From positions 434,001 through 498,000 of the forward strand of contig NZ_JAHKRR010000002.1 in the NCBI RefSeq assembly GCF_018863395.1: a stretch of 64,000 bases of DNA, in the 5' to 3' direction. This document shows, one piece after another, positions 1 to 64,000 of this stretch (position 1 is the stretch's first letter; each line of letters opens with the position of its first letter). This stretch comes from Sinomicrobium weinanense (lineage in GTDB: Bacteria; Bacteroidota; Bacteroidia; Flavobacteriales; Flavobacteriaceae). The notes under the pieces were generated by a model, which did not search any database, was not told the DNA's origin, and worked only from the letters and a program-made list of their open reading frames with translations. The position numbers and the translations under genes were made by a program.

Positions 1-369
1 GAGTTTAATGGTCTTCCCGATAATTTTAAAATGGTAAATGGAATACTCAAAAAAGTAGAAGGGCTTAATATTTATGCAATGTTATTGCCAATTCCGGATA
101 GTCAAAATTATGAGCCATATCATCAAGAAAAGCAAGCCTTTAAGTTTTTTGAAATTGAACATTACTTTCCACTAAACTTTCTTCAAGATAATAATATGGT
201 TAAAGAAACCTCAATTCCTTCTGTTTATGAAATTATCGGTGATAAATCAAACTTTAAGGATAAGGTAATAAAGTCAAATAAGCCTGAACTATTTACTGAA
301 TTAATTAGCTTATTCAATGAAATTGATAAAGTATGTGAAAAAGAAATCAACTATATAGATTCAAAATAG
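1..369 (+). CDS. C-terminal part of an unknown protein upstream of hsdR (5' end outside window)
   Basis: The frame is open from base 1, so the gene starts before the window and only its last 122 codons are seen. I do not recognise the family with confidence. The visible part is mixed hydrophobic and charged, has no signal or membrane segment, and contains the phrases LLPIPDSQNYEP and FEIEHYFPLNFL. These recall the C-terminal parts of large ATPase or Toprim-like proteins of defence islands, but that is only an impression. The stop codon lies 3 bp before the hsdR start, so the two are almost certainly co-transcribed and this gene probably sits inside a type I restriction operon whose hsdM and hsdS lie upstream. 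The A+T-rich codon use differs from the housekeeping genes further right, which fits acquired DNA. Confidence 0.6.
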   Translation, partial: EFNGLPDNFKMVNGILKKVEGLNIYAMLLPIPDSQNYEPYHQEKQAFKFFEIEHYFPLNFLQDNNMVKETSIPSVYEIIGDKSNFKDKVIKSNKPELFTELISLFNEIDKVCEKEINYIDSK

Positions 370-372
370 ATT

Positions 373-3366
373 ATGAGCCTAACCACCGAAAACACCTTTG
401 AAATCGCTTTGGTACAATCGCTTGTCGAAAACGGCGGTTATATCCAGGGCAATGCAGAAGACTACAGCCCCGAGTTGGGTTTGTTTAAATACGAGGTCAT
501 TGCCTTTTTGCAACAATCGCAACCTAAAAAATGGGATAAAATAACCGCCATACACGGCGCCGATACCCACAATAGGGTCATCAATCGGCTCTGTAAGGAA
601 ATGGATTTACGCGGCAGCCTGGACGTATTGCGCAAAGGGTTTGTAGATTATGGCGTTCGGTTTCAAATGGCGTTTTTTAAGCCGGCTTCCGGCCTTAACC
701 CCGATGCGGTGGATTTGTACAATAAAAACAGCCTAAAGGTTTACCGTCAAATCTATTACAGCAACAAAAACAAAAACTCGGTAGATGTGGTGTTGGCCTT
801 AAACGGGATTCCGGTGGCCACCTTGGAACTTAAAAACCAGTTTACAGGACAGAACGTGGGCAATGCCCTAAAACAATACAGCACCACCAGAGACAACCGC
901 GAGCTGTTGTTTGCCTTTAAAAAACGGGCTTTGGTGCATTTTGCCGTAGATCAGGACGAAGTGTTTATGTGTACCAAACTGGAAGGTCACAAGACCTTTT
1001 GGCTTCCTTTCAATAAAGGTGACAACAATGGTAGAGGTAATCCGAAAAATCCGAATGGTTACCGCACGGCTTACCTGTGGGAGGATATTTTTGTTAAAGA
1101 CAGTTGGATGGAAATCCTGCAACGTTTTGTACACCTGCAAACAGAAGAAATAGAAACTAACGGCAAAACCTATAAAAAAGAAAAACTCATTTTTCCGCGT
1201 TACCACCAGTTGGATGTGGTCAGAAAAATCACTGGCGATGTTTACAGTGCTGGTGCCGGTAAAAACTATTTGGTACAGCATTCGGCCGGTTCGGGAAAAA
1301 GTAATTCCATTGCTTGGTTAGCTTACCGTTTGTCGGGCTTGCACAACCAAGAAAACAAACGGGTATTCGATTCTGTAATTGTAATAACAGACCGTCGGGT
1401 ACTGGACAAACAATTACAAGACACCATTTATCAGTTTGAACACAAACAAGGTGTAGTTCAAAAAATAGATAAGGACAGTACACAGTTGGCTAACGCTCTA
1501 GGTCAAGGCACCAATATTATCATCACTACTTTACAAAAATTCCCGTTTGTAATTGATAAAGTAGGTGAACTTCCCGACAGGAAATATGCGGTGTTGATAG
1601 ACGAAGCTCATAGTTCGCAAGGTGGTGAAGCTAGTAAAAAGATGAAAGAAGTCTTGACTACCAAAGACCTGGCCATGGCCGCCGAAGAAGAAGCCACCTA
1701 TGGTGATGCCGATTATAGTGGCGAAGATATGGTACGCGAGCAAGTAGAAAAATCTGCTGCAGCAAGAGGACAACAAGACAATATTTCTTTTTTTGCCTTT
1801 ACCGCCACTCCCAAATACAAAACCTTACAGGTGTTTGGTGTAAAAGGAAAAGACGGTAAGCCTAAGCCATTTCATTTGTATTCCATGCGTCAAGCCATTG
1901 AAGAAGGGTTTATTTTAGATGTATTACAAAACTACACTACTTATGAACTCTACTTTAAACTTACAAAGGCCATAGAAGACGATCCGGAACTCAATAAGAA
2001 AAAAGCATCCAAAGCCATTGGTAAATATGTATCACTACACCCGCACAACCTGGCACAGAAAACCGAAATTATCATTGAGCATTTCAGAAATATTGTTGCA
2101 AAGAAAATAGGAGGAAAAGCCAAGGCCATGGTAGTTTGCGGTTCACGCCTGCATGCCAAGCGTTATTTTGAAGAATTTGAAAAATACATCAAAGCCAAAG
2201 GCTACAACGAGGAGATAAAAATCCTGGTAGCTTTCTCTGGTAAAGTGATAGATGATAATTCCCCTGAAGGTGTTTCAGAACCGGAATTGACCGGATTCAG
2301 CGAAAAAGAATTGCCAACAGCGTTTGAAAAAGACGAATACAAAATTTTGATTGTAGCCAACAAATATCAAACAGGGTTCGATCAGCCCTTGCTTCATACT
2401 ATGTACGTAGATAAAAAGCTATCAGGGGTATTGGCCGTACAAACCCTATCTAGGCTCAATAGAACCTGTCCGGGCAAAGAAGACACCTTTGTATTGGATT
2501 TTGCTAACGACAGACAAACCATTCTGGATTCTTTCCAGCCATACTACGAAATAACCACCGTATCAGATGAAGTGGATGTAAACCACTTATATGATTTAAA
2601 AGCCCGATTGGATGAATTTCAAGTATATTGGGAGCAGGAAATAGAATCTTTTGTACAGGTGTATTTTAATCCTAACACAAAATTGAACACCCCAAAACAG
2701 CAAAAATACCTGTACCAATTTACCGATCCCGCAGTTGATCGATTTAAAGGGTTGGAGGAAGAAAAACAAGATGAATTTAAAAAAGGTTTGAGAACGTGGA
2801 CAAACCTTTATGCTTTTTTGGCTCAAATTATGCCTTTTGTAGATACCGATTTTGAACGATTTTTTGCTTATGCCAAGTTATTGCAAACCCGGTTACCTAA
2901 ACGGGAACTTTCGGAATCATTGCATTTGGATGACGAAGTGGCATTAGAATATTACCGCTTACAAAAAATTAAAGATGGTGCCATCGGTCTACAAAAAGAT
3001 GAAGATGGCGAGCTAAGCGGTACGTCTGAAGCAGGATTGAAAAAACCAAAAGAAGAAGACGCTCGTCTTTCAGAAATCATCAACGTCTTAAACGACCGCT
3101 TCGGTACTGAATTTGAAGAAGCCGACAAGCTATTTTTTGATCAGATAGAAGCTGAACTTATGGAAGACGAAACCTTACAGGCACAGGCTAAGGTTAACAA
3201 AATGGATACTTTTAAATTTGCCTTTAACGATAAGTTTATCGATAAACTTATAGGCCGTATGGATCAAAACCAGGAGATTTTTGAAAAAATCTTAGAAGAC
3301 GAGAGTTTTGGAGATTTAGTAAAAGAATGGATGATGATGAAAATTTATAAAAGATTGAATGGTTAG
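373..3366 (+). CDS. hsdR: Type I restriction endonuclease subunit R (HsdR)
   Basis: This is the motor and nuclease subunit of a type I restriction-modification complex, which translocates and cuts unmodified DNA. At 997 aa it has the usual full length. The N-terminal nuclease domain shows the PD-(D/E)xK pattern with D138, E152 and K154. The helicase part follows, with Walker A around residues 303-310 (HSAGSGKS), the DEAH box at 410-413, the FTATP motif near residue 475, and an SNF2/RecA-like second lobe with QTGFDQP and QTLSRLNRT. A C-terminal helical part for contact with HsdM ends the protein. No frameshift is seen. It follows an unknown gene by 3 bp; hsdM and hsdS are not in the window and are expected to the left. 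It is followed by a 12-bp inverted repeat and then AlbA_2-type genes. Confidence 0.97.
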   Translation: MSLTTENTFEIALVQSLVENGGYIQGNAEDYSPELGLFKYEVIAFLQQSQPKKWDKITAIHGADTHNRVINRLCKEMDLRGSLDVLRKGFVDYGVRFQMAFFKPASGLNPDAVDLYNKNSLKVYRQIYYSNKNKNSVDVVLALNGIPVATLELKNQFTGQNVGNALKQYSTTRDNRELLFAFKKRALVHFAVDQDEVFMCTKLEGHKTFWLPFNKGDNNGRGNPKNPNGYRTAYLWEDIFVKDSWMEILQRFVHLQTEEIETNGKTYKKEKLIFPRYHQLDVVRKITGDVYSAGAGKNYLVQHSAGSGKSNSIAWLAYRLSGLHNQENKRVFDSVIVITDRRVLDKQLQDTIYQFEHKQGVVQKIDKDSTQLANALGQGTNIIITTLQKFPFVIDKVGELPDRKYAVLIDEAHSSQGGEASKKMKEVLTTKDLAMAAEEEATYGDADYSGEDMVREQVEKSAAARGQQDNISFFAFTATPKYKTLQVFGVKGKDGKPKPFHLYSMRQAIEEGFILDVLQNYTTYELYFKLTKAIEDDPELNKKKASKAIGKYVSLHPHNLAQKTEIIIEHFRNIVAKKIGGKAKAMVVCGSRLHAKRYFEEFEKYIKAKGYNEEIKILVAFSGKVIDDNSPEGVSEPELTGFSEKELPTAFEKDEYKILIVANKYQTGFDQPLLHTMYVDKKLSGVLAVQTLSRLNRTCPGKEDTFVLDFANDRQTILDSFQPYYEITTVSDEVDVNHLYDLKARLDEFQVYWEQEIESFVQVYFNPNTKLNTPKQQKYLYQFTDPAVDRFKGLEEEKQDEFKKGLRTWTNLYAFLAQIMPFVDTDFERFFAYAKLLQTRLPKRELSESLHLDDEVALEYYRLQKIKDGAIGLQKDEDGELSGTSEAGLKKPKEEDARLSEIINVLNDRFGTEFEEADKLFFDQIEAELMEDETLQAQAKVNKMDTFKFAFNDKFIDKLIGRMDQNQEIFEKILEDESFGDLVKEWMMMKIYKRLNG

Positions 3367-3367
3367 G

Positions 3368-3400
3368 AATGTCAAGTTTCCGGCACAAAAACTTGACATT
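3368..3400. repeat. Perfect 12-bp inverted repeat just after hsdR
   Basis: The arms AATGTCAAGTTT (3368-3379) and AAACTTGACATT (3389-3400) are perfect reverse complements with a 9-base loop. The left arm starts 2 bp after the hsdR stop. There is no T run behind it, so it is a weak candidate for an intrinsic terminator; a regulator-binding site or an mRNA 3'-end stabilising hairpin is equally possible. Confidence 0.55.
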
Positions 3401-3445
3401 ATACGTATTATCTGAAAAGGTTATTTTTACATCAAATCCCCGATA

Positions 3446-3550
3446 ATGTCTGAAACAAACCGTTTAGAATACAAAGAAAAACCGGATTTGAAAGAAAGGC
3501 TACGGAGTATTGCCGGCATTCTATACCGAGAATTAAATAATCGTATTTAA
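3446..3550 (+). pseudogene. 34-codon remnant resembling the N-terminus of an AlbA_2 protein
   Basis: The short frame begins MSETNRLEYKE, which is the usual opening of AlbA_2/RecG-like ATP-binding proteins of Bacteroidota (SETNRxEYK followed by an acidic helix). After about 14 codons the match is lost and the frame stops at 3550. I read this as the stub of a deleted AlbA_2 gene. A matching C-terminal stub lies at 5172-5470, on the other side of the intact AlbA_2 gene. It could alternatively be a genuine small protein, but nothing supports that. Confidence 0.45.
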
Positions 3551-3566
3551 CAGCATTATATAGAAA

Positions 3567-5171
3567 ATGACCAAAGACCAACTTATAGCAAAATTAGCCG
3601 ATCTGGAATGGGAAGACTTTGAGGTAAAAGCCGCTAAAGGTGGATTGCCAAAAGACACATGGGAAACCGTTTCGGCTTTTTCCAATACCTCCGGGGGATG
3701 GCTGTTGTTTGGTATTAAACAAAATGGAAAACAATTTGAAATACAAGGCCTCAACAATCCTGAAAAAGTTGAACAGGATTTTTTAAATACCATTCGTTCG
3801 GGCAAGTTTAATGTATTTGTCCCCACCCAACAGGCTAAGCATAATATAGGTAGTAAAACAGTTTTGGCCTTTTATGTGCCGGTATCAAGAGACAAGCCGG
3901 TGTATTATAATAGTCTACAAAACACTTTTATTCGTAGGGGAAGTTCAGACCAACGAGCTACCAAAGAAGAAATTGATGCCATGTTCCGCGACCAAACCTT
4001 TGGAACCAAAACATCGGAATTGGCACCCAAAACCTCTAAAGCAGACTTGCATACCACATCACTAAAGCAGTACCGCGATTATATGGCACGCTTTAACCCC
4101 GATGTTAGCTATAACCGTTATGACGAAGATGAGTTTTTAACAAAGTTACGCATTGTTGATAATGAACAATTGACCTACGCCGGTTTGCTGTTTTTAGGAA
4201 AACGTGAAAGCATTGAAAAACATTTCCCTGATTTTAGGATCGATTTGCTCGAAATCCCGGGGACTACCATCACAGATGCTACAACCAATTACACTTTTCG
4301 GCTAGACGAATATGAAAACCTTTGGGACTATTATTTTGCCTGTTTCCAGCGTTTAAAACAAAAAGTGGATGTAGCATTCCAAATAACCAATCAGGGCTTT
4401 GGCCAAGAGCTTTCTCCAGGCTTAAAAGCCATTCGGGAAGCTTTGGTCAATATGCTAATGCACGCTGATTACTTTGCACCGGCGCACTCGCGTATCCGCA
4501 TTTTCACCAACCATATCGAGTTTTACAATCCGGGTGGACTGCCTAAACCTTTAGAAGAGTTAAAGGCTAAAGACTTGTCATTGCCCCGCAACCCGCTTAT
4601 TTCAAAATTATTCCGCATGGTACGCTTGGCCGAAAATGCCGGCTATGGCTTTGACAAAATCGAAACCAATTGGGAACAATACAACCATACAGCACCCGAG
4701 TATGATATTAGTTTTGATGCTACGATCTTAAAACTTTATACCCAAAAAGAGGGAGCTGGAGCCAAAACTTCGGAGAAACTTCGGGGAAACTTCGGAGAAA
4801 CTTCGGAGAAACTTCAGGAAGAACTTAAAAACAAACCAGCTAACATTGATTTGATTATAAGGCTATTGACTGATAACTACGAAAATTTCAAGATCTATAT
4901 CACTGAAAATTTCGGAGTCAGTTCGGGAACACTTCGGAAACACTTCGGAAACACTTCGGAAACGCTTCGGAAACATTTCGGAGACAAAGAAATGGTATTG
5001 TTATTACTTATTATATTCAATAAAGATATTACAGCTAAAGAGGCCGCTAAGGTTATAGGCGTTAGTGATAGAACCATAGAAACCTATTTTACCAAACTCA
5101 AATCAAAAGATATGATCGAACGTGTCGGCAGCGCCACCTTTGGCGGTTATTGGACCTTAAAAAAAGATTAA
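3567..5171 (+). CDS. AlbA_2 (Schlafen-type) ATP-binding protein with C-terminal winged helix
   Basis: The protein has 534 aa. Residues about 10-130 form an AlbA_2/Schlafen-type nucleic-acid-binding domain (FEVKAAKGG, then SGGWLLFGI). Residues about 290-385 form the RecG-like HATPase_c_4 domain (ALVNMLMHADY, then NPLISKLFRMVRLAENAGYGFDKI). Residues about 485-530 are a winged helix (TAKEAAKVIGVSDRTIETYF). The linker holds two tracts of 11-bp tandem repeats (residues 401-417 and 448-473), encoding 11-residue periods such as TLRKHFGNTSE. Because 11 is not a multiple of 3, a change in copy number would put the winged helix out of frame. The family is annotated as transcriptional regulator or putative DNA-binding protein and often lies beside restriction systems, as here with hsdR; its exact role is not known. 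No membrane segment is present. Confidence 0.85.
   Translation: MTKDQLIAKLADLEWEDFEVKAAKGGLPKDTWETVSAFSNTSGGWLLFGIKQNGKQFEIQGLNNPEKVEQDFLNTIRSGKFNVFVPTQQAKHNIGSKTVLAFYVPVSRDKPVYYNSLQNTFIRRGSSDQRATKEEIDAMFRDQTFGTKTSELAPKTSKADLHTTSLKQYRDYMARFNPDVSYNRYDEDEFLTKLRIVDNEQLTYAGLLFLGKRESIEKHFPDFRIDLLEIPGTTITDATTNYTFRLDEYENLWDYYFACFQRLKQKVDVAFQITNQGFGQELSPGLKAIREALVNMLMHADYFAPAHSRIRIFTNHIEFYNPGGLPKPLEELKAKDLSLPRNPLISKLFRMVRLAENAGYGFDKIETNWEQYNHTAPEYDISFDATILKLYTQKEGAGAKTSEKLRGNFGETSEKLQEELKNKPANIDLIIRLLTDNYENFKIYITENFGVSSGTLRKHFGNTSETLRKHFGDKEMVLLLLIIFNKDITAKEAAKVIGVSDRTIETYFTKLKSKDMIERVGSATFGGYWTLKKD
4767..4815 (+). repeat. 11-bp tandem repeat, tract 1, inside the AlbA_2 gene
   Basis: Four full copies and one partial copy of ACTTCGGAGAA run from 4767 (unit starts 4767, 4778, 4789, 4800, 4811). 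The unit has no stop codon in any forward frame, so the tract stays open whatever the frame. Confidence 0.9.
4909..4985 (+). repeat. 11-bp tandem repeat, tract 2, inside the AlbA_2 gene
   Basis: Seven consecutive 11-bp units related to ACTTCGGAAAC, with the three central ones (4931-4963) identical and the outer ones diverged. Translation cycles through three frames to give an 11-residue period. It ends about 35 bp before the winged-helix coding part. Confidence 0.92.
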
Positions 5172-5470
5172 AGTATACGATAAAGATTGTTCTAAGTTTT
5201 CTGACAATTTTTTACGGATAACCTTCTCAAAATCTACAAGTGGTGCAATAAGGTAGTGCAATAGGTGGTGCAATAGAAAGTTTAACTGAAAGACAGGTAG
5301 AAATCTTAGAATTAATAAAAGAAAACAATAAAATAGCTTACCGGGAAGTAGCCCAACGATTAGAAATAAACAATTCCGCTGTGCAAGCACACTTCGACAC
5401 TCTAAAAGAAAAGGACATCATCGAAAGAATTGGAGACACCAGAGGGTATTGGAAGATTTTAAAAAGATAA
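5172..5470 (+). pseudogene. C-terminal remnant of a second AlbA_2/RecG-like gene, frameshifted
   Basis: Directly after the AlbA_2 stop, an open stretch reads SDNFLRITFSKSTSGAI, then loses frame by one extra base inside a short tandem repeat (GTGCAATA copies at 5243, 5256 and 5268, spaced 13 and 12 bp). After the shift it continues GGAIESLTERQVEIL and a complete winged helix ending YWKILKR at 5470. The GGAI repeat followed by a LTERQ winged helix is typical of the C-terminus of AlbA_2/RecG-like proteins in Bacteroidota. No N-terminal or ATPase part precedes it; the stub at 3446-3550 may be the other end of the same gene. From 5471 to 5503 nothing is seen. Confidence 0.7.
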
Positions 5471-5503
5471 AATCCATTATAAAAACAAACAAAGTATTAC
5501 ACC

Positions 5504-6097
5504 TTACAGTGCTTTTGCCATAATTTCCGCAATCCATTGTGGTGCCAATGCAATATCTTGCTTTAAATCTTTAATATCCTCTTTTTTTAACAATTGTATG
5601 ATTTTTTCTTGTTCTTCTGGAGACACCTTATCACTTCCTATATCCCGAAGCGCTTGCACCACAAGTTTTGACACCTTTCCGCTAAGGGCTAAGTTTTTAG
5701 GGGAAGTTCTTTTGAACTGTATGGTTCTATTACCAACTTTTATTGTTCTTGTCTTACCATCCGTATAATAAACCAATCTTAAAGGCACTTGTGTTGACAG
5801 GCCAAGGGCGTACTGCGCATAACTGCCCGAAGGCAATAATTTGGCCTTGTCCCTTTTTGCAATAGCCTTAGCTATTTCTTCTGCAGAAGGTAATATTTCC
5901 TGATTTAGTAACTCGCTTACTTTTGGTTTAGCATATATGCCATGAGCTACCCTTGACAAAACCTTCCTCTTCTCCAGCCGATGCAGAATAGTATGTATTG
6001 TGCTCTGATTTCCTAAGTCGATAAAATCGTCGGCAAAAAAAATAGTTCCTCCTTTTGCTTTATTTATCCTGGTTTCAATTTTATTATCTATGCTCAT
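5504..6097 (-). CDS. DUF6088 family protein, AbiEi-like antitoxin/regulator (orphan)
   Basis: The 197-aa protein (start chosen at MSIDNKIETRI, 10 codons inside the longest frame, because it matches the usual family start) has an N-terminal helix-turn-helix (GTIFFADDFIDLGNQSTIHTIL) and a C-terminal AbiEi-like domain (SGSYAQYALGLSTQVP, then VYYTDGK). DUF6088 proteins are related to the antitoxin of type IV AbiE systems and normally stand next to an AbiEii nucleotidyltransferase toxin. No such toxin is present: downstream is only the AlbA_2 remnant, and upstream is a broken XRE gene. It therefore looks like an orphan antitoxin or a stand-alone regulator. The protein is basic, soluble and without signal peptide. 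Confidence 0.8.
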   Translation of the reverse strand: MSIDNKIETRINKAKGGTIFFADDFIDLGNQSTIHTILHRLEKRKVLSRVAHGIYAKPKVSELLNQEILPSAEEIAKAIAKRDKAKLLPSGSYAQYALGLSTQVPLRLVYYTDGKTRTIKVGNRTIQFKRTSPKNLALSGKVSKLVVQALRDIGSDKVSPEEQEKIIQLLKKEDIKDLKQDIALAPQWIAEIMAKAL

Positions 6098-6217
6098 ACG
6101 TATAGTAATTGAGCAATAAATGTACAAAACATGAAAGATATAGACATACTATTCCTTTCAAAAAAATTTAAAATATCTTACAAATCAAGGATGATATCCT
6201 CTGGCAAACATTTCGCT

Positions 6218-6310
6218 CTATAAGGCTACCCCGGCCCGTTCTGCAAATTCTTCCCGGGTAAGATGAACTTCCTTTCTTTTCCTTTTGACAAATTCAGTTA
6301 ATTGCTCCAT
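6218..6310 (-). pseudogene. Truncated XRE/HipB-type helix-turn-helix regulator (30 codons)
   Basis: The frame starts MEQLTEFVKRKRKEV and continues LTREEFAERAGVAL before a stop. This is the first half of an XRE helix-turn-helix as found in HipB-like antitoxins; the recognition helix and the rest are missing, and no continuation in another frame was found. A perfect 12-bp inverted repeat lies 31 bp upstream, as expected for an autoregulated antitoxin promoter. Together with the orphan DUF6088 gene it suggests a decayed toxin-antitoxin area. The rest of 6098-6527 holds no other gene that I can see. Confidence 0.55.
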
Positions 6311-6324
6311 AATTATATTCCTTT

Positions 6325-6368
6325 ACATATAAAATAACCTAAAATTATATGTAAAAACATATAATTTT
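6325..6368. promoter_or_regulatory. Probable operator of the truncated XRE regulator
   Basis: AAAATTATATGT (6341-6352) and ACATATAATTTT (6357-6368) form a perfect 12-bp inverted repeat with a 4-base centre, and a third ACATATAA copy lies at 6325-6332. It sits just upstream of the minus-strand start at 6310, the normal place for an XRE operator. Confidence 0.5.
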
Positions 6369-6527
6369 ATTATGGATTTCCATAGTACTCTTCCTTTTCT
6401 TTCTTTTCTTTGACTCGAAATATGTAGATGTAATTTAAAGAGGTTTTACCTATTCCAATATCCCGTATTGCTACTTTCTATTCAAAATGTAACAAATTCT
6501 ACTTATAATCGTCTTCCTTTATAAAAC

Positions 6528-7622
6528 TTGGCAATGGCAAAAAAATTTTACCTCATCACAATCGCATTTCTTGTACTCCTTCCTATTGCACGTAGAGAAA
6601 GGAAAAAATCGAGTATCCTTTTAAACCCTGTCTCGGAAAATATCACTTTTAAAAACTCAAAAGATAATATTACATTTTCCGGAACTTTAGCTTTACCCGG
6701 TAAAGAAGGCCGGTTCCCTGCTGTTATCCTGATAAGCGGAAACGGTAAAAACAATAGAAATTCAGAATTCGGAAACCATAAACCCTTTCTGGACATTTCA
6801 AACCATTTCATTAAAAACAACATTGCCGTATTAAGGTATGATAAAAGAGGGGTCGGGAAATCTGAAGGGAATTTCGATGCGGCCAATTCTTTTGACTTTG
6901 CGGAAGATGTAAAAGCTGCCTTAAACTATCTTTTAACCAGGCAGGACATTCAAAAAAATAATATAGGTTTGGTCGGACACAGTGAGGGAGGCCTAATTGC
7001 CCCTATTGTAGCCGCAACTTCCGAAAATGTAGCATATATTGTTTCATTGGCAGGCCCCAGTATCCCGGGAAACAGGATACTACTGTCCCAGCAAAAAGCA
7101 CTGGCCGAAGTACGAGGCATCGGAAAGGACAAAATCAAACGATCCCAAAAAATAAACCGGGAAGCATTTGAAATCGTAAACCGATATACAAATGACAGTA
7201 TTCTAAAAGTAAAAATGTTGGCTTATATACGAGATATTTCCCAAGGTGATCCGGATAAACCAAAAGATATAACCTTTGATGAATATGTGAATGCCCAGGT
7301 CAAAAATATTCTAAGGCCCTGGATGGTTAATTTTTTAAGATATAACCCACAAGAATATATAAAACAGGTAACATGCCCCGTACTTGCACTCAATGGTTCC
7401 AAAGACCTCCAGGTATTGGCAAAAGAAAATTTACCCCGATGGAAGGCGATTTTGGAAAAGTCAGGTAACAAAAACGTAACCATTAAGGAAATATCTAATC
7501 TGAATCATCAATTTCAGACTTGTAAAACAGGTTTGCCGGAAGAATATGAAAAATTGAATGAATCGTTTTCACCGATCGTCATGGAGGAAATGGTCAAATG
7601 GATAAAAAAGCATTTAAAATAA
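6528..7622 (+). CDS. Secreted alpha/beta hydrolase (serine esterase/peptidase-like)
   Basis: The 364-aa protein has an N-terminal hydrophobic segment (residues 5-20, FYLITIAFLVLLPIA) that acts as signal peptide or anchor. The hydrolase fold follows: YDKRGVGKSEG near residue 103, the nucleophile elbow GHSEGG near residue 150, the acid in NGSKDLQV near residue 290, and the catalytic histidine in LNHQFQ near residue 325. The family cleaves esters or short peptides; the substrate is unknown. The next gene starts on the base after its stop codon, so the two are translated from one message. No clear -7 box was found upstream. A second ATG two codons in is an alternative start. Confidence 0.9.
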   Translation: MAMAKKFYLITIAFLVLLPIARRERKKSSILLNPVSENITFKNSKDNITFSGTLALPGKEGRFPAVILISGNGKNNRNSEFGNHKPFLDISNHFIKNNIAVLRYDKRGVGKSEGNFDAANSFDFAEDVKAALNYLLTRQDIQKNNIGLVGHSEGGLIAPIVAATSENVAYIVSLAGPSIPGNRILLSQQKALAEVRGIGKDKIKRSQKINREAFEIVNRYTNDSILKVKMLAYIRDISQGDPDKPKDITFDEYVNAQVKNILRPWMVNFLRYNPQEYIKQVTCPVLALNGSKDLQVLAKENLPRWKAILEKSGNKNVTIKEISNLNHQFQTCKTGLPEEYEKLNESFSPIVMEEMVKWIKKHLK

Positions 7623-8069
7623 ATGGATAACGAATTAATCGAACATAAAAGTTGGTGGAAACGAAACTGGAAATGGTCTATGCCGGTTTTCGGAATGCTC
7701 CTGATTGCAGTTTATATCTTTTTCTCGTCCGGGGCACCCGGGGTTACCTCTGATATAATACAAGCCTACAACGACACTGATCTTTATGAGAATGCGATTA
7801 AAAAAGCAGCTTCAGATCCCAGGGTAAAAGATCTGTTAGGGGAAATGGAACCCATTGATAAAATGGCTATCATAGAAGGACAAGTTCAATACAGCAATAA
7901 CAACAATACAGTACATTCCACCATACGGATAAGCGGGTCCAAAGGTAAAGCTCGTATGGATATTTCGGCAAACAAGGTAAGGAATACGTGGAATTACTCT
8001 AAAATAAACATCCGCATTAAAAATCCCCCCGAAAAAAGACAAACTATTGAAATTAAAACAGCAGAATAA
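7623..8069 (+). CDS. Coa1/Tim21-like membrane protein
   Basis: The 148-aa protein has a short cytoplasmic N-terminus rich in W and K (SWWKRNWKW), one membrane helix (residues about 20-36) and a soluble domain with SDIIQAYNDTDLYENAIKKA and a GEVQ-like GQVQYS strand. This arrangement matches the cytochrome-oxidase assembly factor 1 (Coa1)/Tim21-like family found in many Bacteroidota, whose bacterial role is not established. It begins immediately after the stop of the hydrolase gene, so it is translationally linked to it. There is nothing in the surroundings that points to respiration. Confidence 0.75.
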   Translation: MDNELIEHKSWWKRNWKWSMPVFGMLLIAVYIFFSSGAPGVTSDIIQAYNDTDLYENAIKKAASDPRVKDLLGEMEPIDKMAIIEGQVQYSNNNNTVHSTIRISGSKGKARMDISANKVRNTWNYSKINIRIKNPPEKRQTIEIKTAE

Positions 8070-8101
8070 AACGCCATACTACAACACCGAAAATCTATAC
8101 C

Positions 8102-8432
8102 CTTAGTAAAAATTCGAGAACATTGCTAAAATTTAGTACATTACTCGAAATTTTCCGGCCAATTACCACCAGTGACGAATTGCGTTCGATTGCGAACGAT
8201 TATGAACGATTGCGAACGATTAAGCCAAGAAAAAAAGACGATTCTCTTGTATTTAATGGACCATCAAGAAATATCCCGAAAAAAAGCCTCTTCCCTGATT
8301 AATTCAAAGAATACCAAAACTTATGAAGTCCTTACCGAATTAGTCAACGAAAAATTTATCGACAAACAAGGTCAGGGTCGTGCCACATTCTATACCCTGA
8401 AAAGAAAGGAGGGTGAAAACAAGAAGTGGTGA
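8102..8432 (+). pseudogene. C-terminal remnant of a third AlbA_2-type gene, out of frame at a 10-bp repeat
   Basis: One frame reads LEIFRPITTSDELRSIAND up to the repeat at 8181-8220. The winged-helix part (EKKTILLYLMDHQEIS onward, ending KKW at 8432) lies in another frame, seen as an 86-codon frame with ATG at 8172. The break is exactly explained by the 10-bp repeat: with one unit fewer, both parts would join in a single open frame. No AlbA_2 or ATPase domain precedes it; the Coa1-like gene ends at 8069. The 86-codon frame could be expressed alone as a small winged-helix protein, but a remnant is more likely. Confidence 0.6.
8181..8220 (+). repeat. 10-bp tandem repeat (4 copies) before a winged-helix frame
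   Basis: Units TGCGTTCGAT, TGCGAACGAT, TATGAACGAT and TGCGAACGAT follow each other directly. The length of 10 is not a multiple of 3, so copy number decides the reading frame downstream. Confidence 0.9.
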
Positions 8433-9010
8433 ATGGAAACTTATAGAGGGTAACAAAAAAATACAGCTTTTACTTCTCCCCAAATAAATCGTCAAAAAAG
8501 GCAATTAAAGTCTTACACCAAAATTACACCTCCCCCACTCCAACCCCTGTAAATATGAGGGATGAAAGATATTGTATCGGTAAATAAAAATGTCTTCATC
8601 CCGGTTTTTATCCCCTTTCATATAAAACCTATAACCAGGCATATAAAATCACAGCTACTGAACATAGTTATCTGCATGTTAGTTATAGCCGCTCCGGTGA
8701 TAATTTTTATTTATTGATCTTTCCTTGTGTTTTTTGGTTTTCGATGTATCAGTTCCCTTTTTTTGACGGATTGATCCCTGAAGGCTGGCTTCTGAATATT
8801 GCCATAAGTAAATTGCTCAACACAAAGCATAAAAAACTATTTGCATAACTGGTTGGGGGCAGTATTTCTCTTCAAAATACCAAACCTTTACTTTTCCTTC
8901 CCCGGTGATCCGGAAGCGTTTCCGGTTATGGAAACTAGCGAAATTTTTATACCCGGACAAGCCCGAATAGTCCCATTTAAGGGAATGCGTATACACCGAA
9001 CCGGTTTGGG
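8433..9010. other. Intergenic stretch without gene
   Basis: No convincing coding frame is present on either strand. The only structure seen is a loose inverted repeat GGGATGAA (8559-8566) with TTCATCCC (8595-8602). From about 8900 the sequence becomes rich in ACCGGTTT and GCATAC words and grades into the repeat field. Confidence 0.5.
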
Positions 9011-9530
9011 TATGCAGCAAACCAAACCCCTTAAGCGGCATACCCATCCCCTTACGCTGCAAACGTAAACCGGTTAGCCGCTTAAGCAATTGCTTATGCG
9101 GCATAAGCAACCCGGTTAGCGGTCAACGTAACTGCGTATGCAGCAAACCAAACCCCTTACGCCGCATACCCATTCCTTTACGCTGCAAACGTAAACCGGT
9201 TAGCCGCTTAAGCAATTGCTTATGCGGCATAAGCAACCCGGTTAGCGGTCAACGTAACTGCGTATGCAGCAAACCAAACCCCTTACGCCGCATACCCATT
9301 CCTTTACGCTGCAAACGTAAACCGGTTAGCTGCTAAAGCAATTGCGTATGAATTCATAAGCAACCCGGTTAGCGGTCAACGTAACTGCGTATGCGGCAAA
9401 TCGGATCCCTTAAGCCGCAAACGTAAACCAGTTAGCCGCTTAAGCAACCGGGGAAGCGGTAAAAGCAATCCCTTATGCGGCAAACCCAACCCGGTTAGCA
9501 GCTCAAGGGAACGGGTTAGCCGTATACCGG
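9011..9530. repeat. 126-bp tandem repeat field with palindromes
   Basis: Two identical 126-bp units occupy 9061-9186 and 9187-9312. A partial unit precedes them (from about 9011) and a diverged unit follows (9313 to about 9418), after which shorter pieces such as CCGGTTAGC and TTATGCGGCA continue to about 9530. Each unit contains the perfect palindrome TAAGCAATTGCTTA, overlapped by the hairpin TTGCTTATG-CGG-CATAAGCAA. All frames carry stop codons, so it is not coding. There are no spacers of the CRISPR kind. Function is unknown; identity of two units indicates recent duplication or ongoing homogenisation. Confidence 0.9.
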
Positions 9531-9970
9531 ACCCCTTCCGGCGCAAAAGGGTTTGCGTTTATGGGTGTTTTTCGGGCTTTAAACAAAAAGAGTTGAAGGT
9601 ACGGACACTGAAGATTATGCCGGGAACAGCATGGAGAAAATACAGGGGGAGGAAGGGAAAGGGTTATCTTTACCAGGCATTTTATAGCCGAGGAAAACAC
9701 CTTGCCAGGGAACATATTGTCCGGGGATAGATGGTAATCCATGGATTTATGCCGCAAGGGAAAAAATAACTATGCCGGTTAAAGTTCCTGTTCTGTCCAT
9801 GGCCCGGAGGTTATAAAATAAAAACAAGGGTTCTCTTACCCGTTTATTCCAATCAAAAGGCCATATTTAAAAGACATCGGTAGCATTATAGAAAAATACA
9901 GCATACAATATACATTATACCAAAAACAGTTAACATACTTATAATTAACTGGTTGTGATTTAAGATCACT
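9531..9970. other. Intergenic stretch without gene
   Basis: I see no supported gene, known repeat or RNA here. The frames present are short and have no family resemblance. Confidence 0.4.
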
Positions 9971-10001
9971 GCGGTATTTCATTGGATTTACCGCTTTTTT
10001 T
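9971..10001 (+). terminator. Plus-strand intrinsic terminator without an upstream gene
   Basis: GCGGTA (9971-9976) pairs with TACCGC (9989-9994) and is followed by seven T. The T run is on the plus strand only, whereas the nearest gene (outer-membrane barrel) is on the minus strand and ends 156 bp away. The last plus-strand coding sequence ends 1.5 kb upstream. Confidence 0.55.
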
Positions 10002-10156
10002 ACACTGTACTACAGCCTATATAACGATTTTTTCTTCTATATAAATTGTTTCGAGAGTTTACAATACTTTTTTGAACCCAAGGAGATGTAAATCGGAATA
10101 ATCAGGTAAAACCGGATGGTACCTTGTTCTTCGATCTCCCCAAAGTAACACAATGA

Positions 10157-11338
10157 TTACCACAAAAACGCATACTTTATTTTTATCCCTGCCGCTATTG
10201 TTCTGGCATCTCCGGTATAGGAATGATTTTTAGTTTTGTTGGAAGATGTAAACACCGGATTATAGATAAAATCAACAGGGCTTTCCGTATTGTAGCCTAC
10301 AAGGTTATTACTTCCGGTCTTATTGACTGTATTCAGTCCATATTCCATAAAGATCCCGAGGTAAAGGGCGTTTTTTTCGTTTATGAGGTGTTTTACTCCT
10401 ATTTCCGCCATCAGGCTGTAAGCATTGTCCAGGTCGAGGCCCTGGCCGTTTATAGCCTGATCACCGAAATCCCCGAAGCCCATAAACAAAGGAGCTTCCA
10501 GATGGGCGTTCCACTGCGGGTAAAATCCGCTGGTTTGCATATGATTTGCTCTTATACTGTATTCCGTATGTAGTGGTAAACCGAGTACAAATCCTCCCGT
10601 AGCATAAAAACGCATGGCATCTCCCTTCGACTGGTAGGTTACCGTCAGGGGAATGTTCAGGTAATACACGTATTGCCGTTCTTCATACCGGTCGATACTG
10701 TAATTGAACTCAAATTCATCACCCTCAATATCTATCGCAGGATAACTGTCTTTCAGTCCATTGAAAACGGCCCTGGAGTTATAGGACTGTACTTCCCCGC
10801 CCAGTCCAAGGCTCCAGTGTTTGTTAAGCGCATAGGCATAACCTATTCCTCCGCCCACATTGTCCGAACGGGTACCCTGTCCCTGCTTCATATCGTAGTG
10901 AAGAGATGAAAATACACCGGTTACATAGGCGGATAATTCATGCCGTTGTTGTCCGTAGCCCTGTGGCAAGGTAAAAACGGTGAGCAGAAACAGGAAGACA
11001 ACAGCGTAGTTATGTTTTAGAGCATGTTTAAAAAGGATTGATTGTAGCGAAAAGCCCTTGCGCCGGCTGGCTCGTTCGCTAAAATAACCCCCCGGGTTAT
11101 TTTTATACGCTCCGCCCTGTTCCATATAAAGGCTTTTTTGAGCTGCATAGCCACGGTTGCTGAGCGAAGCCGAAGTATAGCTATGGGGCGAGAAAAGACA
11201 GGACCGAACGTTAAGAAAACAGCCGGTGGCTGTTTTTAGTGAAGGGGCCAGGTGGTGAGCCGACAACAAAAAGGGCATTTTTTTAGCCAATTGAATTCTT
11301 TTTAAACATGCTCTTATATGAGATAAAGCTATTTTCAT
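10157..11338 (-). CDS. Outer-membrane beta-barrel protein interrupted in frame by a mobile element
   Basis: The mature part (from QQRHELSAYVTG) looks like a single-domain outer-membrane barrel of about 260 residues, with alternating strands (GGGIGYAYALNKHWSLGLGGEV, YVYYLNIPLTVTYQ) and a final strand ending AAGIKIKYAFLW. The 393-codon frame is longer than expected because a 294-bp element with terminal inverted repeats sits between codon 8 and the hydrophobic core of the signal peptide. Removing the element plus one 3-bp duplication gives MKIALSHIKHNYAVVFLFLL and then TVFTLPQGYGQ, a normal signal peptide. As it stands, the hydrophobic segment begins near residue 110, so export is probably impaired unless a start inside the element is used. 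It follows the giant adhesin gene by 15 bp in the same direction and is probably its partner. Confidence 0.8.
   Translation of the reverse strand: MKIALSHIRACLKRIQLAKKMPFLLSAHHLAPSLKTATGCFLNVRSCLFSPHSYTSASLSNRGYAAQKSLYMEQGGAYKNNPGGYFSERASRRKGFSLQSILFKHALKHNYAVVFLFLLTVFTLPQGYGQQRHELSAYVTGVFSSLHYDMKQGQGTRSDNVGGGIGYAYALNKHWSLGLGGEVQSYNSRAVFNGLKDSYPAIDIEGDEFEFNYSIDRYEERQYVYYLNIPLTVTYQSKGDAMRFYATGGFVLGLPLHTEYSIRANHMQTSGFYPQWNAHLEAPLFMGFGDFGDQAINGQGLDLDNAYSLMAEIGVKHLINEKNALYLGIFMEYGLNTVNKTGSNNLVGYNTESPVDFIYNPVFTSSNKTKNHSYTGDARTIAAGIKIKYAFLW
11020..11313. mobile_element. 294-bp non-autonomous element (MITE-like) with terminal inverted repeats
   Basis: The ends GAGCATGTTTAAAAAG (11020-11035) and CTTTTTAAACATGCTC (11298-11313) are perfect reverse complements. 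A TTA triplet flanks both sides (11017-11019 and 11314-11316), which fits a 3-bp target duplication. The inside encodes no transposase and holds several hairpins, among them AATAACCC-CC-GGGTTATT and an ACAGCC/GGCTGT stem. The length is divisible by 3 and no stop occurs in the host frame. Confidence 0.8.
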
Positions 11339-11353
11339 GGGTATGGTGGCTTT

Positions 11354-14300
11354 TTATTTTACAATGATCTTAAATGACTTTTGCAGGCGGTCTGTTATAC
11401 ATTGGAGGATATACACCCCGGGGGGCATGCCTGAAACCTTCATCGTACTATCTTCCCTATCCGTAAAGAACTGCCTGACCTGCTGACCGGAGTGGTTATA
11501 CACCCGCACCTGCATGGTCTCCAGTTCTTCCCTGGGAATACTGGCCTGGATGTTAATGGTATTTCCCGTAAGTACGGGATTCGGATACACGATAATCTCC
11601 CCGCTATGCTGCAATTCTATTTTCATAGGGCAGGTACGCAATATTTCTCCGTCTGTGGTGGTCATTTCCACCTCATAGGTGGCATCGGGGTCCAGGAGAT
11701 CCGTGCTGTTGTCCCCGGCAGAATAGTATTGCCCGCCACCGATAAAGGTGCCGTTTTTGTACCATTTGTAGGCCATAAAGTTGTAACCACCATTGGTCTG
11801 CGGATTGTTATTGACCAGTAAGACATTATCGAACTTCCGGATCACTATATCTTCAAAATCAAATCGTCGTTCCACCACAACTTTATAGGTTTTGGTAGCA
11901 CTGCCGTCTTCGGAGGTCACAGTTATTTCTTCCGTATAAATGCCCGGTCGGGACAATTCCATGGTAAAACGATGTGCCGGACTCACCATAGCATTCGCTT
12001 CGGTCTCTATTTCTACCATTACCGAGCCGGCCATATTATCGCAATCGACCACATAACCGGTCTCCGGTCCGGGATTCTCAAAGGTTTTTTCGGCTATGCG
12101 CAGGACACGGATAGAAGCATCATCACTACTGATCCGTAAGGTGCGGTTTACGGGGGTGGCAGGCAGGAAATTATGGTTTCCTTCCTGGCTGGCGGTGATC
12201 GTTATTTCTCCTGATGAAAGCAGGGTTACCTCTCCGTCGGGTGTCACTGTTGCCGGCGGTTCGGTGCCATCATAGGTATAGGTATATACTATCGGCAACC
12301 CGGAAGTTGCGTAGGCTTCCAATAAAAATCCGGAAGTGCTTCCGAGGTTTCGGGCAGGTATGGCGTCAAATACAATTTCCTGAGCGGCCTTGTGTACGGT
12401 CAGTATAGCCGTGAGTTCCATATCCTCGTAGTTTATGCCTCCGTCTATATTGGCCGTGACTTCCTGGGTTCCCGCATCGGTCCGGCCATTGTTTTCATAG
12501 GTCACTGTTACGCCTTCCGGTAACTCACCCGTAATGGTAAGTGTGTATTCTGTACCGTCGTAGGTGAACTCGCCATCGTTGAATGCAATGTTGTCATAAC
12601 CTGCTGTTGTAATGGTCAGGATACCATTTTCAAAGGTCATGGCGTAGTTGTTTCCTGCCGAAAGTGTTCCCTGCGTAATAACATACTCTCCCACCGCTTC
12701 GCCCGATTCACGTTCCGGCATACCCGTAAACATATCATCGCCAATCAGTGTCGGGCTTACTGTATAGGTCAGTTCGGGGTCGGCTATGCCATAGGCTTTT
12801 TCCTGGTTGTCGGCTGTTACGGTAACAGACAACGGAGTAACAGTCAATTCAGCGGTCAGTTCCATATCCTCATAGTTCTCCCCGCCATCAATCCGGGCTG
12901 TTACGGTTTGGGTCCCTGCATCTGTCCTACCGTTGTTTTGATAAGCCACTGATGTCCCTTCCGGTAATTCGCCTGTGATGGACAGGGTATGCTCTGTGCC
13001 GTCATAAGTGTAATCCGCATTATTAAATGTGATGTTTTCATAATCTGCCGGAACAATGGTCAATATAGCTCCTTCATAGGTGATGGTATAATTATCCCCG
13101 GCAGTCAGTGTTCCCTGTGTAATGGCGTATTCTCCTACGGCTTCTCCCGATTCACGTTCCGGGATGCCCGTAAACATATCATCGCCAATCAGTGCCGGGC
13201 TTACTGTATAGGTCAGTTCTGGGTCCGCCATGCCATAGGCTTTTTCCTGGTTGTCGGCTGTTACGGTAACAGACATTGGAATAATAGTCAATTCAGCGGT
13301 CAGTTCCATATCCTCATAGTTCTCCCCGCCATCAATCCTGGCTGTTACGGTTTGGGTCCCTGCATCTGTCCTACCGTTGTTTTGGTAAGCCACTGATGTC
13401 CCTTCGGGTAATTCGCCTGTGATGGCAAGACTGTGTTCTGTGCCGTCATAGGTGAACTCCACATTGTTAAATGTAATGTTCCCGTAGTCCGCCGGGGTAA
13501 TAGCGAAGGTCCCTTCTTCAAAGGTGATCGCATAATTATTGCCGGCCGTTAATGTTCCCTGTATAATCATATATTCACCTACGGCCTCACCGGCATCACG
13601 TTCCAGCATTCCCGTAAAGCTGTCGCCACCGATCAACATGTCCGCTGTGTAGGTCAGTTCGGGATCATCCGTGCCATAGGTTTTTTGTTGGTTATCTGCC
13701 GTTACCGTAATGGATCGTGGCGTTATTGTCAGGTCGGCGGTCAGTTCCATGTCTTCGTAGTTCTCCCCGCCATCGATCTCTGCCGTTACGGTTTGTGTTC
13801 CGGCATCTGTTCTGCCATTGTTTTGGTAAGTTACCGATGTACCTTCCGGTAATTCGCCTGTAATGACAAGTGTGTGTTCTGTACCATCATAGGTAAACTC
13901 CCCGGCGTTAAATGTAATATCCTCATAATCCGCAGCTGTTATCGTGAGAGTGCCTTCCTCAAAAGTAATGGCATAATTGTTCCCGGCGGTCAGTGTACCT
14001 TGTGTGATAGTATAGGTACCTACGGTTTCACCTGTTTCACGTTCCAGGGTACCCGTAAAGGCATCGTCACCAAGCAGTGGTGGGGTTATCATATAGGTCA
14101 GTTCGGGGTCGTCTGCCCCATAGACCCTGGACTTATCTTCCGCCGTTACGGTAATGGCATAGGGTGTGACCGCAAAGGCATTATTGTCTTCCTCAAAAGT
14201 GATATCGTAGTTGGCGGCCTTCTCACCTTCAAATGTCAGGATAATATCATATGCTCCTGCATCTTCGCCTTCCCCGCGCGAGCTACCGGAAATGATTTCT

Positions 14301-14884
14301 GTCAGGGCATCCCCTTCCTCCAATTCAGATCCTTCGGCCAGGGCATAACCGTATTCACCCGGATCGTCTTCTCCGTAAACCTTGGCCTGACCGGGTTCCG
14401 GTACAACGGTGATCGCCCCGGGAGCTACCGAAACCGTAAAACCCAGCGTGGCCGCTTCGAAGTTATCCGTTTCTGCCTGCTGTACGGTCAGCGTAGCGGT
14501 GCCGGCCTGTTGCGCAATTACCGTTTCCAGGTCATCCAGGTTCAGTACGGGATTATCGTTCTCTCCAAAACCGTAGGTGATTTCCGCGTTGGGATCACTA
14601 CTGGCAAAAACCAGTGTTCCGCCATCGCCATAGCCCAGTGAAAGTCCTGCTGCGGGATCGATATCCGTACCATTCCACGAGGCTGACAATTCCGGTACGC
14701 CTTTGGCTACCGTTACCGTTATTTCGGCCCGTAATTCATCCGGATTGAGAAAGTAGGGGTCATCACCCGGTTCCGGTAACACCAGCGGCACTGTAAATAC
14801 ATAGGTCCCTGCGGTTTCCCCGTCATATGTTCCGCCTTCGGGTTCCTGCAGGGTCCAGTTACCGGTATTTCCATCCAGTGCCAC
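11354..14884 (-). CDS. C-terminal part of a giant T9SS adhesin (MBG repeats and sorting domain)
   Basis: This 1176-codon frame (GTG at 14884 is only its first possible start) continues the gene that begins at 17985 and is separated from it by a frameshift at about 14920-14932. It carries Ig-like and MBG-type domains with the signature YDGTEHTL and DPELTYT, including nearly identical 148-residue units (444 bp). A cadherin-like/Ig part follows, and it ends in a type IX secretion sorting domain (IIVYPNPVLTGNTINI, then GVYILQC and SFKIIVK). Such proteins are exported by T9SS and attached to the cell surface for adhesion. On its own this part has no signal peptide and cannot be exported. The barrel gene follows after 15 bp. 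Confidence 0.8.
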   Translation of the reverse strand: MALDGNTGNWTLQEPEGGTYDGETAGTYVFTVPLVLPEPGDDPYFLNPDELRAEITVTVAKGVPELSASWNGTDIDPAAGLSLGYGDGGTLVFASSDPNAEITYGFGENDNPVLNLDDLETVIAQQAGTATLTVQQAETDNFEAATLGFTVSVAPGAITVVPEPGQAKVYGEDDPGEYGYALAEGSELEEGDALTEIISGSSRGEGEDAGAYDIILTFEGEKAANYDITFEEDNNAFAVTPYAITVTAEDKSRVYGADDPELTYMITPPLLGDDAFTGTLERETGETVGTYTITQGTLTAGNNYAITFEEGTLTITAADYEDITFNAGEFTYDGTEHTLVITGELPEGTSVTYQNNGRTDAGTQTVTAEIDGGENYEDMELTADLTITPRSITVTADNQQKTYGTDDPELTYTADMLIGGDSFTGMLERDAGEAVGEYMIIQGTLTAGNNYAITFEEGTFAITPADYGNITFNNVEFTYDGTEHSLAITGELPEGTSVAYQNNGRTDAGTQTVTARIDGGENYEDMELTAELTIIPMSVTVTADNQEKAYGMADPELTYTVSPALIGDDMFTGIPERESGEAVGEYAITQGTLTAGDNYTITYEGAILTIVPADYENITFNNADYTYDGTEHTLSITGELPEGTSVAYQNNGRTDAGTQTVTARIDGGENYEDMELTAELTVTPLSVTVTADNQEKAYGIADPELTYTVSPTLIGDDMFTGMPERESGEAVGEYVITQGTLSAGNNYAMTFENGILTITTAGYDNIAFNDGEFTYDGTEYTLTITGELPEGVTVTYENNGRTDAGTQEVTANIDGGINYEDMELTAILTVHKAAQEIVFDAIPARNLGSTSGFLLEAYATSGLPIVYTYTYDGTEPPATVTPDGEVTLLSSGEITITASQEGNHNFLPATPVNRTLRISSDDASIRVLRIAEKTFENPGPETGYVVDCDNMAGSVMVEIETEANAMVSPAHRFTMELSRPGIYTEEITVTSEDGSATKTYKVVVERRFDFEDIVIRKFDNVLLVNNNPQTNGGYNFMAYKWYKNGTFIGGGQYYSAGDNSTDLLDPDATYEVEMTTTDGEILRTCPMKIELQHSGEIIVYPNPVLTGNTINIQASIPREELETMQVRVYNHSGQQVRQFFTDREDSTMKVSGMPPGVYILQCITDRLQKSFKIIVK
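12400..13950 (-). repeat. 444-bp tandem repeats coding for MBG domain pairs
   Basis: Corresponding points such as CATAGTTCTCCCCGCCATCA recur 444 bp apart (12871 and 13315), giving about three and a half copies of a 148-residue unit. Neighbouring copies are nearly identical at the DNA level, so recombination between them could change the length of the adhesin. Confidence 0.85.
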
Positions 14885-14916
14885 GGGGGCTTCTGTACTG
14901 TCACTCAGGGTGGCTG

Positions 14917-17900
14917 TTACTTCCGCAGGGAGGCTTCAATGGCGTTTAGCGAAGTACCATAATCCACAGTTATGGTATCCGGGGTGGAAAGGCTTACAAT
15001 AACAGGCGTCGGCTCTCCCTGGAATTCGTAGCCTCCCATATCAATGGTACCGCCCGCCACCCGGGGATTACCAGCCAGGTCCATATCGTTCTCCAAATCC
15101 CCGCCCGCATCGCTATATGCATTGTTGTTGCCCCCGTTTACTGCCGGGCTGGCCGCACCCAACTGCAAGTATCCTGCCTGTCCGGGGGTTGTGCTGATAA
15201 ATTCCGGGTCCATGTCAACGTTGTTGCCCCCGTCTTCACCTATGCCGACATCCCAGTTATCACTCCCTCCCGAATTGGCGACCAGGCTGTTGGACACTGT
15301 GATGCCTCCTCCACGGCTATCAATGGATGCAGACGCCGAGGTGCTGCTGCCGTTGGCCTCGTTTCCCCAGATGAGGACATTGATCAACTCCAGCGTACCA
15401 TTCCAGCCGGAAGTAATTGCGCCTCCTTCCGTAGCGGCAGTATTTCCGTTGAAGGTTACGTTAATTAACTTCGGCATGGAGGCCTGGCCGAAGAAACCAG
15501 CTCCCTGATCGCTTTGGTTTCCGGTGAATACAACGTTTCTCAGTACAGATGAAGATCCACTATTAAACATCCCGCCCCCATCCTGATCTGCCCGGTTATC
15601 CCTGAAAATAAGATTGGTAAGGGTCGATGAACCTCCAAAATTGTACATTCCTCCTCCATTTTTTTCCGAACTGCCGTTTGCATGTCCCCCGGTGATCGTA
15701 AATCCGTTAAGGACTGGGGTGGTATTGGTATTTGATCCGGTAACGACATGATAAGCATTGTTTTCAATCGTTCCATCCTGATCAATGTCCCCATCGAGGA
15801 CAGCGACGTTGGCGGCCCAATCGCGTTGGTTCAGTGCTGTTTCCGTGCCGGAAAAGCCTCCATAAACTTCCACGCTGTTAACCAGTTGAAAGGTAGCATT
15901 GCGGTCGTTATCTGCCTGGTTTGCCCCTTCATCGGGATAGTATATGCCGTCAGCTACCCAGATCTGCAAGGAGCCATCGGCTTCGCCATCCCAGTGGTCT
16001 GCAGCCCAGCTTAGTGCATCCTGCAATCGGGGAACAGCATTGGCCCAGCTATCGCCCGTACCGGTGTAGCCGGCAGCTTCGGTATTGACGTTGATGTCTA
16101 CGTAAAGGACGTTATTGGCGTCAGGATTGAGGTTTCCGCCGCAATCTGCAGTTTGCGTGTCGCCCAAGATAGTCCAGCTGTGATTGTCGATCAGCGACTG
16201 CCGCTCACTGGCAGAGGCACAGTATTCCAGGCCGTCTGCGCCGAGTGTTATACCGTTCTGCACCGCCTGTCCGGCCCAGCCGGTCAGGACGGCGTCGTAG
16301 TTTTCCGGGGAGAGCCCGGAATTACTTAACATTTCGAACATATCGGTCACGTTGGATACATCCCAGTTACCAATGTTCACATTAAAGGCAGGGGTATTAA
16401 AAAGCATTCTTTGCATAATCGTAACCTTTGATACGTTCCACCCGCTAAGGTCCTGACTGAACCCGACTGCGTTACGAAACATACTGTTCATGTTGGTCAC
16501 ATTCTGCACCTGCCAGCTACTAATATCCTGATTGAATGCATAGGCATTGACAAGCATACCGTCCATATTGGTCACATTCGAGACATTCCAGCTACCTATA
16601 TCCTGATTAAAGCTGTTTGCGCCGGTAAACATTCCGGACATATTCGTTACGCCGGAAACATCCCAGCTACCGATGTCCCCGTTGAACACGCTGGCGCCCT
16701 GGAACATCCGGACCAGGCTGGTGACCCCGCTCAGATCCGGTGCGTCCGTTGCATTGCCCATGAGGTTAGAGGCGCCATCGAATGCATCTTCCATAGAGCT
16801 CCACGCAATATTTCCCCATTGCTCAATGGAAAGTATTTTCTGGCGGTCTCCGCCACCATCAAAGAAGATGCGGGGGAAGTCGCCGGTGATCTCAACGGTA
16901 TAGGTCCCGGGCGCGGCGTAGGTGTGGGTGAGCTCCTCCGGGTCGTCTCCATCCTGCCAGGCGGCCTGGTTTCCATCTCCCCAGGCAATGGTGAAGTTAT
17001 ACCCGCCGTCCTGGTGAATGGGGATGGTGATCTGGTTGTCTTCCGAGTCGCCGGGATTGTCGGTTTTCCAGGTGGTGATAAAGTTGCCCGGATCGCCGGG
17101 AGTAATGATTGTTGCCGGGAGTACTGTTATCGTTGCCGTGCCAGCGACATTCAAATTCCCGCCATTACCGGTATTGCCATTATCATCAACAGAAACCGTT
17201 AGGGTCTGGTTGTTTGTATTTCCCGACGGATTGAGAAAAGTCACATTCGATCCCGAAAGGAAAGCATTGAGATTGATAAGTGTTCCGGCAATGGTCAGAG
17301 TCCCTGTTCCGCTCCCTGTAGTGGTCACTCCGCCTCCGGAAGTAGCAGTTAAAGTTCCGGCAGCTACACTAAATGTTGCAATCAGGGTTCCCGATTCGGC
17401 ATCCACATCGGCAAAACTGATACCGGTCAGGGCCGAATCCGTGTTTTCTGTAACCTGGATAGTTGCCGGAAGTGACACTTCTGGAGCATCGTTTATGGGG
17501 GTGATGTCTACATTAACCGTTCCGATAAAGACATCGTTTCCACCCCCGGTGCCGGTATTTCCATTATCATTTATGAATACTTCCACCACAGCGGCATTAT
17601 CACCGTAGAGGTTCTCATCGGGCCTGAACCAAATGTTACTGGGGATATCGATATAATGATTTAAATCAGCCAAATTCCCGGTGAGGGTCAGATGACTGCT
17701 AGCATGGCCTGTAATTGTAATACCAGTTCCTGCGGCTATATCAAAAATTCCCCCCGTTGCGTTCAATATCAACGTAAGTTCTCCCGATCCCGCATCACTG
17801 TCATTTATAGTAGCAGAGGAAATATCAAACACATTATCCTGGGAATCTTCTTCCACCGTAATATCCGAAGGTAGGCCTGAAATGGTCGGGTCGGTATTGG

Positions 17901-17985
17901 TTTGGGCCCTCCCTTCAGTAATCGTCCAAGGTAGTGTACACACCAAGAATAAAAAAGAAACGGAAATAAGGTAGTTTTTCTCCAT
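14917..17985 (-). CDS. N-terminal part of a giant T9SS adhesin, frameshifted before its C-terminal half
   Basis: The 1022-codon frame starts with a signal peptide (MEKNYLISVSFLFLVC, cleavage after GRAQ). Then come cadherin-like domains (residues about 30-290), a PKD-like domain (about 300-380, ITIPIHQDGG and FTIAWGDG), BspA/DUF285 surface repeats (about 400-560, FNQDIGSWNVSNVTNM), a parallel beta-helix part (about 620-990) and the beginning of an Ig-like domain, where it stops at ASLRK. The continuation LPAEVTATLSDST is intact in the next frame, so one gene of about 2,200 codons is broken by a small deletion near 14925 (one base, or four bases if a CTGC copy was lost). It could be a real lesion or a sequencing error. 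It is the first gene of a minus-strand pair with the barrel protein. Confidence 0.85.
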   Translation of the reverse strand: MEKNYLISVSFLFLVCTLPWTITEGRAQTNTDPTISGLPSDITVEEDSQDNVFDISSATINDSDAGSGELTLILNATGGIFDIAAGTGITITGHASSHLTLTGNLADLNHYIDIPSNIWFRPDENLYGDNAAVVEVFINDNGNTGTGGGNDVFIGTVNVDITPINDAPEVSLPATIQVTENTDSALTGISFADVDAESGTLIATFSVAAGTLTATSGGGVTTTGSGTGTLTIAGTLINLNAFLSGSNVTFLNPSGNTNNQTLTVSVDDNGNTGNGGNLNVAGTATITVLPATIITPGDPGNFITTWKTDNPGDSEDNQITIPIHQDGGYNFTIAWGDGNQAAWQDGDDPEELTHTYAAPGTYTVEITGDFPRIFFDGGGDRQKILSIEQWGNIAWSSMEDAFDGASNLMGNATDAPDLSGVTSLVRMFQGASVFNGDIGSWDVSGVTNMSGMFTGANSFNQDIGSWNVSNVTNMDGMLVNAYAFNQDISSWQVQNVTNMNSMFRNAVGFSQDLSGWNVSKVTIMQRMLFNTPAFNVNIGNWDVSNVTDMFEMLSNSGLSPENYDAVLTGWAGQAVQNGITLGADGLEYCASASERQSLIDNHSWTILGDTQTADCGGNLNPDANNVLYVDINVNTEAAGYTGTGDSWANAVPRLQDALSWAADHWDGEADGSLQIWVADGIYYPDEGANQADNDRNATFQLVNSVEVYGGFSGTETALNQRDWAANVAVLDGDIDQDGTIENNAYHVVTGSNTNTTPVLNGFTITGGHANGSSEKNGGGMYNFGGSSTLTNLIFRDNRADQDGGGMFNSGSSSVLRNVVFTGNQSDQGAGFFGQASMPKLINVTFNGNTAATEGGAITSGWNGTLELINVLIWGNEANGSSTSASASIDSRGGGITVSNSLVANSGGSDNWDVGIGEDGGNNVDMDPEFISTTPGQAGYLQLGAASPAVNGGNNNAYSDAGGDLENDMDLAGNPRVAGGTIDMGGYEFQGEPTPVIVSLSTPDTITVDYGTSLNAIEASLRK

Positions 17986-18205
17986 AGCGTATAATCTTTC
18001 AAAAAAGAGCGTTTTTTACACTATGAACTTATACCAAACCCTATAACCACAAAAATAAAGGCAGTATTTTACAGAATTTTGGGAAATAAATATCACTTTT
18101 TGTGAAGTAATGTCTTTTTGTAGGTCAAATACACAGTGTTTATCTTTATATATTCTCGTTTTCAGAATTTTATAGCTATATTCTTAACCATAAAAATGAC
18201 GGGGT

Positions 18206-20140
18206 TTGAAACAGTTCTTATATCTTATATGCTTTTTTTATACGGGCATACTTGCAGCACAGGGCGAACAATTGGTCCGGAAAGTAACGGGCCTCTATCC
18301 GGTTGAAAATGCAGAGCAATTTGTAGTTTTAGGATCTGCCGTTAAACAACTTTTAACCCCGGGGGGAGATGAAATAACCTGGCCTCCCCCTTTTCATAAA
18401 ACATTGAAAAGTGCACAAGACTGGGCTTCCCGCCACGGAACCTTCAGGCAAAAGTTATTAGCCGATTATTATTTATTGATGTTTTACAACAACAACCTGG
18501 CAGATGGGAAAGCCATCCCGTTGGGAAAAAAGCTGCTCCAGGAACCGGAATTCCTGGAATTACCGGAAAGTGCCTTCGCCCTGGCCGCCATGAACTCGAG
18601 TTACAGGCGTAAAGGATATTATCAGCAACAACTGGCTGTCCTGGAGAAATTGATAGTGCTCAACAAAAAATTCGGATATATTATCTGGCCAGAAACTTAT
18701 GCGTATTACAATGAGATGGGATTGATCTATTACCGGTTGGGACAATACGGACCTGCCCGTAGTAATTTCAGGAAGCAGGCCGAACTCTTCCGGGAAAACG
18801 GAGCACTCTTCCGCACCAGCAGCACGATCAACAATATAGGATTGACCTTTGAGCATCAGCAACAACCGGACAGTGCATTGGTTTATTATAAAAAGGCCCT
18901 GGAATTAATTGAAAACAAGAATATAAAGGATGATTATTATTCCGGGGAATACATAGCACATTTTCAGAATGTGATCCGGTCCAATATTGCAGAAAACCGT
19001 ATGAACCGGGGGGTGTATGACCAGGCCGAAGCTATTTTTAAACAAGAGCTGGCCTCCAGCAAGTCTGTAAAGGAATTCAGTACTGCTGCATTCACCTATC
19101 AAAAACTGTCCCGTTTATATTACTTAACCGGCCGTTATCAACTGGCTGGTATTTATAATGACAGTACCCTGTATTTTGAAAAAAAATTCCGCAATCCTGC
19201 CAATCGTCAGAAAGCACTGCAATTAAAGGTTAAGATCCTCCTTAAAGAGCAGAAAAGCGACAGTGCTTTGATCTTTACAGAACTTGCCAATAAGCTGAGG
19301 GATTCCCTTATCCGTGATGAGAAACATAAAAATTATTCCGAAGCAGCGTCTAAATTCAACTTCATCCAGTCCGAAGAAGCCCTGAAGGTCAATCGGGAGT
19401 TGCTGGAACAAAAGGAAAAAAATTCCCGGTTGCAATGGTTTATAACGGGGATCATCATTTGTATCCTGGTTTTGATGATATGGCTCTTTTATAAGACCAA
19501 AAAGTCCAACAGGATCATCACTTCTCAAAAAAAGGCACTGACCAAGGGGCTCAAGGAAAAAGAGATCATGCTCGACGAGATCCAGCACCGTATCAAGAAT
19601 AACCTGCAGGTAATCTCGGGTATCCTGGAATTTCAAAAGCACAAGACGGAAACCACCGAAGCCGAAGTGTTGCAGGAATCGCAGGAATATTTACAGAGCA
19701 TGTTTATGATACACGAACTCCTGTATGAGCAGGAGAAAGGGCTGGATATGCTGGACATACAGGTGTACTTTGAAAAAATGGCCGATTTTATGATCAACAA
19801 TTACCCCGGATTGAAAGTGAACTGGGACATCCATGCCAGGATATCCCTCAACGTAAAAACAGCTACGCCCCTGGGCCTGATGGTCTGCGAGCTGATGATG
19901 AACTCGTTGAAACACGCTTTTACAGAAACCGGGGAAATCGGTATCACCGTGACCCGCTTTGGCGAAAATTACCGCCTGTTGTATGCCGATAACGGCAAGG
20001 GATACGAGAAGAAAGCAGATTCCCTATCCTATGGTACGGGAATGAACCTTATCTTTATGCTGGCCGAAGACCTTTCCGGGGAGATCAATTTTCCGAATAG
20101 TGATGGTTTTTCACTACAGCTCGATTTTGAGGCTTCGTGA
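18206..20140 (+). CDS. TPR-containing sensor histidine kinase (HisKA_2 type)
   Basis: The 644-aa protein starts at TTG (18206), chosen because it gives a signal peptide MKQFLYLICFFYTGILAAQG; the ATG at 18196 is in another frame. Residues about 60-390 are tetratricopeptide repeats in the periplasm, followed by one membrane helix (about 410-430, WFITGIIICILVLMIWLF). A coiled linker leads to the kinase part: phosphoacceptor H461 in EIQHRIKNNLQ (HisKA_2 family), the N box ELMMNSLKHAF and the G box ADNGKGYEKK. It should phosphorylate the response regulator encoded 90 bp downstream. The signal is unknown. Confidence 0.92.
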   Translation: MKQFLYLICFFYTGILAAQGEQLVRKVTGLYPVENAEQFVVLGSAVKQLLTPGGDEITWPPPFHKTLKSAQDWASRHGTFRQKLLADYYLLMFYNNNLADGKAIPLGKKLLQEPEFLELPESAFALAAMNSSYRRKGYYQQQLAVLEKLIVLNKKFGYIIWPETYAYYNEMGLIYYRLGQYGPARSNFRKQAELFRENGALFRTSSTINNIGLTFEHQQQPDSALVYYKKALELIENKNIKDDYYSGEYIAHFQNVIRSNIAENRMNRGVYDQAEAIFKQELASSKSVKEFSTAAFTYQKLSRLYYLTGRYQLAGIYNDSTLYFEKKFRNPANRQKALQLKVKILLKEQKSDSALIFTELANKLRDSLIRDEKHKNYSEAASKFNFIQSEEALKVNRELLEQKEKNSRLQWFITGIIICILVLMIWLFYKTKKSNRIITSQKKALTKGLKEKEIMLDEIQHRIKNNLQVISGILEFQKHKTETTEAEVLQESQEYLQSMFMIHELLYEQEKGLDMLDIQVYFEKMADFMINNYPGLKVNWDIHARISLNVKTATPLGLMVCELMMNSLKHAFTETGEIGITVTRFGENYRLLYADNGKGYEKKADSLSYGTGMNLIFMLAEDLSGEINFPNSDGFSLQLDFEAS

Positions 20141-20165
20141 ACATGTTTTTTACAGGGAGAGGCGA

Positions 20166-20202
20166 CCGGTGACGGAAGACTGAGGGATTCATCTGTCACC
20201 GG
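20166..20202. repeat. Hairpin of the CTGTCACCGG intergenic word family
   Basis: CCGGTGACGGA (20166-20176) and TCTGTCACCGG (20192-20202) pair with one mismatch, between the kinase and regulator genes. The same words recur at 30824-30867 and 55071-55136. Confidence 0.5.
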
Positions 20203-20230
20203 GCATCGGCCACCCGTCCAAATAACGCAT

Positions 20231-20953
20231 ATGAAAAAATACAACATCTATATCGTTGAAGACATGGCAGTGACCCGGGCGGCTATTGCTTCTGTACTGA
20301 AACAAAAGGAATACACGATCTGCGGAAGTGCGGTCACGGCCGAAAAAGCCTGGGTAGAGATCCGGGAACTTCCGGTGGATCTGGTCCTCCTGGACCTCAA
20401 CCTGAAAGGCAACAAAAACGGGTTGTGGCTGGCCCGCAGGATCAGGGAATCGGCCAACTGTGCCATTGTCTATCTCACCGCCTATGGAAGCGACGGTATC
20501 TTGTCCCAGATACACGAAACCGAACCGGACGGCTATATCATGAAACCTTTTAACAACCCTACACTGATCTCGACGGTTAAAGTGGCCTTGCGGAATTTTA
20601 ACAGGCAACATGCCCTTCTCAAAAAATCCGATTCGGAAGTTCAATATGCTTTTGTGAGATGTAAAAAAGGCCTGGTGCAAATTAACAGTAATGACGTATT
20701 GTATTTAAAATCCGAAGGTAATTATGTCTCCATTTTTAATGAAAATAACACCTGTCATACCACGCGGGATAAACTGATTTCAGTTCTCGAGCACCTATCC
20801 TTCGACAACCTGTTCCGGGTACACCGGAGGTATGCGGTTAACGCCAAAAAGGTTGCCGCCATAAGAAAAGAGGCCATTGAAATGAAAGGTATGGAAATTC
20901 CTGTTTCCGGATCGTTTGAAGCCGATCTGCTGAGAGAACAGTTTCTCAAATAA
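20231..20953 (+). CDS. LytTR-family response regulator
   Basis: The 240-aa protein has a receiver domain (residues 1-125) with the acidic pair at ED11-12, phosphoacceptor D55 in LLDLNLKG, T at LTAYG and K in KPF. A C-terminal LytTR DNA-binding domain follows (residues about 145-240, NDVLYLKSEGNYVSIF and FRVHRRYAVN). It lies 90 bp behind the TPR histidine kinase and is its likely partner. Which genes it controls cannot be told from the window; LytTR sites are short direct repeats and none was obvious nearby. The next gene converges on it with an 8-bp gap. Confidence 0.95.
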   Translation: MKKYNIYIVEDMAVTRAAIASVLKQKEYTICGSAVTAEKAWVEIRELPVDLVLLDLNLKGNKNGLWLARRIRESANCAIVYLTAYGSDGILSQIHETEPDGYIMKPFNNPTLISTVKVALRNFNRQHALLKKSDSEVQYAFVRCKKGLVQINSNDVLYLKSEGNYVSIFNENNTCHTTRDKLISVLEHLSFDNLFRVHRRYAVNAKKVAAIRKEAIEMKGMEIPVSGSFEADLLREQFLK

Positions 20954-20961
20954 ACAACAGG

Positions 20962-21513
20962 CTATTCTTCCTTAAGTGCTGCGATGGTACCTTCATACCT
21001 TATGGGATTCCGCTGTGAACTATTTACCATAAGAACGGTTTTTTTGTTGCCGTAGACCTCTAAAACGACATTAAAAGATTCGCTGTCCTTACGGGCCTTA
21101 AATGTCATCCGGTACAATTCTTTCGCTTTTACATATTTTATATCCATATCGGTAGCCTCCTGATCAAACTGTATGGCTTCGCCATCAGTGTTATAACCAC
21201 CACCCATCTGCCGTTCCCCGAAATACGGAAGATAGGCTTTCACCGAATCTCCTTTCATTTCAAAATAATTGGAATTTCCTATCAGATTAATTCGTTGCGC
21301 ATTATGCTGCGGCCCTAAAAGACCAATTACATTCATCATAGCCGTGGTTACCATGGGATTGGCCCAGTCGTTTACCACCCTGAATTTCTTTTGCTGAATA
21401 AGCGTATCCAATGCCCCCATGTCCTGAGCACCTGAAACGGCATTTTTAGCCCCGCTACAACTGCAGAATACGGCAAGCAGGATCAAACCGGAAAAATAAT
21501 GAAGATGTTTCAT
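20962..21513 (-). CDS. DUF4251 lipoprotein
   Basis: The 183-aa protein has a lipoprotein signal (LILLAVFCSCSG, lipid at the first cysteine of the CSC motif) and the DUF4251 fold of Bacteroidota: IQQKKFRVVNDWANP, a GNSNYFEMKGDSVKAYLPYFGERQ stretch and the ending SSQRNPIRYEGTIA. The family is found in envelope proteins of Bacteroidota with no known function. It is monocistronic, convergent with the LytTR gene. The 277 bp upstream of it contain a CTGAGC/GCTCAG hairpin. Confidence 0.88.
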   Translation of the reverse strand: MKHLHYFSGLILLAVFCSCSGAKNAVSGAQDMGALDTLIQQKKFRVVNDWANPMVTTAMMNVIGLLGPQHNAQRINLIGNSNYFEMKGDSVKAYLPYFGERQMGGGYNTDGEAIQFDQEATDMDIKYVKAKELYRMTFKARKDSESFNVVLEVYGNKKTVLMVNSSQRNPIRYEGTIAALKEE

Positions 21514-21562
21514 CTGTTAATATTTATTGTTTTTTAGTGGTCATGCTCCGACAAGTGATATA

Positions 21563-21584
21563 CTGAGCTTGCCGAAGTGCTCAG
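21563..21584. repeat. Small hairpin of the CTGAGCTTGCCGAAG type
   Basis: CTGAGC (21563-21568) and GCTCAG (21579-21584) enclose TTGCCGAAGT. The word resembles the CTTCGGCAAGCTCAG intergenic repeat common in many bacterial genomes. The remainder of 21514-21790 shows nothing else. Confidence 0.4.
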
Positions 21585-21790
21585 CACAGGCACGGAATGC
21601 CCTATGATCATATCGGCCGGTGTCCGGAAATTTAGTCATGAGCATTTCATAATTCAACATTTTAAATGCTATACAATTTAAAAAATAATCCCCTACTAAC
21701 CTATAAGAAATACTGCTATATTTAGGAACTGTCCATGTATGTTTCTAAAACAGCTGCGATTAAAATCAGAAAAACTGTAACTTTAGCAAC

Positions 21791-23338
21791 ATGAAAATAT
21801 GCTCTACCTTCTTTATATTAGTGTCATTATTGTGGTACAGTCCTTCTTTAAAAGCACAGTCAAATAATAAGGAAACAGGCGATAGCCTTTCTTATTTTAA
21901 CAAATTCCTGGTGCCTTCGGAAATGCAGGCAGACCTTAACCTCTTCCGCGAAATCCGTGAAAAAATGAATTCGGGCCTGTACCGGTACCGCACAAAAGAG
22001 CAGATAGACAGTATCTACCACCAGGCATCACAAAGCATCAAGGAACCACTACCTGTTACGGAGTTTTACAAGATCATACTGCGGCTTACTGACTTTGAAG
22101 GCAGTGTTCATAATTATACAGAACCCGGCACCGCGCTGATGGATTTTCTCAAACGGCAGAAAGCCTTTTTCCCTTATAAGCTGACTTACATAAACGGCCA
22201 GATCATCTTTGACGGCCAAACCGACCGGGTTCCTGCGGGATCAAGGATTATCAGCATCAATGGAATAAAGGATACGGTACTAATGCGGTCTTTTTATAAA
22301 TACTTCCCGTCCGATGGCTATACCATTACGGAAAAGCTATCGGCCAGTGTCGATAAGGTATTTGACTGGCGTTATTTACTGGAATATGGCCTCACGGATA
22401 ATTACACCCTGCAATATATCGCTCCCGGAGCTTCGATAACACAAAAAATAACCCTTCCGGCCGTGTCCCTGGACGAGCGTAAGAAAAACCTGAAGAACAG
22501 GTATAGTGCCGTGGTCACTGATTTAACCGACCCTAAAACACAACCGGCTTATGGCTTTAAAATGGTGAAGCCATCGACAGGTTTGCTGAGTCTCCGGTCT
22601 TTCGGAATGGCGACAGGAAAAGATGACCCCGCATTTGACACCTATGTTCGCTTCATAGATAGCGTTTTTACCGTACTGGACGAAAAGAATATTCCCAATC
22701 TTATTATCGATATCCGGAACAATCCGGGGGGTAGTGACCCTACATTTGAACAACCGATGATGTACCTGACCGATAAGCCGTTTAAAGAAAATATACATGC
22801 CCATATCATTTTTGACCCGGATTCGATCCCTTACGAAAAATATTTTTGGGGTACTTCCACATCAGAACGTATAGACAGTATGGCCCTGGAAAATGGCAGG
22901 AAATTCCTGAAGGACTATTTTTTTGAATTTAAGGAAGGAAAGAGCATGCAGGATACAAAACACAATCCGGTATATTACCCGAAATCACCGGCATTTAAAG
23001 GCAACCTGTATTTGTTGATCAATGAAAATGTAGCATCGGCGGCTTCCCATTTCGCATCATTGGTAAAGGCCTATGCCAGGAATGTAACGATAGTAGGAGT
23101 GGAAACAGTAGGAGGATATTATGTTCACAACGGGCATATCCCTTTGGTATATGAACTGCCGAACTCAAAAATAAAAACAAAATTTTCGATCGTATATGTG
23201 GTACAGGATGCACCAAAGAAACCTGATCAGCCGGATGGAAGGGGTATTATCCCGGATTATGAAGTCTGGCCTGAACTCGATGATTTTTTGAAGCACAGGG
23301 ATACACAAATGGAGTTTGTGTTGAAATTAATCGAATAA
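21791..23338 (+). CDS. S41 family peptidase (C-terminal processing protease-like)
   Basis: The 515-aa protein has a signal peptide (residues 1-22, ending LKAQ). The S41 core shows LIIDIRNNPGGSDP near residue 307 and the nucleophile region NENVASAASHFASLVK near residue 415, with the tail SIVYVV and GIIPDYEV as in the family. A short PDZ-like part (GSRIISINGI near residue 155) precedes it. These enzymes cut C-termini or peptides in the periplasm; the target is unknown. It is monocistronic and convergent with the porin gene. Confidence 0.9.
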   Translation: MKICSTFFILVSLLWYSPSLKAQSNNKETGDSLSYFNKFLVPSEMQADLNLFREIREKMNSGLYRYRTKEQIDSIYHQASQSIKEPLPVTEFYKIILRLTDFEGSVHNYTEPGTALMDFLKRQKAFFPYKLTYINGQIIFDGQTDRVPAGSRIISINGIKDTVLMRSFYKYFPSDGYTITEKLSASVDKVFDWRYLLEYGLTDNYTLQYIAPGASITQKITLPAVSLDERKKNLKNRYSAVVTDLTDPKTQPAYGFKMVKPSTGLLSLRSFGMATGKDDPAFDTYVRFIDSVFTVLDEKNIPNLIIDIRNNPGGSDPTFEQPMMYLTDKPFKENIHAHIIFDPDSIPYEKYFWGTSTSERIDSMALENGRKFLKDYFFEFKEGKSMQDTKHNPVYYPKSPAFKGNLYLLINENVASAASHFASLVKAYARNVTIVGVETVGGYYVHNGHIPLVYELPNSKIKTKFSIVYVVQDAPKKPDQPDGRGIIPDYEVWPELDDFLKHRDTQMEFVLKLIE

Positions 23339-23450
23339 GGACCAAAACACTATGGATTTAAAGTCCGTAGATGGTAGGGAAATTATTTTACGCTCCGAAA
23401 TCCGGATTTTATACGAAGCTATTCAAAAAAGTGCAACAACCGGCTTCCCG

Positions 23451-24674
23451 CTAAAAGGAAATATCCCATTGCAGCCTGAACCGGACTTTGTCGTCGATCT
23501 GCGCATCTGTATCTACCAGTTCATAGTCGAAATGGCTGACTTCAAGGGTCAACTTGTTCTTGTGTCCCTTAAAAAACCAGTTAAAGGCCAGGGTCGCTTC
23601 TTCCTGGAAGTGGTCCCTGATATCATTATCCGGGGTAAACCTGGCATAGCGCCCGGCAATTTCCAGTTCTATCGGCCACCATTCGAATGTGGAATTGGCC
23701 AGGTATCCGGCCTGAAGATAAAATCCTTCCATGGTGGTGGATGCATCAGTTGCTGCAAGTTTATCGGTAATATTCTTATGATGCCATTCCGACTGCCAGC
23801 TAAAGCCATTGTAGACAAAAGCCGTTTCGAGGTTGTACTGGTTGACGCGGTACTGTCCGTCCAGGCCGTCCTCAAACCCGCTTAAATATCCGCCGCCCGA
23901 CTGGGAAAACCGGGTATAAGGGCTACGGTTGCTTACCCCGGCAAGGGCGATAATAGCTTCGGGTTTGGAATGAAATTCAAGGTCACTGCTTTTAAAACCC
24001 AGATCCTCTCCCAGTACATTCCACTGCACTCTTCCGAAATACATGAGGTTGCCGTCGTCGTTGGTGGCACTGCCCCTTCCGGTACCGGTAAAGAGCCCCA
24101 TCCAGTAACTGAAGTCCAGCATTCTGCCATTTTTGAGCCTTCCATAGAGCTCCACCCCCTGCTGCCTGTCTACCGTAAAAGGCCTGTTGATAATGGACCG
24201 GTCCATCATGCCCTGTTCACCACTACTAATACGGCGCTCCCTGGAATATTCCACTTTCCATTGCCCTACCTTGAGTTTCAGCCAGTCCCATTTTTCGACC
24301 ATAACCCTGAAATCGAGCAGGTTTGATTTTCCCAGTTCATACTCCCAGTAATATTTGAGCCAGGGCTGATAGACATTCCCGCCCACTTTTAAACGGGAGC
24401 GGTTTACCTTGAACAGGCTGGAATGCTCCGTATCGTAATCGTCAAAAGTGATGGGGTCCTGATCGTCCGGGGTGGCAAAACGGAACTGTATACGTCCTTG
24501 TATCTGGAGCAGGTATCGATCGTCTGAAGATTTTAATTCGAAGCCACGTTTTCCGTAACCTATTTTAAATTCGGGAACTGTATCCTTTTCGATCTGCTGA
24601 GCGGAAACCTGATAAACGAAAAACAGGGAGAATACCCCAAAAAGACATACGCAAAAAAGATGACTGTTGACCAT
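23451..24674 (-). CDS. Phosphate-selective porin O/P family protein
   Basis: The 407-aa protein has a signal peptide (residues 1-25, ending QVSAQQ) and the OprO/OprP porin pattern: GKRGFELKSSDDRYLLQIQGRIQFRF near the start, WLKYYWEYELGKSNLLDFRV and WDWLKLKVGQWKVEYSRERR in the middle, and the last strand VRFRLQWDISF. It forms an outer-membrane channel, in the family for phosphate or polyphosphate, but in Bacteroidota the substrate is often unknown. No pho box was recognised. It stands alone; 24675-24954 upstream holds no gene. Confidence 0.92.
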   Translation of the reverse strand: MVNSHLFCVCLFGVFSLFFVYQVSAQQIEKDTVPEFKIGYGKRGFELKSSDDRYLLQIQGRIQFRFATPDDQDPITFDDYDTEHSSLFKVNRSRLKVGGNVYQPWLKYYWEYELGKSNLLDFRVMVEKWDWLKLKVGQWKVEYSRERRISSGEQGMMDRSIINRPFTVDRQQGVELYGRLKNGRMLDFSYWMGLFTGTGRGSATNDDGNLMYFGRVQWNVLGEDLGFKSSDLEFHSKPEAIIALAGVSNRSPYTRFSQSGGGYLSGFEDGLDGQYRVNQYNLETAFVYNGFSWQSEWHHKNITDKLAATDASTTMEGFYLQAGYLANSTFEWWPIELEIAGRYARFTPDNDIRDHFQEEATLAFNWFFKGHKNKLTLEVSHFDYELVDTDAQIDDKVRFRLQWDISF

Positions 24675-24954
24675 TCCTGAAACAAAATTTTAAGCAAGAT
24701 TTATGTGTCCCTTCAATCGTATTTCCCATCACAGGCAAACCACAGGTAAAAATTTATTTTGTTCATTGTTAATCCCGTGTTTTACAATGAAATGAAAAAA
24801 CAAAAATGACAGGATCACTGCGGGCAAAAATATGTGTTTTTTCACAAAAAGAAATGATTTCACCAAATAATCTGCTTGACGCCGTAACTTTACGGTAACA
24901 ATTTGGTAATATTTACAAAAAGCGACGATACCTTTATTCCGGATGTCCGTAAGG

Positions 24955-25701
24955 CTAACGTTTAATATCTATTTCATAGGTAAAACTGTCGGCGCGATAA
25001 TACCCCAGGTTGTACTCAATAGGCCGGTCTCCCGGGTCGCACACCAGCCTCTTCCGGAAGAGCAAGGGGCTCCCTGTTTTTACATTCAGTAGTTCTGCCA
25101 GGCTTTTGGTAGCCGGAATGGCATTGATCCGTTCTTTGGATACCGATGGTATGGTAGCGTAATCCCTTTCCAGTATTTCGTAGAGGTGCCGGGAAAAATC
25201 CTCTTTTCCCGTAAGGCCTATCCGCGGATGAAAATAGGAGATAAAATTGACGAACGGGCCTTTGTCCAGGCCCCGTAACCGCTCCATTTTCAATACCTCC
25301 CTGCCTTCTTCGACCTGCAGGGCGGCAGCTACTTCCCGGTCGGCCTTTACCCATTCCACATCGATGCGGTAATTGACAAACTCCACACCTTTACTGTGCA
25401 TTTCTTCACTGAAACTGGCCCAGTTGCTCAACCGGGTACTCAGGGTTTGCCTCACTACACGTGTCCCTACCCCTTTTTTGCGTACCAGCAGCTTTTCATG
25501 CTCCAGCTTATTCGTGGCCTGCCGCACTGTATTACGGGATATTCCCAGTATTTTGGCCAGCTCCACTTCTTTGGGAAGCAGTTTTCCCTCCCTGTATTCA
25601 GGCCTCTCGATAATTGTTCTCAACAATTGCTCTACCTGCAGGTGCAAAGGCACTCCGCTGTGATGATCAACTTTAAATTCAATCGGTTTTTCTTCTTGCA
25701 T
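24955..25701 (-). CDS. GntR/UTRA transcriptional regulator of the mannoside locus
   Basis: The 248-aa protein has a GntR winged helix (residues about 14-80, SRNTVRQATNKLEHEKLL) and a UTRA ligand-binding domain (about 100-240, EGREVLKMERLRGLD and YNLGYYRADSFTYEI). UTRA domains bind small sugar phosphates or related effectors. It is the last gene of the ten-gene minus-strand cluster and has its own promoter box at 25736-25743. A 20-bp palindrome at the first gene (41730-41749) and a related half-site in front of this gene suggest that it represses the whole cluster and itself; mannose- or fructose-6-phosphate is the likely inducer. Confidence 0.93.
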   Translation of the reverse strand: MQEEKPIEFKVDHHSGVPLHLQVEQLLRTIIERPEYREGKLLPKEVELAKILGISRNTVRQATNKLEHEKLLVRKKGVGTRVVRQTLSTRLSNWASFSEEMHSKGVEFVNYRIDVEWVKADREVAAALQVEEGREVLKMERLRGLDKGPFVNFISYFHPRIGLTGKEDFSRHLYEILERDYATIPSVSKERINAIPATKSLAELLNVKTGSPLLFRKRLVCDPGDRPIEYNLGYYRADSFTYEIDIKR

Positions 25702-25735
25702 TATTGCGCTTTTCCCCTCTGGATCTGTAAAAAGG

Positions 25736-25743
25736 CAAAGGTA
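25736..25743 (-). promoter_or_regulatory. -7 box TACCTTTG in front of gntR
   Basis: On the minus strand TACCTTTG matches the Bacteroidota TAnnTTTG box and lies 35 bp before the start codon. A TTTG lies 15 bp upstream, closer than the usual 19-22 bp. Confidence 0.45.
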
Positions 25744-25761
25744 CTAATTTTACATATCCAA

Positions 25762-25774
25762 ATGTTCTTACATA
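25762..25774. promoter_or_regulatory. Half-site related to the GH92 palindrome, upstream of gntR
   Basis: ATGTTCTTACATA shares 12 of 13 positions with the left part of the 41730-41749 palindrome (ATGTTCATACATA). It lies just upstream of the gntR -7 box. Confidence 0.4.
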
Positions 25775-25805
25775 GACCGTTTTTACCCCTGTTTATACGC
25801 TTCGG

Positions 25806-27773
25806 TCAGAAGCGGGAGGCTTTACCCGTAAATACCTTCCCTTTTGTACTCAGCTCCCGATTATCACTTCGGAAAGGTTCCGCAGGAAGCCCGTTTTGAT
25901 CTGTCAGGTCCAGAGGCCCGGGATTATCACTCCACGCATACCGCAATGCCGCCGGGTCTTTAAGGTCCGGATGGTAAACTACCACGGTATTTCCGCGGAG
26001 AAAGGCTTTCGCCCACCGGAATGGCCCGTTTTTCCCGGCAATCTGGAATCCTCTTATATACCCGTGTTTATCTGAGGTCTTCAAAGCGTCCGTGGCAAAG
26101 TGAAAACGGACAAGCAGGCTGTCCCCGCTTTTTTCCATCGCCTTAAACCGCGGGCCGGGAGCGGGCTGCTTTCCGCGATAACAAAGGTTCCCTGCGAGAG
26201 CACCGAGCCTCCGCCCTACTTCTTCCTTGTTTTTCGGGTGAATATCCCCGGCCTCCCCGATATCGATGGTCACTGCCATCCCGGTCTTCGGAAGTTTCAG
26301 GGCGAGGTCCTGTGCTTCCCGGAGTTCTGCCCAGGGGGAAGGGCCGGGCTGTCCGGGTTCCTCGCCGTAATTGGCGAGCTGTACCCACAAAAACGGCATA
26401 TCCTGCCCGAATTTATCTCTCCAGTCCCGGATCAGGGCCGGGAAAAGGTCCCTGTATTCTGCCGCCCTCTCCGCATTGGATTCTCCCTGGTACCAGATCA
26501 CTCCTTTGACCCGCAATGCGGTGAGCGGGGCTACATTGGCATTGTAGAGCACTCCCGGTGAAGAGAATGGAGAGACATTGACCAGTTCCTGTTCCGGGAA
26601 TTTTTCCGGATCGATCTCCAGTCCTTTTTTGTAATACCAGTTTCCCCGGAGGATATCATTCCCCCAAAAGGCGGAGGTGGTGAACCCTCCCGGGCCTCCC
26701 GTATCAAAAACCCGTACTACCAGTATATTGTCCTTCTCTTTTAAAATTTCCGAAGGAACCTGATAATTCCTGTGGTTATGCCTTCCGAAAGTTTCGCCGA
26801 TCCGATGGCCGTTTACCCATGTAATATCGTAATCGTCGATCTGCAACAATTGCAGGTGGAGGGAATCTCCTTTAAAACCTTCAGGCAGGTCAAAACTGGT
26901 CCGGAACCAGACCGCACCGTCGAAATCCCGGAGGTCTTTTTCGGATTCCCAGGTATTCCCGGCCACTTTTATACTGTCCCAGGTGGCCGTGTCCGTTTCC
27001 GGAAGGAACCATTGTTCTTCAATCCCCTTTCCGGTGTAATAATACTGTTCGTACCATTTGTCCTTACTTTTTTCAAAGGCTTTCTTCACCTCTGCAAAAC
27101 TCCCGGTATGATCTATTTCTTTCCGGAACTGTGGAAATTTTCCCAGGGCCTCATTGCTCATCCAGGTCTCGATCGCCGTAGCCCCGAGATTGACACTGAT
27201 AAGGCCTATCGGAACATCGCTTTGCCGTTGTATGAATTTGCCGAAATGATATCCTACTGCGGAAAAATGGGCTATATCTTCCAGGCCTGGTGTTATCCAG
27301 CCCCGGGAATTGACATCTTCCCGCGGGCGGTAATCCGTTTCCGGGTTTACTTTTAAAAACCGTAGCTGCCGTTTTTTCAGCCATACCGTATCGGTTTCCT
27401 TATAAGGGGTCTGTCTTACCGGCCATTCCATATTAGACTGGCCGCTGCAGATCCACACATCGCCCATCAATATATTGCTCAGTGTTTTCACTTCCGGGCC
27501 TGCACTGATCTTTATGGTATAAGGCCCTCCCGCAGGAAAGGCAGGCAACCGTATCTCCCATTTTCCGTTACGGCCCGTTTTTGTGCTTATACGATGCCTG
27601 GAAATCTCCACTTTTACGGACTGCCCCGGAGCACTCCAGCCCCAAAGCACAGTGGGAACATCCCGCTGGAGCACCATATGATCCGTAAAATACGCCGGTA
27701 ACCGGAGTTCCTGTGCATGACCCGTAAAAAAGATCCCCAGGATAAATTGTAATGTCAATATTAGTTTCATCAT
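25806..27773 (-). CDS. Sialate O-acetylesterase family protein (SASA)
   Basis: The start is taken at MMKLILTLQF, eight codons inside the longest frame, which gives a clean signal peptide ending at GHAQ. The 655-aa protein has two esterase segments: the nucleophile motif GQSNMEWP near residue 115, an inserted jelly-roll part (about 280-380), QGESNAER, and the catalytic DIHPKN. Members remove acetyl groups from sialic acid and, in many glycan loci, from other sugars. Its place between the GntR gene and mannose-6-phosphate isomerase suggests deacetylation of decorated mannosides. Gaps of 104 bp and about 170 bp to its neighbours are larger than elsewhere in the cluster. Confidence 0.9.
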   Translation of the reverse strand: MMKLILTLQFILGIFFTGHAQELRLPAYFTDHMVLQRDVPTVLWGWSAPGQSVKVEISRHRISTKTGRNGKWEIRLPAFPAGGPYTIKISAGPEVKTLSNILMGDVWICSGQSNMEWPVRQTPYKETDTVWLKKRQLRFLKVNPETDYRPREDVNSRGWITPGLEDIAHFSAVGYHFGKFIQRQSDVPIGLISVNLGATAIETWMSNEALGKFPQFRKEIDHTGSFAEVKKAFEKSKDKWYEQYYYTGKGIEEQWFLPETDTATWDSIKVAGNTWESEKDLRDFDGAVWFRTSFDLPEGFKGDSLHLQLLQIDDYDITWVNGHRIGETFGRHNHRNYQVPSEILKEKDNILVVRVFDTGGPGGFTTSAFWGNDILRGNWYYKKGLEIDPEKFPEQELVNVSPFSSPGVLYNANVAPLTALRVKGVIWYQGESNAERAAEYRDLFPALIRDWRDKFGQDMPFLWVQLANYGEEPGQPGPSPWAELREAQDLALKLPKTGMAVTIDIGEAGDIHPKNKEEVGRRLGALAGNLCYRGKQPAPGPRFKAMEKSGDSLLVRFHFATDALKTSDKHGYIRGFQIAGKNGPFRWAKAFLRGNTVVVYHPDLKDPAALRYAWSDNPGPLDLTDQNGLPAEPFRSDNRELSTKGKVFTGKASRF

Positions 27774-27884
27774 CCTTTTTTGAAAATTTCCAATCATTAA
27801 ACCGTTTCAGTTACCCTGAATAGCTATCGCAATTTATAGTGATCTGCCTGTTGTTTATAAAACTTTACCACATCCCCAAATCCC

Positions 27885-27960
27885 TCTTCACCCCATCTCC
27901 CTATCTCCCAGTCTCCTCGTCTCCCGGTCACCCAGTCTCCCCATCACCTCATCTCCCTGA
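27885..27960. repeat. Degenerate short tandem repeat (CTCCCNGTCT type)
   Basis: About eight words of 8-9 bases such as ATCTCCCT, AGTCTCCT and GTCTCCCG follow each other, ending within the last codons of the isomerase gene. It belongs to the class of simple intergenic word repeats found elsewhere in the window. Confidence 0.7.
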
Positions 27961-29698
27961 CAAATGCCTTCAGCGTAGCACATTTTTTCCCTGCCGACTC
28001 CCCGGCCGGCCGTATCGTATAGTCTCCCACGGCAGCGGGGACGATAAAGGTCTCTGCATAGTGCACTACAAAAGGGTCGAATTTCCCTTCCGGGCTTTCC
28101 ACGATCGCTTCCCGGCCTTCGACCAGGTTGATCACATTCACACTTCCCCCGGTATGGTGTGTAACTTTCCCGGTAAACCAATGCCTGTGCGTTTCGATAA
28201 AGCCGGAAGGGTGCAGGCCTGTTTTTTCTTCGGTCCAGCCTTCTCCGCGAGCTGTTTCTTCTATCTGATTGACCAGGTTTTCCCGGGTCCATTGCTTCCT
28301 GCGGCTCCAGTCGATCACATGCTCGCCGTGTTCTATATGAATGGGGCGCGGTTTTCCGTCGAGCCCCAGGCGCCCCCAGTCCCAGAGTTTAAACGTAAAG
28401 ATATAAGGTGTGGCGCTGATCTCCAGTACTACGCTGTTGGCCCCGGAGCAATGGATGGTTCCGGAAGGGATCAGGTAGTGGTCGTGTTTTTTTACAGGCC
28501 ATTTATTGATATAAACGTCGGCATTAAAATTACCGCCATTGCTCCGGGCTTTCTTAAGATTATCGAGCATTTCTTCCGGAACGGTCTCGTCTTTTATTCC
28601 GAGATATACTTCCGCATCTTCACCCGCATCGAGTATATAGTAGCTTTCGTCCTGCGTATATGGCATTCCGAACTGTTCCCTGATGTATTCTTTGGTGGGG
28701 TGCACCTGCAGACTGAGATTTCCGCCTTTCATCGTATCGAGAAAATCGAAACGTATCGGGAACTCGGCCCCGAATTTTTCAAATACGCGTTGGCCGAGCA
28801 ATGACAAAGGCCTGGTCAGTACCAGGTTGATGGCGGGAGTTTCAAAATTCACCCCTCCGAATTCGAAAAGCAGGCTGTTTTCTTCGGGTACACAGTCAAA
28901 GCCCCAGGCAAAATTAACCGCATTGCGGTCCAGGTCTATAACCTCCTTCAGCCACTGCCCCCCCCAGGGGCCGGGGTCAAAGAACGGCACTACGCGGAAA
29001 GGTTGCCGGCTGGCCACTTCGAGGGCGCGGTTGAGGCTTTCACCGGAAAGCATTTTCGGATTTGAAGCCTCGACAGTGTCGACAAAGAAATCGATCCTGT
29101 CAAAAAGGTTTAGTTTATGCCGGTCCAATACTCTCCAATCTACAAAAAAAGACTGTTTTACACGCAGGGCAAATTCTTCGTGTTTATTGTCTGTTCCGAG
29201 ATTGCTCACTTCGTTTTTCCGCATCCTCAACTGCAATTCCCAGCGAGGCATATCCATATACACCAGCAGATCGGCATCGGGACAACAAAAAACAGCCCCG
29301 GGCCCCAGTATTATTTGTAGCCCGTTTGCTCCGGCGCCTACTTCTGCTTTCAGTTTCTTACAACTTTCCGGGTCAAAAAAATCCTTTAAACCGAGGTCTG
29401 TCATATATCCGAAGACCCTGTCGTCAGTAACATAGGGATATACCATTTTCTTTATTTCGCCTTCGGGTTTCAACGCGTCGGAGCTGTAATATATCCGGCC
29501 CGGGTTTAAGATCTTTTTAAAGGCTGTTCCGGCTTCTTTCATATCCACCCCCTGGTAGGTTTCCACGGCGATAAGCCTCCCGTTTTTTGCGGAGATTTTG
29601 TCTTTTATAGCCTTTGCGATAGCTTCCCAGCCCCGGATGCATTCTTCTTTGTTTTCGCTGACGTGTATTTTCGGATACTTGTCGTAATTAGATCTCAT
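27944..29698 (-). CDS. Class I mannose-6-phosphate isomerase, long form
   Basis: The 584-aa protein belongs to the long class I isomerases. Residues about 1-230 form an extra N-terminal domain of uncertain role, and the cupin isomerase follows with QVHPTKEYIREQFG near residue 340 (metal histidine) and YLIPSGTIHCSG near residue 415. The enzyme converts mannose-6-phosphate to fructose-6-phosphate. Its start overlaps the ROK kinase gene by 11 bp, so the two are translationally coupled, which fits kinase and isomerase acting in sequence on mannose. The extra domain has no Walker motif that I can see. Confidence 0.88.
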   Translation of the reverse strand: MRSNYDKYPKIHVSENKEECIRGWEAIAKAIKDKISAKNGRLIAVETYQGVDMKEAGTAFKKILNPGRIYYSSDALKPEGEIKKMVYPYVTDDRVFGYMTDLGLKDFFDPESCKKLKAEVGAGANGLQIILGPGAVFCCPDADLLVYMDMPRWELQLRMRKNEVSNLGTDNKHEEFALRVKQSFFVDWRVLDRHKLNLFDRIDFFVDTVEASNPKMLSGESLNRALEVASRQPFRVVPFFDPGPWGGQWLKEVIDLDRNAVNFAWGFDCVPEENSLLFEFGGVNFETPAINLVLTRPLSLLGQRVFEKFGAEFPIRFDFLDTMKGGNLSLQVHPTKEYIREQFGMPYTQDESYYILDAGEDAEVYLGIKDETVPEEMLDNLKKARSNGGNFNADVYINKWPVKKHDHYLIPSGTIHCSGANSVVLEISATPYIFTFKLWDWGRLGLDGKPRPIHIEHGEHVIDWSRRKQWTRENLVNQIEETARGEGWTEEKTGLHPSGFIETHRHWFTGKVTHHTGGSVNVINLVEGREAIVESPEGKFDPFVVHYAETFIVPAAVGDYTIRPAGESAGKKCATLKAFVREMR

Positions 29699-30638
29699 TC
29701 TTTATCCTTGCTTTATTTAATAAGTAATTTGTTCCTAATATGCCTGCTGTTTCTTTTCTGCTGGCAGCCACTACCGGCAGGCTGCCGGCGGGGATCCAGC
29801 TGTGTTTTTCGATCATTTTTTCTATTCCCGGCAGTATTTCGTCCTTACTTTTCATGATCCCTCCTCCGATAACTATTTTTTCGGGATCATAGGCGTGAAT
29901 AAGGTTAATAATACCCGTTCCCCAGGCCCGGATGCTATTTTCCCTGAGTTCTTTTGCAACCGGATCTCCTTTCCGGGCATAGCGAAAAAGGCTTTCATAA
30001 TCCGGGTCCTTATCGCGGTTCAGAGGACTTGCTGCGTATGCCCCGCTTTTTTTGAGGTCGGATTTCAGGACCCAGGTAGATGCCGTGCTTTCCACACAGC
30101 CTATATTTCCACAGTTGCACACCCTTCCTTTGTAATCTATACTCATATGGCCGCCCAGATTCCCGGCCAGGAAATTTTTACCGCGTAGCAGTTTTCCGTC
30201 GATCAGAACGGCTGTCCCTACCCCGGTCCCAAGAGTGATCATCACCAGGTTATCGCATCCCTTTCCGGCCCCGAACTGCCACTCCCCGATGAGTGCGGCC
30301 CTGGCGTCGTTTTCAAGGGCCAGCGGCACACCCCAGTTTTTCCCGGCCCATGCCTCAAAATCGGTTTTTCCGGCCCCGGGATATTTCACATAATCGGAAA
30401 GTACACGTTTATTTACAGGATCGACAATACCGGGAAAGGCGATCCCTATCCCTTTTACCTGCTCATTTCCGTTCAAAAGCTCATTTACAGGGGCGACCAG
30501 GTCTTCCAGCACCTGTGCCATGCCCAGACCCGACCGGGCTTTCAGGGATCTTGTTTCCAGTATATTTCCGGCTACATCGATCAGCCCCATTTTGATACGG
30601 GTACCTCCCATGTCGATGCCTATATTTACATTTTTCAT
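29688..30638 (-). CDS. ROK family sugar kinase, probably a mannokinase
   Basis: The 316-aa protein has the ATP-binding motif DMGGTRIKMGLID at residues 9-21, the sugar-binding stretch LENDARAALIGE with the catalytic aspartate, GTGVGTAVLIDGKLLRG, and the zinc motif CNCGNIGCVES near residue 180. ROK enzymes phosphorylate glucose, mannose, N-acetylmannosamine or allose. Overlap with mannose-6-phosphate isomerase and the GH92 gene in the cluster point to mannose. Soluble, cytoplasmic. Confidence 0.9.
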   Translation of the reverse strand: MKNVNIGIDMGGTRIKMGLIDVAGNILETRSLKARSGLGMAQVLEDLVAPVNELLNGNEQVKGIGIAFPGIVDPVNKRVLSDYVKYPGAGKTDFEAWAGKNWGVPLALENDARAALIGEWQFGAGKGCDNLVMITLGTGVGTAVLIDGKLLRGKNFLAGNLGGHMSIDYKGRVCNCGNIGCVESTASTWVLKSDLKKSGAYAASPLNRDKDPDYESLFRYARKGDPVAKELRENSIRAWGTGIINLIHAYDPEKIVIGGGIMKSKDEILPGIEKMIEKHSWIPAGSLPVVAASRKETAGILGTNYLLNKARIKNEI

Positions 30639-30672
30639 GTGTAAATAATTTGATTTACATTCTTGACTAATT

Positions 30673-30762
30673 AGACTTAGGACTTCAGGACTTAAGACTT
30701 AGGACAAAAAACAAGATGTCCGGAATTGCAATACCTGCCTCTGAATCTTACGTCTTAGGTCT
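30673..30762. repeat. Short inverted word repeat between kinase and transporter genes
   Basis: A left arm built of words like GACTTAGGACTTCAGGACTTAAGACTTAGGAC is answered by an inverted right arm ending CTTACGTCTTAGGTCT. No coding frame is present. A further arm of related design lies at 30824-30867. Confidence 0.6.
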
Positions 30763-30823
30763 ATTTTCATCTGTTTACTTTTTGGTCGGATGCTTCGACT
30801 TTGTTCGGCAACCAATGCAGATA

Positions 30824-30867
30824 CATCTGTCACCGGTCTTCGGTCCTCCGTCATCGATCATCTGTCA
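30824..30867. repeat. CTGTCACCGGTCTTCGG intergenic word repeat
   Basis: ATCTGTCACCGGTCTTCGGT and TCCTCCGTCATC words closely match the repeat at 55071-55136 and the reverse complement of 20166-20202, so this is one copy of a dispersed family. Confidence 0.6.
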
Positions 30868-30877
30868 CTTTTATATA

Positions 30878-32254
30878 TCAATCGTCCTCTGTTTTTGTCC
30901 AGCTTCTTTCTATCTGCTCCAGGCTACGTCCCCGTGTTTCCGGGACATACTTCAGGGTAAAGAGCAGGAGGATCACGGCATTGCACATAAAGATCCAAAA
31001 GGTAGAGGCTCCTCCCAGGACATCGAGCATCACCGGGGTGAGCTGTGTAATGAGGATAACCCCTATCCACAGGACCAGGGTACAGAACGACATGGCGATC
31101 CCCCGTATTTTTGTGGGGAATATCTCTGAGATCATCACCCAGGGAACCGGCCCCAGTGAAGAGGCAAAACAGGCGATAAAGCCGAGTACGAACAATATCA
31201 GCCAGGGGCCCGTGGTCATTTCAAAATAAAAACATATCCCTATGGCACAAAGGCATAGTATCATTCCCGAAACGCCCCAGACGAGCAGTTTTTTACGCCC
31301 TGCCCGGTCAATAAGCCAAAGGGCCACAAAGGTGAAAATGGTATTGATCACCCCGATAAAAATGGTCTGGTAAAAGGCCGATTCTACCCCGAAGCCTATA
31401 CTTTTGAATATTTCCGGGGCAAAATAGATCACGGCATTGATCCCGGTGATCTGTGAAAACAGTGCCAGGACAATCCCCACTACAAATGCCAGGCGCAAGC
31501 CTTTGCCGAAGAGATCACCGGGTCTCCCGGACTCCAGCTTCAGGGTGTCCTGTATTTCCTGTTTTATGGCACCGGCCTTATCCCCGTTTATCTTTTGCAA
31601 TATGTCTCCGGCTTTTTCGTCCCTGCCATTCTTCAGCAACCACCGCGGACTTTCCGGAACGCTGAAGAGCAGTACAAAAAATATGACGGCCGGGATTGCT
31701 TCAGACCCTATCATATAGCGCCAGCCATAATCCACATTCCACGAATTGCTTCCGGAGACGGAGATCAGGTAATTAACGATATAGATGATATTGATCCCGA
31801 AAACAATGGCCAGTTGGTAGATACTTACCAGCCGTCCCCGGTGTTTTGCAGGGGCGACTTCCGAAATATACAGCGGGGACAACATGGAAGCCGCCCCGAC
31901 GCCTATCCCTCCTACAAGGCGGGCGATGACAAAACTGCTCAGGTCAACTGCTACGGCCGATCCGAGAGCCGATATCAAAAATAACACCCCTGTTGCGATG
32001 AGTATTTTTTTTCTTCCGAAACGGTCGCTGACATACCCTGCCATAGCTGCCCCGAGAATACATCCCCAAATGGCACTGCTGGCTGCCCAGCCCACCAGGA
32101 CAGGGCTCAGGACAAACTTTTCCTGGAGATAGCCTATGGCTCCTGCTATAACGGCGGTATCGTAACCAAAGAGCAATCCCCCGAGCGCTGCTACTACCGT
32201 AATGCGGATAATGTAATTCCGGGGGGCAACTGTTTTGTTTTTTTGCTGATCCAT
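30878..32254 (-). CDS. Sugar porter family MFS transporter
   Basis: The 458-aa protein has twelve membrane helices and the sugar-porter signatures: DRFGRKKILIATG between helices 2 and 3, PESPRWLLKNGR in the central loop, DRAGRKKLLV between helices 8 and 9, and PETRGRSLEQIE at the end. It imports a monosaccharide by proton symport across the inner membrane. In this cluster the substrate is most likely mannose released by GH92. It begins 9 bp after the DUF4185-like gene stop and is followed by a 239-bp gap with word repeats before the kinase. Confidence 0.95.
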   Translation of the reverse strand: MDQQKNKTVAPRNYIIRITVVAALGGLLFGYDTAVIAGAIGYLQEKFVLSPVLVGWAASSAIWGCILGAAMAGYVSDRFGRKKILIATGVLFLISALGSAVAVDLSSFVIARLVGGIGVGAASMLSPLYISEVAPAKHRGRLVSIYQLAIVFGINIIYIVNYLISVSGSNSWNVDYGWRYMIGSEAIPAVIFFVLLFSVPESPRWLLKNGRDEKAGDILQKINGDKAGAIKQEIQDTLKLESGRPGDLFGKGLRLAFVVGIVLALFSQITGINAVIYFAPEIFKSIGFGVESAFYQTIFIGVINTIFTFVALWLIDRAGRKKLLVWGVSGMILCLCAIGICFYFEMTTGPWLILFVLGFIACFASSLGPVPWVMISEIFPTKIRGIAMSFCTLVLWIGVILITQLTPVMLDVLGGASTFWIFMCNAVILLLFTLKYVPETRGRSLEQIERSWTKTEDD

Positions 32255-32263
32255 GGGCTGTTC

Positions 32264-33457
32264 TTAATTTCCGGGTTGGAATTTTACCCGGATAAACCTG
32301 GGCCTGTACAGATTGGGCATGTCCCCGATGACATCGAAGAACTTAAAGCTGTTTACATTATAGCTTACCAGGAGCTCCCCTTCCTCCGAAATGGCAGGAT
32401 GGGCCTTGGCATTATACGTAAACAGGTCGGGGTGGTTTATGTCTTTTGTGGTATCCCAGAGCTCTATCTTTTCTCCGAAAGGACCGTAAGGGGTAGCTCC
32501 TATCTTCATATAGATCTTGGGAAAAATGCCTCCATATTGATAAATAAGCGCATATTTTCCTCCGGGTATCCGGGATACACTGAGTTCGTTGGAAACACTG
32601 TCGGCCAGGCTTGCTATCTGTTCCCGCTCGCGGGTCCAACCATTCTCTTTGCGAAATTCCCAGGACCGGAAATTTTTAACCTCTCCGCGTGCTACCCTCG
32701 CACATACCAGGTTTTTACGCTGTCCGCGTACCCCGTATATATACACATAATTGTCTTCCTCCGGATCCGTATAGACCCCTACCCCAAAAGAGATTTTCCG
32801 GGAACCGTAGTCAGGTTGGAAAAAGGGAATGGGAAAGGCTTTCACATCTTTAAAGGGCGGCCGGTCTTTGTCGTTGATCATTAAAAGGTCATTTCCGGTT
32901 TCTTCGAACGGCAAAAGGTCGTCTGTGTCCGTATTGCGGATACGATAGGCAAAAATATAGAGTGCATTGTCTGCTCCTATGTTGACGAAACCATCTCCGA
33001 GCCAGTAATATTCTTCATTATTACTCCGGGGTGTTAACATGGTAGTCACCTCGCCTTTATCATCTTTAGCCAAAATAAACCTGGTACTTTCGGGGGAAGT
33101 GTTTTTATTGTAGAGCGCCATGGAATTGTTGACCATTTTCCAGCCGGGGACTAAAGAATCTCCTGTGATCTCTCCGACCATGGTATCGCTGAACAGAAAG
33201 ATAATACTGTCTGCCTCCTGGCGGGTATCTTCTCCGGAATACGGGATCGCGAAAATGCCGTCCCCGCCAAACCAGCCCGAATCCCTTTTGAATACGCGGG
33301 TCCATTCGGGAGCCCTCTCCACACTGAATTTGACGGTTTCCGTTTGTTTTTCATCATCCGGGGAATCTTTGTCCTCCGCGTTATCTTTACAGGCGATGAG
33401 GAACAGGCCCGCAAACAGCGAGAGGGACATGAGGTATTTTATTTTTTTAACAGACAT
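32264..33457 (-). CDS. DUF4185/DUF5005-like surface lipoprotein, possible glycosidase
   Basis: The 397-aa protein has a lipoprotein signal (LFAGLFLIACKD). The mature part starts WTRVFKRDSGWFGGDGIFAIPYSG, with LFSDTMVGEITG and the repeat-like strands of a five-bladed beta-propeller (ILAKDDKGEVTTMLTP, YIYGVRGQRKNLVCARV, YALIYQYGGIFPKIY). This matches DUF4185/DUF5005 proteins of Bacteroidota glycan loci. Some DUF4185 members are known endo-arabinanases (GH183), so an enzyme on a side chain of the mannoside is possible, but the activity here is not established. It lies in a tight run of genes with SusCD. Confidence 0.75.
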   Translation of the reverse strand: MSVKKIKYLMSLSLFAGLFLIACKDNAEDKDSPDDEKQTETVKFSVERAPEWTRVFKRDSGWFGGDGIFAIPYSGEDTRQEADSIIFLFSDTMVGEITGDSLVPGWKMVNNSMALYNKNTSPESTRFILAKDDKGEVTTMLTPRSNNEEYYWLGDGFVNIGADNALYIFAYRIRNTDTDDLLPFEETGNDLLMINDKDRPPFKDVKAFPIPFFQPDYGSRKISFGVGVYTDPEEDNYVYIYGVRGQRKNLVCARVARGEVKNFRSWEFRKENGWTREREQIASLADSVSNELSVSRIPGGKYALIYQYGGIFPKIYMKIGATPYGPFGEKIELWDTTKDINHPDLFTYNAKAHPAISEEGELLVSYNVNSFKFFDVIGDMPNLYRPRFIRVKFQPGN

Positions 33458-33488
33458 GATCTCAATGGTTTTGGTGAATTCGTTTGAA

Positions 33489-34346
33489 TTAGTTGTCCCT
33501 GGGGGCGGCTTCGAACATGTAGAGGAATATCTCTTCTTCCCGGAGCCCGAGGTCCGAAAGGTCCACGGTCAGTTCCAGTGCCAGCTTGTCCACCGTAAGG
33601 GTCTCTATCCGGAAAGTATCGGCCACGATGACATCAGGGGTAAAGACATTGTGCTTTTCCATGATAAAGTGCTGTTCATCTTCCGTGATATACCACCGGG
33701 TAAATTCGTTAAGGCCGTCAAAAGCACAGGCCCCTGCCCCGGTATCGGTACCATAGTCCAGGTTCATACTGTCGTCCTGGTTAAACAGGTAGGCATTGTC
33801 CCTTTCGCAATCTTCTATGACCTCAGAATTGGGATTGTCTTCGTTGTTTACGTGCAGGATGGAGCTCCATTCCCATTTCCGGCGGGGCAGATTGTCCCGG
33901 GGACTGAGGCTGATACTTGCCGTAAGGTCGCTGGTGGTTTCCCTTCCACCGGCAGTAACAGCCTTAAAAGTGAAGCCCACCAACTGGTCTACATCATCAA
34001 CAGAAGGGATATACGTAAAATCGTAATCAAACGCAGTGCCCGAAGCGTCTACCCGCAATACTCCGTCCTCTCCGAATGAGGTATCAACCTGTAAATTAAC
34101 GGTTTTTATGACTTCCAGGCCTTCCAATGCTTCCGTAGACTCAATATTTACCCTCAGGGTCAGCGTATCGCCGGATTCCAGGCGACTGCGGTACTGCCCT
34201 TTTCCGGGGATCTTCTCCGCATTCATCGTAATGCGAAAATCTCCCTGGTCATAGTAGTCCCCGGGGCCTTGTTCGTCTTCGTCGCAGTTGGCCAGTACCA
34301 ATCCCAGGATCACGGGAAGCAGCCAACGGTATGTTTTTGTTTTCAT
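33489..34346 (-). CDS. SusE-position surface lipoprotein with Ig-like and lipocalin-like parts
   Basis: The 285-aa protein has a lipoprotein signal (LPVILGLVLANCDED). Residues about 30-150 look like an Ig/FnIII-type strand domain, and about 160-285 like a lipocalin-type barrel (KWEWSSILHVNNED, then NAYLFNQDDSMNLDYGTDTG and FTRWYITEDEQHFIME). No enzyme motif is seen. The place directly behind susD is that of SusE/SusF proteins, which bind glycan on the cell surface, so this is the likely role. It is 26 bp behind susD. Confidence 0.7.
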   Translation of the reverse strand: MKTKTYRWLLPVILGLVLANCDEDEQGPGDYYDQGDFRITMNAEKIPGKGQYRSRLESGDTLTLRVNIESTEALEGLEVIKTVNLQVDTSFGEDGVLRVDASGTAFDYDFTYIPSVDDVDQLVGFTFKAVTAGGRETTSDLTASISLSPRDNLPRRKWEWSSILHVNNEDNPNSEVIEDCERDNAYLFNQDDSMNLDYGTDTGAGACAFDGLNEFTRWYITEDEQHFIMEKHNVFTPDVIVADTFRIETLTVDKLALELTVDLSDLGLREEEIFLYMFEAAPRDN

Positions 34347-34372
34347 ATGCTGTGTTTTTCAGTTAGAACATT

Positions 34373-35836
34373 TCAGAAGCCCGGGTTTTGCGGCAGATTT
34401 GGGTTGACATCCCTTTCGCGCTGGGGAATGGGGAATAAGCGATACTGGTCGCCCACAGTGATCCCCTTTACCTGCTGTACGGTTTGCTGCAATCTTCCGA
34501 GCCGGGTAAGGTCGAACCATCTTTGGCCCTCGGCTACAAACTCCCTTCCCCGCTCCTCTGCCAGGAGGTCGATAAAACCTTCGATAGTATCGGCCCGGGC
34601 TTCGTCGAGGCCTGCTCTTTTGCGTATCCTGTTCAGGTATTCATTGGCTTCGCCAAAATTCCCCAGCCCGGCCTGTGCTTCGGCATAGGTAAGCAATACA
34701 TCGGCATAACGGATAACCGGAAAATCATTAAAGGAATCCCCGGCTGTCGGGTTTGCTTCCCGGTCCCAGTATTTATCAATGTATACATGGTCCAGGTTTA
34801 CGGTAGAACTGTCCGAGGCTGTAAAACTGGTCATAAATGTATCTTCCCTGCGTTCGTCGGAAGTACCCAAGCCTTCGTACATCTGCGGATTGGCAACCTG
34901 CCATCCCTGGGTATTGGTAACTCCGTCCACTTCCCGGCTCAGTTCGGGCGGCAGCAGCCTTACATTGAACTGGCCCACTTCCCAGAAAGAGATGGCTCCG
35001 CCCCCATCTCCGAACCCCACGGAGAAAACCGCTTCCTTACCTCCCCGGTTTTCGATGCGAAAGGCGTCCTTAAACCTGTCCCATAATCCGTACAGACCGG
35101 AATCCATAACCTCGCGGGCTTTCCCGGATGCGAGTTGATATTCCCCTCTCCTGAGATATACTTTGGACAACAATGCTTTGGCAGCGCCGCGGGTGGCACG
35201 CCCTTCCTGTATATCTCCGTCGCGGGGAAGGGCTTCGGCCTGGCCCAGGTCTTCAATGATCTGGTTATAAACTTCGGCTTCCGGTGATGCTTCGGGATTT
35301 AACGGGGCGTCTTCGGAAATGATAAGAGGAATATCCCCGAACATCCGGACCAGGTTAAAATAAAGCAATCCCCGCAAAAACCTGGCTTCATTGACCAAAC
35401 GGCTTCTGAGGGTTCCGTCCATATCGATCAGCGGAATACGCTCTATGGCAATATTGGAAAGATAAATGGCCTTGTAGTGTATTTGCCATATTTCCAGGAG
35501 TGCTGTGTTATCGGCATTGTGGGTAAATGTCCCCAATTGATCGAACTGGGGGGCCCCGAGCTGGTTATTGTCCATTTCGTCAGATGCCAGGCCCTGGGTT
35601 ACCCAGAAGGTACTGTGATATATTCCTGCGGTGTTCCCCCTGGAGGCATCATAAGAACCGAGATAGGCATAAACGGAGTTCACTGCGGATATGGCATCCT
35701 GCTCTGTGGTATAGTAATTCCCCGTGCTGACCTGGTTCTTGGGATCTTCTTCCAGGAAGTCGCTGCAGGAAATAAACAGCAACACAAGCAGGATGCTGCT
35801 CAGTGTCTTTACCGGATCGTTATTTATTGGTGTCAT
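34373..35836 (-). CDS. susD: RagB/SusD family nutrient-binding lipoprotein (mannoside locus)
   Basis: The start is placed at MTPINNDPVKTLSS, 35 codons inside the longest frame, since it gives a lipoprotein signal (LVLLFISCSDF) and lies 16 bp after the SusC stop. The 487-aa protein shows the SusD layout: DFLEEDPKN at the front, TPR-like helices (EARFLRGLLYFNLVRMFGDIPLI; RGAAKALLSKVYLRRGEY) and the ending VNPNLPQNPGF. It caps the SusC channel and binds the glycan on the outer face of the outer membrane. Confidence 0.95.
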   Translation of the reverse strand: MTPINNDPVKTLSSILLVLLFISCSDFLEEDPKNQVSTGNYYTTEQDAISAVNSVYAYLGSYDASRGNTAGIYHSTFWVTQGLASDEMDNNQLGAPQFDQLGTFTHNADNTALLEIWQIHYKAIYLSNIAIERIPLIDMDGTLRSRLVNEARFLRGLLYFNLVRMFGDIPLIISEDAPLNPEASPEAEVYNQIIEDLGQAEALPRDGDIQEGRATRGAAKALLSKVYLRRGEYQLASGKAREVMDSGLYGLWDRFKDAFRIENRGGKEAVFSVGFGDGGGAISFWEVGQFNVRLLPPELSREVDGVTNTQGWQVANPQMYEGLGTSDERREDTFMTSFTASDSSTVNLDHVYIDKYWDREANPTAGDSFNDFPVIRYADVLLTYAEAQAGLGNFGEANEYLNRIRKRAGLDEARADTIEGFIDLLAEERGREFVAEGQRWFDLTRLGRLQQTVQQVKGITVGDQYRLFPIPQRERDVNPNLPQNPGF

Positions 35837-35852
35837 CGTTTTTCTTTTTGCG

Positions 35853-38800
35853 TTAAAATCCAAGGTTAATTCCGAAAGTATAGGTCCTGGTCTGTGGATA
35901 GTTTCCATCGTCCACCCCCACGATATTGGTCGTTCCGCCATAGGCGTTGCCCTCGGGATCGTAACCGCTGTAATCGGTCCAGGTGAACAAATTGGTTGCC
36001 GAAGCGTAGATACGAAGATTGCTCATCCCGATACGATCCATAAGTTTCTGCGGCAGGTTATAGCCCAGTGTTATATTCTTTACCCGAACATAGGAAGCAT
36101 CTTCGACAAAACGGGACGAAAAAACACTGCTAAAGGAATCGTCTGCCGCTGCCCTGGGATAGACATTTCCGGGATTTTCCGGGGTCCAGCGGTTACGGCC
36201 TGCTTTGGCCAGTACGTTTTGTTGTCCGTTCAGGTTTTCGAGGTTGACCAGGTTCATATTCACCATATCGTTCCCCTGGCTGCCCTGTATAAAAACATTC
36301 AGGGTAAAATTCTTATAGGAGAATTCGTTGTTGAGCCCCCAGGTAAAATCGGGTTCGGCAGTTCCTATGATGGTCCTGTCGTATTCATCGATAAATCCGT
36401 CGGGGGTGCCTTCGGGACCGCTGAGATCCTTGTATTTACGGTCACCGGCAACAGGTGTCTGGCCGCGGAGTGCCGGGCCGGAAGCGGCTTCCTCGTCCGA
36501 TTGGTATATGCCGTCGAAAACATAGCCTTCAAAAGTGCCTATCGGGTGGCCTTCCCGGAGAATGCTCCCCGCCACCAGGAGATTAATGTCTTCATCCCTG
36601 GCCAGGTTGGTCACCTTGTTCCGGTTGACTGAAAAATTGCCCGAAGTGTTCCAGGAAAATGTTCCGGTGAGAATGTCCGCTCCCAGTTCCAGGCCGAAAC
36701 CGCGGTTCTGAACATTCCCTACATTGAGCAATGTGGTCTGAAACCCGGTTGTAAAGGGGATCGGGGTTCCCAACAGCAGGTCTGAGGTCTTTTTGTCATA
36801 GACTTCTGCCGTAAGCCGTAATTTTCCGTTCAAGAATGCCATATCCAGCCCCAGGTTGGCCTGGCGCGTGGTTTCCCATTTCAGGTCACGGTTGGGAAAA
36901 CTGCCCGGCTCCCGTCCGTAAAATACTTCCGGGGCTCCCGGTCCGTTGTTAAACACCCCTTCGCCAAAAGGAGCTATCAGGGCCAGGGAATTATAGGGGC
37001 CGATGGACTGATTTCCCAGCACCCCGTAGCTCAACCTCAGCTTCAGGTCGCTGAAAAGTTCTGAATCTTTCATAAAATCCTCATTGATAACCCTCCAGGC
37101 AAATGCCCCGGAAGGGAAAAAGCCGTATTGATTTCCTTTGGAAAATTTGGAAGAGCCATCTACCCTACCGGAAAGGGTGAACAGGTATTTATTGTCCAGG
37201 GCATAATTTACCCGGGCCAGATAAGAGACCAGTGCCCATCTCGATTCGTCATTGACCGGGGGCTGGGGGTTTTCTGCGGCAGCAAGGTTGTGATATCCTG
37301 TTCTGCCATCGGGAAAACCGAAAGCAATGGCAGACAGGGATTCGTTCTCAAATTCCTGCAGGGTAAACCCGAGAAGAGCGGTGAGATTATTCCCGTTTTC
37401 AAAGGTCTTGTTATAGGTCAGTGTATTTTCATTGAGCCAGGTCAGGGCATTCAATGTAGAGACCGAGGCTTCCCCACGGCTGTTCTCGGTTCGTTTCAGA
37501 AAATTGGGACCGAAAGTACTGCTTTTGGTATTGAGCAGGTCTATACCGAAACTGGTGCGAAAGTCCAGGTTTTCGGTCAGGGAATATTCGGCGAATACAT
37601 TGCCCAGCAACCTCGATGTCACGGTCTTCGATTCGTATTCCCGGGCTTCGGCTACCGGGTTGGCCACGGCATCCTTGCGGTCGTGCTGAAACGTATACCC
37701 GCCGGGTTCATCGGGATTGTAAACGGTAAGTACGGGGTTGATCTGCAATGCATTGGCTATAACCCCCGGAACGATCTGACCGGGCCCGGTCAGGACCCCG
37801 TTGGAAATGATCCTGGCATAGGAAAGGTTGTTCCCTATTTTTAACCTGTCGCTTATTTTGCGTTCCAGGTTAGCCCGGAAAGAATACCTTTTGAAATCTG
37901 ACCCGACAACAATTCCGTCCTGGGTAAACAATCCTCCGGAAAGGGAATAACTGGTCTTTGCATCCCCACCGCTGAAGCTGAGCTGGTAGTCGGCAATGGG
38001 GGCCGCCCTGAACAGTTCTTCCTGCCAGTCGGTCCCTTTTCCCAGGGATCCCGGATTTACATATACCGGGTTTCTCCCGGCATTGATCTCCGCATCATTG
38101 ACCAGTTCGGCATATTCCCGGGCATTGAGAAGGTCGAGTTTACGGGATACTTCCTGCACGCCGTAATAGGCGTTGAAACTGATCGTTTCCCTTCCTTCCT
38201 TTCCCTTTTTGGTTGTTACCAGAACCACCCCGTTGGCTCCTCTTGAACCATATATCGCTGTTGCAGAAGCATCTTTCAGTATTTCAATGGACTCTATGTC
38301 ATTGGGGTTAATCGTAGCCAGCGGCCCTATTCCGGGGCCCCTGCCGCCGATAGAAGTTTCATTGCCATCGCTGTTGACCAGCATTCCGTCGATGACATAA
38401 AGAGGTTCGCTGCTGGCGTTCACGGAGCTTGTTCCCCGTATACGGATATTGGTCCCACCACCGGGTACTCCGGATGTCTGGGTAACCTGTACCCCCGCAG
38501 CCCTGCCCTGCAAGGCCTGCTCAAAACTGGGTGCCGGTACGGCCCGGAGTTCTTCAGCACTTACGGAAGAGACCGAACCGGTCAGGTCCGATTTGCGCTG
38601 ACTGCCGTAACCGATAACGACGACCTCAGAGAGACGGCCCAGGTCTGGCTCCAGCGCTACCTCCATTACGGTCTGCAATCCTACTGCGACCTCTTTTGGG
38701 GTAAATCCCACATAACTGAATACCAATATGGCATCCCGGTCGGGGACCTCGATCTCAAAGTTTCCGTCAAAATCGGCGATCGTACCGGTATTCGTTCCTT

Positions 38801-38966
38801 TGATCACAATATTACTTCCTGCAAGGACCTCTCCTTCGGTGGAGCGGACGGTTCCGGAAATCACTATGGGCTCCTGCCAGGGAAGTGCAAAAGCCTGAAG
38901 GGACAGTCCGAGGCAAAGCAGGGGCAGATACCGGACACGGGCCCTCAAAAATTGAAATATTTCCAT
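35853..38966 (-). CDS. susC: SusC/RagA family TonB-linked outer-membrane transporter (mannoside locus)
   Basis: The 1037-aa protein has a signal peptide (ending ALPWQ), a carboxypeptidase-like CarbopepD_reg domain (residues about 35-110), the plug domain (about 115-230, LQGRAAGVQVTQTSG and ILKDASATAIYGSRGANGVVLVTTKKG) and a 22-strand barrel ending RTYTFGINLGF. It imports oligosaccharides with energy from TonB-ExbBD. GH92 lies 36 bp upstream and susD 16 bp downstream. Confidence 0.97.
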   Translation of the reverse strand: MEIFQFLRARVRYLPLLCLGLSLQAFALPWQEPIVISGTVRSTEGEVLAGSNIVIKGTNTGTIADFDGNFEIEVPDRDAILVFSYVGFTPKEVAVGLQTVMEVALEPDLGRLSEVVVIGYGSQRKSDLTGSVSSVSAEELRAVPAPSFEQALQGRAAGVQVTQTSGVPGGGTNIRIRGTSSVNASSEPLYVIDGMLVNSDGNETSIGGRGPGIGPLATINPNDIESIEILKDASATAIYGSRGANGVVLVTTKKGKEGRETISFNAYYGVQEVSRKLDLLNAREYAELVNDAEINAGRNPVYVNPGSLGKGTDWQEELFRAAPIADYQLSFSGGDAKTSYSLSGGLFTQDGIVVGSDFKRYSFRANLERKISDRLKIGNNLSYARIISNGVLTGPGQIVPGVIANALQINPVLTVYNPDEPGGYTFQHDRKDAVANPVAEAREYESKTVTSRLLGNVFAEYSLTENLDFRTSFGIDLLNTKSSTFGPNFLKRTENSRGEASVSTLNALTWLNENTLTYNKTFENGNNLTALLGFTLQEFENESLSAIAFGFPDGRTGYHNLAAAENPQPPVNDESRWALVSYLARVNYALDNKYLFTLSGRVDGSSKFSKGNQYGFFPSGAFAWRVINEDFMKDSELFSDLKLRLSYGVLGNQSIGPYNSLALIAPFGEGVFNNGPGAPEVFYGREPGSFPNRDLKWETTRQANLGLDMAFLNGKLRLTAEVYDKKTSDLLLGTPIPFTTGFQTTLLNVGNVQNRGFGLELGADILTGTFSWNTSGNFSVNRNKVTNLARDEDINLLVAGSILREGHPIGTFEGYVFDGIYQSDEEAASGPALRGQTPVAGDRKYKDLSGPEGTPDGFIDEYDRTIIGTAEPDFTWGLNNEFSYKNFTLNVFIQGSQGNDMVNMNLVNLENLNGQQNVLAKAGRNRWTPENPGNVYPRAAADDSFSSVFSSRFVEDASYVRVKNITLGYNLPQKLMDRIGMSNLRIYASATNLFTWTDYSGYDPEGNAYGGTTNIVGVDDGNYPQTRTYTFGINLGF

Positions 38967-39002
38967 GAGAAACAGATTTTTGGTTGATATTAAATTTTCG
39001 GT

Positions 39003-41702
39003 CTAATCCTTAATTCCCCATTGCATATTGGGTTCAGGTCCGAGATAGAGTTCGAGGCTTCCACCCTTTTGAAATGTTTTGTGACGGAACCAGAAGCGGG
39101 TATGGTCCTCCCCGTTCAGGAGGGCTTTTTGGATATACATATTTTCCGGGCTGTTGTTATGGGTGATGATCTTAAATTCCTTCCCGGCGTAATAATTCCG
39201 GTCCAGTTTTATGGCAATTTCATCAAAAACCGGACTGGTTATATCATATTTGGGGTTTTCAGAGACATTTCCGTCCAGGCTAAAAAGTCCTATGGCCATC
39301 AGGGCGCTTACTGCTCCCATCTGCCCCTGGTCTTCATCGTGACCGCCATATCCCAGATCCGGGGTGATACCCCCGTAGGCGCGTTCTTTGACCTTTCGTA
39401 CCCAATACTGTGTAAGCCAGGGTTTCCCGGCATGGTTAAAAACATGGGCATTGGAACAGCCGGGCTGATTGGCATAACTGATATACCCCTCGTTGTAGGC
39501 AAAGACAAAGTCGTCCGGTGCTGCCATCTCAAAAGCGTAATTGAGTTTGTCGCAAAGCACTTCTTCCCCGCCCATTAATGCGGCCAGGCCGTCTATCTGG
39601 TGCGAAACGGACCAGGTGGCCTGCCAGGCATTGGCCTCGATCCAGCCTTCGCCGGAAAGCGGATCATTGTACAGAAAGTTCCCTTTACGGTCTTTGGGAA
39701 AGATCAACTTCTGTTCGGGGTTAAAAAGTGTTTTCCAACCGCCTGCGCGTTTGGAAAAGAAACGGTGATCTTCTTCCCGGCCCATGACTTTAGCCATCCG
39801 GGAAAGGGCATAATCCTGGAATGCCGCTTCGAGGGTGATCCCCGCATTGCCGGGCCAGTAACCGTTTTCGGTATAAAATTCGATGTCTTCCTTCGCTCCC
39901 AGCATACCGCCGGGCAACAGGTTCTGTTTTACTTTTTCATAGGCCAGGCCATGGTCTGCTTTGGTCAAAAGGCCTTTTTGAAAAGCGGAGGCAATGAGAT
40001 TGGTAGCCGGGGATCCTGTCATGATATAGGAATAACCGCCGCCGCAAGGCCCTCTGGGAAGAAGGCCTCCGTTGACCGCATACTGCACCATGGAAGCCGA
40101 CATTTCGTCCATGACTTCGGGCCACGCGAGCCCCCACAGTACATTGAGGTTCCATTGGGTCAGCCACCAGGCATCGGAATTGTACATGTTGAATTTCAAC
40201 TTTCCGTTCTTGCCTTCGGGCAGTTTTTTTATTGTAAATTCTGCATCTGTAAACGTTCCTTCGCGATGTCCTGCGGTTCTGTCCGGGTAATCACCGGATA
40301 TATCATTGATCTTTTGCCTGCCGAGAAGTACATGCCACAGGTCGGTGTAGAACTTTATCTTCTGCGCCCGGCTGCCGCCTTTGACTTCTATTTTCCCCAG
40401 CCAGTCGTTCCACGTATTCCTGGAATCCTTATGCACCTGGTCAAAATCCCAGTGCGGGCATTCCTCCCGGAGGTTATTCTTCGCATTTTCGATACTGGTA
40501 TAAGAGATAGCGATCTTCATTTTCAGCATATCGCCTGCCTTGACATCATACATGGCCGCACTTCCGGTACTGTCGCCCGATATTTCACGTATATCCCTGT
40601 GCCGTTCCTTCCCTTTCCAGCCGTCGAGCCTTTTAAAGGGGCGATCGAATTCGGCAGCAAAAAAGACCTTAACGTCGCGGGGGCCTCCCCAGAAACGGCC
40701 GGTAGTACTGAAATAGCCTTCGATTGCGTTTTTCCCACTCCTGAGAATACGGGCGTTTTCCATATTGATATTGCTTACATATCCGCCTAGGTTAAGGAGT
40801 ATCTGTGCCTCCATATCCCGCGTAAAGCGAAACCTGTAAAAACTAACCCGTTCGGTAGATGTAAGCTCTGCCCAGGTATGATGGTCCTTTAAATAAACCC
40901 GTTGATAGCCGGGTTGCACTATTTCGTCTTCGTGACTAAAGGCTGACTTCCATTCCTGTTGCCCTTTTGCCGGGTTTACGGTGGAAGTGGCCGGCATAAT
41001 TTCCAGCCCTCCGAGCATCCAGCTATGAATCTGTTCGAACCCCAGGATGTATCCGTCATTATAATTATATCCGCCGCCGTTCTGGTTTTTGTTCCGGGTC
41101 AGCGGTGCTGCACCGACCATGCCGAAAGGACGGGAGCCGGTAATAAAGAACAGGTACCTGCCGCGGTTGGTCTCAATGTAGGGATCGACCCAGGAAACAA
41201 AATCATTGTTTTCTTCCGGTGCGGCAAAGACCTCTATTTCTGAAAAGCCGAGGTCGCTGCCATTGCCGTCCGTCACCCGGAATTCCACCCATTCAACGGT
41301 TTTGGCATCAAACTTTATCTCTTTTCCTTCTCCATTGTTCGGTATACGGTTTACCCAAATTATACTCCCGTCGCTGAATACCAGTTTTCCCCCGGCCGTA
41401 AATTCCTTTTCCGAAGGCCGGTCATACAACACCACCCTGTCTATGGTCCTTGGCTGTTCCCATTCCAGTTTTATCCACGGGAAACGAATGTATCCCCAAT
41501 CGGTAGTCACCCCTTCACAGGCCCATTCCCCTATACCGGGGACACCGATCACCCCGTCCGCCACATGAGCGGGGCGGAATGTTTCGGACAGGGAAGTGGA
41601 AGCCGATATTTTAGCTTCACCTGCTATATTACCTGTTTGTGCATGTATAACGGCCAGCGGAAAAAAAAGACCTGTGATCCAAAGCCTGATCTTGTGTAAC
41701 AT
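39003..41702 (-). CDS. GH92 alpha-mannosidase with N-terminal galactose-binding-like domain
   Basis: The 899-aa protein has a signal peptide (ending IHAQ), an F5/8 type C-like domain (residues about 30-160, NIAGEAKISASTSLSETF) and the GH92 catalytic region: DPYIETNRGRYLFFITGSRPFGMVG near residue 190, GGYSYIMTGSPATNLIASAF near 560, and GYGGHDEDQGQMGAVSALMA near 800, the hallmark with the acid/base region. GH92 enzymes are calcium-dependent exo-alpha-mannosidases on N-glycans or yeast mannan. It is the first gene of the cluster; its promoter box and a 20-bp palindrome lie right in front. Confidence 0.96.
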   Translation of the reverse strand: MLHKIRLWITGLFFPLAVIHAQTGNIAGEAKISASTSLSETFRPAHVADGVIGVPGIGEWACEGVTTDWGYIRFPWIKLEWEQPRTIDRVVLYDRPSEKEFTAGGKLVFSDGSIIWVNRIPNNGEGKEIKFDAKTVEWVEFRVTDGNGSDLGFSEIEVFAAPEENNDFVSWVDPYIETNRGRYLFFITGSRPFGMVGAAPLTRNKNQNGGGYNYNDGYILGFEQIHSWMLGGLEIMPATSTVNPAKGQQEWKSAFSHEDEIVQPGYQRVYLKDHHTWAELTSTERVSFYRFRFTRDMEAQILLNLGGYVSNINMENARILRSGKNAIEGYFSTTGRFWGGPRDVKVFFAAEFDRPFKRLDGWKGKERHRDIREISGDSTGSAAMYDVKAGDMLKMKIAISYTSIENAKNNLREECPHWDFDQVHKDSRNTWNDWLGKIEVKGGSRAQKIKFYTDLWHVLLGRQKINDISGDYPDRTAGHREGTFTDAEFTIKKLPEGKNGKLKFNMYNSDAWWLTQWNLNVLWGLAWPEVMDEMSASMVQYAVNGGLLPRGPCGGGYSYIMTGSPATNLIASAFQKGLLTKADHGLAYEKVKQNLLPGGMLGAKEDIEFYTENGYWPGNAGITLEAAFQDYALSRMAKVMGREEDHRFFSKRAGGWKTLFNPEQKLIFPKDRKGNFLYNDPLSGEGWIEANAWQATWSVSHQIDGLAALMGGEEVLCDKLNYAFEMAAPDDFVFAYNEGYISYANQPGCSNAHVFNHAGKPWLTQYWVRKVKERAYGGITPDLGYGGHDEDQGQMGAVSALMAIGLFSLDGNVSENPKYDITSPVFDEIAIKLDRNYYAGKEFKIITHNNSPENMYIQKALLNGEDHTRFWFRHKTFQKGGSLELYLGPEPNMQWGIKD

Positions 41703-41729
41703 TGGGTATTAGTTTTGGTTGGTTTTTAT

Positions 41730-41749
41730 ATGTTCATACATATGAACAT
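41730..41749. promoter_or_regulatory. 20-bp palindrome, likely GntR operator of the mannoside operon
   Basis: ATGTTCATA-CA-TATGAACAT is a perfect inverted repeat 27 bp before the GH92 start codon and just downstream of a TACATTTG box, so a bound repressor would block transcription start. A related half-site lies in front of the gntR gene of the same cluster. Confidence 0.6.
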
Positions 41750-41753
41750 TTAA

Positions 41754-41761
41754 CAAATGTA
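41754..41761 (-). promoter_or_regulatory. -7 box TACATTTG of the mannoside operon
   Basis: The minus strand reads TACATTTG, matching TAnnTTTG; transcription would begin within the palindrome at 41730-41749. A TTG lies 14 bp further upstream, short of the usual spacing. Confidence 0.5.
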
Positions 41762-41915
41762 TATAAAAAAGAATACAATTATTACTAATCCGTCATATTT
41801 TTTGACATTTTATTATGGTATCATCTCTTTTATCCTCCTTTTGTTCCTCTCTGAAAAAACATTATTTTTATCGCCTTAAACTGTCTTTTATCAGATGATA
41901 AGGCAGTAAAATGCT

Positions 41916-42464
41916 ATGAAAGGGAATGCTAACCCTAAAACAACAATGCATTTACAGACCATCCAGGACCGGATCTATGACATACGGGGACAAAAAGTAA
42001 TGCTGGATTTTGACCTTGCCCGGCTTTATGAAACAGAGACCAGAACATTAAAACAAGCCGTACGGCGAAACATAGACCGTTTTCCGGACGATTTTATGTT
42101 TGAACTTACGCAAGAGGAGTATAATTCTTTAAGATCACAAGTTGTGACCTTAAAGAATACCGGGAGAGGAAAACACAGCAAATACTTACCTTTTGCCTTT
42201 ACGGAGCAAGGTGTGGCTATGCTCTCCAGTGTATTGAGCAGCTCCAAGGCCATTGAAATCAATATCCAGATCGTAAGGGCTTTTGTGTTTCTCAGGCAAT
42301 ATGCGCTTTCTCATAAAGACATTACCGACAAACTGCAGGAGCTGGAAAGCAAATACGATCAGCAATTCAAAGATGTTTATGAGGCCATAAACTACCTCCT
42401 GGAAAAAGACCACAGGGAAACAACTCAAAAAGAGCGGCAACGCATAGGATATAAAAGAGCATAA
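41916..42464 (+). CDS. ORF6N domain protein
   Basis: The 182-aa protein has an N-terminal ORF6N domain (residues about 12-105, IYDIRGQKVMLDFDLARLYE, FPDDFMFELTQEEY, FAFTEQGVAMLSSVL) and a helical tail with coiled coil (about 125-170). ORF6N is a phage-derived DNA-binding domain. In Bacteroidota such genes are common as chromosomal singletons; the role is unknown. MHLQTIQDR, ten codons in, is an alternative start. It points away from the GH92 gene and is followed by a small membrane protein. Confidence 0.9.
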   Translation: MKGNANPKTTMHLQTIQDRIYDIRGQKVMLDFDLARLYETETRTLKQAVRRNIDRFPDDFMFELTQEEYNSLRSQVVTLKNTGRGKHSKYLPFAFTEQGVAMLSSVLSSSKAIEINIQIVRAFVFLRQYALSHKDITDKLQELESKYDQQFKDVYEAINYLLEKDHRETTQKERQRIGYKRA

Positions 42465-42475
42465 CTAAAACCATC

Positions 42476-42628
42476 ATGTCGAAAAATAAAACACAATGGA
42501 CACTTTTTCTTATCGGACTGGCCATTACTATCATAGGCCTTGTTACCCGTAAATTTCTGTTTATTTTTCTATTGCTGCCTCTGGGATTTCTCTTCAACAA
42601 AAAGGAAGACAAGGACAGGAAACCATAG
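42476..42628 (+). CDS. Small two-helix membrane protein (50 aa)
   Basis: MSKNKTQWTL starts a 50-residue protein with two hydrophobic stretches (residues about 8-23 and 27-40) separated by TRK and a highly charged end (NKKEDKDRKP). It lies 11 bp behind the ORF6N gene and converges with the methyltransferase gene. The layout is that of a real small membrane protein; no family is recognised. Confidence 0.6.
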   Translation: MSKNKTQWTLFLIGLAITIIGLVTRKFLFIFLLLPLGFLFNKKEDKDRKP

Positions 42629-42647
42629 GTCTCTCAGGTATCCCGGC

Positions 42648-43376
42648 CTAACGCCTTCTCCTGAACTCACTTAAAAGTACGGCCGTGGCAGTAGCCACAT
42701 TAAGGCTTTCTGTCTGCTGCACCCTTCCGAAACGCGGAATCGAAATAAGGTGGTCTGCCAGTGACCTTATTTCCGCGGATATTCCATTGGCCTCATTACC
42801 CATCACCAGGATGCCCTTTTCGGGCAGCGAAGCGGTATATACATCGACTCCCTCCATATCTGCAACAAACGAGGGCAGTTCTGCATTTTTTATAAATTCC
42901 GGAAGGTCCCTGTACACCACATTTACCCGGGCCAGCGACCCCATGGTAGCCTGTACCACTTTGGCATTGTAGCAATCTACCGTTGTGGTACTGCACACCA
43001 GGTCTTCTATACCAAACCAGTCGCACAGCCGGATAATGGTTCCCAGGTTCCCGGGGTCGCGTACATCGTCGAGAGCAACGATAAGACCGGAATATCCCGT
43101 TTTCCGCTCTTCCGGAATGTCAAACAGGGCAAGTGCCTTGTTGGGAGTCTTCAATTGGCTCACCTTTTTCAGTATACTTTCCGATATTTCCCGTGACCGT
43201 TGTGCTGCAAAGGGAAACAATCCGCTATCGGTGGTGTACAGTTCCCGGAGTTCCATTCCCGCGTTGTGGAGCTCGGTGATGACCTTGACCCCTTCGGCAA
43301 TAAACATTCCGTGCCGGTTCCGGTACTTTTTTTGGTGTAAACCCGTTATTAGTTTAATTTCGTTCCTGCTAACCAT
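42648..43376 (-). CDS. SpoU/TrmH family RNA 2'-O-methyltransferase
   Basis: The 242-aa protein has an N-terminal RNA-binding part (ITGLHQKKYRNRHGMFIAEG, residues 7-26) and a SPOUT knot domain with the three motifs: DPGNLGTIIRLCDWFGI near residue 112, VMGNEANGIS near 188 and IPRFGRVQQTESLNVATATAVLL near 210. It methylates a ribose in rRNA or tRNA with S-adenosylmethionine. The divergent neighbour is tamL, an arrangement common in flavobacteria. Confidence 0.94.
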   Translation of the reverse strand: MVSRNEIKLITGLHQKKYRNRHGMFIAEGVKVITELHNAGMELRELYTTDSGLFPFAAQRSREISESILKKVSQLKTPNKALALFDIPEERKTGYSGLIVALDDVRDPGNLGTIIRLCDWFGIEDLVCSTTTVDCYNAKVVQATMGSLARVNVVYRDLPEFIKNAELPSFVADMEGVDVYTASLPEKGILVMGNEANGISAEIRSLADHLISIPRFGRVQQTESLNVATATAVLLSEFRRRR

Positions 43377-43503
43377 CCGTATCGTGTATTTTTTCCCTGT
43401 AAAATCTTAACATATTTTTCGAAATAAGATTGTAACCTCATTTTCAGGGAGGAATTCACACAAAATTTTTTCATCTTTGTTTTGCATAATTGTTGATAAG
43501 TAG

Positions 43504-43591
43504 TGGTTACAGGTCTCAGGTTACAGGTTAAAACACATCAGAATTAAATTTAAACTTGCAACCTGAAACCTATAACTTGCAACCTAAAACC
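43504..43591. repeat. Inverted GGTTACAGG word repeat between methyltransferase and tamL
   Basis: The left arm GGTTACAGGTCTCAGGTTAC is mirrored by a right arm of GCAACCTGAAACC and GCAACCTAAAACC words. The arms can fold into one imperfect hairpin of about 90 bases. Confidence 0.65.
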
Positions 43592-43621
43592 TTAATAATT
43601 TAAAAACCTGTCTTTTTTCCA

Positions 43622-46183
43622 TTGAAAACGCTGACCACAAAAATAGCGGTAATCTTTTTAATACTGTCTATGGCTTCCTGTAATACGGTAAAAAGGGTGA
43701 ATGACGACAAGCTGCTTTTAACCAAAAACAACATTTATGTGAACGGGGAAAAAGAACAGAGAGAAACCGTGCGCAATCTCATATCCCAGCATCCCAACAG
43801 CTCCCTGCTTGGTTTTAACCTCAAACTCCATATCTACAACCTGGCAACTCCAAAGCCCGATTCTTCTTTCCAGGCCTGGCTGTACCGTAAGGAAAAAAGG
43901 GAACAACGCCTCAACCGTCTGCTGTCCAGGAAACAGGTTATCGAACTGGGCAAGTCCGTAGCGGGTTTTAACAAATGGCTGAAGGAAACGGGAGAGGCTC
44001 CTGTCGTTATCAATAAATCCAAGGCAGAAAAGTCCAGGGAACGCCTCAACCTGTACTACAACAGCAAGGGTTATTTTAACAACACGGTCACATATTCCGT
44101 AGATACCGTTCCGAAAAAGAAAAAACGCGGAGAAGTGAACTATGAGGTCACTACGGGAAAACCCTATTTCCTGGACAGTATCACCACAAAAATCGAATCT
44201 GAAGATATCGACTCCATCTATTCCCGTTACAATTCCCGCATGCTGATAAAGGAAGGTGAACAGTTCGACCTCTCCCATTTCGAAGGCGAAAGGGAGCGTA
44301 TCAATTCCATTCTCATCAATTCCGGAATATATCAGTTTCAACCCAATTCCTCGATACGTTTCAACGTTTTAAGGGATACCCTGACTGCCAATGAAGATTA
44401 CAAGATGCCGGTAGAAATAGAAATTGACAACCGTCATGAAAGGGTCGGCGATTCCTTACAGGAAATGCCCTATAAAATACACCGTATTAATAAGGTAAAC
44501 ATTTTTGCCGACTATACCTTTGGTTTGGACAAGGAAGCCCTCGACTCTGTGACCTACGATAATTTTACCATCTATTACAAAGACAAGCTGCGTTACAAAC
44601 CCAAGGCGCTGACCGATGCCGTGGCCATTACCCCGGAAAACATCTATCGCGAAATAGACCGGACCCGGACCTATCGGCAGATCAGCAGCCTCAATACCTT
44701 TAAATACCCGAACATCGAATACCTCTATGCCAACGATAGTGACGACCGGCTCAATACCAACATATACCTTACGCACAGGCCAAAATTTTCCCTGGGGCTC
44801 AACACCGACATATCGCACTCCAATATCCAGGATATCGGTATTTCCTTCAGTACATCCCTGATAAGCAGAAACGTTTTCCGGGGGGCGGAGACCCTGGAAG
44901 TCTCGGTCCGGGGGACCGTAGGGTCGTCACGGGATGCCAGCAATCCGAAAGACAGATTTTTCAATATTTCAGAATTCGGGGGAGACATCAGGCTCAATTT
45001 TCCCCGTATATTCTTCTTTTTTGATACGCGTAAATACATCCCCAAATACATGCTGCCCGAGACACGGATGTCCGTGGGAAGCTCATTTCAGAAAAACATA
45101 GGCCTGGACAAGCAGAGTTTCAATACCATCCTGAGGTATAACTGGACACCTTCTTACCAGAAAAAGCATACCTTCGAACTGATGAACATTGAGTTTATCC
45201 GGAATTTGAACGTCGACAGATACTTCACGGTATACCAAAACAGCTACGGAAGATTAAACGATATAGCACAGGAATACGATGTGGACCCCTCCTATTTTAA
45301 CGAGGACGGCAACCTGCTTATTCCGGAAGGCACAAATCAGTTTATCCGGGAAGCCCGGGAAGGGGGCATCAGCGGATTAACCCCCGGTACGGACGACTTC
45401 CGGACCGTATCGAGTATAGAAGAACGCCGTAGGAGGCTCAGTGCCAACAACCTTATTTTCGCTTCCAACTTTACCTTTACAAAAAACACCCGGCGGGGGG
45501 CCAGTGACAATACCTTTTCTCAATTCAAGGCTAAACTGGAAACCGCTGGTAATTTCCTGTCTGCCGTTTCCAATTTCATCGAGTTCGACAAAAATGAGGA
45601 CGGTAAGAAAATGATCTTTGACGTGCAGTATTCCCAATATGTAAAAACCGAGCTCGACTTTATAAAACACTGGGCAGTATCGCGCCGGAACATTATTGCT
45701 TTCCGCAGCTTTTTCGGTTTTGCTATTCCGTATGGAAATGCTTCCAACATTCCCTTCTCCAGAAGTTATTTTGCCGGGGGAACCAATGACAACCGGGCCT
45801 GGCAGGCTTATTCCCTGGGCCCCGGAAGAACCGACGCCCGGAACGATTTTAACGAAGCCAACCTGAAGATAGCCCTGAACCTGGAATATCGCTTTAACAT
45901 TATGGGTAGCCTCAACGGCGCGTTCTTTGCCGACGCCGGAAATATATGGAACGCCCTCGACGATGTTACGGACGAAGATGCTACTTTCACCGGTTTTTCG
46001 TCCCTGAAAGATATTGCACTGGGTACAGGCTTCGGGATACGTTACGATTTCGGGTTCTTTGTTATCCGGGTCGATACCGGCTTCAAGACCTATGATCCCG
46101 CCGAAAGGATGTCCAGACGCTGGTTTCATGACTATAATTTTAGTAACGCAGTATATAATATAGGTATCAACTATCCTTTTTAA
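43622..46183 (+). CDS. tamL: TamL-like BamA/TamA family outer-membrane lipoprotein
   Basis: The 853-aa protein starts at TTG (43622), which gives a lipoprotein signal (AVIFLILSMASCNT). POTRA-like repeats follow (residues about 25-330, RERLNLYYNSKGYFNNTVTY) and a C-terminal 16-strand BamA-type barrel (about 380-853), ending VYNIGINYPF. The lipidated TamA homologue of Bacteroidota is called TamL and works with TamB in envelope assembly; tamB is not in the window. The surroundings are housekeeping genes. Confidence 0.85.
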   Translation: MKTLTTKIAVIFLILSMASCNTVKRVNDDKLLLTKNNIYVNGEKEQRETVRNLISQHPNSSLLGFNLKLHIYNLATPKPDSSFQAWLYRKEKREQRLNRLLSRKQVIELGKSVAGFNKWLKETGEAPVVINKSKAEKSRERLNLYYNSKGYFNNTVTYSVDTVPKKKKRGEVNYEVTTGKPYFLDSITTKIESEDIDSIYSRYNSRMLIKEGEQFDLSHFEGERERINSILINSGIYQFQPNSSIRFNVLRDTLTANEDYKMPVEIEIDNRHERVGDSLQEMPYKIHRINKVNIFADYTFGLDKEALDSVTYDNFTIYYKDKLRYKPKALTDAVAITPENIYREIDRTRTYRQISSLNTFKYPNIEYLYANDSDDRLNTNIYLTHRPKFSLGLNTDISHSNIQDIGISFSTSLISRNVFRGAETLEVSVRGTVGSSRDASNPKDRFFNISEFGGDIRLNFPRIFFFFDTRKYIPKYMLPETRMSVGSSFQKNIGLDKQSFNTILRYNWTPSYQKKHTFELMNIEFIRNLNVDRYFTVYQNSYGRLNDIAQEYDVDPSYFNEDGNLLIPEGTNQFIREAREGGISGLTPGTDDFRTVSSIEERRRRLSANNLIFASNFTFTKNTRRGASDNTFSQFKAKLETAGNFLSAVSNFIEFDKNEDGKKMIFDVQYSQYVKTELDFIKHWAVSRRNIIAFRSFFGFAIPYGNASNIPFSRSYFAGGTNDNRAWQAYSLGPGRTDARNDFNEANLKIALNLEYRFNIMGSLNGAFFADAGNIWNALDDVTDEDATFTGFSSLKDIALGTGFGIRYDFGFFVIRVDTGFKTYDPAERMSRRWFHDYNFSNAVYNIGINYPF

Positions 46184-46330
46184 AGGAGTTTGGGAGTTGA
46201 GGAGTTATTGAGGCGCCGGATAAGTTGAAGATATCGTGAGTCTCCAGACTTGCGGCAGCTAACACTCAAAACTTATATTTTTCAACTCCAGGACTCCAGA
46301 ACTTCAGGACTCCAGGACTTCCCTACTCTA
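46184..46330. repeat. Inverted GGAGTTNNGG / CCAGGACTCC word repeat
   Basis: GGAGTTTGGGAGTTGAGGAG on the left is answered by AACTCCAGGACTCCAG and CAGGACTCCAGGACTTCC on the right, again an inverted design. No coding frame is present. Confidence 0.6.
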
Positions 46331-46354
46331 AGGACCACTAATTTACATCCATAA

Positions 46355-46388
46355 TTTGGGAATTAGCCGTCTAATTTTATTACTTTTG
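46355..46388 (+). promoter_or_regulatory. Promoter of fbaA
   Basis: TTTG (46355-46358) and TACTTTTG (46381-46388) are spaced by 22 bp and match the Bacteroidota -33/-7 pattern. The start codon follows 38 bp later. Confidence 0.65.
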
Positions 46389-46426
46389 CTCTTTACTAAC
46401 TTTCAAATTCTGGAAAACTTAAAACT

Positions 46427-47494
46427 ATGAGTCACAACATTAAGCCCGGGGTAGCCACCGGAGATGAAGTACAGGAGATCTTTGCATATGCAAAAAGCAA
46501 GGGGTTCGCCCTGCCAGCTGTAAATGTAATTGGTTCGGACAGTATTAATGGTGTATTGGAAACGGCAGCAGCATTGAATTCTCCGGTTATCCTTCAATTT
46601 TCGAACGGAGGTGCCCAGTTCAATGCCGGCAAGGGGCTTTCCAACGACGGACAGAAAGCCGCCATACTCGGCGCCGTTGCAGGGGCTAAACATGTTCATG
46701 AACTGGCAGAAGCATATGGCGCTACCGTGATCCTGCATACAGACCACTGTGCCAAAAAACTACTGCCGTGGATAGACGGGCTGCTGGATGCCAGCGAAAA
46801 GCACTATGCAGAAACCGGAAAACCACTGTTCAGCTCGCATATGATAGACCTCTCGGAAGAGCCGATAGAAGAAAATATAGAGATCAGCAAAAAATATCTC
46901 GCCCGTATGAGCAAAATGGGAATGACTCTCGAAATAGAACTGGGAGTTACCGGAGGTGAAGAAGACGGTGTGGACAATACCGATATAGATTCGTCCAAAC
47001 TTTACACCCAACCCGAAGAAGTGGCCTATGCATATGAAGAGCTGATGAAGATCAGCCCTAAATTTACCATAGCTGCCGCTTTCGGTAACGTACATGGTGT
47101 TTACAAACCAGGAAACGTAAAGCTCACTCCCAAAATACTGAAAAATTCCCAGGAATACGTATCCGGCAAATACAATGTACCGGAGAACAGCATCGATTTT
47201 GTTTTCCACGGAGGGTCGGGTTCCACACTGGAAGAGATCAGGGAGGCCATAGGTTATGGTGTAATAAAAATGAATATAGACACCGACCTCCAATACGCTT
47301 TCCTCGAAGGAGTAAGGGATTATGTTCAGGGTAAAAAAGACTATCTCCAGGCACAGATCGGAAATCCCGAAGGCGCAGACCAGCCCAACAAAAAATATTA
47401 CGACCCCAGGGTATGGCTTCGCGAAGGAGAAAAGACCTTTGGTGCCAGGCTGAAAAAAGCGTTTGAAGATCTGAATAACATCAACACTTTATAG
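46427..47494 (+). CDS. fbaA: Class II fructose-bisphosphate aldolase
   Basis: The 355-aa zinc aldolase splits fructose-1,6-bisphosphate into dihydroxyacetone phosphate and glyceraldehyde-3-phosphate in glycolysis. Visible marks are FALPAVNVIG near residue 25, the zinc-binding LHTDHCAKKLLPW near 108, ELGVTGGEEDGVDN near 175, VHGVYKPGNVKL with a metal histidine near 225, and VFHGGSGS near 265. The length is that of the E. coli-type class IIA enzyme. It has its own promoter and is followed by accD after 119 bp. Confidence 0.97.
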   Translation: MSHNIKPGVATGDEVQEIFAYAKSKGFALPAVNVIGSDSINGVLETAAALNSPVILQFSNGGAQFNAGKGLSNDGQKAAILGAVAGAKHVHELAEAYGATVILHTDHCAKKLLPWIDGLLDASEKHYAETGKPLFSSHMIDLSEEPIEENIEISKKYLARMSKMGMTLEIELGVTGGEEDGVDNTDIDSSKLYTQPEEVAYAYEELMKISPKFTIAAAFGNVHGVYKPGNVKLTPKILKNSQEYVSGKYNVPENSIDFVFHGGSGSTLEEIREAIGYGVIKMNIDTDLQYAFLEGVRDYVQGKKDYLQAQIGNPEGADQPNKKYYDPRVWLREGEKTFGARLKKAFEDLNNINTL

Positions 47495-47498
47495 CAAA

Positions 47499-47600
47499 TT
47501 AAGTTATCAGGGTATTCAGTTATTGGCCCCCGTTGCGGGGAATGCTGTTATAAAGCAACGCAATAATCGAATACCCCGGTAACCTTGATGATCCAGTAAC
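47499..47600. repeat. Inverted GTTATC/GGTAAC word repeat between fbaA and accD
   Basis: GTTATCAGGGTATTCAGTTA on the left is loosely mirrored by CGAATACCCCGGTAACC and CCAGTAACC on the right. Part of the same class of intergenic inverted repeats seen at five other sites. Confidence 0.5.
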
Positions 47601-47613
47601 CAAAAAATAAAAT

Positions 47614-48471
47614 ATGGCTTGGTTTAAACGAAAAGAAAAAGGTATCCAAACCTCTACGGAAGAAAAGAAAGACACTCCCAAAGGACTTTGGTATAAGTCT
47701 CCCACAGGGAAAATTGTCGGGGCGGAAGAACTGGAAAAAAATTTTTACGTCAGTCCGGAAGACGACTACCACGTGAGGATAGGAAGCAAGGAATACTTCT
47801 CCATTCTTTTTGACGACAACAAGTTCGAAGAACTCAACCCCAACCTTACCTCCAAAGATCCGCTGAAGTTTGTAGATACCAAAAAATATACAGACCGTCT
47901 CAAGGAAGCCCAGGAAAAGACCAAACTCAAAGACGCCGTTCGTACGGCTGTCGGTAAGTCCATGGGAAAAGAACTGGTCATTGCTTCTATGGACTTTGCC
48001 TTTATCGGAGGATCCATGGGAAGCGTGGTAGGAGAAAAGATCGCCAGGGCCATTGATCATTCCATAAAAAAGAAGATCCCCTTCCTGATGATCTCCAAAT
48101 CGGGAGGAGCCAGGATGATGGAAGCCGCCCTGTCCCTGATGCAACTGGCCAAGACCTCCGCCAAACTGGCGCAACTGGCCGAAGCGCGTATCCCCTATAT
48201 TTCCCTGTGTACCGATCCCACCACGGGAGGTACTACCGCTTCTTATGCCATGCTCGGTGATATCAACATCGCCGAACCCGGTGCATTGATCGGATTTGCA
48301 GGGCCAAGGGTAGTTAAAGAAGCTACCGGACAGGACCTGCCCGAAGGATTTCAGACTTCCGAATTTTTGCAGGAACACGGGTTCCTGGATTTTATTTCCC
48401 ACCGAAAAGACCTTAAAAAGAACATAAACCTCTACCTGGACCTGATCCAGAACCAGGAGGTGCGAAATTAG
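47614..48471 (+). CDS. accD: Acetyl-CoA carboxylase carboxyltransferase subunit beta, without zinc ribbon cysteines
   Basis: The 285-aa protein is the beta half of the carboxyltransferase that makes malonyl-CoA for fatty acid synthesis. Core marks are [20 protein letters not shown] near residue 155, [19 protein letters not shown] near 200 and [14 protein letters not shown] near 220. In most bacteria the N-terminus carries four zinc-binding cysteines; here the equivalent segment ([11 protein letters not shown] and [10 protein letters not shown]) has none. The rest of the protein is intact, and loss of the ribbon appears common in flavobacterial AccD as I recall it. The partner accA is not in the window. 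Confidence 0.95.
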
Positions 48472-48480
48472 GCAGGCCCA

Positions 48481-48506
48481 TAGGGGTGCCATGCATCGCA
48501 CCCCTA
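48481..48506. repeat. Palindrome TAGGGGTGC...GCACCCCTA with ATGCAT centre
   Basis: Perfect 9-bp arms enclose CATGCATC, starting 9 bp after accD. A sister palindrome lies at 48576-48603. There is no T run directly behind, so it is not a classical terminator. Confidence 0.75.
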
Positions 48507-48557
48507 CCCTGTCCGAACCTTTTTTGCATAAAAAACAGATATTACAACTATTTACAT

Positions 48558-48565
48558 TATATTTG
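48558..48565 (+). promoter_or_regulatory. -7 box TATATTTG of rpsO
   Basis: TATATTTG fits TAnnTTTG and lies 73 bp before the rpsO start. No clear TTG at the -33 position is present. Confidence 0.45.
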
Positions 48566-48575
48566 CGCCCTGGTT

Positions 48576-48603
48576 GTAGGGTTACAATGCATTGCAACCC
48601 TAC
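48576..48603. repeat. 28-bp near-perfect palindrome GTAGGGTT...AACCCTAC with ATGCAT centre
   Basis: The two halves match except for one pair and share the CAATGCATTG core. It lies in the rpsO leader right behind the -7 box and could regulate rpsO, or be a dispersed repeat. Confidence 0.75.
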
Positions 48604-48637
48604 GGCAATACATAATAATCATTTAAACAATATTGGC

Positions 48638-48907
48638 ATGTATTTAACAAAAGAAGTTAAAGAGGACATTTTTAAAAAACACGGAGGATCTGAGAAGAAC
48701 ACCGGTTCTGCCGAAGGCCAGATCGCATTGTTCACGCACAGAATCTCTCACCTGACCGAGCACCTGAAAAGGAACCGCAAGGATTTCAATACCGAGCGTT
48801 CCCTGGTGAAACTGGTTGGGAAAAGAAGAAGCCTGCTCGATTATCTGAAGAAAAAAGACATCGAAAGATATCGTGCAATTGTAAAAGAATTAGGACTTAG
48901 AAAATAA
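48638..48907 (+). CDS. rpsO: 30S ribosomal protein S15
   Basis: The start is taken at MYLTKEVKED (89 aa), the usual S15 length; the longer frame running back to 48491 reads through the leader palindromes and is not coding. Visible marks are GSAEGQIALFTHRISHLTEHL and HRKDF-like NRKDFNTERSL, and RRSLLDYLKKKDIERY. S15 binds 16S rRNA early in 30S assembly. It is followed by a terminator and then pnp, the classical rpsO-pnp order. Confidence 0.97.
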   Translation: MYLTKEVKEDIFKKHGGSEKNTGSAEGQIALFTHRISHLTEHLKRNRKDFNTERSLVKLVGKRRSLLDYLKKKDIERYRAIVKELGLRK

Positions 48908-48912
48908 TTCTG

Positions 48913-48938
48913 AAAGAGGCCTCTGTGCCTCTTTTTTT
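48913..48938 (+). terminator. Terminator or attenuator between rpsO and pnp
   Basis: AAAGAGGC pairs with GCCTCTTT around a 6-base loop and a run of T follows. It should end most rpsO transcripts before pnp. Confidence 0.8.
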
Positions 48939-49101
48939 GTTTTATTTTGTCTGGTTTTGCACCGGACACATAATGTGGCAATAGACCAATTGGCACATTG
49001 TATAATCAGGGCGAAGTAATTTTCATTGGGTTAACTGCAACAACACAACAACCCCGTCAAAACAAGACGGAACCCTTTGTATAATTAATTAAAAAGAATT
49101 T

Positions 49102-51249
49102 ATGATTCCTGAAGTAAAAAAAGAAGTTATTGATTTGGGTGATGGCAGGACCATCTCCATAGAAACAGGAAAGCTGGCAAAACAAGCCCACGGGTCTGTT
49201 GTTGTACAAATGGGCAATGCAATGTTACTTTGTACCGTTGTATCGTCTTATAATGAAAGTACAATGGACTTCTTTCCATTGACCGTAGACTACAGAGAAA
49301 AATTTGCTGCTGCCGGCCGTTACCCGGGCGGGTTCTTTAAAAGAGAAGCCAGGCCCAGTGACAGGGAGATCTTAACGATGCGGATCGTGGATCGTGTATT
49401 GCGGCCGCTATTCCCGTCCGATTATAAGACGGAAACCCAGGTAATGATCCAGTTGATGTCTCACGATGATGACGTTATGCCCGATGCCTTAGCCGGCCTG
49501 GCGGCATCAACAGCCATTCAATTATCTGATATCCCTTTCGAATGTGCCATTTCTGAGGTACGTGTAGGTAGAATAAACGGTGAGTTTGTCCTCAACCCCA
49601 GCCGCGAACAATTATCAGAGTCTGATATTGACATGATCATTGGTGCTTCTGCAGATTCTGTAATGATGGTAGAAGGTGAAATGAAAGAAATCTCCGAAGA
49701 AGAAATGGCAGATGCCATTCAGTTCGCTCACGAGGCCATCAAGGTTCAGTGTGAGGCCCAGTTACGACTGGCGGAGGCTTTCGGTAAAAAACCTACAAGG
49801 GAATACAACCCTGCAAAAACGGACGAGGCCATCGCTGATAAAGTACGCGAAGCGGCATACCAGAAAATATACGATATCGCAAAAAGCGGTTACAGCAAAA
49901 AGGAACGCGGCGAAGCATTTTCTGCAGTAAAAGACGAAGTATTGGCCCTCTTTAGTGAAGAAGAACTGGAAGAGAACGAAGGCCTTATCGTAGATTACTT
50001 CAAAAAGACCGAAAAAGAAGCCGTAAGAGAACTTACCCTTTCTGAAGGCATTCGTTTAGACGGAAGAAAGACCAATGAGATCCGTCCCATCTGGTGTGAA
50101 GTAAATTACCTGCCCTCTGTTCACGGTTCTGCGATCTTTACCAGGGGAGAAACACAGGCACTTGCAACGGTAACACTGGGAACTTCCAGAGAAGCCAATA
50201 TTATCGACCTGCCGACACACCAGGGCGAAGAGAACTTCTACCTGCACTATAACTTCCCTCCTTTCTGTACCGGTGAAGCCTACCCGATAAGAGGTACTTC
50301 CCGTCGTGAGATCGGTCACGGAAACCTGGCACAACGTGCATTAAAAGGGATGATCCCCGAAGAAAATCCTTACACCGTCCGCGTAGTTTCGGAAGTACTG
50401 GAATCTAACGGTTCTTCTTCCATGGCCACAGTGTGTGCCGGAACTATGGCTCTTATGGATGCAGGTATCCAGATGAAAAAACCGGTATCCGGTATAGCCA
50501 TGGGACTTATTTCCGACGGAGAACGCCATGCGGTATTGTCCGATATCCTGGGAGACGAAGACCACCTGGGAGACATGGACTTTAAAGTAACCGGAACTGC
50601 CGATGGAATTACGGCCTGCCAGATGGATATAAAAGTAAAAGGACTGCCTTATGATATATTGGTACAGGCCTTAAAACAAGCCCGTGAAGGCCGTTTGCAT
50701 ATCCTTGGAAAACTTACGGATGCCATTGCTCAGCCCAATGCAGAAGTAAAACCTCACGCTCCAAAAATTGTTACCAGAACAATTCCGGGAGAATTTATCG
50801 GCGCCCTGATCGGCCCTGGTGGAAAAGTGATCCAGGAATTACAGAAAGCTACGGACACGACCATTGTTATCAACGAAGTCGATGAAGAAGGTATTGTTGA
50901 AATCCTGGGAACCAATCAGGATGGTATCGATGCTGTTTTAGCAAAAATAGATGCTTTACTGTTCAAACCGGAAGTCGGTAAGGTATATGAAGTAAAAGTG
51001 ATTAAAATGCTCGATTTCGGTGCTGTTGTAGAATTTACCGCGGCTCCAGGAAACGAGGTATTGCTGCATGTATCTGAACTGGCCTGGGAACGTACGGAAA
51101 ACGTATCTGATGTAGTTAATATGGGAGATGTCTTTGAAGTAAAATACTTCGGACTCGACCCCAGAACAAAAAAACCAAAAGTTTCCAAAAAAGCTCTCCT
51201 TCCAAGGCCTCAAAGACCGGAGAAGAAAGAAGCAAGACACAGGTCCTAA
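49102..51249 (+). CDS. pnp: Polyribonucleotide nucleotidyltransferase (PNPase)
   Basis: The 715-aa enzyme degrades RNA 3' to 5' with phosphate. Two RNase PH domains (residues about 10-220 and 315-545) flank a helical linker; the active core shows [28 protein letters not shown], then [29 protein letters not shown] and the acidic [19 protein letters not shown] domain (about 560-620, [21 protein letters not shown]) and an S1 domain (about 630-700, [20 protein letters not shown]) complete it. It lies behind rpsO as in many bacteria. A strong terminator follows. Confidence 0.98.
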
Positions 51250-51278
51250 CTTAGTACCTGGATATTGGTATATAATTT

Positions 51279-51311
51279 ACACCCCCGGTTACAAATCGGG
51301 GGTGTTTTTTT
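51279..51311 (+). terminator. Intrinsic terminator of pnp
   Basis: ACACCCCCG (51279-51287) pairs perfectly with CGGGGGTGT (51297-51305), followed by a run of seven T. It starts 29 bp behind the pnp stop. Confidence 0.92.
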
Positions 51312-51446
51312 GTATATAATGACGTTATTTTGCCACAAAGCAGGTACAGAATTTCACAGAGCCTTGTTTAGAAATTAAAAGTATAACCCGATTTTTTTAT
51401 TTCCTCCTACCGGGGGGAGTGTGATTGCTGTACAAGACATAAATAA

Positions 51447-51709
51447 ACGTGAATAATGGATAAGCTCCAGGGAGCACAAACACTTCAAAATTACAACCTA
51501 TGTTTGAGATTTTTAAAAAGCTCCTCCCTTGAGACAAAGGGAGGTGGTCCCGATTTCAATCGGGATCGGAGGGTTTGAAAGCCCAGGCCACTGGAAAAAT
51601 ACAAAAGTTGGGGGTATGCCCAAGGTTTGGGCTTGGTCAAACTCCCCGTCCCGCAAGCGGGACACCCCTCTTCGTCTGAAGAGGGGAGCCCTTATCCATT
51701 ATTCACGTT
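51447..51709. mobile_element. 263-bp MITE-like element with 19-bp terminal inverted repeats
   Basis: AACGTGAATAATGGATAAG at 51447-51465 is repeated inverted at 51691-51709. Both sides are flanked by AAATA (51442-51446 and 51710-51714), a probable 5-bp target duplication. Inside are four strong hairpins, for example TCCCGATT-TCA-AATCGGGA-like and CCCCTCTTCGTCTGAAGAGGGG, and no gene. It is unrelated in ends to the element at 11020-11313. It occupies most of the gap 51250-51794. Confidence 0.75.
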
Positions 51710-51754
51710 AAATAACGTTAATTTCAATATTTGCTATTGCATTTATAAAAGTAC

Positions 51755-51772
51755 TTTCATAAATTTATGAAA
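51755..51772. promoter_or_regulatory. 18-bp palindrome, likely MarR operator
   Basis: TTTCATAAATTTATGAAA is a perfect palindrome 22 bp before the MarR-GNAT start codon, the usual place for MarR autoregulation. Confidence 0.6.
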
Positions 51773-51794
51773 CAACTTTTGTAAATACAATATT

Positions 51795-52745
51795 ATGCCG
51801 GACATTTTAGAACAACTTGGTTATTTAGCAGGTGCTTCAAGATTTAGAAGGATCAGTGAAAAACTTCATATAGACGGGGATAAAATATATAAGGATGCAG
51901 GAATTGACTTTAAAGCCAGCTGGTTTTCCGTATATTATGTACTAGCCAAAAGCAATGAACCGAAAACGGTTATGGAAATAACTTCTCAAATTGCTTTTTC
52001 GCATATAACCGTAAAAAACATCGTCAGGGAACTGGACAAAAAGGGCCTTATTGAAATTGCGGCCAATTCCAATGACAAGCGATCCAAACTTATTTCATTG
52101 TCTGACAGAGGGATTCTTTTATTAAATACATTACAGCCCCTATGGTTATCTTTCTCCGGGGCACTAGAAAAGGTCATGACCTCAGGGCATCCCGATATCA
52201 CCAATATTCTGAAAAGAATTGATACTGCGATCAACCTTACGCCGATCCACAAAATTGTATCCGATCCAAAATCACCATCTATAACTGTTATAGACTACAA
52301 ACCCGGTCTTAAAGAATATTTTTACAAACTTGCCGGTCCCTGGCTGCTGGGGGTTTTAAATGGTCAACTGGAAGAAGAGGACGAATTTACGCTAAAGAAC
52401 CCGGACCTTGCCTATCTCAGTAACGGGGGTTTCGTTTTCTATGCAAAATACGGCAATGAAATTGTGGGCTGTGTGGCATTAAAACGCCTTGACGACCATA
52501 CTTTTGAATTTGCAAAACTTTATATAGACCCCAATTACAGGAAATCGGGGATCGCCACAAAATTGATCGAAAGATGTATAACGAGGTGTGTGGAAAATGA
52601 GGCCACACAACTTTGGCTTCAAACTACATTAAGCATGCCCCAGGCTCATAAACTCTATTACAAACTCGGATTCCTTGATAAAAAGGCCCCGGCACAGATG
52701 GCAGTGCTTAAACGGACAGAAAAGATCATGTGCCTTGACTTTTGA
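51795..52745 (+). CDS. MarR-type regulator fused to a GNAT acetyltransferase
   Basis: The 316-aa protein has a MarR winged helix (residues about 40-140, MEITSQIAFSHITVKNIVRELDKKGLIEI, then DKRSKLISLSDRG with the wing) and a C-terminal GNAT domain (about 165-310, NEIVGCVALKRLDD, LYIDPNYRKSGIATKLIERC with the acetyl-CoA loop, and ANxLYxKLGF-like AHKLYYKLGFLDKKA). Such fusions are known in several phyla; the acetylated compound is usually unknown. A perfect palindrome in front of the start suggests self-repression. It is monocistronic; the GH3 gene converges on it. Confidence 0.93.
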   Translation: MPDILEQLGYLAGASRFRRISEKLHIDGDKIYKDAGIDFKASWFSVYYVLAKSNEPKTVMEITSQIAFSHITVKNIVRELDKKGLIEIAANSNDKRSKLISLSDRGILLLNTLQPLWLSFSGALEKVMTSGHPDITNILKRIDTAINLTPIHKIVSDPKSPSITVIDYKPGLKEYFYKLAGPWLLGVLNGQLEEEDEFTLKNPDLAYLSNGGFVFYAKYGNEIVGCVALKRLDDHTFEFAKLYIDPNYRKSGIATKLIERCITRCVENEATQLWLQTTLSMPQAHKLYYKLGFLDKKAPAQMAVLKRTEKIMCLDF

Positions 52746-52804
52746 GGAATGTTATCCTGCAAAGCTTCAACCCGGTGGTTTGCCGAACCCGGCTTATATT
52801 ACAG

Positions 52805-55057
52805 CTATTCCGCCACCAGCTCAAACGAATGGGTAAAAGGCATATCGGAATTCCCGGCAACAAATAGCTCAAATTCACCGGGTTCGTATTTCCATTCCAG
52901 ATCAGGGCCATAAAACTTCAGGTCTTCCGCAGAAAGCTCAAATTTAACTGTCGCGGTCTCCCCTTTTCTGATAAATACCTTTTCAAACCCTTTCAACTGT
53001 TTTACCGGAGGGGTTATAGAGGCTACCTTGTCGTGCAGGTAAAGCTGAACCACTTCCTCCCCGTCCCTGTTGCCCGTGTTGGTCACTTTGGCCGTGACGG
53101 TCAGGGTATCCGCGGGAGTTATCCGTTCCTTATCTACGGCTACTTCATAAGAAAAATCGGTATAGCTCAATCCGTATCCGAACGGGAAAAGCGGGGTATT
53201 GGGTGTATTGAGATACCTGGACACGTATTTCTGATCCGGGTCGCCGGGGTTTACCGGCCTTCCTGTATTTTTATGATTATAGAACAGCGGCAACTGCCCT
53301 ACTGTTCTCGGAAAACTCACCGTCAGCTTTCCGGAAGGGTTATAATCGCCATACAGCACATCGGTTACGGCATGCCCGCCCATGGTTCCCGGCCACCAGG
53401 CTTCGAGAATGGCATCGACGGTATTGTTTTCCCATTCCAGGGTAAGCGGCCGGCCGTTCATCAGTACCAGGACCACGGGTTTTCCCGTATTTTTTACGGC
53501 TTCGATCAGTGCTTTCTGCTTACCGGGTATATTAATGTCGGTCCGGCTGGCTGCTTCGCCCGTCATACCTTCCAGTTCTCCTACGACCATGACCACGACG
53601 TCGGCCTTTTTTGCTGTGGCAACAGCTTCTGCAAAACCCGAAATATCATCCCCGGTAAGTTTACATCCTTCGGCATACAGGAAATTGCCTTTTCCCACTC
53701 TTTCTTCAAAACCTTCAAAGACACTCACGGCAGTTCCGCCCCGGTCTCCGGCAGCAGCCCAGTTGCCTATAATATTCTTTTCATCCTTTACCAGAGGGCC
53801 TATCAGCGCCACTTTCCGGTCCGGGGAAAGCGGCAGTACTTTGTTTTTGTTCTTCAGCAATACCATGGACTTCCTCGCTGCATCCCGGGCGATCTCCAGG
53901 TGTTCATCGTTGAGTATGTCTTCCTTTTCCCTTTTCTCGTCCAGGTAACGATAGGGATCGTCAAAAAGGCCGAGGCGGAACTTCATCTCCAGTATCCTGC
54001 GGACGGCATCGTCCAGGTCGGCTTCACTTACTTTTCCCTCTTCTATCGATTTTTTCAGGTATTTCATATAGATCCCTCCCTGCATATCCATGTCCACTCC
54101 TGCGTTCATCGCTATTTCCCCGGCCTGTTTTTCATCTTTGGCATAACCGTGGGGGACCATTTCGTTCAAGGAAGTGTAATCGGTGACGACAAAGCCGTTA
54201 AATGCCCATTCTCCCTTGAGGATATCCCGCAAAAGAAATTCATTTCCCGTGGCGGGCACGCCGTTCAGGTCGTTAAAGGAATTCATAAAAGTGGCCACTC
54301 CGGCATCGAGTGCAGCTTTAAACGGTGGCAGATAGGTGGTGCGCAATTCGTTTTCCGACATGTCTACGGTATTGTAGTCCCTCCCCGCCATAGCAGCGCC
54401 ATATGCCGCATAGTGTTTGGCACAGGCCAGTATGGTGTTGTTTGCCGAAAGGTCATCGCCCTGGAATCCTTTTACCCTTGCTCCGGCTATCAGTGACCCG
54501 AGGTAGGTATCTTCTCCCGCCCCCTCGGCTATTCTGCCCCACCGGGCGTCCCTTGCTACGTCGACCATCGGGGCGAAGGTCCAGTTAATACCTTCTGCCG
54601 ATGCTTCGATTGCGGCTACCCGTGCTGTCTTTTCCATCAGTTCCAGGTCCCAGCTTGCCGATTCGCCAAGGGGAATGGGAAAAATGGTCCGGTGCCCGTG
54701 GATAACGTCATACCCAAACAGCAGGGGAATGCCCAGCCGGGTATCTTCTACCGCGATCTCTTGCAGTTCCCGGTTGTATTTTGTGGTAAAAGCATTGAAA
54801 ACTGCTCCCAGACTACCCTTTTTTAAGTACTCCTTATAGTTATCATCCATAGAGGGGCCTGTGACATCCCAGCCACTGGTAAAGAGGACGGTCTGCCCTA
54901 TTTTTTCTTCCAGGGTCATCAGGTTTAGAACGGAGTCAGCTTTTTGTGTGTAAGCACTGTCCTTTTCATTATTCTGCCCCACCGGTTTCTCCGAGCAGGA
55001 GATCAGGACTGACACAAGCACGGATAACGCGGAAATTCTTTTCATCGTTGTTTTCAT
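52805..55057 (-). CDS. GH3 family beta-glucosidase lipoprotein
   Basis: The start is taken at MKTTMKRISAL, 19 codons inside the longest frame, giving a lipoprotein signal (LVSVLISCSEK). The 750-aa protein has the GH3 barrel with KHYAAYG and GRDYNTVDMSE, the nucleophile aspartate in FNGFVVTDYTS near residue 290, the second alpha/beta domain (MVVGELEGMTGEA, VLVLMNGRPLTLEW) and a C-terminal FnIII-like domain (AKVTNTGNRDGEEVVQLYL). It removes glucose from the non-reducing end of oligosaccharides. As last gene of a cluster with a GH144-type enzyme it probably acts on sophoro-oligosaccharides. Confidence 0.95.
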   Translation of the reverse strand: MKTTMKRISALSVLVSVLISCSEKPVGQNNEKDSAYTQKADSVLNLMTLEEKIGQTVLFTSGWDVTGPSMDDNYKEYLKKGSLGAVFNAFTTKYNRELQEIAVEDTRLGIPLLFGYDVIHGHRTIFPIPLGESASWDLELMEKTARVAAIEASAEGINWTFAPMVDVARDARWGRIAEGAGEDTYLGSLIAGARVKGFQGDDLSANNTILACAKHYAAYGAAMAGRDYNTVDMSENELRTTYLPPFKAALDAGVATFMNSFNDLNGVPATGNEFLLRDILKGEWAFNGFVVTDYTSLNEMVPHGYAKDEKQAGEIAMNAGVDMDMQGGIYMKYLKKSIEEGKVSEADLDDAVRRILEMKFRLGLFDDPYRYLDEKREKEDILNDEHLEIARDAARKSMVLLKNKNKVLPLSPDRKVALIGPLVKDEKNIIGNWAAAGDRGGTAVSVFEGFEERVGKGNFLYAEGCKLTGDDISGFAEAVATAKKADVVVMVVGELEGMTGEAASRTDINIPGKQKALIEAVKNTGKPVVLVLMNGRPLTLEWENNTVDAILEAWWPGTMGGHAVTDVLYGDYNPSGKLTVSFPRTVGQLPLFYNHKNTGRPVNPGDPDQKYVSRYLNTPNTPLFPFGYGLSYTDFSYEVAVDKERITPADTLTVTAKVTNTGNRDGEEVVQLYLHDKVASITPPVKQLKGFEKVFIRKGETATVKFELSAEDLKFYGPDLEWKYEPGEFELFVAGNSDMPFTHSFELVAE

Positions 55058-55070
55058 AGTTCTTTTTTTG

Positions 55071-55136
55071 GGACCGAGGACGGATGACCGGTGCATACAC
55101 CCGTCACCTGTCATCCGTCTTCGCTCCTCCGTCTCA
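55071..55136. repeat. Inverted GGATGACCGG / TCATCCGTC word repeat
   Basis: ACCGAGGACGGATGACCGG on one side and CACCTGTCATCCGTCTTCG on the other form an imperfect hairpin between the esterase and GH3 genes. It shares words with 30824-30867 and 20166-20202. Confidence 0.6.
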
Positions 55137-55180
55137 TAAATATTCTGTTAAAAAGCAATCACAAGGGATTCTTTTCACCT

Positions 55181-55972
55181 TTAATTTTTCAAGGTCTTGG
55201 AGAACAGCCAGGGCAAGAGATCGGGTTCTGCAAAGGCAGGGTCCCAGCTGTTGTGATTGGCATTTTCGTAGAGGGTAAACCTCGGGTTACCCCCTTCCTG
55301 AAGCAGCCTTTCTACCATATGCACCGAAAATACCGGGTTTACCACATTGTCTTTGGCCCCGTGAAATATCCACAGGGGCAAACGGGATGCGTATTTTTTT
55401 ACGGACTTGGGTTTGCCTCCTCCACAAATGGGGATAGCAGCAGCAAACATTTCCGGTTTCCGGTACAGGAGCTCAAAAGTACCCATGCCTCCCATGGACA
55501 ATCCCAGAACGTAAACCTGGTCTTGTTTTACATAAGGTTCTGCCGTTATACTATCCATCAGTTGTATCACCAGGCTAAGCGGTTTTGTAGGTTTGCGCCC
55601 GTAGCGGAATTTTATGGTGAGCGGCGTTTTGTTCCGCCTTACTTTTGCATTGGCCCAATAGTCTTCTTTGGGACATTGCGGAAAGATGACTATGGCCGGA
55701 AAATTCTCCCGGATGGAGTCTTGCAGGAACATCTTACTGCCGTGGACCAACTGCGCCTCATTGTCATTCCCCCGCTCCCCTGCCCCGTGAAGAAAGAGTA
55801 TTACCGGGTATTTTTTATTCGGGGAAAAATCTTCCGGGTACAGGACCCGGTATAAAAGGGTATCGTTTTCGGAAACAAGTTCCTTTTTTTGATACAGACT
55901 GTCCGTTTGTGCAAAAGACAGTAGGGTATATAACATAAGGCATAAAACTGGAAAAACTGTTCGGTTGTTCAT
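55181..55972 (-). CDS. Secreted prolyl-oligopeptidase-like esterase
   Basis: The start is taken at MNNRTVFPVLC, 22 codons inside the longest frame, for a clean signal peptide ending at SFAQ. The 263-aa protein is an alpha/beta hydrolase: YPVILFLHGAGERGND near residue 60, the nucleophile GLSMGGMGTFELLY near 147, the acid in WIFHGAKDNVVNP near 200 and the histidine in YENANHNSWDPAF near 235. The family includes feruloyl and acetyl esterases. It probably removes an ester decoration from the substrate of this locus. Confidence 0.9.
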   Translation of the reverse strand: MNNRTVFPVLCLMLYTLLSFAQTDSLYQKKELVSENDTLLYRVLYPEDFSPNKKYPVILFLHGAGERGNDNEAQLVHGSKMFLQDSIRENFPAIVIFPQCPKEDYWANAKVRRNKTPLTIKFRYGRKPTKPLSLVIQLMDSITAEPYVKQDQVYVLGLSMGGMGTFELLYRKPEMFAAAIPICGGGKPKSVKKYASRLPLWIFHGAKDNVVNPVFSVHMVERLLQEGGNPRFTLYENANHNSWDPAFAEPDLLPWLFSKTLKN

Positions 55973-56009
55973 GGTTGTCTTTTTGCTTTCAAGGTAGTAA
56001 AACAAATCC

Positions 56010-57008
56010 TTACTGCTCCGCGGGCTCAAAAAACGCATTTTGTATCCGGAAATGATGTGCCGGGTCTTCCATATGCTTCCCGAGGTAAGGGGAATAAGTA
56101 TTTACTTCTATACTATTTTCCCGGAGGTCCATATCTAAAATACGAAGCCAGCCATTCCCCCCTTTTTCCGCCCCTTTAACACCTTCCTGATAATTGGCCA
56201 GCATCTGGTAAACCGGGTATCCCCCGTCATTTATGCTAACCAGTGTCCCCACCCCGGAATGCAGGACATGCCCGGAAAAGACAAACCTTACATTAGGGTA
56301 TCGTTTTATCAGTTTTTGCCAGATATCTTCTCCATCGTTCACTGCATCTTCTCCGGTATCCTTCCCTATGCCGTAGACTTGCGGGCGCCAGTCGTCCCCT
56401 TCACCCTGACGGGTGTTATCGGCGTACATATAGCTGTGTGTATTGACAATGACCAGATGGTCGGGGTGTTCTTCGATGATCTTTCCCGCCCAGGCCAGTA
56501 CTTTGTTCCGGGGGCCGAATTCCAGGGAGAGTACCAGCCACTTTATTTTTCCGGTTTTGACGGTATACCAGGCATTGTCCATGGTATCCGGTTCAAAACT
56601 ACCACCAAAGCCCGGAAGCCCGGACATTTCGGAGTAGGGAAAATAGCGGTTGAACAATGTGGTATTCCTGGTATCTGCAAATTTTCCCGGGGCACTGCCC
56701 ATATCGTGATTGCCTACCGCAAGCACATAAGGGACTTTACCGTCCAGTTTACGGAATGCCTGCCGTACGGTTTCCCATTCTTCTTTACTGTTGTTCTGGG
56801 TGAGGTCTCCCTGCTGTATGACCAGGTCTGTTTCCCTGGCATTATCGGCGATCCACTGTATCTGTGTACGGAGTATTTCGGGATATTTTTCCGTATAGGT
56901 CTGGGTATCGGGCACTAATACAATACGCATATTATGGTCAACTGATTTACAAGATATTACCAGAATAACAAATGTACTAAAAACCCCATATTTCATCATC
57001 GTTTTCAT
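56010..57008 (-). CDS. Calcineurin-like metallophosphoesterase lipoprotein
   Basis: The start at MKTMMKYGVF overlaps the stop of the GH144-type gene by four bases (ATGA), so translation is coupled; the longer frame has no better start. The 332-aa protein has a lipoprotein signal (FVILVISCKS) and the metal motifs VPDTQ near residue 30, QQGDLTQN near 65, GNHDMGS near 95, NTHSYMYAD and FSGHVLHSG. It acts outside the cytoplasm on a phosphate ester. Within a polysaccharide locus it may strip phosphoglycerol or similar groups from the glucan, but this is only an inference. Confidence 0.92.
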   Translation of the reverse strand: MKTMMKYGVFSTFVILVISCKSVDHNMRIVLVPDTQTYTEKYPEILRTQIQWIADNARETDLVIQQGDLTQNNSKEEWETVRQAFRKLDGKVPYVLAVGNHDMGSAPGKFADTRNTTLFNRYFPYSEMSGLPGFGGSFEPDTMDNAWYTVKTGKIKWLVLSLEFGPRNKVLAWAGKIIEEHPDHLVIVNTHSYMYADNTRQGEGDDWRPQVYGIGKDTGEDAVNDGEDIWQKLIKRYPNVRFVFSGHVLHSGVGTLVSINDGGYPVYQMLANYQEGVKGAEKGGNGWLRILDMDLRENSIEVNTYSPYLGKHMEDPAHHFRIQNAFFEPAEQ

Positions 57009-58399
57009 TGTATATCCGGACTTGTAAATCCTAATTTTTTTAATCCGTTCTGTATATCTTCGTTCTGCATGAACAGTTCCCATATCAGGCCACTGCGATG
57101 GTTCTCTATCATAACGACCATCGGCCCCTGGTCTATGGCCAGATATTTATCGGCTACCCAGGGTTCACCATCCAGGCTAAAGGCATCGTAAAAACCGGCC
57201 GGCCCCCAGACCAGGTCGTTTAAATCCGTATAAAAATAGCGAATGGCCCGCAAGGATTCTTCTGGTGTGTACGGTATGGAACTCACTGCTGCGGTAGGAG
57301 AAACCACGCCTTTATCGTTATCGGGAGAATGAGCCGTATAGCCAATGCTGTTATCTTCATTTCTGGAATAACTGGCCGTTAATCCCCAGGATTTCGGGCC
57401 ATATGTCTCAGACTGATTCGGATTTTCCACGCAATAATTATAATTGATCCTGGAGTGGTTTACATTCAGATCCCAGTAATCGGCATATTTATCCTGAAGG
57501 TTTTTCGGGTTTAACCCCAAATAAGAATAATGTGCCCAGAAAAGCGGCCCGCCTTTATCACCGACCGTGTTGTGTTTCAGGATAAGCGGTAAGTCATAAG
57601 CCGTTTTATCGGTAGTAATGTTTCCGCTTCTGGCCCAGCCCTTGTGATAAACTTCCGGATCAATGGCATGGTCCGGAGAAGAGGCGGCCATAATATAAGT
57701 GATCAAACATTCGTTGTAACCTTCGATTTTAAAATTTTTCTCAAACTCATATTCGGGAGACCAATGCCAAAAAATACCGCCCTTGCCATTGGTGTACCAA
57801 TTCCAGTCGATCCCTTTCCAGAGCTGCTCATATTTCTGAGCTACTGCTTTTTCCTGTTCGTTTCCGTTTTTAAGGTATTCCCGGACCACGATAAAACCCT
57901 GTGCCAAAAAAGAGGTTTCTACAATGTCCCCACCGTTATCTTTATTGCTAAAAGATTGTGTTTCGCCGGTCTCACCATTGATCCAATGGGGCCAGGCCCC
58001 GTGATAGCGTTCTGTTTCTGCCAGGAACCCGGCAATTTTATGCAGGCGCTCTACCCCTTTATCACGCGGAATAAAACCTCTTTCAATACCGGCCACAATA
58101 GCCATGAGCCCAAAACCGGAACCTCCTGTGGTAACAATATGTGCGTCATTTTTAGGGTAATTCCCGTCAGGGTGATAGCGCTCACGGGCCATTCCGGAAT
58201 TGGGCTCTGCGTAATCCCAGAAATATTTGAGGGTCTGCTCCTGGACAATATCCAGCAATTCCTCGTCACTTAATGGTTCATTATTATGCTCCTCTTCATT
58301 TTGTTGTGATGTATTATCTGAAGTGTTTTTTGTTGATTTCTGGTTGTTATTACAACCGATAAAGAAAAATATGCCCAGGGCAAAAATTAAAATTCGCAT
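57005..58399 (-). CDS. Glycoamylase-like (PF10091) lipoprotein, probable GH144 endo-beta-1,2-glucanase
   Basis: The 464-aa protein has a lipoprotein signal (ALGIFFFIGCNNN). The rest is an (alpha/alpha)6 barrel with LKYFWDYAEPNSGMARER, TTGGSGFGLMAIVAGIERG, GGDIVETSFLAQGF and INYNYCVENP, ending with DQGPMVVMIENHRSGLIWELF. This is the Glycoamylase domain; characterised members in Bacteroidota (Chitinophaga, Parabacteroides) are GH144 endo-beta-1,2-glucanases, although annotation often says glucoamylase. The GH3 gene in the same cluster fits beta-1,2-glucan use. It is translationally coupled to the phosphoesterase. Confidence 0.85.
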   Translation of the reverse strand: MRILIFALGIFFFIGCNNNQKSTKNTSDNTSQQNEEEHNNEPLSDEELLDIVQEQTLKYFWDYAEPNSGMARERYHPDGNYPKNDAHIVTTGGSGFGLMAIVAGIERGFIPRDKGVERLHKIAGFLAETERYHGAWPHWINGETGETQSFSNKDNGGDIVETSFLAQGFIVVREYLKNGNEQEKAVAQKYEQLWKGIDWNWYTNGKGGIFWHWSPEYEFEKNFKIEGYNECLITYIMAASSPDHAIDPEVYHKGWARSGNITTDKTAYDLPLILKHNTVGDKGGPLFWAHYSYLGLNPKNLQDKYADYWDLNVNHSRINYNYCVENPNQSETYGPKSWGLTASYSRNEDNSIGYTAHSPDNDKGVVSPTAAVSSIPYTPEESLRAIRYFYTDLNDLVWGPAGFYDAFSLDGEPWVADKYLAIDQGPMVVMIENHRSGLIWELFMQNEDIQNGLKKLGFTSPDIQ

Positions 58400-58461
58400 G
58401 TTTTACTGGCTTATATCCTGTTTATAATTTACTATACTCCGGTCCCTCAATCATATGTTAT

Positions 58462-59892
58462 TTACCATCCCGGGTTTTGGGTCATTTCGGGGGTTTGATT
58501 GATCTGGTCGTTAGGAACGGGAAACAATTCGTGTTTTCCATCCTCGAACGGTTTTCCAAGGGTTCTCATTACGTTACCGGCCTGCCCGGTACGGATAAGG
58601 TCGAACCAGCGGTCGTGTTCAAAAGCCAGTTCCAGTCGTCGTTCTTTCCAGATTAACTGTCTCAGTTGTCCCTGATCTGTGGTTGTCACTTCCGGGAGAT
58701 TTACCCTGCTCCTTACCTGGTTGAGGGAAGATAAGGCTGTACTGGCATTGCCCAGTTCATTAGCTGCTTCGGCATGGATCAATAAAACTTCTGCCAAACG
58801 GAGAATACGGACATTTTTATCGCCGTCACTATCTCCGAGATTTGCACTGGAATACGCTTTTTCATTATACATTGCGTTTTCTACACTTCCGGATACCTCC
58901 CTGCCATCCCACAGGGTTTCGCCCCTGAAGATGATCGTGGCATCTCTTCTTATGGTATCTCCTTCGGCATTAAAGGCATTTAACAGATCCTCGGAAGGGA
59001 TATTAAAGCCCCAGCCCCAGCCACCTGTTCCCCGGGGAGCCTGGGTCTGGGAATATTGTTGCACCCCATGGGCTATTTGCTCTCCCCGGGCCTGTACTTC
59101 AAAAATAGATTCCACACCATTTTCACTGTATTTTCTCCAGATATCCTCATAATTGGGTTCCAAACTGTATTCTCCGGAAGTCATGACCATATTGGCATAA
59201 TTTAAAGCATCTTCCCATTGTTCTTTATACAGATATACTTTAGCCAACAAGGCCTGTGCGGCTCCTTTTGTAGCCCGGCCTAGATCTCCCGAAGCATATT
59301 CGCTTTTATTGGGAAGCGCTGCTATGGCATCTGACAAATCCTGTTCTATAAAGTCATATACTTCTTCCTTAGGTGCCCTGTTCAACAGGTCTACATGTTG
59401 CAGAGGAACATCTCCAAACGCCCTGACCAGCCAGAAGTAATGCAAAGCCCTTAAGAATTTTGCTTCTGCGATGAGCCTGTTCTTATAATTTTCATCGGAC
59501 AGACCGTACTCTTCTGTATACTCAATAGCATATGATGCCCTGCCTATACTTTTATACCAGTGTTCCCATACTGCACGGATAGACGGTGTTGTTGCAGTAT
59601 GGGTCAATCCGTCTAAAAAATGTTTGTCTGTACCCGTACTCGTGGGCGTACTTCCTTTATCGGCATTGTCCGAAATGATCTCTGTAACTCCCAGATAGGA
59701 AAATGCGTAAGTCCAATCCGTTAACATTCCATAACTACTAATAATGAAATGATCGGGTTCGAATACTTCATCACTGTCCTCGGCCTCAATCCTTTCCCTG
59801 GACTCAACATCCAGGAAATCTTCGCTGCATCCGTAAAATAAGATAATCGGGAGTAAGAAAATGTATATTTTCTTTATTGTTAGTGATTTCAT
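58462..59892 (-). CDS. susD: RagB/SusD family nutrient-binding lipoprotein (glucan locus)
   Basis: The 476-aa protein has a lipoprotein signal (FLLPIILFYGCSED) and the SusD fold: DFLDVESRERIEA, RLIAEAKFLRALHYFWLVRAFGDVPL, RATKGAAQALLAKVYLYKEQW and the ending TPEMTQNPGW. It binds glycan as the lid of the SusC channel encoded 26 bp upstream. Confidence 0.95.
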   Translation of the reverse strand: MKSLTIKKIYIFLLPIILFYGCSEDFLDVESRERIEAEDSDEVFEPDHFIISSYGMLTDWTYAFSYLGVTEIISDNADKGSTPTSTGTDKHFLDGLTHTATTPSIRAVWEHWYKSIGRASYAIEYTEEYGLSDENYKNRLIAEAKFLRALHYFWLVRAFGDVPLQHVDLLNRAPKEEVYDFIEQDLSDAIAALPNKSEYASGDLGRATKGAAQALLAKVYLYKEQWEDALNYANMVMTSGEYSLEPNYEDIWRKYSENGVESIFEVQARGEQIAHGVQQYSQTQAPRGTGGWGWGFNIPSEDLLNAFNAEGDTIRRDATIIFRGETLWDGREVSGSVENAMYNEKAYSSANLGDSDGDKNVRILRLAEVLLIHAEAANELGNASTALSSLNQVRSRVNLPEVTTTDQGQLRQLIWKERRLELAFEHDRWFDLIRTGQAGNVMRTLGKPFEDGKHELFPVPNDQINQTPEMTQNPGW

Positions 59893-59918
59893 GATCTTTA
59901 CGTTTATATTATTGTTTC

Positions 59919-62900
59919 TTATAACTCCAGGTTTATCCCAAAAATAAATGTCTTTGTATTCGGATATGCCGACAGTTCAACCCCTGCCGTTCTATAAGGA
60001 TTCCCTCCCTCGCCACCTATAATTTCGGGAGTGAAACCGGAATAGTCGGTAAACATAAAAGGGTTTTGCGCTGTGAAATAGAACCGAAGTTTGGAAACAT
60101 ATCTTGAAAAATCGGGTAAGGTATACCCCAAAGTAATATTGTTTATTCTGAAAAATGCTCCGTTTTCCAGGTAATAATCAGAAGCCTCGATATCTCTGTC
60201 TGCTCCCGGATGAACATTCGTAGAACCTTCACCTGTCCATCGGGTATTATAGGTATCTGCGGTTATATTCTCATTATCTGTCCTGGTATTTTTAAGTCCG
60301 TTATACACCTTATTCCCCCCTACACCAAAACCATCTACACTAAAATCTATGTTTTTGTAGTTTAAGCCGAGGTGAACTCCGTAATTGTATTTCGGAATAT
60401 AGGAACCGAAGAATTTTTTATCCCTGTCGTCTATAACTCCATCTTCATTCTGATCTTTATAACGCAAATGTCCCGGTGCAGCTCCTTCGATAGACGGATT
60501 GCTATCTATTTCACCCTGATTTTGCCAAACCCCTTCTGTTTCCCACATCCACCAGGCTCCGAGGGGTTGTCCTTCTTCCAGCCTTTTGGTGATCCTTCCA
60601 TTGCTTAAACTTCCTCCCAGCATACCATCATAAGCCGGTTTTACATTTTCCACCATGTTTTTGTTGAATGAAAAATTACCTCCAATAGTATAAGACCAAT
60701 CTTCAGATATATTGTCCTTCCACTCTAAAGTAAACTCCATCCCCTTATTGGAAACCTCCGCTCCGTGGTCATAGAAATCTTCGGCAAACTGAGAATCGAG
60801 AAGTGGTTGAACCAGGAGAATCATGTTCTTGGTCGTTTTATCATAATAATCAACGCTACCCGACAGGCGATAATCCAGGAGGTTAAAGTCCAGCCCAACG
60901 CCCCACTCTTCTACAATTTCCCAGGTCAGGTCTTTGACCGGGCTCGCTACCGATGCACCAAACATCAGCTCCTGATTGGGGCCTAAAACATAGTTTTGGC
61001 CAGCACTCCCGGTACTTGTGTGTATTTGATTTACATTTAACGGCACATTCTGATTACCAAGCCTACCCCAGCCCCCTCTTATTTTCAGGAAGTTGATGCT
61101 TTTGGAATCCTTCAAAAAGTCTTCGTTGGAAACGGTCCAGCCAAGGCCGAATGAAGGAAAGTTTTCCCAAAAGTTTTCTCCCGTTCTAAATACACTGGAC
61201 CCGTCTCTTCTAATGGTAGCTGTGATATAGTATTTATTATCAAAATTGTATTGGGTACGGGCAAAGTAAGACATTAATGTCCGGGGGGTATAATATACGT
61301 TCTCGGATACATTGTCAAAAAGTCCGCTCGCGTGCTGAATACTCCAGTACTGTTCTTTCTCAGGGACTTCATACGCCTTTCCATACAGCCTTTTACCTAC
61401 ATTTGTCTTTTCCTTGGATCCACCAAGGACAACATTGAGATGATGTTTGTCAAAAGTTTTATCGAAAGTCAGAAAACCATCCCAGTTCCACCTAAAGGTT
61501 TCTTTATCTTCGATGTACAAAGAGTTATATGCCCAACTGGTAGGTATAACCCCCGTTTCTTCATTAGTGGCATTGCTTCGGCTCTCTTCAAATTCTTCGT
61601 AGGTCCTTGTAGGGTCACTGGCTATCCACCGTTCTCTGGTTGGATTGAAAACCCTTTTATCAAAAAAGTACTTGGTGGCCCCAAACCTGGAGGTTGCCTT
61701 TAAATAATCAGTAATGGAAAATTCTGCCGTAAAACCTCCCTGTAATGTTGTGGTGTGTATCTTTTCATTCTGAAAAAACACGTCGGCCATGGGATTTCCG
61801 TGGGAATACAACCTACCGACAGATTCTCCCGGCCCTGCCTGGTAGGTAACTATCCCGGTAGTCTGATTCACAAAGGCCTGCCCCCATCTTCCATTTTCAT
61901 AACGTACGGGTACCAGCGGTGACTGGCGATACGCATTGTTAAAGGCTCCTAATGGTTTCGGGTTTTCATTAGTGAAAGAGATATTGAGATTTTGTGTAAG
62001 TTTAAGTTTGTCATCGAACAGTTTGTATACATTGTTGTTCTTTATAGTTCCCCTTCGGTACTTGTGGTCTTCTATGACCCCCTCTTCCTCATAATGGTTA
62101 TAACTAAAATAATAATCTATATGGTCACTGCCGCCGGACACTGCGAAGGTATTGTTGTTAATACTTCCCACCTGCGCCAGTTCATTATACCAATCCGTAT
62201 TATACAATTGCTGTTGTTGTAGTGTATAACCTCCAATGGCAGCAGCCCCTTCATTAAAATAATTGATATACTGGTCAGGGTTGGCCATTTTTACGGGATT
62301 AAGTATACTTTTGGCCCCGTAAAAAGAATCAAAACTAAACCTGGCCTTTCCTTTCTTTCCCTGTTTAGTCGTAACAATAACTACTCCGTTTGCAGCCCGT
62401 AAACCATAAATAGAGGCCGAAGACGCGTCTTTCAGGACATCCACTTTCAGAATATCAGAAGGGCTAATGGTTTTGATATTGTCCACGGGCATACCGTCTA
62501 CGATATACAGCGGGTCCCTTCCGGAAAGTGCTGTACCAAGTCCCCGGATAATTACCGTCGGCGTGGCTCCCGGTTGGTCGCTGTTAATGATGTTGATTCC
62601 CGGAACTTTTCCCTGGATAGCCTGGGTTGCCGTCAGCGCAGGTTGCCTTACAATATCTTCAGCTTCTATACTGCTTATAGAGCCGGTCAGGTCAGCTTTT
62701 TTCTGGGTACCATATCCTACAACAACCACTTCGTCCAATTCTGAGGTGTCTTCCTGCAAGACAATATTCAGGGTGGTTTCGTCCCCCACCGTAACCTGCC
62801 GGTCCTTAAAACCTACATAAGTCACCTCGAGGACTTCCCCGGGGGAGGCTTCAATACTAAAGTTTCCGTCGAAATCAGTTACTGCATACCTGTTGGTCCC

Positions 62901-63035
62901 CTGTACTAAAATATTGGTACCGGGCAACGGCTGGTTATCCGCATCCGTCACTTTCCCCGTGATCGTATTTTGCGCATAAACGCCTGCGGGAAATATGGCA
63001 AGACAACATAGCAGCCAAAACAATTTTACCTTCAT
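59919..63035 (-). CDS. susC: SusC/RagA family TonB-linked outer-membrane transporter (glucan locus)
   Basis: The 1038-aa protein has a signal peptide (ending GVYAQN), a CarbopepD_reg-like domain (residues about 25-95), the plug (about 115-225, IQGKVPGINIINSDQPG and VLKDASSASIYGLRAANGVVIVTTKQG) and the barrel, ending NTKTFIFGINLEL. It takes up oligosaccharides with TonB energy. It is the first gene of the second polysaccharide locus; no anti-sigma or HTCS regulator is seen in the window. Confidence 0.97.
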   Translation of the reverse strand: MKVKLFWLLCCLAIFPAGVYAQNTITGKVTDADNQPLPGTNILVQGTNRYAVTDFDGNFSIEASPGEVLEVTYVGFKDRQVTVGDETTLNIVLQEDTSELDEVVVVGYGTQKKADLTGSISSIEAEDIVRQPALTATQAIQGKVPGINIINSDQPGATPTVIIRGLGTALSGRDPLYIVDGMPVDNIKTISPSDILKVDVLKDASSASIYGLRAANGVVIVTTKQGKKGKARFSFDSFYGAKSILNPVKMANPDQYINYFNEGAAAIGGYTLQQQQLYNTDWYNELAQVGSINNNTFAVSGGSDHIDYYFSYNHYEEEGVIEDHKYRRGTIKNNNVYKLFDDKLKLTQNLNISFTNENPKPLGAFNNAYRQSPLVPVRYENGRWGQAFVNQTTGIVTYQAGPGESVGRLYSHGNPMADVFFQNEKIHTTTLQGGFTAEFSITDYLKATSRFGATKYFFDKRVFNPTRERWIASDPTRTYEEFEESRSNATNEETGVIPTSWAYNSLYIEDKETFRWNWDGFLTFDKTFDKHHLNVVLGGSKEKTNVGKRLYGKAYEVPEKEQYWSIQHASGLFDNVSENVYYTPRTLMSYFARTQYNFDNKYYITATIRRDGSSVFRTGENFWENFPSFGLGWTVSNEDFLKDSKSINFLKIRGGWGRLGNQNVPLNVNQIHTSTGSAGQNYVLGPNQELMFGASVASPVKDLTWEIVEEWGVGLDFNLLDYRLSGSVDYYDKTTKNMILLVQPLLDSQFAEDFYDHGAEVSNKGMEFTLEWKDNISEDWSYTIGGNFSFNKNMVENVKPAYDGMLGGSLSNGRITKRLEEGQPLGAWWMWETEGVWQNQGEIDSNPSIEGAAPGHLRYKDQNEDGVIDDRDKKFFGSYIPKYNYGVHLGLNYKNIDFSVDGFGVGGNKVYNGLKNTRTDNENITADTYNTRWTGEGSTNVHPGADRDIEASDYYLENGAFFRINNITLGYTLPDFSRYVSKLRFYFTAQNPFMFTDYSGFTPEIIGGEGGNPYRTAGVELSAYPNTKTFIFGINLEL

Positions 63036-63351
63036 AACAAAAGATTTGAATTTAGTCGAAGATAAAATTAGAGACTCCCCGTGTTTTAAGATGTAGTAGT
63101 AGCACTACAAGAAAAGCGAAAAGCAAAAAAACATTCACAATTAATTAACAATCAACATATTAAAAAAACGAAAAAATTAAGCACTTCCTAAAATTTTAAC
63201 ATGTTGATGTAGGAATGATGAGTTGTTTTATCGCAAAACCCGAGACGTTTTTTTGTCGAAACATCAAATAACAGGTGTAAATTTTACCAGATATTGATGT
63301 TATATCCAAAATGATCCTGATCCCAGCCTTTTTTTATTAACATTTAACACC
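63036..63351. other. Intergenic region upstream of the second susC
   Basis: A+T-rich DNA without a gene. The word TTGATGT occurs at 63204-63210 and 63294-63300 and inverted (ACATCAA) at 63261-63267, which might be a regulator site. No convincing TAnnTTTG box was found. Confidence 0.35.
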
Positions 63352-64000
63352 TCAATTCGCCCGGAAGGTTTTTGTTGTTCTCGGATTGACCGTAGCATTA
63401 TCGTGATCATTATACTTCAGGAACTTTTGATGAAGCCGTGCAACCGTTTCTTTATATGCTTCCTCTCCGATCAGGTTGTTTTCCTGCCCCAGGTCTTTGG
63501 AAAGGTCGTACAGTTCGGTAGCCTTATTATCCCTGTCTACCACAAGCACCAGGCTCCCTTCGCGGATGGCCCCGTCGTAGGCAAAGCCTGCCTGGTATAG
63601 AATAAACTCGTGCAGGGGATCGTCTTCCGCCTGCTGCCCTGTAAAAACGGGGAGCAGCGATGCGCTGTCCATAGCCTGGTCTTCTTCCATTTGTTGTTGG
63701 GTGAGTTCGTACATGGTGGCCACCCAGTCGTGCCCTACGATCAACTGATCGGACACTGTACCCGGTGGGATCACCGAACCTGTTTCTGAACCGTCTCCCC
63801 ATTTCGCGATAAAAGGGACCCTGTGCCCCCCTTCGTAAACAGAGGCCTTATAATCGCGTAACGGGCCGTTGTTATCGTGTTCAGGATCGCCATAGTGCGT
63901 TACATTAGGCCAGAGTGCCCCGTTGTCGCTTGTAAAGATGATCAGGGTATTATCTGCTATACCTTCTTCCTCGAGTTTATCCATGATCTTGCCGACCTGG
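63352..64000 (-). CDS. C-terminal part of a sulfatase (5' end outside window)
   Basis: The frame is open to the right edge (QVGKIMDKLEEEG) and about 215 codons are seen. NTLIIFTSDNGALWPNVTHYG, NGPLRDYKASVYEGGHRVPFIAKW and the tail ELYDLSKDLGQENNLIGE are characteristic of type I (S1) sulfatases. The active-site CxPSR segment that becomes formylglycine lies outside the window. The enzyme removes sulfate from a glycan or other ester. It is 316 bp upstream of susC in the same direction and could belong to the same locus or to one further right. Confidence 0.93.
   Translation of the reverse strand, partial: QVGKIMDKLEEEGIADNTLIIFTSDNGALWPNVTHYGDPEHDNNGPLRDYKASVYEGGHRVPFIAKWGDGSETGSVIPPGTVSDQLIVGHDWVATMYELTQQQMEEDQAMDSASLLPVFTGQQAEDDPLHEFILYQAGFAYDGAIREGSLVLVVDRDNKATELYDLSKDLGQENNLIGEEAYKETVARLHQKFLKYNDHDNATVNPRTTKTFRAN

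Follow-up and report, generated by a model that had tools for sequence, protein, structure and literature searches.

The DNA analysed here, referred to below as the window, is a stretch of 64,000 nucleotides from Sinomicrobium weinanense (contig NZ_JAHKRR010000002.1, positions 434,001 to 498,000). It opens within a type I restriction-modification locus in which hsdM, hsdS and hsdR occur together, with hsdM and hsdS lying upstream of the window. The order of genes is hsdM, a GHKL ATPase gene, hsdS, a gene for a NACHT protein, hsdR, the AlbA_2 gene that is the subject of this work, and then an AbiEi-like gene on the opposite strand. The features of the window are collected in Table 1. Further along, tandem repeats of 42, 84 and 126 bp are densely nested at positions 9006-9419, and 444-bp repeats (3.6 copies) occupy positions 12513-14110 within a large minus-strand ORF (11354-14884).

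Table 1. Features of the window around the AlbA_2 gene.
Feature	Position	Strand	Basis or remark
hsdR, type I restriction subunit	373..3366	+	HSDR_N, T1R_D3-like
Gene for SLFN_AlbA_2, HATPase_c_4, repeat linker and C-terminal wHTH, 534 aa	3567..5171	+	ORF list, Pfam, model
First 11-bp array (AAACTTCGGAG), candidate binding sites for the wHTH of the same gene	4765..4815	+	TRF, stop check, class analysis
Second 11-bp array (ACTTCGGAAAC), directly before the wHTH	4911..4986	+	TRF
wHTH of the AlbA_2 gene	4986..5168	+	Model, sequence (about aa 474-534)
Relic array with a 12-bp unit of another class (GGTGGTGCAATA, 3 copies)	5240..5276	+	TRF
Orphan wHTH, HTH_24 E=2.4e-9	5264..5468	+	Shares its frame with the 12-bp array; preceded by an in-frame stop
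DUF6088/AbiEi-like neighbour gene	5504..6127	-	Domain scan
Small ORF whose start lies in a 10-bp array (TTGCGAACGA, 8179-8221, 4.3 copies); by eye, it resembles a helix-turn-helix	8172..8432	+	

The Pfam scan of the AlbA_2 protein gave SLFN_AlbA_2 at residues 14-131 (PF04326, E=1.6e-16, with Schlafen chains among the profile matches) and HATPase_c_4 at residues 308-382 (PF13749, E=4.7e-15), and no wHTH match. The structure model had a mean pLDDT of 64.7 and was poor in the AlbA_2 part; over residues 471-530 the pLDDT was about 68-86, and there the model contains the three helices (residues 473-484, 490-497 and 501-513) and the wing strands of a C-terminal wHTH. Its recognition helix starts S500-D501-R502-T503-I504-E505 (nucleotide 5064 onwards), and the domain could be aligned to the wHTHs of the homologues used below for the comparison of helices and repeat units. 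Two tracts of 11-bp units separate the ATPase from the wHTH, which is in frame in this copy of the gene. TRF assigned to the first 4.6 copies with 95% matches (about residues 401-417) and to the second 6.9 copies with 86% matches (about residues 449-473), the latter including three identical units in succession, in phase ACTTCGGAAAC. An earlier, sequence-only reading of this DNA had described the two tracts between ATPase and wHTH, the identical units and the position of the gene beside hsdR, and all three descriptions agree with our data, hsdR lying upstream.

Arrays with periods of 10-12 bp were seen near the 3' end of many homologues, an observation made on 27 of 149 family members without a tally. 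In a first set, 100 of 139 complete genes carried a tail array, as against one of 136 gene bodies and two of 246 ends of other ORFs. At the same threshold, 0.36% of dinucleotide-shuffled regions (139 regions, 20 shuffles each, 2780 sequences) gave any array, and the two tracts of the window lie well outside what chance would give. The homologues included 30 loci and 80 further ones taken from a longer list of places. In the enlarged set, 248 ORFs were matched, 235 reached the end of the ATPase, 232 of these were unique, and 225 were left after seven open-ended ones had been dropped. An in-gene array beside a C-terminal wHTH was found in 126 of these 225 AlbA_2 and GHKL-ATPase genes, most densely in the closer relatives (L063-L143, 77 of 82; other genes, 49 of 143). 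A further 29 had an array within 150 bp after the stop codon and none in the gene, and 70 had neither. The controls gave three arrays in the last 400 nt of 171 other ORFs and one in 225 gene bodies; arrays downstream of the gene numbered 46 in 225, compared with 13 in 171 for other ORFs, where the periods were scattered. Genes with a tail too short for a wHTH carried no array (0/13). A homologue on an E. coli IncC plasmid (L145) ends soon after the ATPase, with no wHTH seen and no TRF array; its neighbours are a TrlF-like ATPase gene on one side and hsdS on the other. Viral contigs contributed one locus, and in the E. coli strain comparison neither a Salmonella gene (near mode) nor an archaeal gene (distant mode) gave a match.

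The period of the 126 in-gene arrays was 12 bp in 97, 11 bp in 21, 21 bp in five, and 19, 20 and 24 bp once each, and periods of 9, 15 and 18 bp were absent among them. Homologues therefore do have repeats at the place singled out by the earlier reading, most with a 12-bp unit and some with an 11-bp one. In a long subfamily (L144, L150 and L005), repeats of about 21 bp, or two helical turns, stand ahead of the last domain.

These periods bear on the proposal that the tracts form a contingency switch, in which slippage by 11-bp units would move the wHTH in and out of frame and so toggle DNA binding. In the window gene the reading frame does depend on the length of the repeat, and both of its units are free of stop codons in all three forward frames, as had been stated. 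Nevertheless, such openness is no evidence for a switch: since 11 mod 3 = 2, an ORF running through three or more copies of an 11-bp unit reads that unit in each of the three frames, none of which can then hold a stop. Two observations speak for occasional switching. Among the 21 genes whose array has an 11-bp unit, two (L066 and L071) retain fewer than 45 residues behind it, which is true of none of the 97 whose unit is 12 bp (Fisher p=0.03, post hoc); and the 11-bp array of L066 is followed by an entire wHTH in another frame. However, L066 and L071 are metagenome-assembled, where repeat length can be wrong. Most arrays are either 12 bp in period, which is frame-neutral, or non-coding, and frame cycling as their general purpose was rejected on this ground. 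The tie between unit sequence and recognition helix described below would also be unneeded in a slippage device. Taken as a whole, the contingency switch appears improbable; in the 11-bp subgroup, the window included, frame switching is possible but incidental. What survives of the suggested on/off or specificity switch is the link to DNA-binding specificity.

The sequence of the unit can be predicted from the recognition helix that the neighbouring wHTH carries. Where the helix has the residue E, the unit contains GG in 25 of 26 cases, and where it has K, the unit contains CC in 10 of 12, so that the site is matched to the helix as in an autoregulatory operator array. The match extends to synonymous bases. 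The peptide KTTQ is encoded in 13 loci. Ten of these come from several bacterial and archaeal phyla, one species supplying two of them, and each of their 29 copies reads AAAACTACCCAG, for which the probability per copy is 0.01-0.04 given local codon use. The other three KTTQ loci have the helix RSAIAK and read ACT ACA CAG (L069, L070) or ACC ACA CAG (L072, one copy). Similarly, KTSE occurs in nine loci and is written ACT TCG with RAIEM helices (three loci) and ACG TCG with RSIER helices (two), the remaining four having single or other forms. Synonymous bases thus track the helix and are common to archaea and bacteria; the conservation of the array concerns DNA rather than peptide.

A helix rule learned on the coding 12-bp arrays was then applied out of sample to 11-bp, downstream and relic arrays. 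At least three of five helix residues were shared in 24 of 26 cases (four of the 26 being added relics), six of the 24 standing at a percentile of only 0.50-0.67 (L050, L092, L078, L090, L177 and L117, the last an unintended relic array). The similarity to the nearest helix averaged 0.81 compared with 0.68 (permutation p=0.001). Units of one class can also occupy both positions: L097 and L136 have ACTAGGGA inside the gene, whereas L007 has it at the stop codon and beyond, and GTGGGT-type units are intragenic in L006 but follow the gene in L008 and L047. The period differs between the two settings, coding arrays favouring 12 bp over 11 bp (97:19, two cut genes excluded) and non-coding arrays 10-11 bp over 12 bp (16:8, two 13-bp arrays excluded and L117 kept; p=2e-6).

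Plain peptide-linker repeats or neutral slippage would account for copies that are often identical (44 of 116 arrays at 100%), and low-complexity linkers are common. Such an origin is hardly credible for arrays that are also found in non-coding DNA, whose synonymous bases, common to archaea and bacteria, track the helix, and which at a period of 11 bp yield no repeated tetrapeptide.

The array and the wHTH are exchanged together. Genes whose ATPases share 88-91% identity can have wHTHs of no more than 6-18% identity, next to different arrays; the 14 pairs of this kind all set L077 or L084 against the related genes L074, L075, L079-L082 and L085. In three swapped pairs the DNA identity is about 0.73-0.89 up to the end of the ATPase and about 0.42-0.63 beyond it, whereas in the same-class pair L074/L085 it falls only slowly. 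Genes with an in-gene array have further arrays of 10-13 bp downstream in 26 of 116 cases, not all of them relic-like, versus upstream in five of 125; a wHTH match follows in six of 116 (in L066 it is the gene's own frame-shifted wHTH) versus one of 125 upstream. Stacked modules are present in L085 and L095, two of those in L095 having an identical 3' end. The window itself contains a relic module, at 5240-5468 downstream of the active gene, in which the helix of the orphan wHTH, NNSAVQAH, fits the GGTGGT class. The small ORF at 8172-8432, for which no Pfam or NCBIfam match was found, may be a second orphan module of another class. Behind the gene in L093, 13.9 copies of a 12-bp unit (AGTTAGTGAAGG) start about +102 after the stop, ahead of a frame that is pglX-like by eye, and no wHTH was recognisable at this array. 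The swaps, the identical 3' ends in L095 and the excess of arrays downstream could also be expected if the arrays were recombination sites for the exchange of modules, but the swapped modules differ in their arrays, which are therefore not the shared homology, and the identity of the bases is tied to the recognition helix; we consider this role quite unlikely.

Two tandem units of the RSIER class, searched in 395 genomes, gave six matches in five genomes of one family (two genera), while the reversed pattern gave none in the same genomes. In each of the five loci counted (L251 is a second match at the same place as L250) the array stands directly ahead of a wHTH with the helix STRSIERN (four loci) or SNRTIERN (one). 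The search thus matched only beside the predicted helix class, but the module is fused here to Fic proteins: in L246-L250 the effector was identified by Pfam Fic in two scanned, by SoFic in one scanned and by the motif in the others. The number of copies differs between related species, being two in L248, three in L247, L249 and L250, and four in L246, where an HsdR-like frame lies behind the Fic gene (by eye). The KTTQ-unit pattern had no match in the 395 genomes, and the KTVE-unit pattern, searched in 119 genomes, matched only G195:C20:131100-131147, inside the stretch of the already collected gene L168.

Among the Bacillota genes examined, short arrays of 11-12 bp were found just before the start codon in seven of seven, with four wHTH types, at a laxer threshold (score 36) used with no shuffled control, the two units of L243 being seen by eye and not by TRF. 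Five belong to Streptococcus satellite phages (two wHTH types), one to a Staphylococcus plasmid and one to a Lactobacillus iners plasmid, the latter two being represented by two records each. One Fusobacteria gene examined had no array before its start. Records with the same protein accession differ in their array blocks (four versus eight in Staphylococcus, seven versus four in L. iners), and this variation cannot act through the reading frame because the arrays are non-coding. The L. iners plasmids L151 and L239 have their seven and four blocks, each of 2-4 copies of TAATCGTG[AT]G, ahead of the same gene. A search for promoter sites in the main clade yielded too few matches for a clear signal, five in three loci. 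In the genome of the window, the 22-bp two-unit pattern (at most three mismatches) was found nine times in the gene itself and once elsewhere, the reversed control giving 1+1 matches, and a wider regulon of such two-unit sites was rejected on these counts. Autoregulation is preferred because arrays precede the start codon in Bacillota and because the genome of the window has no second such array.

The neighbours of array genes (30 proteins, Pfam) include some BREX, HsdR/S/M, AbiEii and Piwi proteins, others being FeoB, Hsp70, threonyl-tRNA synthetase and the like, with a few lacking a match; in L160 a Piwi-domain gene follows the array-bearing gene. With neighbours so mixed between defence and housekeeping, a roadblock of downstream restriction genes was rejected as a universal role of the arrays. 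The main rival to autoregulation is that the array tethers or guards, the effector being held inactive on its own locus and freed by an attack on that DNA or by its unwinding or loss. The restriction of the two-unit pattern to its own gene, bar one scattered match, with no regulon seen, agrees with this, as do the Schlafen-type and Fic-type carriers, several of them in defence loci. The arrays before start codons in Bacillota fit regulation instead, and several array genes lie among housekeeping genes; a tether is thus rather doubtful, although it deserves more weight than the other alternatives.

Beside the arrays, the helix pairing, the module exchange and the relics, all of which were established by computation, a hypothesis regarding their function may be put forward. 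We regard it as likely that the array consists of head-to-tail sites for the adjacent wHTH, in a module that is exchanged as a unit and most likely serves autoregulation in cis. As judged from the sequences, physical binding of the array by the gene's own wHTH is very probable, and for autoregulation as its use we see an even chance. The array inside the gene would then be an address read by the product of that gene. Array and wHTH would pass as one block from one effector gene to another, whether for a Schlafen/AlbA_2-GHKL ATPase or for a Fic protein, a joint exchange that would keep site and reader matched, and replaced modules could stay as relics behind a stop codon. The bound protein would block its own transcription, acting at the promoter in genes with an upstream array, as in the Bacillota examined, or as a roadblock where the array lies within or behind the gene. 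The mostly 12-bp coding units would keep the frame, and the mostly 10-11-bp non-coding units would be near the helical turn of DNA. In a broader form, towards which we incline with less assurance, a portable self-addressing module of wHTH and site array moves between unrelated effectors, stacks as relics and records a helix-to-DNA code across bacteria and archaea, each gene having its own target, which would give paralogous defence effectors private control free of cross-talk.

If this is true, many defence genes that are still poorly characterised reveal which DNA they target, with the site beside the reader domain, and together form a large natural data set for the winged-helix recognition code, a self-labelled catalogue of helices and DNA. 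Specificity would be predictable from helix residues, orthogonal protein-site pairs would be available ready-made, and specificity could change without breaking regulation, as reader and site move together. It would also account for repeats that resemble a phase switch and mostly are not one.

The architecture of the protein is already known: proteins with a Schlafen-family RNase, a minimal histidine kinase and a wHTH have been reported near BREX and BREX-related loci (PMC12839542), and by their description they share the order of Schlafen/AlbA_2, GHKL ATPase and wHTH, while the accessible portion of that report says nothing about repeated DNA units or about DNA sites that match these proteins. 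In our set, L063, L067, L069 and L086 have brxC upstream and/or an Eco57I-type methylase (probably pglX-like) downstream. A search of the literature other than preprints returned, in the portions of text retrieved, no description of repeat arrays or matching DNA sites within genes of this kind. The best fold match was DIP2311 of Corynebacterium diphtheriae (3lmm, E=1.4e-14, with a TM of only 0.34-0.39), which was also the second profile match, the best profile match being a RecG-related protein (2kyy); the titles of both entries name no DNA sites. SoFic-type Fic proteins (PADLOC SoFic, Pfam Fic) bear the same array and wHTH module in L246-L250 on an unrelated effector domain. Tandem sites beside the gene of their binder are familiar from plasmid iterons bound by Rep and from autoregulated toxin-antitoxin operators; unlike these, the sites described here often lie inside coding sequence, adjoin the putative reader domain and are swapped with it. 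The exchange of target-recognition domains in HsdS likewise alters specificity by swapping a DNA-binding module, but no cognate site is known to travel with an HsdS domain, whereas in the arrays described here the site moves along.
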